The translations under genes were made by a program, and so were the position numbers. The notes beneath the pieces were generated by a model, which saw nothing but the letters and a program-made list of their open reading frames with translations, was not told where the DNA came from and did no database searches. Shown here piece by piece: positions 1-64,000 of a DNA stretch of 64,000 nucleotides (the stretch's first letter is position 1; every line of letters begins with the position of its first letter). The DNA is from Bacteroidales bacterium (GTDB taxonomy: Bacteria; Bacteroidota; Bacteroidia; Bacteroidales; UBA1402). Where the stretch lies: positions 62,001 through 126,000 of the forward strand of contig JAFODP010000009.1 of NCBI GenBank assembly GCA_017380635.1. Direction: 5' to 3'.

Positions 1-1665
1 ATTGTTTTTGGGGAAAGCGATACAGTCGCGGATGCTGTCGAGCTCGGCAAACATCGAAACGATACGATCCAAACCGAAAGCCAAACCTGCATGAGGCGGC
101 GCACCATATTTAAAGGCGTTGATGATGCAACCAAACTGAGCCAAAGCTTTTTCTTCGGTGAAGCCCAACAACTTGAACATTCTGGCCTGCAATTCACTAT
201 CGTGGATACGAACCGAGCCACCGCCCAATTCCACACCGTTGATAACGCAGTCGTAAGCCCATGAACGCACCTTGCCCTGATCGCTGTCGAGCAAAGGAAT
301 ATCTTCGGGATTAGGCATGGTGAAAGGATGGTGCGTAGCATAGAAACGTTGGGTTTCTTCGTCCCATTCGAAAAGCGGGAAATCCACTACCCACAGGGGC
401 GCATACACCGATGGATTGCGCAAACCGAGTTGTTCGGCCACTTCCAAACGCAAAGCGCACAACTGCTTCTGGGTTTTGCGCATTTGGCCGCACATAATCA
501 GCATCAAGTCGCCGTTGGCAGCACCGAAACGTTCTACCAAAGCTGCAATCACTTCGGGGGTATAGAATTTATCGATGCTCGATTTGATTTGACCTTGTTC
601 GTCTTTCTTGATCCAGATAAGTCCTTGAGCACCAATTTGGCTACGTTTCACAAAATCGGTAAGCTGATCGATTTGCTTGCGAGAATAAGAGGCACAACCA
701 GGAACACAGATACCGCCCACATAAGGCGCATTGTCGAATACTTGGAAATTGCCTTCGGGCAAAAGATCCTTCAGTTCGACAAACTTCATACCGAAACGGA
801 TATCGGGCTTATCGCTACCATAATATTTCATGGCATCTTCCCAAGTCATTCTGGGGAAATCGCCTTCGAATTCAATATTTTTCAAAGTCTTGAACAAATG
901 CTTCATCAAGCCTTCGAACATTTGGATAACATCTTCCTGATCGGCGTAAGACATTTCGCAGTCGATTTGAGTGAATTCGGGCTGACGGTCGGCACGCAAG
1001 TCTTCGTCGCGGAAACACTTGACAATCTGAAAATAACGATCGAAACCGGCCACCATCAACAATTGCTTGAACTGCTGGGGCGACTGAGGCAAAGCATAAA
1101 ACTGTCCGGGATTCATACGCGAGGGCACCACAAAGTCGCGGGCACCTTCGGGCGTAGATTTAATAAGGAAAGGCGTTTCGATTTCGAGGAAGTTCTGGCT
1201 ATCCAGATAACGACGCGTTTCGAAAGCCAATTTATGACGCAATTCCAGGTTCTGACGCACACAAGGACGACGCAAATCCAAATAACGGTATTGCATGCGC
1301 AAATCGTCGCCACCATCGGTTTTGTCTTCGATGGTGAAAGGAGGCAAAGCCGATTCGTTGAGCAAAGTCAACTTATTGACTACCATTTCGATATCGCCGG
1401 TAGCAATCTTAGCATTCTTGCTTTCGCGCTCGCGCACCACGCCTTGTACCTGTATCACATATTCACGACCCAGATGATTGGCTTGTTCTGCCAAATCGGC
1501 CTGAAGACCCTGATCAAACACTAACTGAGTGATACCATAACGGTCGCGCAAATCGACAAAGGTCATACCACCCATTTTTCTAAGACGTTGTACCCAACCG
1601 GCCAAAGTCACTTCCTGGCCGAGATGACTGAGCCTAAGCTCTCCACAAGTATGCGTTCTATACAT
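1..1665 (-). CDS. aspS: Aspartate--tRNA ligase, 3' end outside the window
   Basis: Class II aminoacyl-tRNA synthetase that charges tRNA-Asp in the cytoplasm. The reverse strand opens [19 protein letters not shown], followed by an OB-fold-like stretch ([20 protein letters not shown]), the classic N-terminal anticodon-binding domain of bacterial AspRS. 555 codons are visible without a stop; the last ones read [13 protein letters not shown], the motif-3 region found about 30-40 residues before the end of the family, so only the extreme C-terminus is missing. The ATG at 1665 is chosen because it begins the conserved MYRTH start. It is transcribed divergently from carB. Identification is firm; whether it is the discriminating or non-discriminating type cannot be decided here. 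Confidence 0.95.
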
Positions 1666-1710
1666 ATCGGTTGTTTTTTATTCGTTGTGAATTTCTATAC
1701 AAAGAAGATG

Positions 1711-1718
1711 CAAAAGTA
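1711..1718 (-). promoter_or_regulatory. Putative -7 box of aspS promoter
   Basis: The reverse strand reads TACTTTTG, matching the Bacteroidota -7 consensus TAnnTTTG, 46 bases before the aspS start. No clear TTTG element is visible 19-21 bases upstream, so this is only half of a consensus promoter. Confidence 0.4.
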
Positions 1719-1903
1719 GTTAATTATCCCCATAAAACCTTATTTAAAACAAGACTTTTTTAAGGCCTTTCGCAAAAATAATCCTTGTTAAAAAATCTTC
1801 CGCAATGCCTTAAAAAAATAGCTTTCTTCCCTTTTCAAAGTCATAAAAATCACTTTTCTTTGCAGTTAAATCTTGAAAATATCCAAATCTTTAATAATTC
1901 ATT

Positions 1904-4900
1904 ATGAATCAAGAAATTAAGAAAGTACTTGTCTTAGGTTCCGGTGCATTGAAAATCGGTCAGGCGGGCGAATTCGACTATTCAGGCTCACAAGCGCTGA
2001 AAGCTTTGCGTGAAGAAGGTATCAAATCGGTATTGGTCAATCCCAACATTGCCACTATCCAGACATCTGACGGTATTGCCGATACCGTTTATTTTTTGCC
2101 TGTCAATACCTACTTCGTAGAAAAAATCATCGAAAAAGAACGTCCTGACGGCATCCTGCTCGCCTTTGGCGGACAAACAGCCCTGAACTGCGGTACAGAA
2201 TTATATACCCAAGGCATCTTGGAGAAATATGGTGTAAAAGTATTGGGCACCTCGGTGGAAGCCATCATGTACACCGAAGACCGCGACCTTTTCGTTAAGA
2301 AGCTGGACGAAATCGGCATGAAAACTCCTATCAGCCAAGCGGTTGAAACCATGGAAGATGCCAAGAAGGCTGCCGAAGAAATCGGTTTCCCCGTGATGAT
2401 TCGTTCGGCTTACGCTTTGGGCGGTTTGGGTAGCGGTATCTGCACCAACCCCGAAGAATTCACTGCTTTGGCAGAACAAGCTTTCTCTTTCTCTAAACAG
2501 ATTTTGGTAGAAGAATCGCTGAAAGGCTGGAAGGAAATCGAATTCGAAGTTATCCGCGACAAGAACGACCATTGCTTCACGGTGGCCAATATGGAAAACG
2601 TCGACCCGCTGGGTATTCACACCGGTGAATCTATCGTGGTGGCTCCCACTTGCTCTTTGGATCAGACCGAACTCGATCTGTTGATTGATATTTCAAAGAG
2701 AACCATCCGTCACTTGGGCATTGTGGGTGAATGTAACATCCAGTACGCTTTCAATTCTGAAACCGACGACTATCGTATCATCGAAGTAAACGCTCGTCTG
2801 AGCCGCTCTTCTGCTTTGGCTTCTAAGGCTACCGGTTATCCTTTGGCTTTCGTGGCTGCTAAATTGGCTTTGGGTTATGGTTTGGACGAAATCGGCGAAA
2901 TGGGCACCCCCAATTCAGCTTACGTAGCGCCTCAACTCGACTATATGATTTGTAAGATTCCGCGTTGGGACTTGACCAAGTTTGTCGGCGTATCTCGCGA
3001 AATCGGTTCTTCGATGAAATCTGTAGGCGAAATCATGTCTATCGGTAAATCTTTCGAAGAAATCCTGCAAAAAGGTTTGCGTATGATTGGACAAGGCATG
3101 CACGGCTTTGTTGGAAACAGAGACATCACTTTTGAAGATTTGGATTACGAACTGTCTCATCCTTCCGACTTGCGTATTTTCGCCTTGGCAGAAGCTTTGG
3201 AAAAAGGCTATACCATCGAACGTATCCACGAACTGACCAAAATTTCTACTTGGTTTATCGAAAAGATGAAGAATATCTGCGATTATACCAAGGTTTTGGC
3301 TCAATACGAACATATCGAAGACCTTCCCGCAGAAGTACTGCTCGAAGCCAAACGTCTCGGTTTCTCAGACTTCCAGATTGCCCGTTATGTGGAAGATCCT
3401 CAAGGCAACCTCGAAAAAGAATTGTTGCGCGTACGCGCTTATCGCAAGAAAAAAGGTGTATTGCCTTCTGTAAAACGCATCGAAACAGTGGCTTCGGAAC
3501 ATCCCGAACTGACCAACTACCTCTATATGACTTACGATGGCAGCGACCACGATATTCCTTATTACAAGAACGAAAAATCGGTGATTGTATTGGGTTCGGG
3601 TGCTTATCGTATCGGTAGCAGTGTGGAATTCGACTGGTGTTCTGTTAATGCCATTCAGACCGCGCACAAATTGGGTTACAAATCTATCATGATCAACTAC
3701 AACCCCGAAACGGTTTCTACCGACTACGACATGTGCGACCGTCTCTACTTCGACGAATTGAGCTTCGAACGCGTGCTTGACGTTATCGACTTGGAACAAC
3801 CTAAGGGCGTTATCGTTTCGGTAGGTGGACAGATTCCTAACAACTTGGCCATGAAACTGCATCGTCAGTCAGTGCCCATTTTGGGAACCTCTCCCCTTTC
3901 TATCGACCGCGCTGAAAACCGTAACAAATTCTCGGCCATGCTCGACCAATTGGATATCGACCAACCCGCATGGAAAGAATTGACCAGCTTGGAAGACATC
4001 AAATCGTTCATCGACAAAGTTGGTTATCCGGTTTTGGTTCGTCCTTCTTACGTACTTTCGGGTGCTGCCATGAACGTTTGCTACGACAACGAAGCTTTGG
4101 AAAACTTCCTGCAAATGGCCGTTCAGGTGTCTAAGGAATATCCTGTTGTGGTTTCTAAATTCTTGCAGAATGCCAAGGAAATCGAATTCGATGCCGTTGC
4201 CGACAAGGGTGAAGTGATTGAATATGCTATTTCTGAACATATTGAATTTGCCGGTGTTCACTCTGGTGACGCTACCATGTGTTTCCCCGCTCAAAAAATC
4301 TATTTCGAAACCGCTCGTCGTATCAAGAAAATCAGTCGTAAGATTGCGAAAGAATTGAACATCAGCGGTCCGTTCAACATCCAGTTCCTGGCCAAGAACA
4401 ACGAAGTGAAGGTTATCGAATGTAACCTGCGTGCTTCCAGAAGTTTCCCCTTCGTATCGAAAGTTTTGAAACGCAACTTCATTGAAACTGCCACCCGCAT
4501 CATGCTGGAAGCGCCCTACACCAAACCCGACAAGAACGCTTTCGATATCGATTGGATCGGTGTAAAGGCTTCGCAATTCTCTTTCTCTCGTTTGCACAAG
4601 GCCGACCCCGTATTGGGCGTAGACATGTCTTCTACCGGCGAAGTTGGTTGCATCGGCGACGACTTCAACGAAGCTTTGATCAACGCCATGTTGGCCACCG
4701 GCTTCAAGATTCCCTCCAAGGAAAAAGCCGTTATGGTTTCTTCGGGTAGCAGCAAGTCGAAAGTTGATTTGCTCGATGCTTGCAAGATGTTGAGCGACAG
4801 TGGTTATAAGATTTATGCTACCGCCGGAACCCAACAATTCCTGAAAGATCACAACATCGAAGCCCAAGTGGTTCGTTGGCCTGACGAAAGCCATGGCAGC

Positions 4901-5134
4901 GAAACCGATCAGATTCTGGACAAGATTTCTCAACATGCTTTCGATTTGATCATCAATATTCCCAAAGACTTGACCAAGCGCGAATTGACCAATGGCTATC
5001 GCATCCGTCGTGCTGCCATCGACCACAACACGCCGCTTATCACCAACGCCCGTTTGGCAGCTGCTTTCATCGAAGCTTTCTGTACCATGGGTGCCGATGA
5101 TATCCAAATCAAGAGCTGGCAAGAATACGAATAA
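1904..5134 (+). CDS. carB: Carbamoyl-phosphate synthase large subunit
   Basis: Makes carbamoyl phosphate from bicarbonate, ammonia (delivered by CarA from glutamine) and two ATP, feeding arginine and pyrimidine synthesis. At 1076 residues it has the full family length. The two internally homologous ATP-grasp halves are visible: the first opens VLGSGALKIGQAGEFDYSG near residue 10, the second VLGSGAYRIGSSVEFDWC near residue 565. The C-terminal MGS-like allosteric domain (about 945-1076) contains YKIYATAGTQQFL. The start ATG follows an AT-rich leader without a strong Shine-Dalgarno sequence, normal for this phylum. carA is not adjacent: upstream is divergent aspS, and downstream after 25 bases comes the PurF-like gene, so the glutaminase subunit must be encoded elsewhere. 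Confidence 0.97.
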   Translation: MNQEIKKVLVLGSGALKIGQAGEFDYSGSQALKALREEGIKSVLVNPNIATIQTSDGIADTVYFLPVNTYFVEKIIEKERPDGILLAFGGQTALNCGTELYTQGILEKYGVKVLGTSVEAIMYTEDRDLFVKKLDEIGMKTPISQAVETMEDAKKAAEEIGFPVMIRSAYALGGLGSGICTNPEEFTALAEQAFSFSKQILVEESLKGWKEIEFEVIRDKNDHCFTVANMENVDPLGIHTGESIVVAPTCSLDQTELDLLIDISKRTIRHLGIVGECNIQYAFNSETDDYRIIEVNARLSRSSALASKATGYPLAFVAAKLALGYGLDEIGEMGTPNSAYVAPQLDYMICKIPRWDLTKFVGVSREIGSSMKSVGEIMSIGKSFEEILQKGLRMIGQGMHGFVGNRDITFEDLDYELSHPSDLRIFALAEALEKGYTIERIHELTKISTWFIEKMKNICDYTKVLAQYEHIEDLPAEVLLEAKRLGFSDFQIARYVEDPQGNLEKELLRVRAYRKKKGVLPSVKRIETVASEHPELTNYLYMTYDGSDHDIPYYKNEKSVIVLGSGAYRIGSSVEFDWCSVNAIQTAHKLGYKSIMINYNPETVSTDYDMCDRLYFDELSFERVLDVIDLEQPKGVIVSVGGQIPNNLAMKLHRQSVPILGTSPLSIDRAENRNKFSAMLDQLDIDQPAWKELTSLEDIKSFIDKVGYPVLVRPSYVLSGAAMNVCYDNEALENFLQMAVQVSKEYPVVVSKFLQNAKEIEFDAVADKGEVIEYAISEHIEFAGVHSGDATMCFPAQKIYFETARRIKKISRKIAKELNISGPFNIQFLAKNNEVKVIECNLRASRSFPFVSKVLKRNFIETATRIMLEAPYTKPDKNAFDIDWIGVKASQFSFSRLHKADPVLGVDMSSTGEVGCIGDDFNEALINAMLATGFKIPSKEKAVMVSSGSSKSKVDLLDACKMLSDSGYKIYATAGTQQFLKDHNIEAQVVRWPDESHGSETDQILDKISQHAFDLIINIPKDLTKRELTNGYRIRRAAIDHNTPLITNARLAAAFIEAFCTMGADDIQIKSWQEYE

Positions 5135-5159
5135 TAGAGAACATACACGATAATGTAAT

Positions 5160-6566
5160 ATGGGTGGATTTTTTGGAACGATTTCAAAAACATCGTGTGT
5201 CAATGACCTATTTTACGGCACTGACTATAATTCTCATTTAGGAACCAAACGTGGCGGTATGGCCACCTTGAACGAAGGCCGATTCAAACGTTCGATCCAT
5301 AGCTTGGAAAATTCTTATTTCCGTTCGAAGTTCGAAGACCAATTGCCCGAGTTCAGCGGCAATTCCGGTATCGGTATCATCAGCGACACCGACTCTCAGC
5401 CTATCGTCATCAATTCTTACTTGGGCAAATTCGCCATCGTTACGGTGGCTTGCATCAACAATATCGACGAGTTGGAAAAAGAATTGCTCGAAAAGGGCAA
5501 CCACTTTGCAGAACTCAGTTCGGGCAACACCAACCCTACCGAACTCATTGCCATGCTGATTACCGAAGGCAAGACTTTCAAGGAAGGTATTGAAAACGTA
5601 TATAACAAGGTAAAAGGTTCTTGCTCGATGTTGTTGCTTACCGAACAAGGCATCATCGTGGCTCGCGACAAATTCGGCCGTACACCGGTTGCCCTTGCCC
5701 GCAAAGAAGGTGCCATGGCGGTTTCCAGCGACACTTGTGCTTTCCCCAATTTGGGCTACGAAATTGATTATCACGTAGGTCCGGGAGAAATTGTTTTGCT
5801 GACGGCTGATGGTTTTACCCAACTTCGTCCGGCTAACAAGCGCAAACAGGTTTGCTCGTTCATGTGGGTGTATTTCGGTTATCCTGTATCCGATTACGAA
5901 GGAATCAATGTGGATACGGCTCGTTATCGTTGCGGTATGGGCATTGGCAAAGAGGATGACACTGAAATAGATACGGTTTCCGGTATTCCCGATTCGGGTA
6001 TCGGTGTTGGCTTGGGTTACTCCGAAGTGCGCAATAAGCCTTACCGTCGCGCCGTCATTAAATACACGCCTACATGGCCTCGCAGCTTTACTCCCAGCGA
6101 TCAGTCGCGTCGTGCATTGGTTGCCAAGATGAAGTTGATGGCTAATAAATCTTTGCTCGAAGGCAAGCGCGTGGTTTTCACCGACGACTCCATTGTTCGT
6201 GGTACTCAGTTGAAAGACAATGTATCTGTGTTGTTCCGTTACGGAGCGAAGGAAGTGCACATGCGCATCGGATGTCCTCCCATTTTGTACTCTTGTCCTT
6301 TCTTGAAATTTTCTGCTTCCAAGAGCGATTTGGAATTGATCACACGTCGCAAGATTCAGGAAATGGAAGGTCAACACGACAAGCATTTGGAAGAATATGC
6401 CAAAGAAGGCAGCGAAAAATACGAAGCTTTGGTAGAAGCCATTCGCCAACAGTTCGATATCACAACGCTAAAATTCAGCACTTTGGACAATCTGGTAAAA
6501 GCCATTGGTTTGCCTAAAGAAGATTTGTGTACACACTGTTTCGACGGCTCTAGCTATTTCGAATAA
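5160..6566 (+). CDS. PurF-like amidophosphoribosyltransferase paralogue lacking the catalytic cysteine
   Basis: Two-domain protein with an N-terminal Ntn-hydrolase glutaminase fold and a C-terminal type I phosphoribosyltransferase fold. The PRPP-binding motif is intact (VVFTDDSIVRGTQ, about residues 338-350), and RRALVAKMKL precedes it as in PurF. The protein begins MGGFFGTISKTSC, whereas active PurF begins with Met-Cys so that the processed N-terminal Cys is the glutaminase nucleophile. Here codon 2 is GGT (Gly), so no N-terminal Cys nucleophile exists. At 468 residues it is close to PurF length. It follows carB by 25 bases and is probably cotranscribed. Inference: it may use free ammonia, act as a PRPP sensor, or do another job; it should not be assumed to be the purine pathway PurF. 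Confidence 0.85.
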   Translation: MGGFFGTISKTSCVNDLFYGTDYNSHLGTKRGGMATLNEGRFKRSIHSLENSYFRSKFEDQLPEFSGNSGIGIISDTDSQPIVINSYLGKFAIVTVACINNIDELEKELLEKGNHFAELSSGNTNPTELIAMLITEGKTFKEGIENVYNKVKGSCSMLLLTEQGIIVARDKFGRTPVALARKEGAMAVSSDTCAFPNLGYEIDYHVGPGEIVLLTADGFTQLRPANKRKQVCSFMWVYFGYPVSDYEGINVDTARYRCGMGIGKEDDTEIDTVSGIPDSGIGVGLGYSEVRNKPYRRAVIKYTPTWPRSFTPSDQSRRALVAKMKLMANKSLLEGKRVVFTDDSIVRGTQLKDNVSVLFRYGAKEVHMRIGCPPILYSCPFLKFSASKSDLELITRRKIQEMEGQHDKHLEEYAKEGSEKYEALVEAIRQQFDITTLKFSTLDNLVKAIGLPKEDLCTHCFDGSSYFE

Positions 6567-6580
6567 AATTATCCAAAACC

Positions 6581-6611
6581 TTGCGCATTTACGCAAATTG
6601 TACTACTTTTG
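6581..6611 (+). promoter_or_regulatory. Promoter of tRNA-Pro
   Basis: TTG at 6581-6583, a 20-base spacer, then TACTTTTG at 6604-6611, matching the Bacteroidota sigma-ABfr consensus. The -7 box ends 14 bases before the mature tRNA 5' end. Confidence 0.7.
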
Positions 6612-6625
6612 CGCCGTTGTTTAAG

Positions 6626-6699
6626 CGGGGTGTAGCACAGTTGGTTAGCGCACCTGGTTTGGGACCAGGAGGTCCCCCGTTCGAGTCGGGGTACCCCGA
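6626..6699 (+). tRNA. tRNA-Pro (anticodon TGG)
   Basis: A complete cloverleaf can be drawn. The acceptor stem CGGGGTG pairs with TACCCCG (last pair G-U). The anticodon stem CCTGG/CCAGG encloses TTTGGGA with anticodon TGG at 6660-6662. The T-stem CCCCG/CGGGG encloses TTCGAGT. The discriminator is A6699 and the CCA is not encoded. The D-stem GCAC/GCGC carries one A-C mismatch at the 12-23 pair, slightly unusual. It has its own promoter and terminator. Confidence 0.97.
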
Positions 6700-6708
6700 C
6701 AACAGAAG

Positions 6709-6749
6709 GCGACAATCGAATATTTTCGGATGTCGCTTTTTCTTTTTTT
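6709..6749 (+). terminator. Rho-independent terminator of tRNA-Pro
   Basis: Stem GCGACA (6709-6714) pairs with TGTCGC (6731-6736) and is followed at once by a long T-rich tract TTTTTCTTTTTTT. The T-tract also marks where the recombinase remnant begins on the other strand. Confidence 0.8.
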
Positions 6750-7613
6750 ATCCTCGTAACTTACTGATAATCTACAAAATATCTTAAAGACTTCATTCTC
6801 ATTATCTGTTCGATAACCGTCATTTTCTTTGTCATACAGAATACCCGTTGAAAACATCTATTTCTGCAAACCTTGTCGGTTCTCAAAGTTTCCGTCATTC
6901 CATAAAACCCCTAATTTACAAGACATTGCGACTGCCTCATCGACAAATTTTACCATGTTCGATAAATTCTTGCTCACCTCTTCCAACCCTCTACCAATTT
7001 CAGCAAGTTCCGTATTCAAATGCTTCAAAGTAGTTTGGTAAACTTCATCACTGATTTCACCTAACCCATAACGAACTTGAAGTTTCTCTAATTTCTTAGA
7101 GCACTCTGTTTTGCGTTTTAAGAGCATCCTGCGAGCTTCTTTCGTATCGTTGTTATCCTTGAAAACCTTTTAAGTACATCTACAAGCACAGGAATGAGTT
7201 CCTGAGACATTTTATACCCGTTCAAGACTTCCGTATATTTTTGGTGCATCTTGTCGGTACTATGATTACTTTTACACCCCTTTTTGTTGCACTTATAATA
7301 ATTTCGTCCTCTTGATTTAACGGTATATCCCGTCAGACAACCTCCACAATCGGAACAAACTACATGACGCTTCAAAGGAAATTCATCCGTAACTTCTCGA
7401 TGCTCATATCCAGCATTGGAAAGACCATTTACCTTATTATATATTGACTCATCAATCAACGGCTCATGTTTGCCTTTGCTCCCGATACTTTTTCAGCAAA
7501 CACCGATTCAATACTCCAACCATTAGCATTGGCTAACATGGTCAGTTCATTGACTTGTCTATCATACTCTTGGGATGATGTTGAAACTCTTGCGAAATTA
7601 CCGTCTTTACCAT
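6750..7613 (-). pseudogene. Degraded large serine recombinase (site-specific integrase)
   Basis: Pieces of one recombinase lie in order on the reverse strand. First is the resolvase N-terminus with the catalytic-serine context FARVSTSSQEYDRQ and then KVSGAKAN; it is out of frame with the only ATG (7613). Most of the catalytic and recombinase domains are then missing. Reading resumes at GSKGKHEPLIDES and continues through a zinc-ribbon (CSDCGG then CNKKGC). A frameshift near 7120 leads into a coiled-coil segment (KLEKLQVRYGLGEISDEVYQ). A TAG stop at about 6858 interrupts the tail, which continues in frame as FSTGILYDKENDGYRTDNENE. The homology then runs straight into the antisense of the tRNA-Pro terminator. 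Damage: early frameshift, large internal deletion, second frameshift, nonsense codon. It cannot be functional; it marks a decayed integrative element next to tRNA-Pro. Confidence 0.85.
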
Positions 7614-7758
7614 AATTGTTTTATATATCATTTATTGTGTTACAAATATACATATACAGGAATTATCCCGCAAATCAGGATTGATCAAAATTCAAATCAT
7701 AAACAAAATATTTGATAATTAAAACAAATCTATTAGTTTTGCATCAAAGAATGGATTT

Positions 7759-8058
7759 ATGGAGAAAGTATTAGCTGAAAACGTAAAGAGACTATGTAAG
7801 GAGCAAAAGAAGCAGCTCAAAGATCTTGCTTCCGAAATGGGTGTTGACCCTGCAAGTCTGAACCGTGCAATGTACGGAAATGCCAGACTTGATACCATTA
7901 AAAAAATGGCTAACGCTTTGGGTGCATCTATCAAAAGCTTGTTCGACCCGATAGATGATGATACGGTAGAAGGTTACATCAAGATAAAAGGGAAAATCTA
8001 TCAATTTAATGATATAAACGAATTAAATCAATTACTTCAAAAAAATAACAAATTATGA
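7759..8058 (+). CDS. XRE-family helix-turn-helix regulator
   Basis: 99-residue DNA-binding protein. Residues about 5-60 form a Cro/C1-type helix-turn-helix (VKRLCKEQKKQLKDLASEMG then DPASLNRAMYGNARLDTIKKMANALG). A short C-terminal extension (GYIKIKGKIYQFNDINELNQLL) resembles one often attached to small Bacteroidota XRE regulators. It lies in an AT-rich island and overlaps the next gene by ATGA, so the two are probably translationally coupled. The operator and targets are unknown; such regulators commonly control their own element or an adjacent operon. Confidence 0.85.
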   Translation: MEKVLAENVKRLCKEQKKQLKDLASEMGVDPASLNRAMYGNARLDTIKKMANALGASIKSLFDPIDDDTVEGYIKIKGKIYQFNDINELNQLLQKNNKL

Positions 8059-8279
8059 CATTAAAAGATTTATCTATTACACTTTCTGACATGTATTTTA
8101 ATGCTCCACCTAAAGACCGAGTAACAATGATTCATTTGTTTGGTATAAAATACGCAAATGTCATTCTTGATAATGGGTATTCAAGAAAAGAAATTATAGA
8201 AAAAGCCAATATAAAGATTAGCTACCTAACTGAGCTTAATAAAGGAATAAGATTGGCTAACTATGTAATATTAAAGTAA
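8055..8279 (+). CDS. Small hypothetical protein coupled to the XRE regulator
   Basis: 74 residues, start overlapping the preceding stop by four bases (ATGA). The C-terminal half (GYSRKEIIEKANIKISYLTELNKGIRLANYV) looks like a second short helix-turn-helix-type segment, and the N-terminus (DLSITLSDMYFNAPPKDRVTMIHLFG) is helical. I do not recognise a named family with certainty. The tight coupling suggests it works with the XRE protein, perhaps as a partner or co-regulator. AT-rich composition matches the island rather than the flanking core genes. Confidence 0.65.
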   Translation: MTLKDLSITLSDMYFNAPPKDRVTMIHLFGIKYANVILDNGYSRKEIIEKANIKISYLTELNKGIRLANYVILK

Positions 8280-8292
8280 TCTTTATAAAAAT

Positions 8293-8799
8293 ATGCTTAT
8301 GAAATTGTTTAAGTTTTTTGCTGTATTAACAGCAGTCTTATGCCTTGGGAATATTAACACCTATGCCCAACTAAAAAAAGCAGCTAACATTGAGAAAGTA
8401 AAGTCTTTTACCAATGGTTCAGTAGTCCTTCACAAAACAACAATAGATAGCGGAGAAGTTTACTCAGTAACCTTGCGCAATAATTCTAAACATCTAGAAA
8501 ATATTGTTTTTTACCTTGGTAATAAAGAAGAAATGTTGAAGAATCTAACAGACTTATCAATGGCATTGAAAGAAGGGAAGAAAGGGGATGTCTTTGATTT
8601 TTCAGCTTGTGGTAAGGACTATAATTTGGCTTATGGAAAAGTATTAGGTCAAGTTTGTTTCACTGTTAGTACCCCATTTAGTATTTCCTCTGATTTTGGC
8701 TGCTTTTTTAAAGCTACCATTGATGACATTTTAGAGTTTTTTCAAGAGAACAAAGAAAAGGCTGAAAACGAAGAAATTGAAGAATCTTATTATCAATAA
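8293..8799 (+). CDS. Secreted protein of unknown function
   Basis: 168 residues. A typical Sec signal peptide is visible from the second methionine (MKLFKFFAVLTAVLCLGN, cleavage probably after NTYA), so the true start may be the ATG at 8299. The mature part has a beta-rich centre (VVLHKTTIDSGEVYSVTLRN) and an acidic, Glu/Lys-rich tail (FFQENKEKAENEEIEESYYQ). It starts 13 bases after the small coupled gene and is followed by a strong terminator, so it is the last gene of a three-gene unit. No family recognised. Confidence 0.65.
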   Translation: MLMKLFKFFAVLTAVLCLGNINTYAQLKKAANIEKVKSFTNGSVVLHKTTIDSGEVYSVTLRNNSKHLENIVFYLGNKEEMLKNLTDLSMALKEGKKGDVFDFSACGKDYNLAYGKVLGQVCFTVSTPFSISSDFGCFFKATIDDILEFFQENKEKAENEEIEESYYQ

Positions 8800-8827
8800 A
8801 ATCTTTTAGGTTAAATTGAAACAAAAT

Positions 8828-8878
8828 AATGTATCATTATAGTCTTTTTATCTGATTATAATGATACATTTTTATTTT
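8828..8878 (+). terminator. Strong rho-independent terminator ending the XRE operon
   Basis: A perfect 14-base-pair AT-rich stem (8828-8841 with 8857-8870, arm AATGTATCATTATA), 15-base loop, and a T-rich tail TTTTTATTTT. Confidence 0.8.
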
Positions 8879-8895
8879 GATACTAATGCCATAGT

Positions 8896-8947
8896 TTATA
8901 ACAACTTATGAAGAAAACATCATATACCATAGAGGTGGTTGTTATAA
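8896..8947. repeat. 10-bp inverted repeat beside the Rep-like remnant
   Basis: TTATAACAAC at 8896-8905 and GTTGTTATAA at 8938-8947 are exact inverted copies 32 bases apart, and the right copy contains the palindrome GTTATAAC. There is no T-tract, so it is not an intrinsic terminator. It could be a recombination or replication site of the decayed element, or chance in AT-rich DNA. Confidence 0.45.
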
Positions 8948-8952
8948 CTCTG

Positions 8953-9360
8953 TCAAGCAACACGACCTAACAGATGCTCCCATAAAATTTTCTCCTTGTT
9001 ACACTTGAAACGGATAACGCTATTTAGGTGATAGAAGAACATATCTTCGAGCAAAACCTCATCCAGCATATAATAGTTAAGATATAAATTACCATTGTCA
9101 TGAAGATTGCTTGGATTTGCCACTTTCCCGATGTTGAATTTTAGTTGACCAAACTCGGTTTGACAATCACCGTCCATGTAAATAATGGCATAGACATTAT
9201 TGTAGTATCGTCCTTCCGTTCTGATTAGTTGAAATTCATAGAGGTCATAAATTTGCCCGAAATCAAGTTCAGTTATTTGGTCATAATGATAACGGTCTAT
9301 AACCTCAAAACATACCGTCATTGCATCAATTTGAATTTTTCTTCTACATACTCGTTTCAT
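8953..9360 (-). CDS. Truncated Rep-like protein (tentative)
   Basis: 135 residues, beginning MKRVCRRKIQIDAMTVCFEV. The pattern YEFQLIRTEGRYYNNVYAIIY, then EFGQLKF and a HDNGN segment, reminds me of the N-terminal part of replication-initiation-factor proteins of small Bacteroidota plasmids or filamentous prophages. Those are usually well over 250 residues, so this copy would be truncated after KEKILWEHLLGRVA and would lack the catalytic C-terminal part. It overlaps the upstream small gene by 17 bases. The family link is from memory and uncertain; it may simply be an intact small hypothetical gene. Confidence 0.5.
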   Translation of the reverse strand: MKRVCRRKIQIDAMTVCFEVIDRYHYDQITELDFGQIYDLYEFQLIRTEGRYYNNVYAIIYMDGDCQTEFGQLKFNIGKVANPSNLHDNGNLYLNYYMLDEVLLEDMFFYHLNSVIRFKCNKEKILWEHLLGRVA

Positions 9361-9535
9361 CGTTAGATTGATTTTTACTTTCGTTATTTTCGTTTGGGCG
9401 ATTGGGGATAGTTTTCCAATAGGCTTTCATCCCATCGCTAATTGATTGTTTGTGTGTTTCGCTCATTGAGCGTCCACGCAAACGCTGACTAATGCGAAGT
9501 TTGGTTGCATCATCCATTTTTCTAAAAATTCTCAT
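9344..9535 (-). CDS. Small basic protein with NUMOD3-like motif
   Basis: 63 residues. The centre, LRISQRLRGRSMSETHKQSI, resembles NUMOD3-type DNA-binding motifs of homing endonucleases, in which Gly-Arg-Ser/His followed by SEET-x-KKIS is typical. The tail is polar and disordered (NENNESKNQSNDETSM). It overlaps the start of the Rep-like gene by 17 bases and both read leftwards, suggesting one transcript. Probably a small DNA-binding accessory protein of the remnant element. Confidence 0.5.
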   Translation of the reverse strand: MRIFRKMDDATKLRISQRLRGRSMSETHKQSISDGMKAYWKTIPNRPNENNESKNQSNDETSM

Positions 9536-9849
9536 ATTATCAAATGTTTATATAAATAGTTAGTTTAATTAAAAAAGTAAGTTTAGTATAGATAAAAAAT
9601 TTCAGTCCACATAGCAGGAGAAAAATAAAGAACCGTTTTTACCTACTACACAGACTGAATATAAAATTCACAGAAACAAGATACCTACATAAACACCCCC
9701 CAAAGGGGTATAGGACATATTCCCGAAATATTACACATACCTACCTTGTCAGATTGACGTGAAAATGCTCTATATAATCGTGAATTTTCTGCAAATCCTC
9801 TATAAATTTATTCGATAATTTGTAACCTTGTTCGAAAACAGAAAAAAGA
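9536..9849. other. AT-rich intergenic DNA, right flank of the remnant island
   Basis: No credible gene. It contains long A/T runs and a short cluster CACCCCCCAAAGGGG near 9690 that can form a small hairpin. If the neighbouring genes are replication genes, this is where an origin or upstream control region would sit, but no iterons are visible. Confidence 0.4.
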
Positions 9850-9879
9850 CACTGAGTATTTTTACTCAGTGTTTTTTTT
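9850..9879. terminator. Bidirectional terminator
   Basis: A 9-bp stem (9850-9858 with 9863-9871, CACTGAGTA/TACTCAGTG) with a 4-base loop is followed on the plus strand by eight Ts. On the minus strand it is followed by GTCTTTTTTCTG. It most likely ends the minus-strand gene at 9921-10490. Confidence 0.75.
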
Positions 9880-9920
9880 GTTGGACAATCATCAAGCCTA
9901 TCAAGATCTGCTTCTAGATT

Positions 9921-10490
9921 CTAGTTTCTATCCTTTCGCAGCTCGTAAGCTTGTTGCAGAGCCACTTGCACTTGTTTATCAATCGGAGAGGATGCTTCGA
10001 AGAGCAAGGGCGCAAACACATATTCCACTTCCATGGATGGATAGACCAATAAACTGTAGTAGTTTTCCTCCTCTGCAGCGGGACAAGCCAAGACGATGCC
10101 TGTATGCAAATAATCACCGATAGGCGCTTCCACCAAGTCGCCGGGAAAGAATTGCGATGGCGGCAACACCCTTTCGTAGCTTTCTTCATCTTCACAAACA
10201 CGCATCTGATGTCTCATACTTCCTTCGGGCGAATAGACACGCACAGACAACTTTTTGGGATAAAGCACATCCATTTCGTATTCATCTACCACCAGGCAAT
10301 ACAACTGCGTATCCGTCACAGACGCATCGTAGAAACAAGCATAACGCTGACGATATGAGCCCACCACTTCTTCCACCTTGTCTAAAGTAGAAAAATACAA
10401 ACTGGCACTCTGGCTCAACAAAGCACCCTCCGATGGCCGATATTCCACATTCAAAGCATATAGTATGAACAGACTGTTTTCACTTGACAT
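9921..10490 (-). CDS. Hypothetical cytoplasmic protein
   Basis: 189 residues from the second of two closely spaced methionines. The sequence TTAAGGAATGGAAATG places AAGG directly against the first ATG (10496) but about 6 bases before the second (10490), so the second is preferred. There is no signal peptide or membrane segment. Residues about 110-150 (PPSQFFPGDLVEAPIGDY, then HTGIVLACP) resemble a small beta-barrel segment. It has its own likely promoter and terminator, so it is monocistronic. Base composition is that of the core genome, unlike the island to its left. No family recognised. Confidence 0.7.
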   Translation of the reverse strand: MSSENSLFILYALNVEYRPSEGALLSQSASLYFSTLDKVEEVVGSYRQRYACFYDASVTDTQLYCLVVDEYEMDVLYPKKLSVRVYSPEGSMRHQMRVCEDEESYERVLPPSQFFPGDLVEAPIGDYLHTGIVLACPAAEEENYYSLLVYPSMEVEYVFAPLLFEASSPIDKQVQVALQQAYELRKDRN

Positions 10491-10558
10491 TTCCATTCCT
10501 TAAAAAAGCGATAATCATTTCATGGCCAAGCGAACCCTATCTACTGGCAGCGGCCGGA

Positions 10559-10566
10559 CAAATATA
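10559..10566 (-). promoter_or_regulatory. Putative -7 box for the hypothetical gene ending at 9921
   Basis: The reverse strand reads TATATTTG, a match to TAnnTTTG, 68 bases before the start codon. A TTGG lies 22 bases upstream, slightly outside the usual 19-21 spacing. Confidence 0.4.
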
Positions 10567-10689
10567 CATGCCACAACTAGGCTTTTGCCAACACTTTCAG
10601 TTCAAGATTTTTCCTCTCAGATAAAAAATATCAACCCCGCGTTCAGTCTTTTGCCAATAGAGCAAAGAGCAAAGTCCAGCATCATGGAC

Positions 10690-10720
10690 AAAAAAAAGGA
10701 ACGACAAGCTTGTCATTCCT
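10690..10720 (-). terminator. Rho-independent terminator of the TonB-C protein gene
   Basis: On the minus strand AGGAATGACAAG pairs with CTTGTCGTTCCT (one G-T pair) and is followed by TTTTTTT. It lies about 50 bases after the stop of the upstream gene. Confidence 0.8.
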
Positions 10721-10767
10721 TTCATAAAACTTACTTATGTATCAACAGCGCCGTAAAAGCGCGTCAA

Positions 10768-11538
10768 TCAATCTCTTAACAACTGAAATACCACCGGCAC
10801 CAACCAAGCGCTCATCACAGGTTTGCCTTCGTGATAAGCCGGTGTCATCGTAGGAACATTGCCCACCAAACGAGCGGCTTCAAAATCGAGTGCTCCCGTT
10901 TCATCACTGGCATTCAGGTAACCAAAAGCCACATCACCCTGTTTATCAACCACAAACTGAACCAACACACGACCCTGCATACGCGCTGTCATAGCTTCAC
11001 GGGGATATTGCAGTTCGTCGGCCAAAAATTGCATCAACGCAGCTTCTCCACCCTGCGGCTTGGAAGGCGTATCGGGCAAAGCGTAGATTTCTTCGTCGGC
11101 AGACAATTCGGTCTTTATACTACCATCTTTCGAAATATAAAACGATTGAATGTACACCTTGTTGCGATATTCCTTGGAAAATTTCAAATCGTTACGCAGA
11201 CTGAGCAAAGCTCTGCGGGCAGCCTTATCAATTTCGGGACAAAGACCTTTCACCACGCTCACGTGAGAAATACGTCCTATGCGATACACACTGAAACGCA
11301 ACACGATACGACCTTCGTAACGCAGACTGTCTTCGGATGGATAATTCAACAGCCAATCTACCACTTGGTTCACTTTCGTCTCGGCCACATCTGTTTTGAT
11401 TTCCGGATATTCGAAAGCCTTGTAAAAGCCATCGTTCACTTGTGCATGCAAACGCAAATGATTACTATCATCCGCTTGGGCCGACATCATAGAGATGCCC
11501 ATTACCACGCTGAAAATCAAAAGAATTATTTTTTTCAT
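10768..11538 (-). CDS. Periplasmic TonB C-terminal-domain protein
   Basis: 256 residues from MKKIILLIFSVVMGISMMSA, a signal peptide. A longer upstream reading is possible, but the ilvC terminator lies inside it, so the ATG at 11538 is preferred. The mature protein holds two TonB-C-like modules: one around residues 60-145 (EGRIVLRFSVYRIGRISHVSVVKG) and one near the end (MQGRVLVQFVVDKQGDVAFG then PAYHEGKPVMSAWLVPVVF). It has no N-terminal transmembrane anchor or Pro-rich linker of true TonB, so it is probably a secreted or periplasmic protein using the fold for another interaction. It is monocistronic, with its own terminator. Confidence 0.75.
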   Translation of the reverse strand: MKKIILLIFSVVMGISMMSAQADDSNHLRLHAQVNDGFYKAFEYPEIKTDVAETKVNQVVDWLLNYPSEDSLRYEGRIVLRFSVYRIGRISHVSVVKGLCPEIDKAARRALLSLRNDLKFSKEYRNKVYIQSFYISKDGSIKTELSADEEIYALPDTPSKPQGGEAALMQFLADELQYPREAMTARMQGRVLVQFVVDKQGDVAFGYLNASDETGALDFEAARLVGNVPTMTPAYHEGKPVMSAWLVPVVFQLLRD

Positions 11539-11580
11539 ATTGCTTCTTTTTAGGATAATGATTCGAGTTGTAAAGGTATA

Positions 11581-11614
11581 AAAAAACAAGGAACAAGCAA
11601 GAATGCCTGTTCCT
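11581..11614 (-). terminator. Terminator of the ilv operon
   Basis: On the minus strand AAGGAACA pairs with TGTTCCTT across a 12-base loop and is followed by GTTTTTTT. It sits about 20 bases after the ilvC stop codon. Confidence 0.8.
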
Positions 11615-11635
11615 TATTGTCGTATTTATCTATCA

Positions 11636-12679
11636 TTAATTGTTTTCAGGACGCAACTGACGAACAACAGCGCCGGCTTGCCACATTTCGCTTTCGCGCA
11701 AAGCCTTCAATTCTGCTTCCAATCCGACACGATAATCGGGTTTTGAGTTGCTATCGATAGAGATTTGAGCTTCGTTGCCCGATTTTACGCTATCGTAAAG
11801 TTTCTGAACCACAGGCTTGATAGCATCGTGGAAAGGACCCATCCAGTCGAGCGCACCACGTTGTGCTGTGGTTGAACAGTTGGCATACATCCAGTCCATA
11901 CCATTCTTAGCAAACAAAGGCATCAAAGATTGGGTCAATTCTTCTACAGTTTCGTTGAAAGCTTCCGAAGGCGTATGTCCGTTTTCACGCAACACTTCGT
12001 ATTGAGCCAACAACAGACCCTGGATAGCGCCCATCAAAGAGCCACGTTCGCCGGTAAGATCGGAAGTAGCTTCGCGAATGAAAGTGGTTTCAAACATATA
12101 ACCCGAACCGATACCGATACCCAAAGCCAAAGTACGATCCATAGCCTTTCCTGTAACATCTTGATAAATAGCGTATGAAGAGTTCAAACCGCGACCTTCG
12201 AGGAACATGGTACGAAGTGAAGTACCCGAACCCTTAGGAGCCACCATGATAACATCCACATCGGCAGGAGGCACCACGCCGGTACGATCGTTCCATGTGA
12301 TAGCAAAGCCGTGAGAGAAATACAAAGCCTTGCCGGGGGTCAGATAGTTTTTAATCGTAGGCCATACCGACATCACAGCGGCATCCGACAACAGACACAT
12401 GATGATGCTGGCTTTCTGACAAGCTTCTTCGATAGAAAACAAAGTTTCACCGGGCACCCAACCATCGGCCACAGCCTTTTCGTAAGTGGCACCTGCACGC
12501 TGACCAACAATCACATTGAAACCATTGTCTCTGAGGTTGAGCGACTGACCGGGGCCTTGTACACCATAACCAATCACTGCGATGGTTTCATCTTTCAACA
12601 CATCCAATGCTTTTTCCAAAGGAAATTCTTCGCGGGTGATAACCGTTTCTTCTACACCGCCAAAATTCAATTTTGCCAT
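11636..12679 (-). CDS. ilvC: Ketol-acid reductoisomerase
   Basis: NADPH- and Mg-dependent isomeroreductase converting acetolactate or acetohydroxybutyrate to the dihydroxy acids for valine, leucine and isoleucine. The 347-residue length is that of class I. The Rossmann motif is IAVIGYGVQGPGQSLNLRDN (about residues 33-52). The C-terminal catalytic helical domain includes FETTFIREATSDLTGERG, which supplies Mg ligands. It is the last gene of the operon ilvD-ilvB-ilvN-ilvC, 74 bases after ilvN, and is followed by a terminator. The family is unambiguous. Confidence 0.97.
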   Translation of the reverse strand: MAKLNFGGVEETVITREEFPLEKALDVLKDETIAVIGYGVQGPGQSLNLRDNGFNVIVGQRAGATYEKAVADGWVPGETLFSIEEACQKASIIMCLLSDAAVMSVWPTIKNYLTPGKALYFSHGFAITWNDRTGVVPPADVDVIMVAPKGSGTSLRTMFLEGRGLNSSYAIYQDVTGKAMDRTLALGIGIGSGYMFETTFIREATSDLTGERGSLMGAIQGLLLAQYEVLRENGHTPSEAFNETVEELTQSLMPLFAKNGMDWMYANCSTTAQRGALDWMGPFHDAIKPVVQKLYDSVKSGNEAQISIDSNSKPDYRVGLEAELKALRESEMWQAGAVVRQLRPENN

Positions 12680-12753
12680 TTTATTCTTGTTTAAACTATT
12701 GATTACTTATTTATTTTCTTGCGAATATTTTTTTCTACGAGCGAAGCGCAAAT

Positions 12754-13308
12754 TTACAACATTTCTTCCGAACCGCAACGACGCGCCTCCACTTCTTCCA
12801 AGAAAGCGCTTACTTTCTCTTCGATAGATTTGGTGATGGCCACACGTCCGGAGCGGACAAACTGCAAAATACCGGAAGGTTTCAATTCTTCGTACAAAGC
12901 CTCAATCTCTTCGGTATGACCACTCTGCTCTATCACAGAATAATCGCGTGTCACTTCCAGAATACGGGCATTGTATTTGCGCACCATTTTTTCCACCTCG
13001 TTGTTGTCGAGCAAGGTTTCGGTAGACACTTTGTATAGCGCCACTTCCTGGAAAATAATTTCATCGTCGGTATAATAGAATGCCTTCAGAATATCGATAC
13101 GACGTTCAATCTGACGCACGATTTTAGAAATGGTATCTTCGTCGGTTTCGGCCGTAATGGTGAATTTATGCACGCCGGGAATAGCCGAACGCGACACGGT
13201 CAAACTTTCAATATTCACCTGACGACGCGTAAAGACGATGGTTACCTGATTGAGCAAACCGACCTGGTTTTCGGAATAAACCGTTACTGTATATAATTTT
13301 TTCTCCAT
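12754..13308 (-). CDS. ilvN: Acetolactate synthase small (regulatory) subunit
   Basis: Regulatory partner of IlvB that normally gives valine feedback. 184 residues. The N-terminal ACT domain (about 4-78) starts LYTVTVYSENQVGLLNQV and continues RRQVNIESLTVSRS, and a second ACT-like half follows (VALYKVSTETLLDN to about residue 170). The length fits the long bacterial form (also called IlvH). It lies 30 bases after ilvB and 74 bases before ilvC. Confidence 0.95.
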   Translation of the reverse strand: MEKKLYTVTVYSENQVGLLNQVTIVFTRRQVNIESLTVSRSAIPGVHKFTITAETDEDTISKIVRQIERRIDILKAFYYTDDEIIFQEVALYKVSTETLLDNNEVEKMVRKYNARILEVTRDYSVIEQSGHTEEIEALYEELKPSGILQFVRSGRVAITKSIEEKVSAFLEEVEARRCGSEEML

Positions 13309-13338
13309 CTGTTGAACGATTGTGTTAGTTTCGAGACA

Positions 13339-15033
13339 TCAAGCTTTGTCTTTACCTAATATAATATGCGAAATAGGACTGCCGGCAGGAATCATCGGAT
13401 ACACCAAACCATGTTGTTCCACTTTCACTTCGAGCAGATAAGGGCCTTGATGTGCCACCATCTCCTGGATAGCAGCTTGCAAATTTTCGCGTTTTTCCAC
13501 ACTGGCTGCCGCAATGCCATAAGCTTGTGCAATCTTGACAAAATCGGGATTCACCATAGGTGTAGAGGAATAACGTTCTTGCCAGAAAAGTTCCTGCCAT
13601 TGACGAACCATACCCAAATAACTGTTGTTCAAGATAATAAGCTTCACCGGCATTTGATATTGCAGGATGGTGCCCAATTCCTGGATAGTCATCTGAATAC
13701 CGCCATCGCCACATACCGCATAGGTTTCGGCTTCCGGATTACCCAAAGCCGCACCGATGGCCGCAGGAAAACCAAAGCCCATGGTTCCAAGACCTCCCGA
13801 AGCGATGAATTGTCGTTGCGGCGAAGCGCTGAAATAACGTGCCGAAATCATCTGATTCTGACCCACATCCGCCACCAAAGTTGCCTTTTCGCCCGAAGTA
13901 TCGGACAAACATTTCAACACTTCTGCCATACTGAGTGCCGTATGCTGCGGATGAAGATCCTTGGAAATCACCTCATCGTATTCTTGCTGACGATATGGCG
14001 CAAAACTTGCTATCCAATCTTGGTGCTTAGCCTTGTTAACCAATGCTGTAAGCGCAGGCAATGATGTTTTCACATCGGCCACGATAGCCACATCCACCTT
14101 CACATTCTTATTGATTTCGGAAGGGTCGATATCCAAATGAATAATCTTGGCCTGGGGTGCATAAGATTGAATATTGCCGGTAACACGATCGGAAAAACGC
14201 ATACCGATAGCAATAAGCACATCGCAGGCATTGGTTTGTCTATTAGGCGCCACATTGCCATGCATGCCCACCATACCCATATTCAAAGGATAATTTTCGT
14301 CCATGATGGAAAGCCCCATCAAAGTGGAAGCCGCCGGAATATCGGCTTTTTCAAGGAAAGCATATAGTTCTTGTATCGCATGACCCAATTGCACACCTTG
14401 ACCCACCACAGCCAAAGGTCTTTCTGCGGCATTGATTAAAGCAGCGGCTTCTCGCATAGCGGAAGTATCCGGCTGGGGATATGGTTGATAACTGCGGATA
14501 AAGCGACAAGGCTCATAATGAAAATCAAGCATTTGCACTTGAGCATCCTTAGAAATATCGAGCACCACCGGGCCCGGACGACCTTCGCGGGCAATATAAA
14601 AGGCGCGAGCCACTGCCCAAGGCAAATCTTCGGCACGGCGCACCTGATAACTCCATTTGGTCACCGGTTGGGTAATGCCAATCACGTCGGTTTCTTGAAA
14701 ACTATCGGTTCCCAATTGAGCCACCGTCGATTGTCCGGTAATAATAACCAAAGGTGTACTATCCATCATGGCATCGGCCGCTCCGGTAACGATATTGGTA
14801 GCCGCCGGACCGGAAGTCACCATCACCAAACCTGGCTTGCCTGACACACGCGCATAACCTTGGGCCGCGTGAATAGCGCCCTGTTCGTGTCGTGTCAGAA
14901 TAAATTTGAATACATCTTGATACGAATACAAGGCATCGAAGGCGGGAATGATGAAGCCGCCGGGATAACCGAATATCGTATCAACTTTTTCTTCTTTAAA
15001 ACAGCGCATCAGCGCTTCAGCACCACTGATCAT
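13339..15033 (-). CDS. ilvB: Acetolactate synthase large (catalytic) subunit
   Basis: ThDP-dependent enzyme condensing pyruvate with pyruvate or 2-ketobutyrate, the first common step of branched-chain amino acid synthesis. 564 residues. The N-terminal pyrimidine-binding domain carries the catalytic Glu in TRHEQGAIHAAQGYARVSG. A central domain follows, and the C-terminal ThDP/Mg site reads CGDGGIQMTIQELGT through ILNNSYLGMVRQWQ. It starts 18 bases after ilvD, and the start MISGAEALMRCFKEE aligns with the family N-terminus. Confidence 0.97.
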   Translation of the reverse strand: MISGAEALMRCFKEEKVDTIFGYPGGFIIPAFDALYSYQDVFKFILTRHEQGAIHAAQGYARVSGKPGLVMVTSGPAATNIVTGAADAMMDSTPLVIITGQSTVAQLGTDSFQETDVIGITQPVTKWSYQVRRAEDLPWAVARAFYIAREGRPGPVVLDISKDAQVQMLDFHYEPCRFIRSYQPYPQPDTSAMREAAALINAAERPLAVVGQGVQLGHAIQELYAFLEKADIPAASTLMGLSIMDENYPLNMGMVGMHGNVAPNRQTNACDVLIAIGMRFSDRVTGNIQSYAPQAKIIHLDIDPSEINKNVKVDVAIVADVKTSLPALTALVNKAKHQDWIASFAPYRQQEYDEVISKDLHPQHTALSMAEVLKCLSDTSGEKATLVADVGQNQMISARYFSASPQRQFIASGGLGTMGFGFPAAIGAALGNPEAETYAVCGDGGIQMTIQELGTILQYQMPVKLIILNNSYLGMVRQWQELFWQERYSSTPMVNPDFVKIAQAYGIAAASVEKRENLQAAIQEMVAHQGPYLLEVKVEQHGLVYPMIPAGSPISHIILGKDKA

Positions 15034-15051
15034 ATTGGTTGTTTTTTCTTG

Positions 15052-16881
15052 TCAAATAATACGAACGGCGCCTTTATCGGCCGAGCTAACAGCCTGGGCA
15101 TAAGCACGAAGAGCCTTGGAAACCACTCTATCGCGTTGCGGTTGATAAGCCGCCTTGCCTTTGGCCAATTCTTTATTGCGTCGTTCTTGTAATTCAGCAT
15201 CACTGAGTTGTACCTGAATGAGACGTGCAGGAATGTCAATTTCGATGATGTCGCCATCTTGCACCAGTGCAATGTCGCCTCCGGCTGCCGCCTCCGGCGA
15301 CACATGCCCAATCGACAGCCCCGAAGTTCCACCCGAGAAACGACCATCCGTCACCAAAGCACATTCCTTACCCAAATGACGAGACTTGATATAAGAGGTG
15401 GGATACAACATTTCCTGCATACCGGGACCACCTTTCGGACCTTCGTACACAATCAGCACCACGTCGCCACGCTGCACCTTGCCCGACAAAATACCATCGC
15501 AAGCGGCTTCCTGCGAATGAAAAACTTTGGCCGGACCTTGAAATTTCCAGATAGATTCATCCACACCGGCTGTCTTCACCACGCAACCATCCAGAGCGAT
15601 ATTTCCTTTCAGAATAGCCAAACCGCCATCTTTGGTATAGGCATGTGCCATATCGCGGATACAGCCGCTCTCACGATTATCGTCCAAACTATCGTAGTAG
15701 CTCGATTGCGAAGACATCACATTGCTGAATCGGCCGGCAGGCGCCACGCGATACATATCCTTCGATTCTTGACAAAGCGAAGGCGAAGTCAGAGCATAGG
15801 CGTCCATGGCTGCTTGCAAGTTCAATCCATCAACTCGTCTAGCACTTGTATCCAGCAGATTAGCTTTGGAAAGTTCGTATAAAATAGAAAGAATACCACC
15901 GGCGCGGTGAACATCCTGCACATGATATTTGGCCGTATTGGGAGCCACTTTGCAAAGACAAGGCACGCGACGCGAAAGCGCATCGATATCGTCCATACAG
16001 AAATCCACTTCGGCTTCCTGCGCAATGGCCAACAAATGCAAAACCGTATTCGTAGAGCCGCCCATGGCGATATCCAAAGTCATGGCATTGAGGAAAGCGC
16101 TTCGAGTGGCAATAGAACGTGGCAACACCGATGCATCGCCATCGCGATAATAGGCCATTGCATTGTTCACAATCTGACGAGCCGCTTTCAAGAACAATTC
16201 CTTACGCTGCGAGTGCGTAGCCAGAAGCGTTCCGTTACCGGGCAAAGCCATACCCAAGGCTTCGTTCAAGCAGTTCATCGAATTGGCCGTAAACATACCG
16301 CTACAACAACCGCAACCGGGACAAGCGCAAGCCTCTACCCTTTCTATCTGCGCATCGCTGATACTGCTGTCGGCCGACTGTATCATGGCATCAATCAAGT
16401 CTAAATGCTTGCCATCCAGCTGACCGGCTTCCATCGGACCACCCGACACAAAAACCGTAGGAATATTCAATCGCATGGATGCCATCAGCATACCGGGCGT
16501 AATTTTATCGCAATTGCTGATACAAATCATCGCGTCGGCCTTGTGCGCGTTCACCATATATTCCACGCTGTCGGCAATAATGTCGCGCGAAGGCAAAGAA
16601 TACAACATACCGTCGTGTCCCATGGCGATACCATCGTCGATGGCAATGGTATTGAATTCGGCTGCAAAGCAACCCATACGTTCTATTTCAGCTTTGACGA
16701 TTTGTCCGATTTCGTGCAGATGAACATGACCGGGTACAAACTGCGTAAAGGAATTGACCACCGCGATAATCGGTTTGCCCATCTGTTCCTTTTTCATACC
16801 GTTGGCAGCCCAAAGCGCGCGAGCGCCGGCCATTCTTCTACCTTGTGTGCAGTCGTCGCTGCGAAGTGGAATTTTCATCAT
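15052..16881 (-). CDS. ilvD: Dihydroxy-acid dehydratase
   Basis: Iron-sulfur enzyme that dehydrates 2,3-dihydroxy acids to the 2-keto acids for valine and isoleucine. 609 residues, full length. Cluster-ligand motifs are present: [11 protein letters not shown] near residue 125 and [19 protein letters not shown] near 195. The C-terminal signature [19 protein letters not shown] is intact. Two tandem ATG codons (16881 and 16878) are possible starts, and no good Shine-Dalgarno is visible. It is the first structural gene of the operon and lies just 9 bases behind the T-tract of a leader terminator, so expression requires read-through (see attenuator). Confidence 0.97.
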
Positions 16882-16890
16882 AATTCAATC

Positions 16891-16920
16891 AAAAAAGCCT
16901 CTCCAACAAAGGAAAGGCTT
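16891..16920 (-). terminator. Attenuator terminator in the ilv leader
   Basis: On the minus strand AAGCCTTTCC (16920-16911) pairs over ten bases (one G-U) with GGAGAGGCTT (16904-16895) around a 6-base loop and is followed by four further Ts. It lies between the leader peptide and ilvD in the same orientation, so it can only serve to abort transcription before the structural genes. Confidence 0.88.
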
Positions 16921-16957
16921 GTTATCGCTTATTCATCATTATTGCAAATGCCTTTCC
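16911..16957 (-). promoter_or_regulatory. Antiterminator pairing of the ilv leader
   Basis: GGAAAGGC (minus strand, 16957-16950), directly after the leader stop codon, is the exact complement of GCCTTTCC (16918-16911), which forms most of the 5' arm of the terminator. The two pairings exclude each other. A ribosome that reaches the leader stop codon would cover GGAAAGGC and let the terminator form. A ribosome stalled earlier in the Val/Ile/Leu codons leaves it free to form the antiterminator. Confidence 0.85.
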
Positions 16958-17020
16958 TTATCTCTTCGTCACCACGACCAAAAGAATCACGACATTCACC
17001 AACATGACGATAGTATTCAT
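16958..17020 (-). CDS. Branched-chain leader peptide of the ilv operon
   Basis: A 20-residue reading frame, MNTIVMLVNVVILLVVVTKR, then TAA. Seven Val, two Ile and three Leu make 12 of 20 residues, including the runs VNVVILL and VVV. This composition is the hallmark of ilv attenuator leader peptides such as those of enteric ilvGMEDA. The ATG lies about 14 bases after the predicted transcription start, and the stop codon abuts the antiterminator strand. The role is to sense charged tRNA-Val, tRNA-Ile and tRNA-Leu through ribosome stalling; the peptide itself need have no function. It is too short for standard gene finders. Function is inferred; the sequence facts are direct. Confidence 0.87.
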   Translation of the reverse strand: MNTIVMLVNVVILLVVVTKR

Positions 17021-17040
17021 AAATCTGTTTTTAACGGGCG

Positions 17041-17072
17041 CAAAAGTAAAATATTCAAGTTGTTTCTGCAAA
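17041..17072 (-). promoter_or_regulatory. Promoter of the ilv operon
   Basis: The minus strand has TTTG (17072-17069), a 20-base spacer and TACTTTTG (17048-17041), an exact match to the Bacteroidota vegetative consensus. The transcript would start near 17034, just before the leader peptide. Confidence 0.85.
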
Positions 17073-17126
17073 TAATCGACAAGAAAATTTGCATATTGTT
17101 TTGCATAATGAATGAATATTCAATAC

Positions 17127-17600
17127 TTATTCATGATGATAAGGCTCCCCGTTAAGAATGGTCATAGCGCGATAAAGCTGTTCTACGAAAAACACCCGCA
17201 CCATCTGATGCGAAAAAGTCATCTTAGACAAGGAAATGCGCTCTTTCACAGCATCATACACCCTCTGATCGAAACCATAAGGCCCGCCAATCACAAAAAC
17301 CAACTGACGCAAACCACTGTTCATCTTCTTTTGCATCCATTGCGCAAAATGCATCGAACTTTGTTCCAGTCCTCTTTCGTCGAGCAGCACCAATTGATTT
17401 TCAGGCTTATGCCAAGCCAGAATCTGTTCGGCTTCCCTGGCCTTCACCTGCGCTTCGGTAAGATTTTTGGTAGATTTCAAATCGGGAATACTTTCTATCT
17501 GAAACGAAACATAATGTTTCAATCGCGAAGCATATTCCTCGATGGCCTGTATAGCATATTTATCGGTAGTTTTGCCCACCTGTAAAAGTATCACTTTCAT
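17127..17600 (-). CDS. rlmH: 23S rRNA (pseudouridine-1915-N3) methyltransferase
   Basis: SPOUT methyltransferase that methylates pseudouridine 1915 in helix 69 of 23S rRNA using S-adenosylmethionine. 157 residues, the normal length. The trefoil-knot SAM site shows as VFVIGGPYGF near residue 106, and the C-terminus has the typical LSKMTFSHQMVRVFFVEQLYRA. The start ATG overlaps the miaA stop as ATGA, so the two RNA-modification genes are translationally coupled. Confidence 0.96.
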   Translation of the reverse strand: MKVILLQVGKTTDKYAIQAIEEYASRLKHYVSFQIESIPDLKSTKNLTEAQVKAREAEQILAWHKPENQLVLLDERGLEQSSMHFAQWMQKKMNSGLRQLVFVIGGPYGFDQRVYDAVKERISLSKMTFSHQMVRVFFVEQLYRAMTILNGEPYHHE

Positions 17601-18520
17601 AAAGAAGGATTTATCCAGTTGATTTCAATGCCACGACGCTCCTGCATACCACGAAACCAAGTCATTTGTCGCTTGGCAAACTGATGAATGGCAATTTCCA
17701 GATCGTGCACCATAGCTTCGTATGACAATTGTCCCGTCAGGTAAAGCGTCAAGTATTTGTATTCCAGCCCGTAATAGATAAGATCGTCGGGAGCCACGCC
17801 ACTTTCGAGCAATGCGCGAACTTCGTCCACCATACCTTCTTGCAGACGCGCACGCAAACGCTTGGAAATTCGCTCACGACGCAGTTCTCTATCCACCTCC
17901 AAACCCACTACCAAGGCATTGATTTTCGGAAAAGCCTCCACGCCTTTTTTTATCTCGTCGGCATGTTCCTGATAATAGGTTTCAATTTCGATGGCTCGGA
18001 TAGCACGTTTTACATTATCCACATCGGTTTGATTATGAAGCATTTGTCCTGATGCCTGCTTATACGAAGCCAAGATTTCGGTCAATTCTGCCAAAGTCTT
18101 ATTAGCCAAAGACGCACGCAAAGCTGGATTATCGGGAACATTGATCAAAGGATAAGCTTTCAACACCGATTCTATATACAAGCCAGTGCCTCCGCAAAGA
18201 ATGGGCATTTTTCCGCGAGAGCGGATATCCTCGAAGGCTTTCACAAAATCGCGCTGAAATTCGTAAACGTTGTATTTACTGCCTGCCGGACAAATATCGA
18301 TCAGATGATAGGGAATCTGTTTTCCATCGGGCAAGGTGTATTCCGACAAATCTTTGCCCGTACCGATATCCATACCTTTGTATACTTGTCGCGAATCGGC
18401 CGAAATAATCTCGGCATCGAGCGCAGCTGCCCATTGCACAGCATAATGCGTTTTACCGCAAGCCGTCGGCCCGAGCACAACAATAAGATTGCAACTGGAA
18501 GGAATATCGGGAAATGTCAT
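17597..18520 (-). CDS. miaA: tRNA dimethylallyltransferase
   Basis: Adds a dimethylallyl group to A37 of tRNAs reading UNN codons. P-loop GPTACGKT near residue 15, followed by SADSRQVYKGMDIGTGK, which includes the catalytic Asp and the substrate-binding Thr; LCGGTGLYIESVL follows near residue 108. 307 residues from MTFPDIPSSC. A longer frame starting at 18592 exists, but its first codons are the gapA terminator hairpin, so the ATG at 18520 is chosen. It is coupled to rlmH downstream. Confidence 0.96.
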   Translation of the reverse strand: MTFPDIPSSCNLIVVLGPTACGKTHYAVQWAAALDAEIISADSRQVYKGMDIGTGKDLSEYTLPDGKQIPYHLIDICPAGSKYNVYEFQRDFVKAFEDIRSRGKMPILCGGTGLYIESVLKAYPLINVPDNPALRASLANKTLAELTEILASYKQASGQMLHNQTDVDNVKRAIRAIEIETYYQEHADEIKKGVEAFPKINALVVGLEVDRELRRERISKRLRARLQEGMVDEVRALLESGVAPDDLIYYGLEYKYLTLYLTGQLSYEAMVHDLEIAIHQFAKRQMTWFRGMQERRGIEINWINPSL

Positions 18521-18554
18521 AGTTGTTCTTTGCTTGTTTGCGGCGCGAAGATAA

Positions 18555-18589
18555 TAAAAAAAGCGTGTCAAGAAAACCTCGACACGCTT
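18555..18589 (-). terminator. Rho-independent terminator of gapA
   Basis: On the minus strand AAGCGTGTC pairs with GACACGCTT across an 11-base loop and is followed by TTTTTT. It lies 20 bases behind the gapA stop and decides the miaA start. Confidence 0.85.
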
Positions 18590-18608
18590 CATATAAAGCT
18601 TTAAATGA

Positions 18609-19625
<1,017 letters not shown>

Positions 19626-19691
19626 TTAAATTAAATTATGAACCATTAAAGGTTCTTGGTTAATAACTATTCTTTCTTCGAAAAATCGCCG

Positions 19692-19722
19692 CAAAAGTAC
19701 TCTTTTTTTCACAAAATACAAA
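19692..19722 (-). promoter_or_regulatory. Promoter of gapA
   Basis: The minus strand shows TTTG (19722-19719), 19 bases, then TACTTTTG (19699-19692), a perfect Bacteroidota consensus about 70 bases before the start codon. Confidence 0.85.
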
Positions 19723-19793
19723 GGCCTAAAACCAATTATTTCGATGCTTTTATATTTTATTAATATTCAGATTTTTATCGGCCGATTTTAATC

Positions 19794-19880
19794 TTATCCG
19801 CAATGACATGGCGTAGCACAGGAAACACAAATAAAAGCCAGCACCAGCAACAACAAACTGAGTCTCAAATATCTTTTCAT
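19794..19880 (-). CDS. Tiny predicted lipoprotein (28 residues)
   Basis: Reverse-strand frame MKRYLRLSLLLLVLAFICVS followed by CATPCHCG and TAA. The basic start, 13-residue hydrophobic core and the lipobox-like ICVSC fit a lipoprotein signal peptide. If processed at the first Cys of CATPCHCG, the mature product would be an eight-residue lipid-anchored peptide with three cysteines. It lies upstream of gapA on the same strand, but the gapA promoter is downstream of it, so it may have its own transcript. The opposite-strand M23 gene starts 92 bases away. No homologue is recognised; a chance frame cannot be excluded. Confidence 0.5.
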   Translation of the reverse strand: MKRYLRLSLLLLVLAFICVSCATPCHCG

Positions 19881-19971
19881 TTTTTCTTAAATTTGATGAC
19901 AAAGGTAAAGAGAATATCCCGCAATTTTGCTTATCTTAGCGCTCTTTTTGAAACAAAAACGAAACAGATTA

Positions 19972-21258
19972 ATGTCAAACAATATAGATAAACCTAAAAC
20001 GCAAACCAAAACACCCTGGCAGCTTGTATCGATGATAGGCGGAGCTTTTGGACTGATTGGATTAATTCTTCTCATTATAAGCGGAATACAAAACAACAAA
20101 AAGTCTGAAAATGCAAGCAACGAAACTTGCACGGAAGAAGATCCGGCTACTTATTTTCTGAGCATCCGCACCGACACGTTGCACATGGAAGAAGGTCGCG
20201 TAAAGAACGGCGCCAGCCTGTCCAGTATATTGAGTTCGTACGGCATTTCCATGGCCACCATCGACAAAACGGCACGCATATCAAAACCCGTGTTCGACGT
20301 GCGTCGTTTGGTGAGCGGACATCAGTACATCGCACTTTGCACCCAAGACAGTCTGCCACGCCTGAAATATTTTCTTTATCGCGAAAACATGACCGACTAC
20401 GTCATTTTCGACTATGCCGACAGCATCCGTGTTTATCGCGAACAGAAAGAAATCACTTGCCGACAGCAATCCTGCCAGGGCGTCATCGAATCGTCTTTGT
20501 GGCAAACGCTTCACGACAATGGCGACAACATCGAATTATCGTTTTCATTGTCTGACATCTACGCTTGGCAAATCGACTTTTTCGCCATCCAAGCCGGCGA
20601 TTATTTCAAGGTAATTTACGACGAATATTTTGTGGATGATACGGTTTCCGTTGGCATTGGCGATATTCACGTGGCACAATTCAACCATTTTGGCAAGGAT
20701 TATTTCGCCATTCCATTTAGCCAAGACGGATTCAAGGATTATTTCGACGATAAAGGCATGAACCTGCGCAGAGCTTTCTTGAAAGCGCCTTTAAAGTATT
20801 CCCGCATCAGTTCCAAGTTTAGTCACGGACGTATGCATCCCATCCTGCGCATCCGTCGTCCGCATCATGGCGTGGATTATGCCGCGCCCACCGGTACACC
20901 GGTAATGAGTATCGGCGCAGGTGTGGTTACCAAGAAAGCTTATCAGAAAAACGGCGGTGGCAATTATGTCACCATCAAGCATAACGGCACTTACACCACC
21001 ACTTACATGCACTTGCACGGCTTTGCCAAAGGCTTGGAAGTGGGCAAGAAAGTTTCGCAAGGAGAAGTAATCGGCTATGTGGGTTCCACCGGTCTGTCAT
21101 CGGGTCCGCATTTAGATTTCCGCGTGTATATGAACGGCCAGGCCATCGACCCGCTAAAAATAGAATCGCCGCCTTCGGTGCCGCTCAAGGAATGTCATCG
21201 TGACAGTTTCATGTTAATCAAAGACAGCCTGATACAATGTATTTCAAAGATATCATAG
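19972..21258 (+). CDS. M23-family (LytM-like) peptidase, membrane-anchored
   Basis: 428 residues from MSNNIDKPKT; a longer frame from 19927 exists but would place 15 odd residues before a plausible cytoplasmic tail. One transmembrane helix (MIGGAFGLIGLILLIISGI, about residues 21-39) anchors it to the inner membrane with the rest in the periplasm. The C-terminal M23 domain begins SSKFSHGRMHPILRIRRPHHGVDYAAPTG, with the zinc-ligand H..D pair. The usual HxH motif reads GPHLDFRV, so its second His is Asp; this is a conserved-looking variant of the subfamily but may weaken zinc binding. Likely role: peptidoglycan cross-link hydrolysis or activation of another hydrolase. It overlaps holB by 22 bases. 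Confidence 0.85.
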   Translation: MSNNIDKPKTQTKTPWQLVSMIGGAFGLIGLILLIISGIQNNKKSENASNETCTEEDPATYFLSIRTDTLHMEEGRVKNGASLSSILSSYGISMATIDKTARISKPVFDVRRLVSGHQYIALCTQDSLPRLKYFLYRENMTDYVIFDYADSIRVYREQKEITCRQQSCQGVIESSLWQTLHDNGDNIELSFSLSDIYAWQIDFFAIQAGDYFKVIYDEYFVDDTVSVGIGDIHVAQFNHFGKDYFAIPFSQDGFKDYFDDKGMNLRRAFLKAPLKYSRISSKFSHGRMHPILRIRRPHHGVDYAAPTGTPVMSIGAGVVTKKAYQKNGGGNYVTIKHNGTYTTTYMHLHGFAKGLEVGKKVSQGEVIGYVGSTGLSSGPHLDFRVYMNGQAIDPLKIESPPSVPLKECHRDSFMLIKDSLIQCISKIS

Positions 21259-22403
21259 GACAAGACAAGATAAAATCGCAACTGAAGCATTATGTGGAAG
21301 ACAATCGCATTCCGCATGCTTTGTTGCTTGCCGGGCCCGAAGGGACCGGCAAGCTCGCCATAGCCATCGCATTCGCCCGCTACGTCTGCTGCAGCAACCG
21401 CGGCAAGGATGACGCCTGCGGCACCTGTCCGTCTTGCCAGAAATTCAACAAGATAGCGCATCCCGACTTGCATTTCGCCTTTCCCATTTACAAAACCAAA
21501 TCTGCGGGAGAAGCCACTTGCGATCAGTTCATGAAGGCTTGGCGCGAACAATTGTTGAAGGATCCCTATTTCAATTATCACCAGTGGATGGAATTTATCG
21601 GATCCGAAAACGCACAAGGCCAAATCTACGAAAAGGAAAGCACTGAAATTTTGCGCAAACTCTCGCTCAAGGCCTACGAAAGCGATTACAAGATTATGAT
21701 CATCTGGTTGCCCGAAAAGATGAATCCCAACTGTTCCAACAAACTTTTGAAAATCATCGAAGAGCCGCCACAAAACACGCTGTTCATCCTGGTTTGCGAA
21801 AACACCGAACAACTGATTGGCACCATTTATTCGCGTAGCCAAATACTGCAAGTAGGCCGTATTGAATCGCCCGCTTTGGAAAAGGCCCTGCAGCAACATT
21901 ATCCGCAATTGTCGGCACATCAACAGCAGGCTTACATCCGTCTGGCAGAAGGTTCTTGGATAAAATCGCGTCAGCTCATCGAAAGCACTGCCGACAATCA
22001 ATATCTGCTGGATCAGTTTATTCGCTGCATGCGAGGCGCCTATACCATCGCCAACTTCTCGCCTGCCAAGAAGGTAGAAAAACAAAACAGCCTGATCGAC
22101 TTGAAATTATGGTCGGAAGAGATGGCAAAAATCGGAAGGGAACGACAGAAACAGTTCTGCATTTACGCACAAAACCTGATTCGAGAAAACTACATCCTGA
22201 ATTTGCGCGAGCCTCAGCTCAATTATTTGCAACCCGATCAGGAAGCCTTTTCGTCGAAGTTTTTTCCTTTCATCAACGACAAGAATATTGAATCATTCAT
22301 GGCCGAATTCGAATTGGCCGAACAACATATAGAACAGAACGTCAACGCTCGCATGGTCTTTTTCGATCTGGCGCTCAAGGCGATACTGTTATTCAAAAAA
22401 TAA
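21237..22403 (+). CDS. holB: DNA polymerase III delta-prime subunit
   Basis: Clamp-loader subunit that helps place the sliding clamp on DNA. The AAA+ N-terminus has LLAGPEGTGKLAIAIAFARY (Walker A region) and then a four-cysteine zinc module (CCSNRGKDDACGTCPSCQKF). The sequence KLLKIIEEPPQNTLFILVCE, followed by YSRSQILQVGR, is the characteristic delta-prime/gamma signature. 388 residues, slightly longer than the E. coli subunit. It overlaps the preceding M23 gene by 22 bases and is followed after 6 bases by ricT, an order that recurs in Bacteroidota. Confidence 0.9.
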   Translation: MYFKDIIGQDKIKSQLKHYVEDNRIPHALLLAGPEGTGKLAIAIAFARYVCCSNRGKDDACGTCPSCQKFNKIAHPDLHFAFPIYKTKSAGEATCDQFMKAWREQLLKDPYFNYHQWMEFIGSENAQGQIYEKESTEILRKLSLKAYESDYKIMIIWLPEKMNPNCSNKLLKIIEEPPQNTLFILVCENTEQLIGTIYSRSQILQVGRIESPALEKALQQHYPQLSAHQQQAYIRLAEGSWIKSRQLIESTADNQYLLDQFIRCMRGAYTIANFSPAKKVEKQNSLIDLKLWSEEMAKIGRERQKQFCIYAQNLIRENYILNLREPQLNYLQPDQEAFSSKFFPFINDKNIESFMAEFELAEQHIEQNVNARMVFFDLALKAILLFKK

Positions 22404-22409
22404 AGACTT

Positions 22410-23726
22410 ATGGAAGAATACAGATTACAGAATACCGGATTCTTGATGAACATCAAAGGTAGCAATGGCGTTACCATCAAGAAACTCAACACCTTCGATT
22501 GGTTATGCGATTTGCCCGAAGCGCAAGCCGCCACCGATTTCGTAGAAGTTCAATTCAAGAACACGCGCAAAGCTTATTATTTAAACAGCAACAAATTAGA
22601 CCTTCGCAAAGGTGATTGGGTGGCCGTAGAATCCAGCCCGGGTCACGACATTGGTCAGGTAAGTCTGACCGGACAATTGGTGCTGAAGCAAATGAAAAAA
22701 ACGCGCTATCGTTTCGACCAGGAAGCCAAACGCGTGTATCGCAAGGCGCGTCCGGCCGATATGGAAAAATACGAAGAATCGAAAGCCAAGGAACACGACA
22801 CCATGCTGCGTTCGCGTAAGATTGCCGAAGATTTGCATCTCGACATGAAGATTGGCGACGTGGAATACCAAGGCGACGGCAACAAAGCCATTTTCTATTA
22901 TATCGCCGATGGTCGTGTCGATTTCCGCGAACTTATCAAGGTTTTGGCCGAAGTATTCCGTATCCGTATCGAAATGAAGCAAATCGGCGCCCGTCAGGAA
23001 GCCGGACGTATCGGTGGCATTGGCCCTTGCGGCCGAGAAATGTGTTGTTCTGCCTGGATGAGCAATTTCGTGTCGGTATCCACCAACGCAGCCCGCTGTC
23101 AGGATTTGAGTCTGAACCCGCAGAAATTGGCCGGTCAATGTGCCAAGTTGAAATGCTGCATGAACTACGAAATCGACACCTATGTGGAAGCTTCACGCGC
23201 GTTTCCCGCCAAGGATATTACCCTGGAAACCAAGGATGCTACCTATTATCAAATTAAATGCGATTTGCTGAAAAAGGAAATCACCTACTCTACTTCCAAA
23301 GATACCTTCAGCAATACGCAGACCATCACCACCGACCGCGCATGGCAAATCATCAAACTGAATCGTCGCGGCATCAAAGTGGACAATCTTTCGGAAAACA
23401 GCATCCACGAAGGTGAACACAGCGCATTCGGCGATATTTTGGGCAATGATGTCACTCGTTTCGACAAACCGCAACGCAACAAAGAACATCGTCATAAAGA
23501 CCGTCAGCGTGGCGACAAGAACAAAGCTCGCGGCGAACATGGCGCTCAGCAAGCTCGCGAGAACAAGCCCCGCAACGAACATCGCAATGAACATCGCAAC
23601 GAGCAGCAAAATCAACAAAGCCAACAACCGCAAGGCGAAAACAAAGCCAAAGAACAGAAACGTCGCGAAGGCAAACATCATCATCGTCCTAAAGGCGAAC
23701 ATCGCAAAGACGAAAACAAATCATGA
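22410..23726 (+). CDS. ricT: PSP1-domain protein, RicT/YaaT family
   Basis: Homologue of Bacillus YaaT/RicT, a component of a complex tied to RNA maturation and developmental control. The PSP1 domain spans about residues 30-270 and contains the cysteine-rich signature GPCGREMCCSAWM and QCAKLKCCMNYE, which in the Bacillus complex contributes to iron-sulfur binding. The last 80 residues are a low-complexity tail rich in His, Lys, Arg, Asn and Gln with short repeats such as EHRNEHRNEQQNQQ, probably disordered and perhaps RNA-binding. It overlaps gldH by four bases (ATGA). The specific function in Bacteroidota is not established from sequence. Confidence 0.88.
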   Translation: MEEYRLQNTGFLMNIKGSNGVTIKKLNTFDWLCDLPEAQAATDFVEVQFKNTRKAYYLNSNKLDLRKGDWVAVESSPGHDIGQVSLTGQLVLKQMKKTRYRFDQEAKRVYRKARPADMEKYEESKAKEHDTMLRSRKIAEDLHLDMKIGDVEYQGDGNKAIFYYIADGRVDFRELIKVLAEVFRIRIEMKQIGARQEAGRIGGIGPCGREMCCSAWMSNFVSVSTNAARCQDLSLNPQKLAGQCAKLKCCMNYEIDTYVEASRAFPAKDITLETKDATYYQIKCDLLKKEITYSTSKDTFSNTQTITTDRAWQIIKLNRRGIKVDNLSENSIHEGEHSAFGDILGNDVTRFDKPQRNKEHRHKDRQRGDKNKARGEHGAQQARENKPRNEHRNEHRNEQQNQQSQQPQGENKAKEQKRREGKHHHRPKGEHRKDENKS

Positions 23727-24160
23727 AAAAGTGGATATATTTTATCGTGCTCTCCTGCTTATGTTGCGCTTGCCATCATCGGGAGAGCATTTATCATCAA
23801 TACCGTCATTTGCCACAACAGACTTGGCATCGTCAGGACAGTTTGAGTTTTGATATTCGGATAGAACCGCATTTGGCGGCCAAACACCAGCACCAAGCCG
23901 TTTATTATCGTTGGCAAATGGAAGAAGATGCTTGGCGTCATTATCCTTATCAGAACCTGATGGTAGCCGTCGAAAGTCATTGCGACAGTGTTATTTACCG
24001 CGACACCATCGACCTGATGCAAAAAGAAAACTTACCCGCGCCCTGTCCTTTCAGACTTTCGGCAGATAAGTTTCCTTATAAAGTAGTGGTTTACCACTTG
24101 ATGCAAGACGAAAGCTTAATCAACCTGCATCGTTTGGGTTTGGAAATTACCATTCAGTAG
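23723..24160 (+). CDS. gldH: GldH-family lipoprotein
   Basis: 145-residue predicted lipoprotein with signal peptide MKKWIYFIVLSCLCCAC, lipid attachment probably at the last Cys. The pattern YHQYRHLPQQTWHRQDSLSF matches the GldH family start (Y-x-x-Y-x-x-x-P-x-x-x-W-x-x-x-D-x-L). GldH was named from gliding motility but is widespread in non-motile Bacteroidales, where its role is unclear. The start is coupled to ricT. Its 3' end overlaps the convergent pectin esterase gene by 14 bases. Confidence 0.8.
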   Translation: MKKWIYFIVLSCLCCACHHRESIYHQYRHLPQQTWHRQDSLSFDIRIEPHLAAKHQHQAVYYRWQMEEDAWRHYPYQNLMVAVESHCDSVIYRDTIDLMQKENLPAPCPFRLSADKFPYKVVVYHLMQDESLINLHRLGLEITIQ

Positions 24161-25811
24161 GCACCGTCCAATTATCTTCGCCACGCAAAACGTTTTCCAA
24201 AGTGAATTTCGAAGCCTTCTTGGCATTGAGTTTCTGTGCCCATTTCACACGCTTAGACGTATCAGAGCCTTCGCCCGTACAGCCATATTCCGAATAGAAA
24301 CAGGTCTTGTCCAAATTTTCCTTGCCCCAATCATTCCAACCTTCGGGAGTAATGGCAGCAGGCAGTTCGCAATACATGAAAACGGTTTGTGCATATTGTC
24401 TCCAAGGACGACCCAGATACAGCTTGTTTACACCATCGGCCACCTTGATGCGGCAATGATCGAAGACGTAGCCGAAAGGCTTGCCTTGAGGCGTCGAAGC
24501 GGCCGTGATATAACTACCATTGCGCTTGGCAAAAATTTCGCAATTCTTGAAATAAGCCGTTGAAGAACCAAAAATAAAATCGACCGTTCCTTCGATATAA
24601 CAATCTTCGTAATATTGACGGCTGTTCTTACCATAATTATACATGGTATCCTGATTGCCCAAGAAACGACATTTACGGAAAGCCGCACGATCGCCGGCCA
24701 CAAAAATAGCCACTGCTTGTCCTACCGGACCTGCCGAGTTTTCGAAAGTGATGTTTTCAGCATGGAAATCGTGGCCATACACATAAAAACTTGACGAACC
24801 CGAAGTGCCTTTGTTTTCGCCAAAGACATTCTTTTTCTGCGCATAATCATCGTAAGTAAGGATGGTTTTTTCTACATCTTCACCGATGAAAGTAACATTG
24901 ATTTTGCTTTCGGGAAGGATCAGTTTTTCTTTGTAAACACCATTGCGGATGTATACGCGGGTACGTTGGTTTTTACGGAAATCGGGAATGGCATCGATGG
25001 CTTCTTGCACGGTAAAGAAATCGCCGGAACCGTCTTTTGCCACCACATAATCGTATTTACGAATGAAAGGCGCCAATTCAGGAATTTTCTGAGCCACTTC
25101 GTCCAAAATGAGGTTGGCCATTTTCTTGGCACCCAAAGCACGCAAATGCGTATCGTCTTCACGACCGTTGGGCAAAGCTAGATTCGTATCTTTTTCCACC
25201 CACATGTAAAGTTTCTTGGAATCTTCGGGCCCCATGGATTCTACCAACTGCTTGCTGGAAATATTATGGTCGATGAGCACCACGTTCATTTCGGCAGCCA
25301 CATCGCGCACGGCTTGCAGATAATCTCCGTGGGTTTCGATCAGTTTACCATTTTCGTCGAATTTACGACGCACCATCGATGTCAGCAAAACAGGAATACC
25401 ACCTTTTTCGCGGGTTTCATTTACATAACGACGCAGATTCTCGTTGTAGGTTGTGCCCGGATCGGTATGACGATCTTCCTTGGGTTTCTGGTCGTTATGA
25501 CCGAACTGAATGAAGACATAATCGCCTTTCTTAATCTTATCGTACACCGGCTGCCAATGACCTTCGTCACGGAAACTCTTGCTACTGCGTCCGTTCAAGG
25601 CATGATTGTCTACCACCACATAACGACTATCCAAATATGAGGGAAGCATTTGTCCCCAGCCTCTTTCCAAAGCACCTTTTTCCAAAGTTTTGTTGGCACA
25701 AGTGGAATCGCCGATGGTAAAGATGGTGATTTTCTTCTGTTCTTGGGGCGCGAAAGCCAGGCAACAAGTTGCCATCAAGCTCAAAGCAGCCCATTTCAAA
25801 GATTTTCTCAT
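24147..25811 (-). CDS. Two-domain secreted pectin esterase (SGNH acetylesterase + pectin methylesterase)
   Basis: 554 residues with a signal peptide (MRKSLKWAALSLMATCCLAF). Residues about 28-245 form a CE12-type rhamnogalacturonan acetylesterase: GDST (Ser36 nucleophile), GRSSKSF, QFGHND and DDTHL blocks. Residues about 255-545 form a CE8 pectin methylesterase right-handed beta-helix: GQAVAIFV, FLGNQDTMYN (catalytic Asp), DFIFGSS (second Asp) and KLYLGRPWR (catalytic Arg). Together they would remove acetyl and methyl groups from pectin so that lyases or hydrolases can act. It is the last gene on a minus-strand run, 13 bases behind the EF-hand gene, but its function is unrelated to those genes. 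Confidence 0.93.
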   Translation of the reverse strand: MRKSLKWAALSLMATCCLAFAPQEQKKITIFTIGDSTCANKTLEKGALERGWGQMLPSYLDSRYVVVDNHALNGRSSKSFRDEGHWQPVYDKIKKGDYVFIQFGHNDQKPKEDRHTDPGTTYNENLRRYVNETREKGGIPVLLTSMVRRKFDENGKLIETHGDYLQAVRDVAAEMNVVLIDHNISSKQLVESMGPEDSKKLYMWVEKDTNLALPNGREDDTHLRALGAKKMANLILDEVAQKIPELAPFIRKYDYVVAKDGSGDFFTVQEAIDAIPDFRKNQRTRVYIRNGVYKEKLILPESKINVTFIGEDVEKTILTYDDYAQKKNVFGENKGTSGSSSFYVYGHDFHAENITFENSAGPVGQAVAIFVAGDRAAFRKCRFLGNQDTMYNYGKNSRQYYEDCYIEGTVDFIFGSSTAYFKNCEIFAKRNGSYITAASTPQGKPFGYVFDHCRIKVADGVNKLYLGRPWRQYAQTVFMYCELPAAITPEGWNDWGKENLDKTCFYSEYGCTGEGSDTSKRVKWAQKLNAKKASKFTLENVLRGEDNWTVPTEW

Positions 25812-25824
25812 AACTAATACTCTA

Positions 25825-27720
25825 TTATTTATTCAAAAAAGACAAATGTCCCGTAAAATACAAAGCAACAGCTACGCCTATCAGAATCAGCAGAATAGCC
25901 AATACCCAATACCAGCCGCAGCCTTTTTTCTTTTGCTTGGCATAAGGATCCTTAGCCGCCAAAGCAATCACATTGGGATATTTAGCCAAAGAAGTCAACG
26001 TAGCGCCGAAAGTCATGTTCACCAAAATTCTGGCGTTGATAGCCCAACCATTGGCATTGAGCACCGGGCCCAAATCGCGTTTTTTCAACTTGGTCCAAGC
26101 AATGAACATAGAAGGTCCGGAAATCAGCAGGAAGATAGCAATGATACCCAGCGGCATCAACCAACCCAATGAAAGCAAACCTTGTGCAAACTGCGTCAGG
26201 AAACCTCCGATGTAGCCAATAGCCATACCGATGGCAGCGAAGATACCGCAGAATTTAGCTATATCGAAAGGTTGGGCAGCATTGGCAGCAGGAGCAGCGG
26301 GCGTTTTACCGGCGTTGACCATCATCTTGTCGGTGCCGGCCGTAAGGTCTTTGGTGATTTTTGATTCCTTGTCGGTAGCGGCCTTGTTGATTTTTTCGGT
26401 AATCCAACGACCCAACTTCTTGTAAGGCGACCAGAAAGCCTGCGACACGCTGATAGGATTATCGATAATTTTGGTAATCACGGCATCCCAATCCAAACCA
26501 TTACGATCGTAGAAAATAGCATTCTTGCCTACGCGCAATCCGTCCACATCGCCATCGGTGAGAACAGCCACGATATTGCGGGTCTGGTTTTTGGTTTTGC
26601 TTGTACAAGTACAATAAATCAGATACATCGCGCTCAAGCCGGCCATATCGCCATGCTTGGCCATATCGGTCACTTCGATACAAAGTTCGCAGCAACGTTG
26701 GTCGATAAGCAATTTTCCGGCCTGGAAGACAGCTTGCTTCTGATCGTCCTTAGAATAGAAATCGGACATAATGACAAAGTTGCACAACAGACGATAGAAA
26801 TCGCGATACAAATGCAAGAAATTATCCCAAGCATCGATAGCCGCTTTGCGAGCAGCCAAGGCCTGATCGTGAATAGCATTATGTTCTTTGGTTTGAGCTT
26901 CTACAGCAGCAGCGTATGCGGCCAACTTGGCTTCCACGGCATTCCATTGTTCCTGGCTGATGGCTTCCGCCTCGGGATAATCCACCGCCAAAGCATGCTT
27001 GGCTACCACAGCAAATTGAGCAGCCAAGGCCGGATTGACACCTTTATTGATAGGCAAAAGCAAATCCTTGCTAGGTTGAGCCAAAGGACATTCTGCAATC
27101 TGTGCGGCACAAGCCGACATATCTTCGTTGGAAATAGCGGCAATCTTAGCCAAAGAAGTATCTACCGAAGCGGCACAGCCTTCGTTGAAAGCAATCAACT
27201 GACAACGCATAAAGAAATCGGACACTTTAGATTTCAAGGCAGCCACGGCAGCCGTCACAGCAGCGGTCTGATCGCCATAAGGAGCCACGGGAGCTTGTGG
27301 AGATTCCAAGGCAGCCACCGAAACAGCCAGATTGGCATTCAGTTCGGCAACATCTTTCAAGCTGAAAGTTTCCTTTTCCAACAAAGCGGCGGCATCGAGC
27401 AAAGCTTTTGCTTCGGCGCTATCGGCCAACGCAGACACAGCAATCTGATCTTCTCGCTTGAGCAAATCGTCGGCATTTTTCAACACCTTGCACAAATACT
27501 GCGACACAGCCACAATTTCATTCACACGGATACGACCATCATGATCGCTATCCACCAAAGCTAAAGTCTTGGCATCAAATTCCAAAGCCTTGAGTGGCAT
27601 ACTCAAAACCGTCCACAACTTTCCATCCAGTTCAGACAGATGCTTGATATCTTCGCCACTATTGATGGCAACGCGGGCAACTCCGCCCAAGGAACAGAAA
27701 TTCCACTGATATTTTCCCAT
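25825..27720 (-). CDS. EF-hand-containing membrane protein of unknown function
   Basis: 631 residues. A canonical 12-residue EF-hand loop runs from Asp57 to Glu68 (DSDHDGRIRVNE), so calcium binding is likely. A long Ala-rich helical region follows (about 80-300). Near the C-terminus there are three hydrophobic helices: IAKFCGIFAAIGMAIGYIGGF, LMPLGIIAIFLLISGPSMF, and WYWVLAILLILIGVAVALYF close to the end. The N-terminus has no signal peptide. I recognise similar hypothetical proteins in gut Bacteroidales but no assigned function. It follows rodA by 46 bases and may share its transcript. Confidence 0.75.
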   Translation of the reverse strand: MGKYQWNFCSLGGVARVAINSGEDIKHLSELDGKLWTVLSMPLKALEFDAKTLALVDSDHDGRIRVNEIVAVSQYLCKVLKNADDLLKREDQIAVSALADSAEAKALLDAAALLEKETFSLKDVAELNANLAVSVAALESPQAPVAPYGDQTAAVTAAVAALKSKVSDFFMRCQLIAFNEGCAASVDTSLAKIAAISNEDMSACAAQIAECPLAQPSKDLLLPINKGVNPALAAQFAVVAKHALAVDYPEAEAISQEQWNAVEAKLAAYAAAVEAQTKEHNAIHDQALAARKAAIDAWDNFLHLYRDFYRLLCNFVIMSDFYSKDDQKQAVFQAGKLLIDQRCCELCIEVTDMAKHGDMAGLSAMYLIYCTCTSKTKNQTRNIVAVLTDGDVDGLRVGKNAIFYDRNGLDWDAVITKIIDNPISVSQAFWSPYKKLGRWITEKINKAATDKESKITKDLTAGTDKMMVNAGKTPAAPAANAAQPFDIAKFCGIFAAIGMAIGYIGGFLTQFAQGLLSLGWLMPLGIIAIFLLISGPSMFIAWTKLKKRDLGPVLNANGWAINARILVNMTFGATLTSLAKYPNVIALAAKDPYAKQKKKGCGWYWVLAILLILIGVAVALYFTGHLSFLNK

Positions 27721-27766
27721 ATATTCTTAACTATAAAATGTTTGCAGAAAGCACAAAGATAATACA

Positions 27767-29236
27767 CTACACACTGAATCGCAAGCGGTCGGCATCCATC
27801 CTCAAGAAAATGAAGAGCAAAATGGTGAAACCCAACAAAGACGATCCACCATAACTGAAGAATGGCAAAGGTATCCCGATAACCGGCATGATTCCCAACA
27901 CCATGCCCAAATTGATGAGCACATGAAAGAAGAACACACTGGCCACGCAATAACCATACACTCTAGAGAAACGATGCCGCTGTCGCTCGGCCAAAAGTAT
28001 CAGGCGCACAATAAAATAAACATATATCGCAATGAGCAAAGTAGAGCCCATAAAACCGAATTCTTCGCCGATGGTGCAGAAGATAAAGTCGGTGTCCTGT
28101 TCGGGTACATATTTCAATTTGGTTTGCGTACCGTTCAGATAACCTTTACCCATAAAACCGCCCGATCCGATGGAAATCTTGGCCTGATTCACATTATATC
28201 CGGCATTGTTTGGGTCGTCTATCATCCCCAGCAGCACTTTGGTTCGCATCTGCTGATGCGGTTGCAGCACTTCTTCGAAAAGGAAATCGGTGGCATACAG
28301 AAAGCTTACCGCCAAGACGATAGACACGATAATGGCACCGATGCTTTTCATCTGTCGTTTCAAGGCCGTAAAGAAAATATACAACAAGGCTGCCAGCAAT
28401 TCGCCCAACAGCACATAAGCCAAGTTGAAGGGAATCCAGAAGATTTGACAAAGCAGCGCCAGCGCCAATGGCACGGTCAGCAACAGAGCCAAAACGATAT
28501 GCATCTGTTTTTCACGATGATTGGAAAGCGCGAACCAGACCCACAGCAACAGACAAATAAACAGCAAAGACAAGAAACTGCCCAAATCGCTAGCCTGCCA
28601 AAGGGCAATTTCTCCAAAACGAATGGCTACGATAAAAATCAATATCGCTGAAAACGCGGCCCCCAAAATCCAAGGTGTCAAACCTTCGCGGAAAAGCACC
28701 AGGAAAAGCGCAAAATACACCAAAGCCGAGCCCATTTCTTTCTGCATGATAATGAGCATCGCCGGAATCAGGATGATACAGAAAGCCCAATAATCGCGCT
28801 TGGAATGTTTCAAATCGAATCCGTTCTTGGAGATATATTTAGCCAGGGCCAAAGAGGTGGCAAACTTGGCAAATTCGGCCGGCTGCAAGGAGAAAGGCCC
28901 GATGAATAGCCATGAGCGAGAGCCTTTTACATCGGGAGCCACCGCTATGGTAAAGAGCAGCAATAGTAGAATGAGAATGTATATGCTATTGGCGGCATTC
29001 TGATACCATCGCACGTCGAGCAACATGATCACTGCGGCCATCGCAAAGGAAATCATCATCCACAGAAACTGCTTGCCCGATACGATAGCCATATCGAAAA
29101 TGCTTACCGACTCTTCGTAATTGTAACTGGCACTATAAATCGTCATCCAGCCCCAGCAAACCAAGACCAGATACAGCAGAATCATCTGATAATCGAGCGA
29201 TTTCCAAAAAAGCTTATTATTCCTGTTCGAGTTCAA
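27767..29236 (-). CDS. rodA: Rod shape-determining protein RodA (SEDS glycosyltransferase)
   Basis: Polytopic membrane peptidoglycan polymerase that works with PBP2 in the elongasome. 489 residues, longer than E. coli RodA (about 370) because of an extra membrane/loop segment in the middle (about residues 200-290), a Bacteroidota trait. SEDS-family landmarks include ITFAKGSRSW-like KGSRSWLFIGPFSLQPAEFAK near residue 105 and the C-terminal PLPFFSYGGSSLLGFTILLF. It overlaps the upstream PBP2 gene by 20 bases, so translation is coupled. Confidence 0.95.
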   Translation of the reverse strand: MNSNRNNKLFWKSLDYQMILLYLVLVCWGWMTIYSASYNYEESVSIFDMAIVSGKQFLWMMISFAMAAVIMLLDVRWYQNAANSIYILILLLLLFTIAVAPDVKGSRSWLFIGPFSLQPAEFAKFATSLALAKYISKNGFDLKHSKRDYWAFCIILIPAMLIIMQKEMGSALVYFALFLVLFREGLTPWILGAAFSAILIFIVAIRFGEIALWQASDLGSFLSLLFICLLLWVWFALSNHREKQMHIVLALLLTVPLALALLCQIFWIPFNLAYVLLGELLAALLYIFFTALKRQMKSIGAIIVSIVLAVSFLYATDFLFEEVLQPHQQMRTKVLLGMIDDPNNAGYNVNQAKISIGSGGFMGKGYLNGTQTKLKYVPEQDTDFIFCTIGEEFGFMGSTLLIAIYVYFIVRLILLAERQRHRFSRVYGYCVASVFFFHVLINLGMVLGIMPVIGIPLPFFSYGGSSLLGFTILLFIFLRMDADRLRFSV

Positions 29237-31079
29237 CTTCCATCAAATTAGCGTTCAACAATCTGGTTTCCATCCAACGACGATTGGGAGCGATTTCTCC
29301 ATTGAGATACTGCTCCAAGAGCAAACTGGCCATCGGCACAGCCCAAGTGGCACCGAATCCGCCGTTTTCGATAAACACCAACATGGCTATCTGCGGATTA
29401 TCCTTGGGCGCAAAACACATAAAAATAGAGTGATCGACACCGGCATTCTGCGCCGTCCCCGTTTTTCCACACACCTCGATACCGGGAATGGCCACTCCTC
29501 GCGAGGTTCCGTACGAAGCCGTCACTGCCCCACGCATCCCCTGAATAATCGGCTCAAAATGTATCGAATCTACACTGACACGATGTCGGGTGGTATATTT
29601 TTCGTCAATCTGATCGCCTTCGATGGCTTTCACCATGTGCGGCGTATAATACCAGCCTCGGTTGGCAATGGTGGCACAGAAATTCGCAATCTGCAAAGGC
29701 GTAGCCAAAATTTCGCCCTGACCAATAGAATTGGAAATGATGGTGGCGCCTTTCCAGCCGCGTTTACCATAGCGCTTATCGTAGAAATCGGCATCGGGAA
29801 TGAAGCCCGGTTGTTCGTAAGCCAAATCCACGCCCAAACGACTTCCAAAGCCAAAACTAGTGACATGATTGCGCCAAACGGCCATAGAAGCTTGCGGCGA
29901 AGCATATTTTTCATCGTCCACCATCGCACGATAAGCAGCCGCGAAATAAGCATTGCACGATGTGGATATGGCCGGCGCCAAAGCCATAGGCGACTCGTGC
30001 GAATGACATCCCAGTTTCATGCCGGCAAAAGCATAACCATTCTGACAAGCATAACGACTATGTTCGTTGATAATACCTTCTTGCAAGAGTATCAATCCTT
30101 GCAAAGGCTTGAAAGTAGATCCCGGCGGATAGAACGATTGAATGGGACGATTCAAGAAAATCTTGTAGGGCGAATTGCCCAGTTCCTTATAATTGGCCGA
30201 ACTTTGATTGCCCACCAAAAGCGAAGGTTGATAACTTGGCGCCGAAACATAACAGAGAATTTCCCCGCTGGATGGTTCTATAGCAACAACGGCGCCGCGT
30301 TTATTTTGCATCAATTGTTCGGCATAAGCCTGCAAATCGGCATCGAGCGAAAGCGTCAAATCCTTGCCCGACACGGGAGAGAGGTCGCGGTTGCCATTGG
30401 CATAACTCCCTTTGATACGGCCATGCACGTCGCGCAGATAAAGTTCGTAGCCTTTCTCGCCTCGCAGTTGTTTTTCGTACATGCGTTCCACGCCGGAACG
30501 TCCGCTATAATCGCCGGCCACATAATAGGCATCGTTTTCCAGGTCTTTACGGTTCACTTCGCCCACATATCCCAAAGCATGCGCCGCCACCTGACGGGAA
30601 TAGGAGCGCAAAGAGCGTCGCTGCAAAGAAAAACCCGGATAATTGAAGAGTTGTTCCTGCAAAGGGGCACATTGTTCCACACTCAGTTGCGAGAGAAAAA
30701 GTTGGGGCGTATAGGAAGAATAACCAGGATTCAAACGACGGTTGCGCAAAGCCTTCATACGCTTGTCGAAATCCTCTCGCGTGATATTCAATTGTCGGCA
30801 GAAAGACAAAGTATCGAGACCCTTCATTTCGCGGGGCGTCACCATCAGGTCGTAGTAGACACTGTTGTAGGCCAGCACCTCACCATGACGGTCGTAGATA
30901 AGTCCGCGTTCGGGATAAATCGTTTTTTTGTATTGGGCATTGCGGTCGGCAGAACGTTCGTATTCGTCCGAAAACAATTGCAAATGCGCCAAACGGCCAA
31001 TATACACCAAAGCCACTACCACGACCATCGCGATAATGACCACAGAACGACCGGCATAATCTTTTGAACCTCTGGACAT
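29217..31079 (-). CDS. mrdA: Penicillin-binding protein 2 (elongasome transpeptidase)
   Basis: 620-residue inner-membrane transpeptidase, single N-terminal anchor (VVIIAMVVVVALVYIGRLAHL). The pedestal domain begins ERGLIYDRHGEVLAYN. All active-site motifs are present: STFK in YPPGSTFKPLQG, the SxN motif in ISTSCNAYF, and KTG in VCGKTGTAQN. It partners with RodA, whose gene overlaps its 3' end, and lies 12 bases behind mreD. This is the target of mecillinam-type beta-lactams. Confidence 0.96.
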   Translation of the reverse strand: MSRGSKDYAGRSVVIIAMVVVVALVYIGRLAHLQLFSDEYERSADRNAQYKKTIYPERGLIYDRHGEVLAYNSVYYDLMVTPREMKGLDTLSFCRQLNITREDFDKRMKALRNRRLNPGYSSYTPQLFLSQLSVEQCAPLQEQLFNYPGFSLQRRSLRSYSRQVAAHALGYVGEVNRKDLENDAYYVAGDYSGRSGVERMYEKQLRGEKGYELYLRDVHGRIKGSYANGNRDLSPVSGKDLTLSLDADLQAYAEQLMQNKRGAVVAIEPSSGEILCYVSAPSYQPSLLVGNQSSANYKELGNSPYKIFLNRPIQSFYPPGSTFKPLQGLILLQEGIINEHSRYACQNGYAFAGMKLGCHSHESPMALAPAISTSCNAYFAAAYRAMVDDEKYASPQASMAVWRNHVTSFGFGSRLGVDLAYEQPGFIPDADFYDKRYGKRGWKGATIISNSIGQGEILATPLQIANFCATIANRGWYYTPHMVKAIEGDQIDEKYTTRHRVSVDSIHFEPIIQGMRGAVTASYGTSRGVAIPGIEVCGKTGTAQNAGVDHSIFMCFAPKDNPQIAMLVFIENGGFGATWAVPMASLLLEQYLNGEIAPNRRWMETRLLNANLMEVELEQE

Positions 31080-31091
31080 TTCTATCTATCG

Positions 31092-31580
31092 TTATCTACG
31101 GAAACGTTCCAGGAAGAAACACAGTATTAGGGTTGCCAAACTGCTGGCAAAGATGCGGAACAGCAAAGTGGGCAAAGAGAAGAAGGCAAAACTTTCCAAG
31201 AGAAAGAAAGTACTGTGATGTATCAGAATCAGCAAGACAGCGTATTTCCAGAAAGACAAGAAGCCCATGCTTTTTTCGCCGGGTTCTGCTATATCTTCCT
31301 TAGTTGATAGCCATCGCAGCAAAGGCAGACGGAAATATGACACCAAGGTGAACGACATGCTATGCATTCCGGGCGTATCCAAGCTAAAATCCAAAATCAA
31401 TCCTGCCACAAAAGCCAAAAACAGATTGGCATACACCGACCATTGGGCCGGCCAGATAATCAAGGCATACAGATAAATAAAAGGCGTAATCGACCAGAAA
31501 TGCACCAAGGGGAACACCCAAATCTGCAGCATAAGCAAAAGCGCCAATATCAGCAAATGTTTCATCACGCCCGACTTCAT
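31092..31580 (-). CDS. mreD: Rod shape-determining protein MreD
   Basis: 162-residue small polytopic membrane protein with about five hydrophobic helices (LLILALLLMLQIWVFPLVHF at the N-terminus, CFFLERF at the end). Sequence conservation in MreD is low, but position between mreC (4-base overlap) and the PBP2 gene and the motif LDFSLDTPGMHSMSF make the call safe. It links MreC and the peptidoglycan synthesis enzymes. Confidence 0.92.
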   Translation of the reverse strand: MKSGVMKHLLILALLLMLQIWVFPLVHFWSITPFIYLYALIIWPAQWSVYANLFLAFVAGLILDFSLDTPGMHSMSFTLVSYFRLPLLRWLSTKEDIAEPGEKSMGFLSFWKYAVLLILIHHSTFFLLESFAFFSLPTLLFRIFASSLATLILCFFLERFRR

Positions 31581-32404
31581 GGCATAGCCTCCTCTTCTAA
31601 CATGTTTTGTTCGTCTTGTAATTTTCTGCGCATCAAACGCACATTGTCCAAACTTTCGAATCGCGGGAACAAAGCCACCTTAGCAGTATAGAAAATATCA
31701 CCCGGAGCCTTATACGATTCAATAATCCTTCCCACGGCAATGCCCTGCGGAAAAGCCGACGAAAAACCACTGGTAACAATGGTATCGCCATCCTGCCACA
31801 TCAAATGTCCGGGCAATTCCTGCAACAAGGCCGTATGCGTATCGCCACCCGGCCACGAGAGCGAGGCCACCACATCGGAATCTTTAATCTTGCAACTGAT
31901 ATGCGACTGCACATTCAACACGGAAAGCGCCACACTGTAATGCGGCGAACAAGCCTTAACAATGCCCACCACACCTTCGGGAGCCACCACGCCCATGCCC
32001 TTTTCCACGCCGTCCAGACTACCCACATCCAAGGTAAAGTAATTGGACAACATCGACACACTGTTCTTGATGACGCGGGCATGGATAAAATCGAAATCCA
32101 AGGCAGGCTTGAGGGCCTGCTCCTGGATTTGATATGCTTGCAAACTTGCTTCCAGACGAGCAATCTGCTGTTGCAAATCGCTATTCTGTTGCCAGAGCAA
32201 CTGGTTTTTTTCGCGCAAGTTGAAATAAGAAATCGTCTGTTCACGCCATTCATACAATTGTCCGTTCACTCGAGCGGCCGAACTAAACACCACACTGTGC
32301 TGAAAGTCGTTGCCCTGCACCAAAAGGACGAAGCCGATGGCTTCCATCAACACAAAGAGCAAGACATGGCCAAAGCGAAGGAAAAACTGTATCAGAGCAT
32401 GCAT
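31577..32404 (-). CDS. mreC: Cell shape-determining protein MreC
   Basis: 275-residue bitopic protein: N-terminal membrane helix (RFGHVLLFVLMEAIGFVLLV), a coiled coil (KNQLLWQQNSDLQQQIARLE, about 65-100), then the periplasmic beta-domain (NYFTLDVGSLDGVEKGMGVV, VGIVKACSPHYS). It scaffolds the elongasome and regulates PBP2. Its start touches the mreB stop (one base shared) and its stop overlaps mreD by four bases. Confidence 0.95.
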   Translation of the reverse strand: MHALIQFFLRFGHVLLFVLMEAIGFVLLVQGNDFQHSVVFSSAARVNGQLYEWREQTISYFNLREKNQLLWQQNSDLQQQIARLEASLQAYQIQEQALKPALDFDFIHARVIKNSVSMLSNYFTLDVGSLDGVEKGMGVVAPEGVVGIVKACSPHYSVALSVLNVQSHISCKIKDSDVVASLSWPGGDTHTALLQELPGHLMWQDGDTIVTSGFSSAFPQGIAVGRIIESYKAPGDIFYTAKVALFPRFESLDNVRLMRRKLQDEQNMLEEEAMP

Positions 32405-33423
32405 TAGCGCAACAAGAATTTATATTGATCGACACGACTCAAAGCCACCGAAGTACCTCTAGCCACCGCGTGCAAAGGATCTTCGGGAACAATGAAAGGA
32501 ATCTTAATCTTGTCGGTAAGACGTTCGGCCAAACCACGCAACAAAGCGCCACCACCGGTCAGATAAATACCATTGTGTACAATATCGGAATACAATTCGG
32601 GCGGCGTATCTTCCAAAGCATTCTGCACGGCAGCTTCCACCTTCGAAACCGATTTTTCCAAGCAATGAGAAATTTCCACGTAAGACACAGGCACTTCCAT
32701 AGGCAAAGCCGTCATCTGGTTGGGACCATGCACGATAAAGTCTTCCGGCGGATTTTGCAATTCTGTCAAAGCCGAACCTACATTGATTTTGATACGTTCT
32801 GCCGTTCTTTCACCAATACGGATATTGTGTTGACGACGCATATATTCCTGAATGTCAGAAGTAAAATCATCACCGGCAACACGGATGGATTGGTTGGTCA
32901 CGATACCGCCCAAAGAAATAACAGCGATTTCGGTGGTACCACCACCTATGTCTACAATCATGTTACCTTCGGGAGCTTCCACATCGATACCGATACCGAT
33001 GGCAGCCGCCATGGGTTCATAAATAAGGTAGATATCGCGGGCACCCACGTGTTCGGCCGAGTCGCGCACAGCACGGATTTCCACTTCGGTAGAACCGGAA
33101 GGAATACATACCACCATACGCATGGTCGAGAACAAACCGCCGCTATGAGGACTTACCTTCTTGATAAAACCACGAATCATGTGTTCGGCAGCGTCGAAGT
33201 CTGCAATCACACCGTCGCGCAAAGGACGCACCGTTTTAATATTGGCATTTACCTTTTCATACATCAGCTTGGCTTGATGACCCACGGCCAGTGGCTTGCC
33301 CGTTTTGGTTTCGAGCGCCACCACCGAAGGTTCGTCCAATACCACCTTGTCATTCATCAGAATAACGGTATTGGCCGTACCAAGGTCCATCGCAATTTTT
33401 TGCGTAAACGAGAAGAAAGCCAT
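32404..33423 (-). CDS. mreB: Rod shape-determining protein MreB (bacterial actin)
   Basis: 339 residues, normal length. Actin-fold phosphate loops are visible: MDLGTANTVI near the start, MIVDIGGGTTEIAVISLGGI in the middle, and YLTGGGALLRGLAERL in the C-terminal half. An amphipathic N-terminal start (MAFFSFTQK) precedes the fold. It polymerises on the inner membrane and directs lateral wall synthesis. It follows purH by only 6 bases, so purH and the shape genes probably share a transcript. Confidence 0.97.
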   Translation of the reverse strand: MAFFSFTQKIAMDLGTANTVILMNDKVVLDEPSVVALETKTGKPLAVGHQAKLMYEKVNANIKTVRPLRDGVIADFDAAEHMIRGFIKKVSPHSGGLFSTMRMVVCIPSGSTEVEIRAVRDSAEHVGARDIYLIYEPMAAAIGIGIDVEAPEGNMIVDIGGGTTEIAVISLGGIVTNQSIRVAGDDFTSDIQEYMRRQHNIRIGERTAERIKINVGSALTELQNPPEDFIVHGPNQMTALPMEVPVSYVEISHCLEKSVSKVEAAVQNALEDTPPELYSDIVHNGIYLTGGGALLRGLAERLTDKIKIPFIVPEDPLHAVARGTSVALSRVDQYKFLLR

Positions 33424-33429
33424 GGTCTA

Positions 33430-34953
33430 TCAGTGTTTGAAATGTCTGAAACCGGTAGTAACCATCGCCATATCGTTGGCGTTGCAATATTCGATAGACA
33501 ATTTATCGTTGATAGAACCACCGGGATGAATCACAGCATCCACACCGGCCTGATGAGCAATTTCCACGCAGTCGGGGAAGGGGAAGAAAGCATCGGAAGC
33601 CATCACAGCACCGTTCAAGTCGAAACCGAAAGATTTAGCCTTGTCGATAGCCTGACGCAAAGCATCCACGCGAGAAGTCTGACCCACGCCCGAAGCACAA
33701 AGTTGTTTATCCTTAGCCAAAACGATAGCGTTAGACTTGTTGTGTTTTACGATGATGTTGGCAAACAACAAATCTTCTACTTGCTTGGCAGTGGCAATCT
33801 TTTCGGTAACGGGAGTCAATTCTTCGGGACATTCGGTATGCAAATCCTTATCTTGTACCAACACACCGTTGAAGATAGAACGGAATTGCTTCTTGGCAGA
33901 TGTTTTTTCCTTCTGGATAAGGATGATACGATTCTTCTTCTGAGACAATACAGCCAAAGCGTCGGCATCGTAATCGGGAGCGATAATCACTTCGAAGAAG
34001 AGCTTGTTGATTTCTTCGGCAGTAGCCAAATCTACGGGACGGTTGCAAGAGAACACGCCACCGAAAGCAGATACAGGGTCGCCGGCCAAAGCAGCGGTCC
34101 AGGCTTCGAGCAAAGTATCGCGAGAAGCCACGCCGCAAGCGTTGTTGTGCTTGATGATAACGAAAGTAGGTTCTTCGAATTCGTCGCTCAAAGAAACGGC
34201 AGCATCGATATCGAGCAAGTTGTTGTAAGAAATTTCCTTACCCTGCAATTGTTCGAAAATAGCATTGAAATCGCCATAGAAAGCAGCAGCCTGATGAGGA
34301 TTTTCGCCATAACGCAAAGCGCGTGAATTATCTACAGCGCAACGGAAAGCAGAAGCTTCGTTATTGTCGAACCAATTGAAAATATGGCTATCGTAACCTG
34401 AAGAAACCTTGAAAGCTTCCTTGGCAAACCAACGACGTTCGGCCAAAGTGGTCTGTGCGCCCTTTTCGTTCAGAATATCGGCCAAAGCAGCATACTGAGC
34501 TTTAGAAGCCACAATCACTACATCTTCGAAATTCTTGGCAGCAGCACGGATCAAAGAAATACCACCGATATCGATCTTTTCGATAATATCTTCGGCGCTG
34601 GCACCGCTAGCAACGGTAGCTTCGAAAGGATACAAATCGACAATCACCAAATCGATGGCAGGAATATCATACTGAGCGCAATGAGCCTGGTCTTGAGCTT
34701 CGGCACGACGGTTCAGAATACCACCGAACACCTTGGGATGCAAGGTTTTTACGCGACCACCCAAAATAGAAGGATAACCGGTAAGGTCTTCCACTTTTTC
34801 GCAAGGATAACCCAATGATTCGATAAACTGCTGGGTTCCACCTGTTGAAATGAATTCTACACCGTCTTCGTGCAATTTCTTCAAAATTTCGTCCAAGCCT
34901 TCCTTATGGAAAACCGACACCAAAGCTTTGCTAATTTTCTTGTAATCTGACAT
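33430..34953 (-). CDS. purH: Bifunctional AICAR formyltransferase / IMP cyclohydrolase
   Basis: Catalyses the last two steps of IMP synthesis. The N-terminal MGS-like cyclohydrolase domain shows EFISTGGTQQFIESLG and LGGRVKTLHPKVFGGIL. The C-terminal transformylase domain carries KHNNACGVASRD with the catalytic Lys-His pair, and HPGGSINDK near the end. 507 residues, the usual size. It is the first gene of the run purH-mreB-mreC-mreD-mrdA-rodA, an order repeatedly seen in Bacteroidales. Confidence 0.97.
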   Translation of the reverse strand: MSDYKKISKALVSVFHKEGLDEILKKLHEDGVEFISTGGTQQFIESLGYPCEKVEDLTGYPSILGGRVKTLHPKVFGGILNRRAEAQDQAHCAQYDIPAIDLVIVDLYPFEATVASGASAEDIIEKIDIGGISLIRAAAKNFEDVVIVASKAQYAALADILNEKGAQTTLAERRWFAKEAFKVSSGYDSHIFNWFDNNEASAFRCAVDNSRALRYGENPHQAAAFYGDFNAIFEQLQGKEISYNNLLDIDAAVSLSDEFEEPTFVIIKHNNACGVASRDTLLEAWTAALAGDPVSAFGGVFSCNRPVDLATAEEINKLFFEVIIAPDYDADALAVLSQKKNRIILIQKEKTSAKKQFRSIFNGVLVQDKDLHTECPEELTPVTEKIATAKQVEDLLFANIIVKHNKSNAIVLAKDKQLCASGVGQTSRVDALRQAIDKAKSFGFDLNGAVMASDAFFPFPDCVEIAHQAGVDAVIHPGGSINDKLSIEYCNANDMAMVTTGFRHFKH

Positions 34954-35189
34954 ATCGCAATGTTTTAAAAATTATTGTTCTTCTCTCGTGTTGGAAGGCC
35001 TTTGCGCAATATCATCTAATCTCACGAAAAAGCCTCCGCAACAAGTCGACAAAATTAAACAATCTTAGCCATTTCCATGCACAGAAAACAATTATTTTTC
35101 AAAGATTTTTCAGAGCGATTTCAGCAGGTATTCTGGCAACTTATTTTCGTCGGGAGAACCAAATCCACTTTCAGACAAAAGCGACTGCT

Positions 35190-35558
35190 TTAAAACGCCA
35201 CCTTGATGGTTCGTTGACCTTGACGGAGAAGATAAATACCCTTGGGCAAAGCATCTTTTACCTCTTCTATATCAGCCTTAGGATACAATAATCTTCCTTG
35301 CAGATTGTAAATATCCACCTTAGACGATTCCTCGTGCAATCCATCTATCGACAAAGCTTCATCGCCTTGAATGTTGACAAATTCACCCCATGTATCGGCC
35401 GCCTTATAAGCATCTACCTTCGACAAGGCAACTCGTACTATGCAATTGCTTTTATCCACACCTTGAAAAGTATTATTACCACACACGGGCGGTATTTGTG
35501 CATACGAAACAATGGTTTCTAATGTCCATACAATTATAAACTTCTGTATAGCCTCCAT
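35190..35558 (-). pseudogene. C-terminal fragment of a BspA-like leucine-rich-repeat protein
   Basis: 123 codons from the ATG at 35558. The segment NNTFQGVDKSNCIVRV followed by VDAYKAADTWGEFVNI is the final repeat and cap of BspA-type (TpLRR) surface proteins, where a 'VPKGS..AY..AD.W..F..I' cap is typical. It is followed by a secretion-tail-like end, VDIYNLQGRLLY and LPKGIYLLRQGQRTIKVAF, resembling type IX C-terminal signals. The preceding 20 residues (MEAIQKFIIVWTLETIVSYA) look weakly signal-like but not convincing. The bulk of the LRR protein is absent, so I treat it as a decayed remnant; a short secreted cap protein is the alternative. Confidence 0.6.
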
Positions 35559-35717
35559 TTTTCCTGCAAAAATTATTTGGTCAGGATAGCTGTTGCATCG
35601 GTAAAAAGCATTATCTTTGAAGTTCGTTAGCGCGAGGCGAAAAACAGTGCAAGAAAAAGTGTATCGCGTTGACAATTAAGTTGATATCAAAATATAAATC
35701 ATTATAAAATTATCATT

Positions 35718-36983
35718 ATGAAAGCGAAAGCAGTACGTTTGTATGGCAAGAACGACCTCCGTTTGGAAAGTTTCGAATTGCCCGCCATCAAGGAAAATGA
35801 AATTTTGGCCAAGGTTGTATGCGACAGCCTTTGTATGTCATCTTATAAAGCCGCCAGCCAGGGTAGCGACCACAAGCGTGTACCCAACGATGTAGCCGAA
35901 AACCCCGTCATCATCGGTCATGAGTTTGCAGGCGAATTGGTAGAAGTGGGCGCCAAGTGGGCCGACCAATTCAAAGTGGGTGACAAATTCTCTATCCAAC
36001 CTGCTATCAACTACGAAGATGGCCCCGTTGGCGTGTTGAGCGCTCCCGGCTATTCGTATCAATATATCGGTGGTGATGCCACTTACGTAATCATTCCCAA
36101 CGAAGTAATGGAACTCGGTTGCTTGCTGCCTTACAAGGGCGAAGGCTACTACCCTGCTTCTTTGTCGGAACCGCTGAGCTGCGTTATCGGAGCCATGCAC
36201 GCCAACTATCATACCACTCCCGGTAAATACATCCACACGATGGAAATCGTTGAAAATGGCAAGATGGCTATTTTGGCCGGCGTAGGTCCTATGGGCTTGG
36301 CTGCCATCAATTATGTTTTGCATCGCGAAGACCGTCATCCTGCGCTTTTGGTAGTGACCGACGTCGATCAGGCTCGTTTGGATAGAGCTGCTTCGTTGTA
36401 CACGCCTGAATTTGCTGCTTCACGCGGCATCGATTTGCGCTACATCAACACCGGCAATATGGCCGATCCCGTGGCAGAATTGAAAGCTATCAGCGGTGGC
36501 GAAGGTTTCAACGATGTATTCTGCTTCGCTCCTGTTAAGCCCGTGGTTGAACAAGCCGATGCCATTTTGGCCTTCGACGGATGTCTGAACTTCTTTGCCG
36601 GTCCGAGCCGCGCCGATTTCAGCGCCATGTTCAACTTCTACAATGTGCATTATGCTTACACCCACGTGGTTGGTACCAGTGGTGGTAACACCGACGACAT
36701 GATTGAAGGTTTGCACCTGATGGGTAAAGGCCTAGACCCTGCCGGTTTGGTAACCCATATCGGTGGTTTGAATGCTGTGCCCGAAGCTACTTTGCATTTG
36801 CCCGAAATTCCCGGTGGAAAGAAACTTATTTACAACCATATCGAAATGCCGCTTACGCCTATTGCCGACTTTGCCAAATTGGGCGAAAGCGACGAACGTT
36901 TCAAAACCCTCGATGAACTTTGCCAAAAGCACCAAGGTTTGTGGAACGTGGAAGCTGAAACTTTCTTGTTGAACAATTTTTAA
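35718..36983 (+). CDS. Zinc-dependent medium-chain dehydrogenase, L-sorbose-1-phosphate-reductase-like
   Basis: 421-residue MDR-family oxidoreductase. The catalytic zinc region shows DSLCMSSYKAA (Cys ligand) and PVIIGHEFAGELVEVG (His-Glu). The Rossmann motif is MAILAGVGPMGLAAINYVL, near residue 180. It is longer than ordinary alcohol dehydrogenases (about 350) and resembles the SorE-type group that reduces keto-sugar phosphates; the exact substrate is not deducible. It sits 18 bases upstream of pflB, so it is probably cotranscribed and may serve redox balance or a sugar-alcohol branch during fermentation. Confidence 0.8.
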   Translation: MKAKAVRLYGKNDLRLESFELPAIKENEILAKVVCDSLCMSSYKAASQGSDHKRVPNDVAENPVIIGHEFAGELVEVGAKWADQFKVGDKFSIQPAINYEDGPVGVLSAPGYSYQYIGGDATYVIIPNEVMELGCLLPYKGEGYYPASLSEPLSCVIGAMHANYHTTPGKYIHTMEIVENGKMAILAGVGPMGLAAINYVLHREDRHPALLVVTDVDQARLDRAASLYTPEFAASRGIDLRYINTGNMADPVAELKAISGGEGFNDVFCFAPVKPVVEQADAILAFDGCLNFFAGPSRADFSAMFNFYNVHYAYTHVVGTSGGNTDDMIEGLHLMGKGLDPAGLVTHIGGLNAVPEATLHLPEIPGGKKLIYNHIEMPLTPIADFAKLGESDERFKTLDELCQKHQGLWNVEAETFLLNNF

Positions 36984-37001
36984 TAAGACGAAAACACACT
37001 A

Positions 37002-39233
37002 ATGGAGAATCAACCTTTATCATTCAAAACCGGTGTATGGTGCGATAAAATCAATGTAGCCGATTTCGTGCAACAGAACATCACTCCTTACACCGGTGAT
37101 GCGTCGTTCCTGCAACCCGCCACCGAACGCACACGCAATATCTGGAACAAATGTTTGGCCGCCCTCGAAAGAGAACGCCGTCAAGGTGGTGTATTGGCTT
37201 TGGACAACAAAACTGTTTCAACCATCACCTCTCATCAAGCGGGTTATATCGACCGTGAGAACGAACTTATTGTCGGTTTGCAGACCGACGAACTGCTGAA
37301 ACGCGCCATCAAGCCTTTCGGCGGCATCAACGTGGTTTCACGCGCTTGTCGTGAACGCGGTGTAGAAGTGGACGAACGTGTGAAGGATATTTTCACGCAT
37401 TATCGTAAAACCCACAACGACGGTGTTTTCGATGTGTATACCGAAGAAATCCGCAACTTCCGTTCTTTGGGCTTCCTTACCGGTTTGCCCGACAATTATG
37501 CCCGCGGCCGCATCATCGGCGACTATCGTCGTTTGGCCTTGTATGGTATCGACCGACTGATTCAAGCCAAAGAAGAAGACGTGAAGGCGCTTTGTTCTCC
37601 CATGACCGATGCCACCATTCGTTTGCGCGAAGAAGTGGCCGAACAGATTAAGGCGCTGAAAGACATGAAGATCATGGGCGAATACTATGGTTTGGATTTG
37701 AGCCGTCCCGCCTGCAGTGCACAAGAAGCTGTACAATGGGTTTATATGGCTTATCTGGCTGCCGTTAAGGAACAAGACGGTGCCGCCATGTCTTTGGGTA
37801 ATGTTTCTTCGTTCCTGGATATTTACATCCAATACGATTTGGATCACGGCAAGATTGACGAAAGCTTCGCACAGGAACTCATCGACCAGTTTGTTATCAA
37901 GTTGCGTATGGTGAGACATTTGCGTATGCAATCGTACAACGACATTTTCGCCGGCGACCCCACTTGGATTACCGAAGCCATCGGTGGACGTTTCAACGAC
38001 GGACGCACCAAAGTAACCAAAACATCGTTCCGTTTCTTGCAGACGCTTTACAACCTCGGTCCTTCGCCCGAGCCCAATATCACGGTGCTCTGGAGTCCCG
38101 AATTGCCCGAAGGTTTCAAGGAATTCTGCGCCAAGGTTTCTATTGACACTTCGTCTATCCAGTACGAAAACGACACTTTGATGCGCGAAGTTCGCTTCTC
38201 TGACGACTACGGTATTGCTTGCTGCGTTTCTTATCAGGCTATCGGTCAGCAGATTCAGTTCTTCGGTGCCCGTTGCAACTTGGCCAAGGCTTTGTTGCTG
38301 GCCATCAACGGTGGTCGTTGCGAAAACACCGGTACACAAATTGTCAAAGGCATTCCCGCATTGACAAGCGACTCACTCAATTACGAAGAAGTATTGGCCA
38401 ATTACAAACTCGTGCTGGCCGAAGTGGCCCGCGTCTACAACGACGCCATGAACATCATCCACTACATGCACGACAAGTATTATTACGAAAAGGCTCAAAT
38501 GGCTTTGATCGACACCAATCCTCGTATCAACTTGGCTTATGGTGTAGCCGGTCTGTCTATCGTTCTCGACTCGCTTTCAGCTATCAAATATGGTAAGGTT
38601 AGCGTTAAACGCAACGAACGTGGTCTGAGCGAAGGCTTCGAAATCGAAAAGGATTTCCCCTGCTTTGGTAACGACGACGATCGCGTAGACCAATTGGGTG
38701 TCGATTTGATTTACTTCTTCAACGAAGAGCTGAAGAAACATCCTGTGTACAAAAATGCTCGTCCTACCCTTTCGGTATTGACCATTACTTCGAACGTGAT
38801 GTATGGTAAGAAAACCGGTGCTACTCCCGACGGTCGTGCCAAAGGCATTGCTTTCGCTCCGGGCGCCAACCCCATGCACGGACGCGACAAGAATGGTGCA
38901 GTTGCTTCGCTTTCGTCTGTATCGAAGTTGCGTTATCGCGACTCTCAGGACGGTATCAGCAACACCTTCTCGATTGTGCCCCGTTCGCTGGGTGTGGACG
39001 AACCCACTCGCATCGAAAACTTGGTAACGCTTATCGATGGTTACTTCACCAAGGGTGCTCATCACCTGAATGTGAATGTATTGAACCGCGAAATGTTGCT
39101 CGATGCCATGGATCATCCAGAAAAGTATCCGCAATTGACCATTCGTGTTTCTGGTTACGCTGTCAACTTTATCAAGCTGAGCCGCGAGCATCAGTTGGAA
39201 GTGATTTCGCGTAGTTTCCACGAACGCATGTAA
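37002..39233 (+). CDS. pflB: Pyruvate formate-lyase (formate acetyltransferase)
   Basis: Glycyl-radical enzyme converting pyruvate and CoA to acetyl-CoA and formate under anaerobiosis. 743 residues. The adjacent catalytic cysteines are in [15 protein letters not shown], and [17 protein letters not shown] is nearly identical to well studied PFLs. The C-terminal glycyl-radical loop is [13 protein letters not shown], where the central Gly bears the radical. The presence of CC rules out most other glycyl-radical enzymes such as glycerol or choline lyases. The activating enzyme gene follows after 15 bases. Confidence 0.97.
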
Positions 39234-39248
39234 TAACATTTTGGGCTT

Positions 39249-39977
39249 ATGATTCGCGTCCATTCTTACGAATCGCTCGGCACTTTCGACGGACCGGGTT
39301 TACGCTTGGTGGTGTTTCTGCAAGGCTGCAATTTCCGTTGTCGTTATTGCGCCAATCCCGATACCATCGGTCTGCAAGAAACATGCATGGAAGTGAGCGA
39401 GGACGAAATTCTACAGATGGCCGTTCGCGAAAAGCCCTTTTTCGGCAAAAAAGGAGGCATCACCTTCAGTGGAGGTGAGCCTTCTTTACAAGCCGTAAAA
39501 CTCCTTCCCCTTTTCTCCCGATTGAAAGAAGCCGGCATTCATATTTGTCTGGACACCAACGGATCCATCCACAACGAAGCCGTAGAAAAACTTTGGCAAC
39601 TGTGCGATTTGGTATTGCTCGACATCAAAGAATTCAACGCCGAACATCACCGCGCCCTTACCGGACACGACAACAGCGAAACACTGCGCACGGCCGCCTG
39701 GCTGGAAGCGCATCAAAGTCCCTTCTGGTTGCGTTATGTATTGGTGCCCGGCCACAGCGATATGGAAGAAGACATCCGCGCTTTAGGCCAAGCCTTGGGA
39801 CATTATAAAATGATTGAACGGGTGGAGATTCTGCCCTATCACCGACTCGGCGTGCACAAATACGAAGCTATGGGATTGGAATACAGCCTAAAAGACGTAA
39901 AAGAAAACACGCCCGAACAATTGGAAAGAGCCCGTCGTATTTTCGAAGAATATTTTCCGACGGTGTACGTCAATTGA
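39249..39977 (+). CDS. pflA: Pyruvate formate-lyase activating enzyme
   Basis: Radical-SAM enzyme that installs the glycyl radical on PflB. 242 residues, the usual size. The CX3CX2C cluster motif is CNFRCRYC near residue 29, and GGITFSGGEPSLQ supplies the SAM-binding GGE. There is no additional ferredoxin-like insert, as expected for the PFL-type activator. It is cotranscribed with pflB. Its last 8 bases overlap the convergent T9SS plug gene. Confidence 0.96.
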   Translation: MIRVHSYESLGTFDGPGLRLVVFLQGCNFRCRYCANPDTIGLQETCMEVSEDEILQMAVREKPFFGKKGGITFSGGEPSLQAVKLLPLFSRLKEAGIHICLDTNGSIHNEAVEKLWQLCDLVLLDIKEFNAEHHRALTGHDNSETLRTAAWLEAHQSPFWLRYVLVPGHSDMEEDIRALGQALGHYKMIERVEILPYHRLGVHKYEAMGLEYSLKDVKENTPEQLERARRIFEEYFPTVYVN

Positions 39978-41232
39978 AAACAACTTCCTGATAACCAATC
40001 AGCTGATCGTATTCTCCCGCAAAAGGACAATAATACACGAAAATTTGGTATTCATTTGCCGTCGGCCAGAAATCGCCTTCCGTCTGCGACAAAGACAATG
40101 ATTCATTTTCCGAATTTCGCGAAGAAACAGCCAAGGCATACATATAATTATATTGTCCTTGTTTGAGCAGCAATTGGCATTCGTAGGCACGATTTTCCTC
40201 GTTATAAATCAATGATTGCGCGGCTTGCGGATTAGCCTGTTGAATATCGCCCAACAAATAAAGCGCTTGTGCAAAAGGCTTGTCAACCGGCAAAGAAAAA
40301 TGCACCATCTGATAATCGGTCTGCAAAGCATCGGCTTCGCGATTGCGGATATAATAACGGCCGTTCTGATCTTGATCGTAAGTATAGGAACGATTGCGCA
40401 AGACATCGGCAAACAAAACTGCGTGATAATAAGGTCGTTCAAAAAACAATCGGTCTACGCCCATGCCTGCCATTTTATGGCTGCTGATTTCGAAACGTCG
40501 GTATTCATTGCCCGCGGCAAACACCAAAGAAGGATGATGCTGATAACGAATGCTGTTGCCGGAAGTCATGTAAGGCGGAATGCCGAACACCTGGTTGTCG
40601 CAACGACGATTTTGACGAATCAAGATTTTGATATCGCTGTCGGGACGTTCAATCATGCCCATGGGCGTCTGCAATTCGAAGGAAAGTTGCTGATACTTAT
40701 CGTTATAAGCCTGATCGGTTTGAGCAGAAACCTTGGCATCGACACCAATTTTTCTATCTAAAACGGAAAAACACACCTGCAGCAACATGGCCTCCTCTTC
40801 GGCCGCATCGCGATCGAAAATTTCCACCACATAATTGCCGGAGAGTTTCAAGCGGACATCATCGTTGGGAAGTTTGAGTTCGTAGTGCGTGTATTCCACC
40901 GTGGTTGCCTCGGAAGTGGCGCCTTCGGGCAAATCGTTTTCGGAAAAGCCTTCCAGATAATCCAGTTCGTTCATCGAAGAGGCCTGCCAATCGGCGTTAC
41001 AATGACGGATGCGATAGGCCAGACGCAGATATTCATGCGACATTTCATCGAACGAAATCGACACTTGCTGCTCGCTATGCAACTCAATGACAGGCGCTTT
41101 GTTCCATGCATCGGCCAAATGAGCCTGCAAACTCATCACCTTGGGCGAAAGAATCTGCGTGCAATACACTTGCGCCGAGAGCAACAAGGGCATCATCAAA
41201 AGCAGCAAAATCGTCGACAATCGTTGTTTCAT
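39970..41232 (-). CDS. Type IX secretion system plug protein (DUF5103)
   Basis: 420 residues from MKQRLSTILLLLMMPLLLSA, a clear signal peptide. A frame extending 59 codons upstream lacks signal character, so the ATG at 41232 is chosen. The beta-rich body includes FDEMSHEYLRLAYRIRHCNA then the W-x-x-S-x-x-x-E-L-DYLEGF block, and the later NRRCDNQVFGIPPYM block. I associate this pattern with the DUF5103 family, which has been described as plugging the T9SS translocon. It is downstream of the MBOAT gene with a 67-base gap. No other T9SS core gene lies in the window. Confidence 0.78.
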   Translation of the reverse strand: MKQRLSTILLLLMMPLLLSAQVYCTQILSPKVMSLQAHLADAWNKAPVIELHSEQQVSISFDEMSHEYLRLAYRIRHCNADWQASSMNELDYLEGFSENDLPEGATSEATTVEYTHYELKLPNDDVRLKLSGNYVVEIFDRDAAEEEAMLLQVCFSVLDRKIGVDAKVSAQTDQAYNDKYQQLSFELQTPMGMIERPDSDIKILIRQNRRCDNQVFGIPPYMTSGNSIRYQHHPSLVFAAGNEYRRFEISSHKMAGMGVDRLFFERPYYHAVLFADVLRNRSYTYDQDQNGRYYIRNREADALQTDYQMVHFSLPVDKPFAQALYLLGDIQQANPQAAQSLIYNEENRAYECQLLLKQGQYNYMYALAVSSRNSENESLSLSQTEGDFWPTANEYQIFVYYCPFAGEYDQLIGYQEVVFN

Positions 41233-41299
41233 AGCTTGAAGAATCAAATGAAAATAAATGAAGTTTTCTTTCGAATACTGATGAATATCTCTTCTAAAA

Positions 41300-43165
41300 T
41301 TAGAACTGGAAATAGATAAAGGCTTGCAAATCGGCTGTAATAAACTGATACACAAAGAATACCACTGCCACCACAACCAAGACCATGCAAGGAAGCGGCA
41401 TTTTAGCAAAAGCCAAACGATAACGACGCTTCCAATTTTGCGGCAACCAATGGATAATCATCCCCAGTATAAATAGAACGAAAACAGCGGCATAAGATTG
41501 TATCACCTGCGGAATAATTTCCACGTCCCAAGCGCCACCTATCTGTTCTATCATGTTCACCGCCGTTTCCCAAGCCACCCGATTGGCCTCGGCCGGATCG
41601 AGATTGGAACCCGAACGGAAAAACAAACGCGTAAAGGTGATGAAAACAAAAGTCTGCGCAATGCCCCACACTTTCGACAAAGCCGTTTCCACGGAAAGCG
41701 AGAGCGATTTAGCGGACATATTCTGGAAAATATGATACATATATCTGACGAGTGTTCCGATGCACAAAAGACCGATCCAGATTTTGGCGATATTCAAAGC
41801 CGCGCAGGGATAAAGATATGTTCCCGAAAGGTAAACGCCCACGAAAAGCAAGAGCATTACCAAGGTTCTGGTAAGCGGTGACCAATTTTTCCAGGTTTTG
41901 TAGATGATGACGCCGGCGCCGTTCAGTCCGCCCCAAATAACGAAGTTTAGGCTCGCACCATGCCAAAGTCCGCCCAAGAGCATCGTATTCAAAGAGTTGA
42001 GATTGGTTGTAAGTCGACGTCGTTTGTCTGCATCGCGACGCGTTGAAAAAAGCGAAAGACCAAGAACCAAGACCACCGCAAAAAGCAACCATAAACTTCG
42101 GCTCAGCGCAACGGCAATCAGCGCCATGGCAATAATCCAGAAATAGGTTCCGAAGCTTGCTTTTCGATTGCCGCCCAAAGGAATGTAAAGATATTCTTGC
42201 AACCAACGGCTCAAGGAGATATGCCAACGTTTCCAAAAATTGCCGGCATTGCTTGCCTTATAAGGTGAATTGAAGTTTTGCGGCAGATAAAATCCCATCA
42301 ACATAGCCACGCCAATGGCAATATCGGTATAACCCGAAAAGTCGGCATACACTTGCAAGGAATAGGCAAAAAGCGAGAATAGATTTTCGAAACCGCTGTA
42401 CATCGTGGGATTGGCAAAGACGCGGTCGATGAAATTCACGGCCAGATAATCGCTCAGCACAATCTTTTTAACCAAACCGTTAAGTATCCAGAATATCGCG
42501 ATGCCAAACTGCCGACGACTCAGATGGAATGGCTTGTATATCTGCGGAATGAAAGTATTGGCACGCACAATAGGACCAGCCACCAACTGCGGAAAGAAAC
42601 TGACGTAGAAACCATAATCGAGCCAAGAATTGACAGGCTGTATGCGACGTCGATACACATCCATGGTATAGCTGATAGTCTGGAAAATATAGAAACTGAT
42701 GCCCACCGGCAAGATGATTCTATCCACACTGAACACCGGAGAACCCGCCAATTCGTTGCCCGCCCAGGCAAAAACATTGAACACGCGCAAATGCGTGCCC
42801 AACATATTGTTCAGCAAATCGCTGACGAAATAGGAATATTTGAAATAACATAGCAAGCTCAGATTCAGCACGATACTCAATGCCAGCCAAGTTTTGCGTT
42901 TCCAGCTCTCCTGGCTGCGATGAATGCGTTTGGCGATAATAAAATCGGACAAAGTACAAAACAACAATATCAGCAAACAGATACCGCTGGTTTTGTAATA
43001 GAAAAAGGCACTGGCAGCAAAAAGGAAAAGATTGCGCAAGAGCAACTTATTGTGCAACAAACTGAAAACCGCGAAAACCAAAGCAAAGAAGGCCCAAAAA
43101 TAGAATTGGGTAAACAACAAGGGCGTTTCCGCGTTGAACGACAAAAATTCCAGAATTCTACTCAT
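41300..43165 (-). CDS. MBOAT-family membrane O-acyltransferase
   Basis: 621 residues, many transmembrane helices, longer than AlgI or PatA (about 470-500). The MBOAT core is clear: PVGISFYIFQTISYTMDVYR, FFPQLVAGPIVRA, NFWKRWHISLSRWLQEYLYI and the catalytic His in LLGGLWHGASLNFVIWGG. AlgI-type MBOATs pass acyl groups across the inner membrane for attachment to polysaccharide or peptidoglycan. The start overlaps the end of the preceding SGNH gene by 8 bases, which strongly suggests they act together, as in PatA/PatB or AlgI/AlgJ/AlgX systems. The acyl donor and acceptor are unknown. Confidence 0.93.
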   Translation of the reverse strand: MSRILEFLSFNAETPLLFTQFYFWAFFALVFAVFSLLHNKLLLRNLFLFAASAFFYYKTSGICLLILLFCTLSDFIIAKRIHRSQESWKRKTWLALSIVLNLSLLCYFKYSYFVSDLLNNMLGTHLRVFNVFAWAGNELAGSPVFSVDRIILPVGISFYIFQTISYTMDVYRRRIQPVNSWLDYGFYVSFFPQLVAGPIVRANTFIPQIYKPFHLSRRQFGIAIFWILNGLVKKIVLSDYLAVNFIDRVFANPTMYSGFENLFSLFAYSLQVYADFSGYTDIAIGVAMLMGFYLPQNFNSPYKASNAGNFWKRWHISLSRWLQEYLYIPLGGNRKASFGTYFWIIAMALIAVALSRSLWLLFAVVLVLGLSLFSTRRDADKRRRLTTNLNSLNTMLLGGLWHGASLNFVIWGGLNGAGVIIYKTWKNWSPLTRTLVMLLLFVGVYLSGTYLYPCAALNIAKIWIGLLCIGTLVRYMYHIFQNMSAKSLSLSVETALSKVWGIAQTFVFITFTRLFFRSGSNLDPAEANRVAWETAVNMIEQIGGAWDVEIIPQVIQSYAAVFVLFILGMIIHWLPQNWKRRYRLAFAKMPLPCMVLVVVAVVFFVYQFITADLQAFIYFQF

Positions 43166-44426
43166 GCGGCTTCGTTTTCAAATATTGTTGATAATCGTGC
43201 ATGATAGCCTCGAACAGACAATCGCCTAGATATTCGTAACCGGCATTGGTAAAATGCACCAAATCGGGCTTCATCAAGGCTTTGTCGCGCCAACGGCGGG
43301 CACTGCCCAAACCGCCCATCATATCGAACACATCCCAAAGTGCGGCCTGGTGTTTTTCGGCCAGTTCCACAAAAGCAGCCTGCGCCACCAAGGCATTTTT
43401 ATTGGGCGTTTTGCGACGGATATAACTATCGTTGTTGGTCATGAAAATCATCGTCAAATGGGGATTGGCCGCTTGCAGATAATTGATAAGTGTATCGTAC
43501 TGATGCACAAACAATTCCTGCGTAAATTCGGGCTTGGTAGCATCGTTGATGCCGATACCGAAAATCACCAGATCGGGCTTGATGAGTTGGATATCGCGCT
43601 GAAAATGACGACAACGGATATAATCGTGCACCGATGCTCCGTTCACACCGATGGCATGATACGAAATACCGGGATTGTCGTTGTCGAGCAGCATACCGTT
43701 CAGCTGAAAATAATCGGAACATTTATCGGAGAAGGCCATCAAATTGTTGGTCATGAAGGCTTTCACCGCTTTATTTTCGACAAAAGAGAGCGAAAAAGAA
43801 TCTTGCGCTTGCGTCAATTGGAAAGTCCAGGATTGCGTAGCTCTGTCGTAAGTGCCAAAAAGACTGTCGTTTACCAAAGGAATGAACGAAGGCGAAGGCG
43901 CATTGCAAAGCAAACGGATGCGCGAAAACTGATACAACAGACTGGAATCCTTGTTCAACTTAACATAAACGCGCGCAGTAGTATCTTGGGTAGTGATAGC
44001 TATCCCGCTCATTCCCAAATCGATATCGTAATCTTTATAGACATTACGCGTGGTTTTCCAAGTGCCTTCACTTCGTACCTTATAATAAGGTGGATTATTG
44101 GTGCGAGCAGCCGAAAAGGGAAAAATCAAACCGCGCGAAGGCAAAGCCGCCGTATCGCCCAAGTGAGAAAAATGCCAACGCATACGATGCGAAAAAACGC
44201 CCGCCTGCACATGCGAAGCCCCGATATGCAAGACATTGATTCGTCCTTGTCCCGAGTTTTGCCATTGCGCCACTCGTTGATAAAAAGGATAAAGCGCAGC
44301 CGTGTCGGATGGAAATTGCAAGTAGGCGGATTGAGGTCGCGCCTGAGCGTTCAGCGAAGGCGCGAACATTGTCAGCAGCGACAGCATGCAAAGCCAGACA
44401 GTTATGTTCAGGGCACAGGTTTTCAT
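43158..44426 (-). CDS. SGNH-hydrolase-like periplasmic protein, partner of the MBOAT
   Basis: 422 residues from MKTCALNITVWLCMLSLLTM, a signal peptide; an upstream extension is rejected because it lies inside the previous gene. SGNH blocks: HIGASHVQAGV (block I; the nucleophile-type Ser follows Ala where GDSH is usual), GVNGASVHDY (block II), FGIGINDATKP (block III) and a C-terminal DLVHFTNAGYEYLG with catalytic Asp-His. It resembles PatB/AlgX-like acyl-transfer partners rather than secreted lipases. It is coupled to the following MBOAT gene (8-base overlap) and the preceding SGNH gene (ATGA overlap). Confidence 0.85.
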   Translation of the reverse strand: MKTCALNITVWLCMLSLLTMFAPSLNAQARPQSAYLQFPSDTAALYPFYQRVAQWQNSGQGRINVLHIGASHVQAGVFSHRMRWHFSHLGDTAALPSRGLIFPFSAARTNNPPYYKVRSEGTWKTTRNVYKDYDIDLGMSGIAITTQDTTARVYVKLNKDSSLLYQFSRIRLLCNAPSPSFIPLVNDSLFGTYDRATQSWTFQLTQAQDSFSLSFVENKAVKAFMTNNLMAFSDKCSDYFQLNGMLLDNDNPGISYHAIGVNGASVHDYIRCRHFQRDIQLIKPDLVIFGIGINDATKPEFTQELFVHQYDTLINYLQAANPHLTMIFMTNNDSYIRRKTPNKNALVAQAAFVELAEKHQAALWDVFDMMGGLGSARRWRDKALMKPDLVHFTNAGYEYLGDCLFEAIMHDYQQYLKTKPHE

Positions 44427-45997
44427 AAATCCATATTTAACTGCAAGGAATCCAAGCCATTTTCCAAAGCCTGCCACAGCAAAGAATCGGAACGGCTGGC
44501 TTCCAACAATTCTTCCCAATCGCGCTGATAATTGCGCGTGCTGTCCAAACGGCTTATCTGCAACAAAGTGCTATCGTTGATATGGCGACGACGGAAACAA
44601 TAATAATCGTAACAAAGGTCGAAACTGCGATTGAGCAATGCGGCAATGCGATCGGCTCCCTGACGACTGAAATGAATATAATCGGTGGCGGCCAAAGGCG
44701 GCTGCGTTTTGGTCCATTCGATGATGGTGTTCCTACCGCCCATCACCCGATACATATCCCAAAAGGCTACCTGATTTTCCATGCACAAAGTGCGCAGCGC
44801 GTCGATCATTTCTTCCAGATAAGGATACGTCTGCACTTGTCCCTCTACGCTGCGTGCCATATCCGCCGGACCGATAAACAACATGACGGCTTGCGGCAAG
44901 ACTTTTTTCAGGTAACGAATCTGCGCACCCAAATATCTCATATACACATCGATATCGGCTTGCGAACGGATAGACGGCATACGATTTCCACCGAATTCCA
45001 AAATAAGCATGCGCACTTGCAGGGCTTGATAGGCTTCGCGAAGCGAAGCCGCATCGATGGAAGTAAAAATGGTACCCGAACAACCGCGCATAGGAATATT
45101 GTCAACGGCCACACCCGATGATCCATCCAGCGCGATAGCCTGAATGTCGGCATGGCCCCAGAAACTCAAATCGACCACAGAAACCGGCTCTTCCAATTGC
45201 CAGGTCAGCACTTGCAAGGCGGCAGAACTATCGGGCAAAGTTTTCGACAAATAAGCATCACCCACATGTAAGACCGCCTGAAAACCAGGCTGATAATTCG
45301 ATACCAACACACGAATTTGCAAAGCCTGATTGCGGAAAGGCGGCTGACGATAATGTCGCGGAGTCAAGATGACGCGGGCCGAATCCTCTACCCTGACAAA
45401 CTGTGCCATGGGGCCATAATGCTTGTGCGAAGCTCTGTCGCTTTCCAAACCATACACCAAATAGCGTTGCAAATCGCCACTGTAGTCTTGTTTCATGTAA
45501 GGCGTCTGTACCGGCTGCAGGGCGGGCACCAAACCACAACCCATACCACCGAAACGCGCCTGCCAATTGCCACGCAAAGTAGAAGTGATACGATCTTGTT
45601 CTATCTGAGAATCACCATAATGCAACACGCGCAGCAATTCTCCCTTGGCTTGCGCCTGCTCCATGGCGGCGAAAAATGCATCAAAAAGCGAAGCATCATT
45701 GTTCGGAAACTGAATGCTGGCCGAAGCCGAAGCAAAAATCTGCTGATAATAATCCAAAGAATCGGCCAACTCGGAGAGTTGCTTCATTTCCAAAGCCTTG
45801 GCCATTTTCTCCAATTGTTCCTCGGGACGAATGGATGGCGAAGCGGGCTCTGCTTCCGAAGTCAGAAAAAACGAAGCGTCAGGAAAACGCAGTTTCCATT
45901 TTCCAAAAGTGATACCATCTTCCGGAAAAACCAGCACCAATCCGGCCAAAAGCACAAGACAGGCGCAGATAAACAGCAGTATCTTCCTGACAGACAT
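44423..45997 (-). CDS. Membrane-anchored SGNH-hydrolase-like protein
   Basis: 524 residues with an N-terminal signal anchor (ILLFICACLVLLAGLVLVF). A low-complexity helical stretch follows, then the SGNH-like domain: LHYGDSQIEQDRITS (GDS block I), the middle block DNIPMRGCSGT, ILEFGGNRMPS (block III, Asn) and DYIHFSRQGADRIA (Asp-His). The stop overlaps the next SGNH gene by four bases. It starts only 5 bases after iorB, so the acyltransferase cassette seems to share a transcript with iorAB. Likely an acyl-transfer or deacylation component acting in the periplasm on a surface glycan. Confidence 0.83.
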   Translation of the reverse strand: MSVRKILLFICACLVLLAGLVLVFPEDGITFGKWKLRFPDASFFLTSEAEPASPSIRPEEQLEKMAKALEMKQLSELADSLDYYQQIFASASASIQFPNNDASLFDAFFAAMEQAQAKGELLRVLHYGDSQIEQDRITSTLRGNWQARFGGMGCGLVPALQPVQTPYMKQDYSGDLQRYLVYGLESDRASHKHYGPMAQFVRVEDSARVILTPRHYRQPPFRNQALQIRVLVSNYQPGFQAVLHVGDAYLSKTLPDSSAALQVLTWQLEEPVSVVDLSFWGHADIQAIALDGSSGVAVDNIPMRGCSGTIFTSIDAASLREAYQALQVRMLILEFGGNRMPSIRSQADIDVYMRYLGAQIRYLKKVLPQAVMLFIGPADMARSVEGQVQTYPYLEEMIDALRTLCMENQVAFWDMYRVMGGRNTIIEWTKTQPPLAATDYIHFSRQGADRIAALLNRSFDLCYDYYCFRRRHINDSTLLQISRLDSTRNYQRDWEELLEASRSDSLLWQALENGLDSLQLNMDL

Positions 45998-46002
45998 AAT
46001 CC

Positions 46003-46581
46003 TTATCGTTGTTCGGCCACTGCCTTACCGGCACGCAAAGCCGCAATATTTTTATCCACAATATCTTGTCCCTTGCGGGCAAAAATAGCGCGAATACCTT
46101 CTTCTATACTTTCGTAAGACAAATGAAGGAAAGGCGTGGCAGCTCCCAAGAGTACCATATTAGCCGAACGGGCCGAACCACAATCCTTGGCAATGGCTTC
46201 CACATCGAGCACCACTTTGTTGGGCACCGCATCCAAAGCAGCCTGCAATGCCTCAGCTTCTGGATAAGAAGGAATATTCACAAAAGGAACGGAACTGGTT
46301 ACCAACCAACCATCTTTCTTCAGGTAAGGCAGATAACGCAAAGCTTCCATGGGTTCCAAAGACAGAATCAAATCGCATTGACCCTGGGGAATCAGATCGG
46401 AATAAATAGCTTTATCGGAGATACGGAGATTCGACTGTACATCGCCGCCGCGCTGGCTCATGCCATGCACTTCCGACTGCTTCATCTGCAAACCTTCGCT
46501 CAATACAGCTTCTCCTATGATGGTGGCAATGGAAAGAATACCTTGACCTCCCACGCCTGACAATATAATATCGATTTTCAT
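46003..46581 (-). CDS. iorB: Indolepyruvate oxidoreductase subunit beta
   Basis: Gamma/beta-type subunit of 2-oxoacid:ferredoxin oxidoreductases. 192 residues; motif IILSGVGGQGILSIATIIGE at the start and HGMSQRGGDVQSNLRIS are diagnostic. With IorA it oxidatively decarboxylates arylpyruvates from Phe, Tyr and Trp to arylacetyl-CoA. It lies 18 bases after iorA and 5 bases before an SGNH gene. Confidence 0.93.
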   Translation of the reverse strand: MKIDIILSGVGGQGILSIATIIGEAVLSEGLQMKQSEVHGMSQRGGDVQSNLRISDKAIYSDLIPQGQCDLILSLEPMEALRYLPYLKKDGWLVTSSVPFVNIPSYPEAEALQAALDAVPNKVVLDVEAIAKDCGSARSANMVLLGAATPFLHLSYESIEEGIRAIFARKGQDIVDKNIAALRAGKAVAEQR

Positions 46582-46599
46582 GACGATTTGAATGAATGA

Positions 46600-48210
46600 T
46601 TAGGCTTGATTTTCTTTGGCTTGCATTTTTTTGCGACGAGCTGCCGTCTGAATACATTCCCTGCGGGGAATAATCACCGACAAGCCGGGATAATTGATTT
46701 CCTGACGGATGATGTTCACCATTTCTTCGTGATTCTTTTTCAGCGGCACCAGCACTTTCAAATGCGCAGGATCCACGCCCAAACCCAAACAGATAGCTTC
46801 AATCTTTCCGGTACCGGCCGAATCTTGTCCGCCCGTCATACCGGTGGTTTCATTGTCCGAAATAATGACGGTGATAGGCGCGTTGGCATTCACGGCATCC
46901 AGCAGCGAAGTCATGCCCGAATGGGTGAAAGTAGAATCGCCGATAACGGCTACGGGATATTTCAAACCTGCATCGGCAGCGCCTTTGGCCATGGTGATGG
47001 AAGCTCCCATATCGAGGGCAGAATTCAGCACGCGGAAAGGCGGCAGATAACCCAAGGTATAACAACCGATGTCGCCAAAAACGCGGGCCTCATCGCCAAG
47101 CGAACGCACCACTTCGGTGAGCGCTTCGTACATATCGCGATGGCCACAACCCTGACAAAGTGCCGGCGGACGCGGCATTACCACTTGCGGACGCGCATAA
47201 GCAGACTGATGATCCAAACCGAAAGCCTCAGCCACGATATCGGGATTCAATTCGCCATCGCGAGGCAACAAGCCGCTGCATCGTCCTTGGATTTTTCCTT
47301 CTTCGTAACACAAACCTTTGATGGCATTTTCCACCACGGGCGCACCTTCTTCGATGACAATCAGTTCTTTACATTCCTTCAACATCTGACGAATACGCGC
47401 TTCGGGCAGCGGATACTGACCAATTTTCAATACCGGCCAAGGACAGCCCTGCGGGAAATTTTCCATCAGATAGTTGTAAGCGATACCGCAAGCAATGATA
47501 CCTTTACTCTTGTCGGCCGCATCGTAATAAGGATTGAAATCCGAATTCATAGACGAAGCCTGCATATCGTTTTGCGCAGCCAACAATTGTTTATAACGTT
47601 GACGGGCATTCACAGGCAAGAGGACGAATTGTTTGGGATCTTCGGAAAAATGCAATTCATTCTGAGGCAGTTGCGCTTTGCGAACCACGCCCGCACGCGA
47701 GTGGGCCAAACGAGTGGTAATGCGCAACATCACCGGATAACCGATGCGCTCCGAAAGTTCGAAACCGGCATACACCATGTCGTAGGCTTCCTGCTGATTG
47801 GATGGTTCCAAAATGGGAATCATGGCAAAATTGCCGTAAAAGCGCGAATCTTGCTCGTTCTGCGAAGAGTGCATGGATGGATCGTCGGCAGCCACGAAAA
47901 CCAAACCTCCCACGATGCCCGAAATGGACGAGTTCATCAAGGGGTCGGCGGCCACGTTTACGCCCACGTGCTTCATACACACCAAAGAACGTTTGCCGGC
48001 AAAAGACATACCCATGGCAGCTTCCATAGCCGTTTTTTCGTTGGTGGCCCATCGGCACTGAATGTTTTCCTGTTTGCTATATGGCGAATGTTGTATATAC
48101 TCCGTAATCTCCGTCGAGGGCGTTCCGGGATAGGCATACACACCCGAAAGTCCTGCATCCAAAGCCGCTTGGGCAATGGCTTCATCTCCTAATAACAATA
48201 ATGCTTTCAT
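46600..48210 (-). CDS. iorA: Indolepyruvate oxidoreductase subunit alpha, short form without ferredoxin domain
   Basis: 536 residues. The N-terminal pyrimidine-binding half starts LLLGDEAIAQAALDAGLSGV and contains AAMGMSFAGKRSLVCMKHVG. The C-terminal ThDP half has LCQGCGHRDMYEAL, VIGDSTFTHSGMTSLLDAVN and ISDNETTGMTGGQ. Archaeal and many bacterial IorA proteins (600 residues or more) end in two [4Fe-4S] ferredoxin motifs. Here the chain stops after PRRECIQTAARRKKMQAKENQA with a single Cys, so that domain is absent and an external electron carrier is expected. It is the first gene of the run iorA-iorB-SGNH-SGNH-MBOAT. Confidence 0.92.
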   Translation of the reverse strand: MKALLLLGDEAIAQAALDAGLSGVYAYPGTPSTEITEYIQHSPYSKQENIQCRWATNEKTAMEAAMGMSFAGKRSLVCMKHVGVNVAADPLMNSSISGIVGGLVFVAADDPSMHSSQNEQDSRFYGNFAMIPILEPSNQQEAYDMVYAGFELSERIGYPVMLRITTRLAHSRAGVVRKAQLPQNELHFSEDPKQFVLLPVNARQRYKQLLAAQNDMQASSMNSDFNPYYDAADKSKGIIACGIAYNYLMENFPQGCPWPVLKIGQYPLPEARIRQMLKECKELIVIEEGAPVVENAIKGLCYEEGKIQGRCSGLLPRDGELNPDIVAEAFGLDHQSAYARPQVVMPRPPALCQGCGHRDMYEALTEVVRSLGDEARVFGDIGCYTLGYLPPFRVLNSALDMGASITMAKGAADAGLKYPVAVIGDSTFTHSGMTSLLDAVNANAPITVIISDNETTGMTGGQDSAGTGKIEAICLGLGVDPAHLKVLVPLKKNHEEMVNIIRQEINYPGLSVIIPRRECIQTAARRKKMQAKENQA

Positions 48211-48477
48211 CTATTCTAATATTTAGCTTTTGATTCTAACCTATGTTCGCGATTTTTCCGCGTACGAAAAGGCAAAAATACAATCTTTTCCGCGAAGTAT
48301 CAACCACTTTTTGCAAAGGTTTTTTGCGTAAAACTCGCTGTGCCAATATCAAAAGCTCCCATGACACAAACAATAATCGAAAAACAAACAGGAATCATAT
48401 TACCAGAGAACTTTACTGAGAATGAAAACTTTGCAAATACATTTCGAGATTGATTGAAAAAAAATCTAAGCCAAATG

Positions 48478-48507
48478 TTGCAAATCGGCAAAAGCGTTGT
48501 ACTTTTG
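48478..48507 (+). promoter_or_regulatory. Promoter of a candidate small RNA
   Basis: TTG at 48478-48480, 19 bases, then TACTTTTG at 48500-48507, matching the Bacteroidota consensus. No protein-coding frame follows before a terminator about 65 bases downstream of the -7 box. Confidence 0.65.
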
Positions 48508-48513
48508 TGGCGC

Positions 48514-48612
48514 AAAGACAGTGTATCCGGAAGGCCCCGTAGCATCCGGCTGCACTATAAACAAGATTAAGTCGAGCCTCAGCTGCATGCAACTGAGGCT
48601 CGTAAATTTTTT
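48514..48612 (+). ncRNA. Candidate small RNA of about 100 nt with two hairpins
   Basis: Between the divergent iorA start (48210) and the stop of the repeat-lipoprotein gene (48693) there are 482 bases with no gene. The only structured part is here. Hairpin 1 is a 12-pair stem with one mismatch and one wobble (48520-48531 with 48545-48556, loop AGGCCCCGTAGCA). Hairpin 2 is a perfect 10-pair stem (48573-48582 with 48593-48602, arm CGAGCCTCAG) followed 4 bases later by TTTTTT. With the promoter just upstream this makes a self-contained transcription unit. The GC-rich single-stranded loop of hairpin 1 could be a seed. It is not a tRNA or tmRNA and does not match the SRP RNA consensus as I know it. 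The remaining intergenic parts hold nothing recognisable. Confidence 0.55.
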
Positions 48613-48692
48613 AACATAACCTGTAATGGCGAACCGAGATTAGATTGATTCCGGCAAAACGCCCGGCGCTCTGCCTTTCGGCCTCGCACGGG

Positions 48693-51600
48693 CTACGGGC
48701 AGACTGCACGAACCGTGTGACCGCCGTAGCGACCGCCAGTGCTCCAGGCCACATAGCTCGATTTGAAGTACAAGCTGCACGCGTAGTTCGGTTCGCTCGA
48801 ATCGAGTGAACTCGACCAATAGTCGCCGCCGGAACCGACACTGCCGACTGAAGCACCAAGACGGTTGCCGGCCGCCGGCAAGAAGATGCTATTCCCATTG
48901 GTTTTACTAGTTACTTTATATCCATTTATTCCATTTCGGGTGGTCCAAGTCCAAGTGCAATTGTTTCTTAATTCGTCTTGCTCTGCTTCGGTGGGCATGC
49001 GCCACTTACCGCCCCAATTAGCTCGGGCGGCATCGTCGGAGATGTCGAGGGTGGTTTTGTTATCTACCGTACCTCTGCTGCTGTTTGTGTTGTACTTGGA
49101 AAGGGTTGTTTCTGAACCATTGCAATATTTATACGTACTCCACTTGTAATTATCTTTCGGACTCGTTTCGCCCCAAGCGAAGTAATCGCCATAACCTTCG
49201 GGAGAAGTGGCGCCCACATTGCAGTTGGCCCATTTCAGGCCGCTTGGCAGGCCGAGATCCACATAGTCGTGGCCGTTTTCTGTGCCGGAAGCCACTTGTT
49301 CCTGTTCCCATTGCGCATAAAGCGTCATATCTTCCGTCAAAGTAATTTCTTGGCCATCAGTGTAGGAGGTTCCGCTGCCGTCGGGTGCGGTGTTCCAGCC
49401 AGAAAAATAGTAACCGGAGCGAGTGAATTTGTTGGCAGTCAAAGTTTGCGTAACACCGGCTTCGAAAAGTTGCGCGGTCCTGGCACCGGAGCCGTCGTTG
49501 GCGTTGAAAGTGAGGATGTAGATTGTTGTTTGTGACGTGTCATCGGAAATCACTGCGCGGACCGTATAACCAATGCATCGACTACTGTATTTTCCTACCG
49601 AAACCAAAGTCCTTTCATAATACAAATTGACAGCATCAAAAGAACTGAAAGTATAAAGCGAATTAGCCCAATAATACGCATGAGTGCCCACAGATACTAA
49701 ATCTGCGTTGTAACGATAACCCGCGGCCGGCAAGAAAATGCTATTTCCGTTGATTTTGCTAGTCAGTTTGTATCCATTTACCCCTTTCTGCTGAACCCAA
49801 GTAAGATTACAATTAGTTATCAATTCGTTTTGTTCCGTCTGGCTAGGAATACGCCAACGGCCGCCCCAATTGACAGTAGCGGCATCATCTTCGGCATCAA
49901 GCGTGGTTTTGTTGTCCACTACCCCATTATTCACATTATTATTGTACTTGAGGAGACTATTCACCGTACCACTGCGTCTATTGTGTTTATAGTAACTCCA
50001 GTTGTAATGGCTTTTCGGTGCCGTTTCGCCCCAGGCAAAGTAATCGCCGTAGCCTTCGGGCGCGGTGGCGCCCAGGTTGCAAATAGCCCACTTGGTACCG
50101 CTGGGCAGACCGAGATCCACATAAGCATGTTCGTTTTCAAATCCGGAAACCGCATACCACTGTGCATAAAGCGTAAGGTCGCCGCCAATCATCACTTCTG
50201 CCTGGTCGTTGAAAGGAGTACCGCTGCCGTCGGGCGCCGTGTTCCATCCGGCGAACATGTGTCCATTGCGGGTGAAGGTATTGGCATTCAAGGCTTGCAA
50301 AACGGTCGGATCGAAAATTTGCGGCGCCATCGTTCCCTGGCCTCCGTTAGCATCGAAAGTAACAATGGCCGGAATGATTTCCCACTGCGCATAGAGCGTG
50401 AGATTTTGTTCGGGCGAAATGATTTGATGATTGTAGTAAGCGGTGCCGCTGCCATCGGGCGCGGTGTTCCAACCACTGAAAGTGTAGCCCGCACGCGTGA
50501 AAGCATTCGACATGAGCGCTTGCGATTCGCCTATAACAAATTGTTGGGCCGGCATTTCTCCTTGGCCGCCATTGGCATTGAAAGTAACGATGGCAAATTC
50601 GGCATAGACGGGACGGATGGTGTTACCATTGGAGCGCATATCATAGTCGATCATGTCAATGTCGCTCCTGAAGTACAAGCTGTACGCGTAGTTCGAATAA
50701 TAGCCCGAATGGCCCGTAAAGAGCGAACTCGACCAATATTCGCCGGTAAAAGAGCTATTGTAGTGATGCGTGCCATCTTTAAATCCCGCCACGGGCAAAA
50801 AGATGCTGTTACCGTTGGTTTTGCTTTCTATTATATATCCATTTACGCCATTTTGCGTTGTCCAGGTCCATGTGCAATAACTTGTATTTATTAATTCTTC
50901 TATTTCAGTTTCGGTTGGCATTCGCCATTTGCCTCCCATATTTACATGAGCCGCATCGTCGGAAAGTTCGAGCGTGGTTTTGTTGTCGGTAAAGCCATTG
51001 TATCCGGAACTACTTTTAGTGTTGTATTTCGTCAAGGGGAAACTTGAGCCATCATTGAAACAATATTCATAGTTACTCCAAGAATATTCCTTCTTCGGCT
51101 CGGTTTCGCCCCAAGCAAAGTAATCGCCGCTGCCTTCGGGCGTTTTCGCACCCAGATTGAAAGAGGCCCATTTCAAGCCGCTGGGCAAACCCAAATCGAT
51201 ATAAGAATGTCCGTTTTCCGTACCGGAAGACAACATCGTCCATTGCGCGTAGAGATAACTTTCTTGCGTGATGACAATTTCTTGCTTGTCTTTGTACGCC
51301 TTTCCACTGCCATCGGCCTCGGTATTCCAGCCCGTAAAACGATAGCCTCCGCGAATGAAAGTATTTTCGTTCAAAGCTGTCGATTCGTCGTATTTAATCA
51401 TTTGGGCAGACATATTTCCGCTTCCGCCATTGGCTTCGAAAAACAAAGGGAAGAGCAGCTTTTCCCACTGCGCGTAGAGCGTAAGGTTTTGGTCGGTTTT
51501 GAAAAGGTCCGTGTCGTCGTACGATGTGCCGCTACCATCGGGCGCGGTATTCCATCCCACGAAAGTGTAACCTTCGCGTTGGAAGTTGTTTTCCGCCAAA

Positions 51601-51776
51601 TGATCGAGAACACCTTCAGCAAGAATCTGCGCATCCATATCGCCATCGCCGCCATTGGCATCGAAAAGCACCGAAAAGTGATGTTGCGGTTTGATAAGCG
51701 GCTCGCAGGAAAACATCAACAAGGCAACGAGCGCGCAGAGCGTATAGGGAAATATCTTTTTCATCGTCGTCATCAT
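48693..51776 (-). CDS. Large repeat lipoprotein: InlB B-repeats alternating with major-paralogous domains
   Basis: 1027 residues; lipoprotein signal with lipobox LLMFSC (Cys about residue 24), so probably surface or outer-membrane anchored. Five InlB B-type/Listeria-Bacteroides repeats are visible, each ending in GYxFxGWNTAPDGSGxxY and LTLYAQW. They alternate with three copies of a Fibrobacter-type major paralogous domain, each starting VDLGLPSGLKWA-like and containing GDYFAWGET, GGKWRMPT and GNSIFLPAAG. These end in VRPVYA, VRAVIS and VRAVCP. Order: B-B-domain-B-B-domain-B-domain. The paralogous domain resembles C-type-lectin-fold binding modules. The gene starts at the stop of the PEGA gene (ATGA overlap), so the two are translationally coupled. 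Function: probable adhesion or ligand binding. Confidence 0.85.
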   Translation of the reverse strand: MMTTMKKIFPYTLCALVALLMFSCEPLIKPQHHFSVLFDANGGDGDMDAQILAEGVLDHLAENNFQREGYTFVGWNTAPDGSGTSYDDTDLFKTDQNLTLYAQWEKLLFPLFFEANGGSGNMSAQMIKYDESTALNENTFIRGGYRFTGWNTEADGSGKAYKDKQEIVITQESYLYAQWTMLSSGTENGHSYIDLGLPSGLKWASFNLGAKTPEGSGDYFAWGETEPKKEYSWSNYEYCFNDGSSFPLTKYNTKSSSGYNGFTDNKTTLELSDDAAHVNMGGKWRMPTETEIEELINTSYCTWTWTTQNGVNGYIIESKTNGNSIFLPVAGFKDGTHHYNSSFTGEYWSSSLFTGHSGYYSNYAYSLYFRSDIDMIDYDMRSNGNTIRPVYAEFAIVTFNANGGQGEMPAQQFVIGESQALMSNAFTRAGYTFSGWNTAPDGSGTAYYNHQIISPEQNLTLYAQWEIIPAIVTFDANGGQGTMAPQIFDPTVLQALNANTFTRNGHMFAGWNTAPDGSGTPFNDQAEVMIGGDLTLYAQWYAVSGFENEHAYVDLGLPSGTKWAICNLGATAPEGYGDYFAWGETAPKSHYNWSYYKHNRRSGTVNSLLKYNNNVNNGVVDNKTTLDAEDDAATVNWGGRWRIPSQTEQNELITNCNLTWVQQKGVNGYKLTSKINGNSIFLPAAGYRYNADLVSVGTHAYYWANSLYTFSSFDAVNLYYERTLVSVGKYSSRCIGYTVRAVISDDTSQTTIYILTFNANDGSGARTAQLFEAGVTQTLTANKFTRSGYYFSGWNTAPDGSGTSYTDGQEITLTEDMTLYAQWEQEQVASGTENGHDYVDLGLPSGLKWANCNVGATSPEGYGDYFAWGETSPKDNYKWSTYKYCNGSETTLSKYNTNSSRGTVDNKTTLDISDDAARANWGGKWRMPTEAEQDELRNNCTWTWTTRNGINGYKVTSKTNGNSIFLPAAGNRLGASVGSVGSGGDYWSSSLDSSEPNYACSLYFKSSYVAWSTGGRYGGHTVRAVCP

Positions 51777-53584
51777 TTAGCTAAAGAAAAATTGAACACC
51801 AAACCGGCCTGCACACTCAGGCTTGCACCGGACAAAGCATAAGAAGGCGTCAGCGCCAAGGCAAAGCCTTTCGACAGACAAACTTGCGTACGGCAAGCCA
51901 ACAAAAGTCCTTGATACAAATTCTTGTAAACACCGTCTTCCAAAGAGAATCCGGCCATGCCTTCGTAGCCCACTTGCGGCGTGAGCAGGAATGATCGGCC
52001 CAAGGGCAAAGCATAACCCAAACGAAGATCGTATTTCTGTTGAATGAAGTCGTCGGGCACAAAACTGTAGTTGTATTCTACATTGATAGATTTTATCGTA
52101 GTACCCACTTGCGCAGTAACATACCCCACTTCGTCGCGACGCTCGGTGGTGAGAACCGGTGTTAAATAAGCACCGGCATAGAAAGAGAAATTCTTGTAAT
52201 AACGATTTTTGGCCACGCGAACTTTTTGAGGCTTGGCGGCAGGCTTCGAACTTGGACTCAAACTTGCCTGCGGCTGAACAGCGGGTGCAACATTTGCTTG
52301 CGGCTGTTCTATTTTCTTCAGCACCATACGATGCGAGAAAGTTTGGTTGTGTTTCACCACCGCTTGCACCGAAGCGGTTTCGTACAGTTCTTTTTCAAAG
52401 CGAAGTTGATGCGTTCCCACCAAAACATCGTTGGTCATGAGCGGGGTTTCACCCAAGAGCCGGCCGTCCATGTAGACTTTGGCTTTGGTCGGCGCCGAGG
52501 TCAGTTCCATCGAGCCGTATAGGGGCAGCGGCGCCGACAACTGCACTTGGCGAGGCGACAAATCGCTAATGGTAAGCAATTCTGAAACGCTTTGATGGCC
52601 TTCCTTGCGCGCTTCCAGTTTGTATTCGCCGGGACTGAGAGCACCCGTCCAGGAAGCTTTGGCTTTGAATTCGTTGTCTATCCATATTTCGCAAGCCTCG
52701 TCGGCGGCCGTAATGTTCACCGTGGCAAAATTGGGCTGCAAGGCAACTTGTACTTCGGTGGTCTGATTGTCGGAAACATGCACGCTCAGCACTTGCGTTT
52801 TATATTTCGTCTTCATGATTCTAAGCTGATAATCACCGCTTTTCATGTTTTTGGAAGTAAATGGCACCGTACCCAAACGTTCGTTACCCAAGTAAACCAT
52901 GGCACCATGATATTCGGCATCGCCATCCACATGTATCCAACCAAAATGCGGTTTCAGCTGCACATTCATTTCCACTTTGCCGGAAGCATCAACCGTAAAA
53001 ACGCCTGCCTGCGGATGATAATCTTCGCTGCTGACACGATAAGTATATTTTCCGAAAGGCAAAGATTGTTCCACCACGCCTTCTTCGGGCAAAAATATTT
53101 CTCCGTCGATTTCTACCAAGGCTTCGGCCGGCTGCACATTGATAATAACAAACTGCTTGTTTACCTGATGATTGACAATGGTTTGCACTTGTCCGGTGCT
53201 GAGCGTCATTTCGTAGGTACGCGCTTTTTCGATGGGAATGGGAATGTTGTATTCGCAAGAGCCTAATTGTTGGTGACGAATCTCCAATTTTTTGATGCCA
53301 TGCGGCACGTAAACCCAGATTTCGCCCACACCTTGCTTGGTTTTTACAATACCCATCATACCTCCGGAAAAGACAAAACCCTGTTGGGTGGTCTGCACGC
53401 GAATCAAAGCAGCCACTTCACCATTTTGGTCGCGTTCCATCGTGCCGTGGGTATTGGCCGTCAAATCGTTCTCTCGAGCCTTAAAGTCTGTCACACTCAG
53501 GCTTTGCGCCATCATCATCGGCGAAAGCATCAACAACATAAGTATCAACAAGATACATTTATTTACAGGGAAGCTATATTTCAT
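51773..53584 (-). CDS. Secreted PEGA-domain protein
   Basis: 603 residues with signal peptide KCILLILMLLMLSPMMMA. Several tandem PEGA modules (about residues 150-420) are recognisable by patterns such as GWIHVDGDAEYHGAMVYLGN then GTVPFTSKNMKSGDYQLRIM, and SMELTSAPTKAKVYMDGRLL then GETPLMTNDVLVGTHQL. A Pro/Gln/Ala-rich linker (about 425-455) leads to a C-terminal domain of about 145 residues that looks like an outer-membrane beta-barrel or conserved surface domain (NFSFYAGAYLTPVL to the terminal FNFSLAK). The stop codon overlaps the start of the repeat lipoprotein, so the pair is likely one envelope-surface system. PEGA modules are generally found in surface proteins; the ligand is unknown. 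Confidence 0.82.
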   Translation of the reverse strand: MKYSFPVNKCILLILMLLMLSPMMMAQSLSVTDFKARENDLTANTHGTMERDQNGEVAALIRVQTTQQGFVFSGGMMGIVKTKQGVGEIWVYVPHGIKKLEIRHQQLGSCEYNIPIPIEKARTYEMTLSTGQVQTIVNHQVNKQFVIINVQPAEALVEIDGEIFLPEEGVVEQSLPFGKYTYRVSSEDYHPQAGVFTVDASGKVEMNVQLKPHFGWIHVDGDAEYHGAMVYLGNERLGTVPFTSKNMKSGDYQLRIMKTKYKTQVLSVHVSDNQTTEVQVALQPNFATVNITAADEACEIWIDNEFKAKASWTGALSPGEYKLEARKEGHQSVSELLTISDLSPRQVQLSAPLPLYGSMELTSAPTKAKVYMDGRLLGETPLMTNDVLVGTHQLRFEKELYETASVQAVVKHNQTFSHRMVLKKIEQPQANVAPAVQPQASLSPSSKPAAKPQKVRVAKNRYYKNFSFYAGAYLTPVLTTERRDEVGYVTAQVGTTIKSINVEYNYSFVPDDFIQQKYDLRLGYALPLGRSFLLTPQVGYEGMAGFSLEDGVYKNLYQGLLLACRTQVCLSKGFALALTPSYALSGASLSVQAGLVFNFSLAK

Positions 53585-53695
53585 AAATCTCCTATTTCAA
53601 TAAGGTGGCAAAGATATATTCTTTTACAAGAATTAACAAGTCGAATCTCCTGCTTTTATCCAAGTCTTGATGTAGCAAATCTTTGAAAAAAAATA

Positions 53696-53703
53696 TACCT
53701 TTG
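53696..53703 (+). promoter_or_regulatory. Putative -7 box for the GH2 gene
   Basis: TACCTTTG matches TAnnTTTG 53 bases before the start codon. No good partner element is seen at the usual spacing. Confidence 0.35.
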
Positions 53704-53756
53704 TCTTCGCTGTCAAAACCTGGCAGCACAAGCTAGTATTCAAGCCTTTATTTGTT

Positions 53757-56198
53757 ATGAAAAAGACCACCTTACTGTTAGGCATCTGCCTTATTTTCAA
53801 CTTATTCAACCAAGAGGTTCAAGCCGCTTCGAGCGAACATTCCCGCGACAGCATTTTGTGGAATTTCGATTGGAAATTTCAAGCCGGCAACATCGACAAT
53901 GCTTGGCAAAAAGATTTCGACGACAGCCAATGGCGTTCTCTCGATCTGCCGCACGATTTTCAGATTGAACAGCCTTGGATTGCTCCCAAAGCAGACGAAA
54001 AGGCCGATATGAGCGACGGTGCCGCCAATGCAAAAAGCGAACTGAGCCCGCGTGGTTTCAAAGCCATGGGACAAGCCTGGTATCGTAAAACTTTTGTACC
54101 GGACGAAAGCTGGAAAGATCGTCGTTGCGTGCTGGATTTCGAAGGATTGATGTACGTGGGCGATGTCTATCTGAATGGCGAAAAAATTGCCGCTTGCGAT
54201 TATGGTTATCTTGGTTTCGAAATCGATATCACCTCGCGTCTGCGTTGGAACGAAGAAAATGTCGTGGCTGTGATGTGCGATACGCGTGCGCCCAAAAATT
54301 CTCGTTGGTACACGGGCGGCGGTATCATTCGCGATGTTCATATCATCCTCACTGCCAAAGATTTGTATCTGACGCGTCATCCCCTGAAAATCACCACCGA
54401 AACCCAAGGTAACAATGGCGTCGTGTATTTCCAGGCCGAAGCCGCCAACAAACTGAAAAGCAAACCTTCGCAGATGAATTTCCAAGTACGCATTTACGAC
54501 GCCGACCATCAAGTGGTGGCCGAACACATCGCACATCCCAACTTCTATCGTCGCGAAGGCACCAGCGAATATTCTTTGGATAGCGTGGTTATTGAAAATG
54601 TCAACTTGTGGGATTGCGAAAATCCTTATCTCTATACGGCCGAAGTGAGCCTACTCTACCCTGATGGAAAAATAGCCGACCAAGTATCAACGCCATTCGG
54701 TGTCAGAACTTTGGAATTCTCGCCCGAATACGGTATGAAAATCAATGGTAAAAAAGTGTTGCTGAAAGGCGTTGCCAACCATCACGATTTGGGAGCTTTG
54801 GGCACGGCCGTCTACGACGAAGCTTTGGAAAAACGTATTCTCTTGCTGAAACAATTCGGATTCAACCACATCCGCACTTCGCACAATCCTTATAGCCAAA
54901 GCCTCTTGGATCTTTGCGACAAACACGGCATCTTGGTGGTGGACGAAATTTATGACAAATGGTTGGATCAATACTGTGGCGGTCGAAAACCCTGGATGGA
55001 ACTCTGGCCCCAAAACCTTCCCGAATGGATCAAGCGCGACCGCAATCATCCTTGTGTAGTGATGTGGAGCCTTGGCAACGAAACGCAACAATATTGGGGC
55101 ATGCCTTATGCCGACTGGGGCGTTACCTTGTTCAAGATGATGAAAGTGCTTGTGCAACGTTACGACGATACCCGCCTAATGACCGTTGCCATGCATCCTC
55201 GTTATCGTGATGTCAAAACCGATTCTCTGCCCTCGCCTTTGGCCATGGCCTGCGATGTAGCTTCTTACAACTATCGTTATATGTATTTCCCCGGCGATGC
55301 GCGTCGTTTCCCGCACATGATGTTCTATCAGAGTGAAGCCAACACCGTCGGTATGGGCGAAAACTGGTATGACATGGATCTGGACAAAGTAATCGGTTCG
55401 GCTTATTGGGGCGGCATCGATTATTTGGGCGAAAGTCATGGCTGGCCCAACAAGGGCTGGAACATGGGCGTTTTCGATATCAGCCTGGAGCCCAAACCTA
55501 CTGCTTATTACATCAAGAGTTACTTCCAGGAAGATCAGCCGATGGTGCATGTGTCTGTGTACGAAGGCTCTTCTGCCATTCATTGGAACGACGTGAATTT
55601 GGGAAGCGTTCATTTGAGCGAAAGTTGGAATCGTCAGAAAGGCGAAAAACTGGTGCTGTACGCCTTCAGTAATGCCGACGAAGTAGAACTGCGCCTGAAC
55701 GGAAAAGCCATTGCGCGTCAAAGCAACCAACGCCAGATTTCAAAACAACGCAACCGTTTCATCTTCGAAAACATCGTTTATGCGCCCGGAAAATTGGAAG
55801 CTTGGGCTTACAACGATGGCAAAGTGGTGGCCAAACATCGTCTGCAAACAACGGGCAAAGCCGTCGCCTTGCGTATTAGCGCCGAAGAATGTGAACAATG
55901 GCAGGCCAACGGCATGGATATCCAGCACCTGCGCATTGAAGCTGTCGATGCCCAAGGTCGTCGCGTTCGTGAAGTGTCGGAAAAAGTTCAATTGAAGCTG
56001 ACTGGCGATGCGCGCATTCTGGCTGTCGGCAACGGCAATATCGCCAACAACGAATTGAACATCGGCAACGAAATTTCGCTGCATCATGGTAGTTGTCTGG
56101 TGATACTGAGAGCCGGAAAAACGGGCGGAAAAATCAGCTTGGAAGCTCAGAGCAATTCGATGCGCAAAGCGCTTTGGGTGGACGAATTGACACAATAA
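53757..56198 (+). CDS. Glycoside hydrolase family 2 protein (beta-galactosidase-like)
   Basis: 813 residues, signal peptide MKKTTLLLGICLIFNLFNQE. Domain order: N-terminal jelly-roll sugar-binding domain (about 35-195, with WYRKTFV and VYLNGEKI), Ig-like domain (200-300), TIM barrel (305-590) and a C-terminal Ig-like/DUF4982 tail. The catalytic acid/base is Glu442 in WSLGNE and the nucleophile is Glu527 in FYQSEA. The barrel has the family signature GVANHHDLGALG and IRTSHNPYSQSLLDLCD. It is periplasmic or secreted and hydrolyses beta-galactosides or related beta-linked sugars; precise substrate not deducible. The 3' end overlaps the convergent tilS by 52 bases. Confidence 0.92.
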   Translation: MKKTTLLLGICLIFNLFNQEVQAASSEHSRDSILWNFDWKFQAGNIDNAWQKDFDDSQWRSLDLPHDFQIEQPWIAPKADEKADMSDGAANAKSELSPRGFKAMGQAWYRKTFVPDESWKDRRCVLDFEGLMYVGDVYLNGEKIAACDYGYLGFEIDITSRLRWNEENVVAVMCDTRAPKNSRWYTGGGIIRDVHIILTAKDLYLTRHPLKITTETQGNNGVVYFQAEAANKLKSKPSQMNFQVRIYDADHQVVAEHIAHPNFYRREGTSEYSLDSVVIENVNLWDCENPYLYTAEVSLLYPDGKIADQVSTPFGVRTLEFSPEYGMKINGKKVLLKGVANHHDLGALGTAVYDEALEKRILLLKQFGFNHIRTSHNPYSQSLLDLCDKHGILVVDEIYDKWLDQYCGGRKPWMELWPQNLPEWIKRDRNHPCVVMWSLGNETQQYWGMPYADWGVTLFKMMKVLVQRYDDTRLMTVAMHPRYRDVKTDSLPSPLAMACDVASYNYRYMYFPGDARRFPHMMFYQSEANTVGMGENWYDMDLDKVIGSAYWGGIDYLGESHGWPNKGWNMGVFDISLEPKPTAYYIKSYFQEDQPMVHVSVYEGSSAIHWNDVNLGSVHLSESWNRQKGEKLVLYAFSNADEVELRLNGKAIARQSNQRQISKQRNRFIFENIVYAPGKLEAWAYNDGKVVAKHRLQTTGKAVALRISAEECEQWQANGMDIQHLRIEAVDAQGRRVREVSEKVQLKLTGDARILAVGNGNIANNELNIGNEISLHHGSCLVILRAGKTGGKISLEAQSNSMRKALWVDELTQ

Positions 56199-57508
56199 TC
56201 TTGCGAAATGCGCTCGCCTACCACCCAGACAATGTCTTGGCCGCTCAGCAGCAACCAGGCATTCTCTTTGTCGAAGCGGGCGTATTTCAAATCGGTCAGA
56301 AAGTCGCTGATAAGTTTTTTGCCGCGCATGCCGAAAGGCACAAAGGCATCGCCCTTCTGCGGATGACGCAACACCAAGGGAAACTGCAACTTATCGGCAT
56401 CGAGCCAGGCAATCTGTTTGGATTTTTCCAGCTCAAAAGGACGCGAGAAAAATTTCGCATTCCAGCATAAAGGCAAGTCTTCGGGGCTTGCCTTTTTTGT
56501 CGGATCTAATGCCGTCGTTTCGGCTTGCAGCGGTGCCGGTTTGCAGATGTCAGCCCGCGTCAGGTAAAAGATTTCCTGAGATTTATTTTGAGACGCGCGT
56601 TCGCGCAATAGCCAGCAAGATCGGTCGAGCAACAATTCATGACTTTCGCTTTGATACAATTGTCCCGAAGGCGCAAAACGTTGTTGCCAGATACGACTTA
56701 TTTCCTTGGCATTGAAACGATAAGCACTCAACCACTGATAGAGCAAACTCTCGCTGGCCTCCGCCACATGCAAACAATTCCCTTGCTCGGAAATGCGCTG
56801 CAAAGCCGGAGCCAACAATTGCGTCAAATCTTCGTCGGCCGTACGCAGCAGCGCCTGACTTCGGTGAATGCTCGCCGCGGCCGAAGGCTGTATTTCTTCC
56901 AACAAAGGCAAAAGTTGCAAACGGATTTTATTACGCAGATAATCGTTCTGAAAATTGCTGGAATCGTTCACATAATCCAACTGATTTTCTGCCAGATAGT
57001 CTAAAATTTCTTGTCGCGTAACGCAAAGCAAGGGACGAACCAGATAGCCGTTTTTTCGCGGTATGCCGGCCAGGCCTTTCGCACCACTGCCACGCAAAAG
57101 ATTCAAGAAAAAAGTTTCGATATCGTCATTCTGATGATGTCCCAGCACGATGGCTTGCAAACCCAATTCCGAACGCAGTTGTTCGAACCAGGCGTAGCGC
57201 AATTCGCGGGCCGCCATTTCGATGGAAAGGCCTTGTTTCTGGGCGTAGTTTTTGGCATCCACGCGCTTCACGTGCAAGGGAATATTCCATCGCGTACAAA
57301 GCTGTCGCACAAAGGCTTCATCTCGATCGGATTCTTCGCCTCGCAGCGAGAAATTCATGTGCGCAGCCACACATTCGTAGCCCAAAGCTTGCATCAACGA
57401 CAAAAGTGCCACGGAATCGCTCCCGCCGCTACAGGCAATCAAAAGCTTATCTGTCTCATTCAGAAGGCTTTCCTGTCGAATATATGTCTGAACTTTTCTC
57501 TTCAACAT
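56147..57508 (-). CDS. tilS: tRNA(Ile)-lysidine synthase
   Basis: Converts C34 of the CAU-anticodon tRNA-Ile to lysidine. 453 residues from MLKRKVQTYI; codons upstream (to 57637) lie in the pheS promoter and are rejected. The PP-loop ATPase motif is LLIACSGGSDSVALL (residues about 20-35), followed by the substrate region RGEESDRDEAFVRQLC and LGHHQNDDIETFFLNLLRGSG. The C-terminal domain ends DIVWVVGERI and a further 21 residues. Its 3' end runs 52 bases into the GH2 gene on the other strand, yet the protein end looks natural. It is divergent from pheS. Confidence 0.95.
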   Translation of the reverse strand: MLKRKVQTYIRQESLLNETDKLLIACSGGSDSVALLSLMQALGYECVAAHMNFSLRGEESDRDEAFVRQLCTRWNIPLHVKRVDAKNYAQKQGLSIEMAARELRYAWFEQLRSELGLQAIVLGHHQNDDIETFFLNLLRGSGAKGLAGIPRKNGYLVRPLLCVTRQEILDYLAENQLDYVNDSSNFQNDYLRNKIRLQLLPLLEEIQPSAAASIHRSQALLRTADEDLTQLLAPALQRISEQGNCLHVAEASESLLYQWLSAYRFNAKEISRIWQQRFAPSGQLYQSESHELLLDRSCWLLRERASQNKSQEIFYLTRADICKPAPLQAETTALDPTKKASPEDLPLCWNAKFFSRPFELEKSKQIAWLDADKLQFPLVLRHPQKGDAFVPFGMRGKKLISDFLTDLKYARFDKENAWLLLSGQDIVWVVGERISQDYCVNSSTQSALRIELL

Positions 57509-57547
57509 GTTCTCGCAAAAATTCGTGCAAAGTAAATGATTTTTTAC

Positions 57548-57555
57548 TACTTTTG
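57548..57555 (+). promoter_or_regulatory. -7 box of pheS promoter
   Basis: TACTTTTG, matching TAnnTTTG, 28 bases before the pheS start. An upstream TTCG-like element is weak. Confidence 0.5.
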
Positions 57556-57583
57556 TGCAATTTTTCAAAAACCTAAAAAAGCT

Positions 57584-58603
57584 ATGCTTAACAAAATTCA
57601 GGATATACTTCAGCAAGTGCAGGCTTGGGCTCCGCAAAACGCTCAGGAGCTGGAAGCTTTGCGCATCAAGTACTTAAGTAAAAAAGGCGAAATCTCTGCG
57701 CTTTTCAACGATTTCCGTCAGGTGCCCAACGAATTGAAAAAGGAAGTGGGTATGAAATTGAACGAGCTGAAAAATGCCGCTCAAGACAAACTAAACGAAC
57801 TGAAAGAAGCCATGGAAAGCAAAGAAGCCGCCGATGTGCATTACGATTACAGCCGCTCGGCTTATCCCGTCGAATTGGGTACGCGTCATCCGCTTTCCAT
57901 TGTCCGCAACGAGATTATCCGCATTTTCGAAAATATTGGCTTCACCATTGCCGAAGGTCCGGAAATCGAAGACGACTGGCATGTATTTTCTTCGTTGAAC
58001 TTTCCGCCCGAACATCCGGCTCGTGACATGCAAGACACTTTCTTCATCGAACAGCATCCCGATGTGGTATTGCGCACGCACACTTCTTCGGTGCAGAGCC
58101 GCGTGATGGAAAACAGCCAACCGCCTATCCGTATCATTTGCCCGGGTCGTGTGTATCGTAACGAAGCCATTTCTTATCGCGCGCATTGTTTCTTCCATCA
58201 GGTGGAAGCTTTGTATGTAGACAAGAATGTTTCTTATGCCGACTTGCTGCAAACCTTGGAATATTTCTCTAAAGAAATGTTCGGCGAACAAACCAAGATT
58301 CGTTTGCGTCCTTCTTATTTCCCCTTCACTGAACCTTCGGCCGAATTGGATATTTCCTGCAACATCTGTGGCGGCAAAGGCTGTCCTTTCTGCAAGAACA
58401 CCGGTTGGGTAGAAATCTTGGGTTGCGGTATGGTAGATCCTAACGTATTGGAAAACTGCGGCATCGACAGCAAAGTATACAGCGGTTTTGCTTTAGGCAT
58501 GGGCGTGGAACGTATCACCAACCTTAAATATCAGGTGAAAGACTTGCGCATGTTCTCCGAAAACGATGTCCGTTTCTTAGACGAATTCAAATCGGCTTAT
58601 TGA
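57584..58603 (+). CDS. pheS: Phenylalanine--tRNA ligase alpha subunit
   Basis: Catalytic alpha subunit of the alpha2-beta2 enzyme. 339 residues from MLNKIQDILQ; a frame 16 codons longer exists but runs through the promoter. The N-terminal coiled coil (to about 85) binds tRNA. Class II motifs follow: motif 2 in IICPGRVYRNEAISYRAHCF with HQVEALYVD, and motif 3 in YSGFALGMGVERI. A CxxC-type insert (SCNICGGKGCPFCKNTGW) before motif 3 is typical of one bacterial branch and may bind zinc. pheT is not adjacent. The stop codon shares one base with nth. Confidence 0.96.
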   Translation: MLNKIQDILQQVQAWAPQNAQELEALRIKYLSKKGEISALFNDFRQVPNELKKEVGMKLNELKNAAQDKLNELKEAMESKEAADVHYDYSRSAYPVELGTRHPLSIVRNEIIRIFENIGFTIAEGPEIEDDWHVFSSLNFPPEHPARDMQDTFFIEQHPDVVLRTHTSSVQSRVMENSQPPIRIICPGRVYRNEAISYRAHCFFHQVEALYVDKNVSYADLLQTLEYFSKEMFGEQTKIRLRPSYFPFTEPSAELDISCNICGGKGCPFCKNTGWVEILGCGMVDPNVLENCGIDSKVYSGFALGMGVERITNLKYQVKDLRMFSENDVRFLDEFKSAY

Positions 58604-59256
58604 TGACGAAAAACGTGGCAGATAAATATAGGCTTTGCATTGAGCGATTCTCTCAAACGATGCCCGATGCAAAGTCTGAACTTCATTTCGAATCACCCTT
58701 CCAGTTGCTGGTTGCGGTGATTTTGTCTGCTCAATGTACCGATAAACGGGTAAATATGACAACACCGGCCTTGTTTGCCGCCATGCCCGATGCTGCCGCG
58801 ATGGCACAACATTCCGTGGAAGAAATCTACGCATTCATCAAGAGCATTTCTTATCCCAACAACAAGGCCAAACATCTTCAAGCCATGGCGCATGCTTTGG
58901 TACAACACTTCGATGGACAAGTGCCCGACACGATGGAAGAATTGTTGCAACTGCCCGGTGTGGGTAGAAAAACAGCCAGTGTGGTACTCATTTGCGCCTT
59001 CAACAAGCCGGCCATGCCTGTCGATACGCATGTATTCCGTGTTTCCAACCGCATCGGTCTGACGCAAGATTCCAAGTCGCCAGGAGAAACGGAGAAAATC
59101 CTCTTACAACATTTTCCGGAACACTTGCTGCCCATTGCGCATCATTGGCTTATTCTACACGGAAGATACACTTGCAAGGCTATTAAACCCTTATGCAAAG
59201 ATTGCATCTTACACGACATTTGCGATTTTTATTCAAAACTAACCAATCATAATTAA
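58603..59256 (+). CDS. nth: Endonuclease III (DNA glycosylase/AP lyase)
   Basis: Base-excision repair enzyme for oxidised pyrimidines. 217 residues. Helix-hairpin-helix LPGVGRKTASVVL carries the catalytic Lys, and the catalytic Asp is in PVDTHVFRVSNRIG. The C-terminal [4Fe-4S] ligands are spaced C-x6-C-x2-C-x5-C (CKAIKPLCKDCILHDIC). The ATG at 58603 overlaps the pheS stop (TGATG), so translation is coupled. Confidence 0.95.
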   Translation: MTKNVADKYRLCIERFSQTMPDAKSELHFESPFQLLVAVILSAQCTDKRVNMTTPALFAAMPDAAAMAQHSVEEIYAFIKSISYPNNKAKHLQAMAHALVQHFDGQVPDTMEELLQLPGVGRKTASVVLICAFNKPAMPVDTHVFRVSNRIGLTQDSKSPGETEKILLQHFPEHLLPIAHHWLILHGRYTCKAIKPLCKDCILHDICDFYSKLTNHN

Positions 59257-59264
59257 ATTATCTG

Positions 59265-61769
59265 ATGAAAAAACTATTCTGCATGACCCTGATGATTTTG
59301 GGGATGATGAGCATGGCTTTTGCGGCCGATGCAAAAGGTGGAATCAAAGGTATTGTTATTGATGCCTCAAGCCGCGAGGCTTTGGAATTTGTGAACGTAG
59401 CGGTGCGCGAAGCCGGTAGCGACGAATTCAAGTCGGGATGCGCCACCGATATCGAAGGTCGTTTCCTGGTTGAAAATCTGAAAGCCGGAAACTACAAAGT
59501 GGTTATTTCCTTCGTTGGATACAAAAGCATTGAACGCAATGTAAAAGTTGATAACGAAGTGCTGAACATGGGTCGTATCTTCATCGAAGAAGATGCTCAA
59601 CAAATGAGAGAAGTGCAAGTGACTGCCCAACAATCTACCATGAAATTTGAAATCGACAAGAAGGTGTTCAACGTTGGTACGGATATTGCGTCCAAGGGTG
59701 CCAGCGCCACCGACATTCTGGAAAACATTCCTTCTATCGAAGTTGACCAGGAAGGTGCCATTTCGTTGCGTGGTAGCAGTTCTGTAAATGTTTGGATCAA
59801 CGGTAAAGCTTCCGGTTTGACGGCCGAAAACCGCGGTGACATTCTCGAACAGATGCCTGCAGAAAACATCGAACGTGTGGAAATCATCACCAATCCGGGT
59901 GCCAAATACAGCGCCGAAGGTACCGCCGGTATCATCAACATCATTCTTAAGGAAAATGCGCGTGCCGGATATTATGGTAGCGTTCAAGGTGGTTTCAATC
60001 ATCATAATGGTGCGCCTTTGGCTTGGAACGGTTCGGCCAATATCAACTACAACTCCGGCAAGTTCGATTTCTATGCCAGCATGGGTTATCGTCAGCGCAA
60101 CCATATCCGTTTGGTTTCTGTCGATCGTAACAATGTTGACGAAAATGGCAACGTGCTGTCTTATCTGAATCAGTCTTCTGAAGGTTTGGGCAAAGGCGAA
60201 AACCTCTTCGCTCGCGCCGGCATGAGCTATCGTCCTACGAAAAAAGATGAATTCAGCATCGGCGGTTTCGGTATGCTTGGTTCCAGCTACAACAACAGCC
60301 CCAGTTTGTACGAAAGCAATATGCCCGGCAACTTCGTCAGCAGCGAACGTATCGCCAACTCCAACACCGAAATGTTGGGTGGTAACGTGGAATTCAACTA
60401 CATCCACAAATTCAACGGCGACGACCACAAAATCGACTTGTTGGCCGCCTACAACACGTTCGGACACGAGGGCGAAAGCATTTTCGAACAGACCAGCATC
60501 TACGCCAATGGCGACACCACGCGCAGTTATCAGCGTCAGCCCAGCGATGTAGGTCCTCAGCATTTTGACGTTCAATTGGATTACACCAACAAGATCAGCG
60601 AAACCCAGAAAGTGGAAGCCGGTTATAAAGGTAGCATTTCGCGCGAAAGTTCGCCCACGAGAACCTTTTCGGGTTTGACCGCCGAAGACGCCAAAGAGGA
60701 CACGAAGCTTTACAACGATTTTACCTACAACCAGGACGTTCACGCTTTGTATCTGTCTTATTCTTCGCAGATTGACAATTTCGGTTATCAACTTGGTTTG
60801 CGTGGTGAATACACCTATTTCGAAACCCAATCTTTGGGCTACGGCCAGGATGCTGCTTCTACACCTTGGTACAAGAACGACTATTTTGGCTTGTTCCCCA
60901 CCGTCTTCCTTACCTATCGTCTAACGGAAAGCGATGAATTGCAATTGAATTATACTCGTCGTTTGCAACGTCCTTGGGGCGGTCAGTTGAATCCTTTCGT
61001 GAACATCACCGACTCGAGCAATATTTCGTATGGTAACCCTCAGTTGTTGCCGCAGTATGCCAACGCTTACGAATTCAACTACATCAAAACCTGGAAAGAA
61101 TCGCAAACGCTTTCTATCTCGGCTTATTATCGTTCTACCGAAGATATGGTTCAACATATCAGCTATTTGGATGCAACTCCCGAATTGGGCGGTAAAGTGA
61201 TGAAGAGTACTTATTTCAATATCGGCGAATCGCGCTCTATCGGTGGTGAAATTGTTTCTAAAAATCGTCTGTTCAAGCTCTTGGATTTGACCAGCACACT
61301 GAATATGCTTTACTACGAATTGGATGGTTACGAATTTACTCCCGTAGAAGGCACCACCATCGAAGGTAAGCCTGAAAGTAATTTCACCTGGAATGCTCGC
61401 GTTATCGGTAACATCCTTTTGCCCAAGGAATGGAGCATTCAGTTGCGCGGCGATTATCGTGCCAAGAGCTTGGTGGCCCAAGGTTTCCGTTATCCTTCAT
61501 GGCGTGTCGATTGGGGCGTTCGCAAAGGCTTCGGCGATCTTAGCGTCAGCTTGAACGTTCGCGACATCTTCAACAAGTTCGTACACATCAACCACACCGA
61601 AGGTAGCGGTTTCAGCCAGGAAGCTTTCCACTGGCACGGCGGACGTCGTATCAACATGACCGTCAGCTACAGCTTCGGTAACATGAAGCCCAAGCCTCAC
61701 AAGCATCGTCATAGCGAAGTAAGCGACTACGATAGCTATAGCGGTGGTGGTCATAGCCACGAGGAATAA
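59265..61769 (+). CDS. TonB-dependent-receptor-type outer-membrane barrel with His-rich tail
   Basis: 834 residues, signal peptide ending SMAFAA. An N-terminal carboxypeptidase-D-regulatory-like domain (about 26-110, IKGIVIDASSREALEFVNVAV) is followed by a plug domain (ATDILENIPSIEVDQEGAIS to AGIINIILKE, about 145-230) and a large outer-membrane beta-barrel of the OMP_b-brl/TonB-receptor group. The C-terminus extends past the last barrel strand (MTVSYSFGN) with a His-rich tail (KPHKHRHS then GGGHSHEE), suggestive of metal binding. It starts 8 bases after nth but is probably expressed separately. Substrate unknown; no SusD partner follows, so it is not a classical glycan-import pair. Confidence 0.88.
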   Translation: MKKLFCMTLMILGMMSMAFAADAKGGIKGIVIDASSREALEFVNVAVREAGSDEFKSGCATDIEGRFLVENLKAGNYKVVISFVGYKSIERNVKVDNEVLNMGRIFIEEDAQQMREVQVTAQQSTMKFEIDKKVFNVGTDIASKGASATDILENIPSIEVDQEGAISLRGSSSVNVWINGKASGLTAENRGDILEQMPAENIERVEIITNPGAKYSAEGTAGIINIILKENARAGYYGSVQGGFNHHNGAPLAWNGSANINYNSGKFDFYASMGYRQRNHIRLVSVDRNNVDENGNVLSYLNQSSEGLGKGENLFARAGMSYRPTKKDEFSIGGFGMLGSSYNNSPSLYESNMPGNFVSSERIANSNTEMLGGNVEFNYIHKFNGDDHKIDLLAAYNTFGHEGESIFEQTSIYANGDTTRSYQRQPSDVGPQHFDVQLDYTNKISETQKVEAGYKGSISRESSPTRTFSGLTAEDAKEDTKLYNDFTYNQDVHALYLSYSSQIDNFGYQLGLRGEYTYFETQSLGYGQDAASTPWYKNDYFGLFPTVFLTYRLTESDELQLNYTRRLQRPWGGQLNPFVNITDSSNISYGNPQLLPQYANAYEFNYIKTWKESQTLSISAYYRSTEDMVQHISYLDATPELGGKVMKSTYFNIGESRSIGGEIVSKNRLFKLLDLTSTLNMLYYELDGYEFTPVEGTTIEGKPESNFTWNARVIGNILLPKEWSIQLRGDYRAKSLVAQGFRYPSWRVDWGVRKGFGDLSVSLNVRDIFNKFVHINHTEGSGFSQEAFHWHGGRRINMTVSYSFGNMKPKPHKHRHSEVSDYDSYSGGGHSHEE

Positions 61770-61795
61770 TAGCATACTTCCAAAATGCGAAAAAT

Positions 61796-61831
61796 TAAAG
61801 GGAGTCGATCGTTTCCGATTGGCTCCCTTTA
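61796..61831. terminator. Bidirectional terminator between convergent genes
   Basis: A 16-pair stem with wobbles (TAAAGGGAGTCGATCG with CGATTGGCTCCCTTTA) and TTTC loop. The plus strand continues ACTTTTC and the minus strand AATTTTTCG, so it can serve both flanking genes. Confidence 0.72.
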
Positions 61832-61885
61832 CTTTTCAAACGCATTCACCAAGCAGTCTGGCGGGCATTACCCGCTTCTTTTTAA

Positions 61886-62557
61886 TTAATCTCTACGTGC
61901 AATGCCGATGTAATAAAGCAAAGTAGCCAAAGAGCCTATTGCTGCAATCACATAAGTACAAGCTGCCCATTTCAAGGCATCCTGAGCCATCGGTGTAGTA
62001 CGAGCATCGGTAACATTGGCACGAGGCAACCAAGCCAAAGCTCTACGCGTCGCATTGATTTCCACCGGCAAGGTCACCAAACTAAAAAGCGTGGTGCTGG
62101 CAAACAGAATGATACCAAACCACAGCAAATTCGGAAAGACATTGATTAACAAAATACCGGCCAACAAAACCCATTGCACGATATTCGAAGCAAAACTTAC
62201 CACCGGTACCAAAGCCGAGCGAAACTTCAAAGGTGCATAACCACAAGCATGTTGCACGGCATGGCCGCACTCATGAGCCGCCACGGCTGCCGCTGCCACA
62301 CTTCGAGACGAATAAACCGCCTCACTCAAATTGATAGTCATGGTCTGCGGATTGAAATGATCGCTGAGCATACCCGAAGTCATCTGCACCCTCACATTAT
62401 AAATACCATGATCGTGCAACATCTTTTCTGCCACTTCTGCGCCGGACAAGCCATTGTAGGTAGGCACCTTCGAATATTTCGCAAAGCGATTCTTCAACAT
62501 AAACTGAGCCAACGAGCCCAGCAGCATAACCAAAATACTGATAGTCCAAATGTTCAT
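61886..62557 (-). CDS. Membrane zinc metallopeptidase (YugP/Zn_peptidase_2 family)
   Basis: 223 residues with an N-terminal membrane helix (IWTISILVMLLGSLAQFML) and about three more near the C-terminus (WVLLAGILLINVFPNLLWFG, FASTTLFSLVTLPV, YVIAAIGSLATLLYYIG). The active-site signature is AAHECGHAVQH (HExxH type) at about residue 94, preceded by DHFNPQTMTINLSEAVY. The family is conserved in bacteria, but its substrate is not known. It stands alone, convergent with the barrel gene. Confidence 0.88.
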   Translation of the reverse strand: MNIWTISILVMLLGSLAQFMLKNRFAKYSKVPTYNGLSGAEVAEKMLHDHGIYNVRVQMTSGMLSDHFNPQTMTINLSEAVYSSRSVAAAAVAAHECGHAVQHACGYAPLKFRSALVPVVSFASNIVQWVLLAGILLINVFPNLLWFGIILFASTTLFSLVTLPVEINATRRALAWLPRANVTDARTTPMAQDALKWAACTYVIAAIGSLATLLYYIGIARRD

Positions 62558-62603
62558 GTGTTTTTCTATTTATTGTTATACGATTACACTTTCAATAGAC
62601 GTT

Positions 62604-64000
62604 TTATTTCGTCAAACCTAACACGATAACCCAAAAAGATTTGGCCGGCATGCTCAGTTGCAAAGGCAAAGCTTCTATCAAGAGCATTTCTTCTTTAGGC
62701 ACTACCGTATAGGGCGCATCCAAAGTATTTCCCATCAATTCGTTAGAAGATTCCAAGCGAATCAACTTGGCCTGCGGATGATATTCCTTCAAAGACTTTA
62801 ACGCAATCGACCAATCTTTCGGCTGCTCATTGGCATTGGCAAGTTTCAAAATCAACTGATGTTTTTCTTTATCTATCACCGCCGATGCATACAATCCGTC
62901 CTGTCCACTTAAAGCCTGTTTATCAGAAGAATATGTTTGACAAACTTGCGCTCCCTTATATTGCGAATACAGTTGCTGAACATACCAATTAACACTCTTC
63001 ACAGAACGAAGATTATCAAACCAGATCAAGTCTGGGTTCCATTGCCATGCCTCTACATGGGCAAACAAAGGAGCATAGGTTGCCAAACGAACCACGTCAG
63101 CATTACGTTCCAAACCCGTCATAAAACAAGCTTCTGCCAGTGCCGATTTGAAGTTGTTAGCCTTGGCACTCGGCGCGTCGTGGGCAGCATATTCTCCGGC
63201 AAACACCTTTGGTCCTTTGCGATCGTAGTTGTCATAACGGGCCGCATTAGCCAAAAACCATTCGGGAGATTTGTAATAATGTTCGTCCACCAGATCCACT
63301 TGCAAACGTTTCATTTCGGGCCACAAGTAGTCGAACTTTTCGCCGTCGGCCGAAGGTCCGGAACTTCCGATAATTTGAATGTCGGGGTATTGTGCACGAA
63401 TTGCTTTCACAAATACCTGCAAACGTTCAGGATATTCAGCACCCCATTGCTCATTTCCGATGGCCAAATATTTCATATTGAAGGGTGCAGGATGACCCAT
63501 TTCTGCTCGCAGAGCGCCCCATTGCGTATCAATAGCTCCATTGGCAAACTCAATCAAATCCAAAGCATCCTGCACAAATGGCTGCAAATCTTCCAACGAA
63601 GCATGCGCCGACATGTCATTGTTCTGATATTGACAAGCCAAACCGCAACTCAATACCGGCAAAGCCGTGGCGCCAATTTCTTCAGCCAAGAGGAAATATT
63701 CGTAAAAGCCCAATCCATACGACTGATAATAATCTGGGAAAAGACGATGCGCAAAAGTATACTGCCAACGGTTCTCATTCAAAGGTCGATTTTCCACCGC
63801 GCCAACGGAATGTTTCCACTGATAACGAGTTGCCAAATCCGTGCCTTCCACAATACAACCTCCGGGAAAACGCAGCACTCCGGGCTTCAAATCGGCCAAA
63901 GCTTGCACCAGATCGCGACGAAGTCCATTTTCATGATGGTTCCAAGTAGCCTTCGGGAACAAGGAAACATGCTCCAAATCGATAGCTTGCGTATTACGAT
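62604..64000 (-). CDS. Alpha-L-arabinofuranosidase, family GH51, 5' end outside the window
   Basis: At least 465 codons run in from the right edge (RNTQAIDLEHVSLFP being the first visible in-frame residues). The TIM barrel has DLKPGVLRFPGGCIVEG, the acid/base in YLAIGNEQWG and the nucleophile in KVFAGEYAAHD, all characteristic of GH51. A C-terminal beta-sandwich follows and ends PAKSFWVIVLGLTK. It releases arabinose from arabinan or arabinoxylan side chains. An N-terminal domain and probable signal peptide are cut off. Together with the pectin esterase and GH2 it indicates plant polysaccharide use, though the genes are not clustered. Confidence 0.93.
   Translation of the reverse strand, partial: RNTQAIDLEHVSLFPKATWNHHENGLRRDLVQALADLKPGVLRFPGGCIVEGTDLATRYQWKHSVGAVENRPLNENRWQYTFAHRLFPDYYQSYGLGFYEYFLLAEEIGATALPVLSCGLACQYQNNDMSAHASLEDLQPFVQDALDLIEFANGAIDTQWGALRAEMGHPAPFNMKYLAIGNEQWGAEYPERLQVFVKAIRAQYPDIQIIGSSGPSADGEKFDYLWPEMKRLQVDLVDEHYYKSPEWFLANAARYDNYDRKGPKVFAGEYAAHDAPSAKANNFKSALAEACFMTGLERNADVVRLATYAPLFAHVEAWQWNPDLIWFDNLRSVKSVNWYVQQLYSQYKGAQVCQTYSSDKQALSGQDGLYASAVIDKEKHQLILKLANANEQPKDWSIALKSLKEYHPQAKLIRLESSNELMGNTLDAPYTVVPKEEMLLIEALPLQLSMPAKSFWVIVLGLTK

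Follow-up and report, generated by a model that had tools for sequence, protein, structure and literature searches.

The stretch of DNA analysed here, a window of 64 kb, carries the ilvDBNC operon together with a leader region ahead of ilvD, and all elements of the leader lie on the minus strand. The features are as follows, with their basis in brackets.

17041..17072, minus strand: promoter of the Bacteroidota primary-sigma type, with TTTG (17072-17069), a gap of 20 nt and TACTTTTG (17048-17041), which matches TAnnTTTG (sequence)
16958..17020, minus strand: leader peptide frame MNTIVMLVNVVILLVVVTKR, from the ATG at 17020 to the TAA at 16958 (sequence)
16991..17010, minus strand: strand 1 of the predicted 1:2 protector structure, leader codons 4-10 (folding; swap tests in relatives)
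16970..16978, minus strand: last regulatory codons, GTC GTG GTG, V15-V17 (sequence, geometry and folding model)
16950..16957, minus strand: arm 2, the antiterminator strand GGAAAGGC, which begins at the base directly 3' of the stop codon
16933..16952, minus strand: partner strand of the predicted 1:2 structure, overlapping the 3' end of arm 2 and the linker (folding)
16895..16920, minus strand: intrinsic terminator hairpin, arms 3 and 4, 10 pairs (terminator prediction; a homologue of the hairpin in 71 of the 90 ilvD upstream regions compared)
16891..16896, minus strand: terminator T-tract (sequence)
15052..16881, minus strand: ilvD, dihydroxy-acid dehydratase, the first gene of the operon (Pfam PF00920, PF24877)
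13339..15033, minus strand: ilvB, acetolactate synthase large subunit (TPP enzyme domains PF02775, PF00205, PF02776), a gene name given because of its operon position
12754..13308, minus strand: ilvN, acetolactate synthase small subunit (PF10369, PF22629)
11636..12679, minus strand: ilvC, ketol-acid reductoisomerase (PF07991, PF01450)

The leader peptide has 20 residues, 12 of which are valine, isoleucine or leucine, and the V17 codon starts 15 nt 5' of GGAAAGGC. The exact complement of this strand, GCCTTTCC (16918-16911), follows after 31 nt and forms the 5' arm of the terminator hairpin. The ilvD ATG is located at 16881, 9 nt past the T-tract, with a distance of 13 nt between the hairpin and the start codon. 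The initial annotation had described the promoter, the Val/Ile/Leu-rich frame, GGAAAGGC directly after the stop codon, its complement within the 10-pair terminator and the position of ilvD, and this anatomy was recovered base for base. The antiterminator complementarity was equalled by none of 100 shuffles, and the fold of the leader had a z-score of -4.45, with none of 200 shuffles equally good. When both strands were scanned, the composite of a short Val/Ile/Leu-rich frame, a terminator and an antiterminator was found at this single site in the 64 kb. A scan for E. coli-type promoters gave no match at the leader promoter site; in 60 of 65 relatives TAnnTTTG occurred no more than 60 nt from the leader ATG, compared with 8 of 65 for a reversed-pattern control.

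The ilvD upstream regions of 12 family genomes, among them that of the window, and of 80 named or metagenomic loci, mostly Bacteroidales, were compared, and 90 of these regions were usable. A terminator competing with a complementary upstream antiterminator arm was found in 71 of the 90, and the element was present by inspection in two further loci (L073 and L091). Among the 71 terminator-bearing loci, all but one carried a short frame that starts with ATG and ends close to the antiterminator arm. Valine, leucine and isoleucine made up 48% of all leader residues across the relatives, and the arms were typically GTGAGAAAGG, GCCTTTCTCAC and GTGAGAAAGGC. The carriers include Bacteroides fragilis (L042), Parabacteroides gordonii (L062), P. 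distasonis (L014) and Dysgonomonas mossii (L040). The ilvD leader is thus a real, conserved element in Bacteroidales, and the comparison that had been proposed as a check on it bore out both the retention of Val/Ile/Leu leaders and the covariation of the arms. The peptide sequence varies widely in the relatives, while the position of the regulatory codons stays put.

The element was absent from the ilvD upstream regions of seven close relatives that have the gene (L003-L006, L009, L010 and L016); L003-L005 belong to the window's genus, and L006, L009 and L010 to a sister genus. Given this patchy absence, the element was either lost more than once or gained unevenly. Several of the close relatives that lack it have a promoter-like site directly before ilvD. 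Outside the order, candidates were identified in 6 of 40 ilvD regions sampled from the class or phylum (L096, L097, L099, L101, L111 and L131); in L131, from another class of the phylum, the terminator arm reads CCTTTCC. A short DNA pattern searched over 119 genomes of the order was too unspecific for use.

In 92% of the loci the antiterminator outperformed its dinucleotide shuffles (p ≤ 0.05). Across 66 distinct loci, 624 Watson-Crick cells of the 2:3 pairing were observed, against 559 ± 6 (maximum 584) in 2000 permutations of arm 2, a test in which the relatedness of the loci is only partly corrected; the raw pairing counts are inflated because the register that pairs best was picked for each locus. 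Antiterminator columns 6 to 9 switch in step among A-T, G-C and T-A types. The antiterminator arm is mutually exclusive with the terminator and covaries with it. In an alignment of 54 leaders, arm 3, CCTTTCTC, was nearly invariant over the order, beyond what pairing alone needs; its participation in three-way pairing and the TGA stop embedded in it may explain this.

The spacing between the leader codons and the arm was examined in 63 distinct leaders; in 50 of them, 12-16 nt separate the start of the last Val/Ile/Leu codon from the antiterminator arm. The position of the stop codon relative to the first base of the arm ranges from -5 to +25 nt. The initial annotation had taken the abutting stop codon to be what makes a simple two-state switch. 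Such a stop is indeed usual, falling between -5 and +4 in 52 of the 63 leaders, but in the other 11 it lies 7-25 nt past the start of the arm, and the abutting position is therefore not essential to the switch.

To model ribosome position, the window transcript, ending at the terminator loop, was folded while a footprint spanning -17 to +12 around the A-site was set on each codon tested. Before arm 4 exists, the modelled probability of the 2:3 pairing was 0.95-1.00 with the A-site on the tested Val/Ile/Leu codons up to V17 (0.95 at V17); it dropped to 0.05 at T18, and to 0 at K19, R20 and the stop. In 76% of the relatives, the switching codon came 0-2 codons after the last Val/Ile/Leu codon, compared with 37% when the leader residues were shuffled. 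Of all the individual arguments for an element that reads ribosome position, this modelled V17/T18 switch, together with the codon placement in relatives, is the strongest. The full window transcript at equilibrium always favoured the terminator in the model, so the switch must act kinetically, during transcription. With no ribosome in place, the fold before arm 4 still favoured the antiterminator (P 0.95 in the window, and in 49 of the 63 loci overall), and kinetics would decide the default state when the leader is untranslated.

According to the initial annotation, no separate pause hairpin would be required. This was not supported, as a 1:2 structure is predicted here and in most relatives, and its pairing covaries. 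The predicted pairs in the window join 17010-17004 with 16939-16933 and 16999-16991 with 16952-16944. Before arm 3 is made, arm 2 was predicted to be paired upstream with a mean probability of 0.76, and above 0.5 in 57 of 63 loci; the window itself gives a lower value, 0.34, since for the most part the pairing there encloses arm 2. Duplexes of the leader codons with the sequence that directly follows AAGG (frequently GTATGTA) had an energy of -803 with their own partners and of -645 ± 19 with swapped ones, and own partners also paired better within the Bacteroidaceae-like loci and within the remaining loci separately. The leader also conserves residues other than valine, leucine and isoleucine, such as the H in LH and the N in INL, and the codons of these residues lie inside the 1:2 pairing. 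The 1:2 structure probably paces RNA polymerase and shields arm 2 when the ribosome is absent.

Rare codons were enriched in the leaders. GTC accounted for 48% of their valine codons, compared with 15% in the genes that follow at these loci, and CTA for 17% of their leucine codons, compared with 3%. In the window, 3 of the 7 leader valine codons are GTC, while the codon supplies 6% of the valine in ten nearby genes. Part of this enrichment may reflect RNA pairing. Counts of replacements of one branched-chain residue by another were discarded as uninformative, as 48% of the leader residues are already valine, isoleucine or leucine.

The upstream regions of other amino-acid operons were sampled by family search. 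In the window genome, a His leader, MNKYPHHHHALQS, precedes hisG (L146, G000:C49), a Leu/Ile leader, MTLASIILLNDIILLSKESGSDVCM, precedes leuA (L165, G000:C50), and a Phe/Tyr leader precedes the prephenate dehydratase gene (L187, G000:C49), each followed by a terminator. A leader with a terminator was present in 14 of the 15 hisG, 11 of the 18 leuA, 11 of the 15 prephenate dehydratase and 3 of the 10 trpE upstream regions examined. The hisG relatives (L133-L147) have up to six consecutive histidines in their leaders, and the trpE loci L175, L176 and L180 have WWW leaders with terminators. Phe/Tyr-rich leaders such as MNVFSFAYYFSFYFYFSHKVERALVCIE, with terminators, were seen in the prephenate dehydratase relatives L185, L186, L188, L189, L192, L194-L196, L198 and L199, and Leu/Ile-rich leaders with terminators in the leuA relatives L156, L157, L159, L160, L163, L164, L166 and L168. 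The leuA leader arms CCTTTCTCACTTC and CCTTTCGCTTCC resemble the ilv arms, a likeness in sequence that suggests a common origin of the ilv and leu attenuators. In the leu, phe and his leaders, the distance from the end of the regulatory codons to the antiterminator arm is mostly 12-19 nt. For thrA, short poly-Thr frames were found in 5 of 12 relatives (L218, L221, L223, L224 and L225), with no convincing terminator paired with them in the 12, and a thr attenuator is only suggestive.

On its anatomy, conservation, covariation, geometry and codon bias, a ribosome-mediated transcription attenuator very probably controls ilvDBNC. The initial annotation had read the locus in this way, and the reading gains support from the conserved and covarying arms, the footprint geometry, the rare codons and the like layouts with matching codons elsewhere. 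For the ilvD leader we infer translation of the frame, ribosome stalling, termination and a response to amino acids. Transcription would start near 17036, and the 20-residue leader would be translated behind RNA polymerase; leader codons would also pair with the sequence after GGAAAGGC in the 1:2 structure. Under a shortage of charged tRNA for Val, Leu or Ile, the ribosome would stall on one of the 12 such codons, the last of them V17, with its leading edge just short of GGAAAGGC, which would then capture the emerging 5' arm of the terminator and allow read-through into ilvD. When charged tRNA is ample, the ribosome would move past V17 and, from Thr18 to the stop, cover GGAAAGGC, so that the terminator would form and transcription would end about 10 nt before ilvD.

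Other explanations of the leader were considered. It is quite unlikely that the leader acts mainly on translation, with the hairpin 13 nt from the ilvD start blocking ribosome entry and the antiterminator freeing it. The hairpin ends within 15 nt of the start in 9 of the 71 loci, the window included, and a clash with an initiating ribosome is therefore expected there; however, the hairpin-to-ilvD distance has a median of 22 nt and ranges up to 176 nt, and the T run after the hairpin is conserved, which makes termination the common feature. A dual effect on termination and translation is possible in the window species.

The excess conservation of CCTTTCTC could also be expected of a riboswitch, a T-box or a protein-bound leader with an incidental short frame. 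We consider this very unlikely, since no Rfam leader, riboswitch or T-box family was matched in the window or the relatives at gathering or permissive thresholds, the leaders retain a Val/Ile/Leu-rich frame, the geometry and the rare codons, and other operons bear matching His, Phe/Tyr or Trp codons. Almost no weight is given to a terminator that acts constitutively and without regulation upstream of ilvD, belonging to a small RNA or to a functional membrane micropeptide. The leader peptide is hydrophobic, but its sequence differs greatly between relatives that keep the regulatory codons in place, the antiterminator arm and the terminator covary, and the analogous leaders elsewhere are poly-His or Phe/Tyr.

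The mechanism proposed for the ilvD attenuator is classical, is no new kind of system and is part of a wider set. The enteric ilvGMEDA, ilvBN and leu attenuators are classical cases of ribosome-mediated attenuation. Like the window element, they have a leader peptide rich in the product amino acids, 1:2, 2:3 and 3:4 pairings, a terminator before the first gene and rare leader codons; the window element differs in its phylum, the operon order ilvDBNC, the Bacteroidota promoter and the conserved CCTTTCTC arms. It has no detectable relation to Rfam leader families. The Corynebacterium ilvB-II motif (PMC10272879) and the C. glutamicum ilvBNC attenuator (PMC11857589) likewise combine a short Val/Ile/Leu frame, a terminator and a complementary antiterminator before an ilv operon, and reporter data back attenuation in these systems (PMC10272879, PMC11857589). 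They differ from the window in belonging to Actinobacteria, in having ilvB first and a peptide of 15-17 residues, and in placing the antiterminator in the P1 loop.

A 2010 survey described leader-peptide systems as known from Proteobacteria and Actinobacteria only, and then added Firmicutes (PMC2965389). Within Bacteroidetes, the Bacteroid-trp motif RF01692 is a candidate cis-regulatory RNA (PMC2864571), the name of which points to trp genes. The RF01692 covariance model had no match in the window or in the tested trpE, his and leu loci, and the window element therefore lies outside that family. In B. thetaiotaomicron, short frames reminiscent of leader peptides were reported in 5' UTRs (PMC7366714). 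The initial annotation knew of no experimentally characterised case in the phylum, and the literature search found none either, so that precedence stands as regards experimental proof. It does not extend to prediction, as a transcriptome-based study of Flavobacterium psychrophilum had already given 'strong clues' of leader-peptide attenuation before amino-acid biosynthesis operons in 2021 (PMC9723704). That organism is of the same phylum as the window, but is a flavobacterium and not one of the Bacteroidales, and the clues occupy one main-text sentence, in which the ilv operon is unnamed; no comparative or geometric analysis was found with them. No ilvD attenuator in Bacteroidales was found in the literature search, although comparative work that Lopatovskaya and colleagues published in 2010 (cited in PMC4833913) may hold Bacteroidetes predictions; with that reservation, and as far as the literature was searched, attenuation is new for this operon and for the order Bacteroidales.

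It is on balance probable that Bacteroidota run most amino-acid biosynthesis (ilv, leu, his, phe/tyr, trp and thr) by shared ribosome-mediated attenuators, in which the invariant would be a spacing of roughly 12-16 nt from the last regulatory codon to the antiterminator arm, and part of the non-regulatory leader codons would be set by 1:2 RNA pairing. Little is known of the regulation of amino-acid synthesis in Bacteroidales, which are dominant gut bacteria, and the attenuator would provide a concrete, order-wide mechanism with single-codon predictions. It would also imply that translation in Bacteroidota follows RNA polymerase closely enough for attenuation to work.
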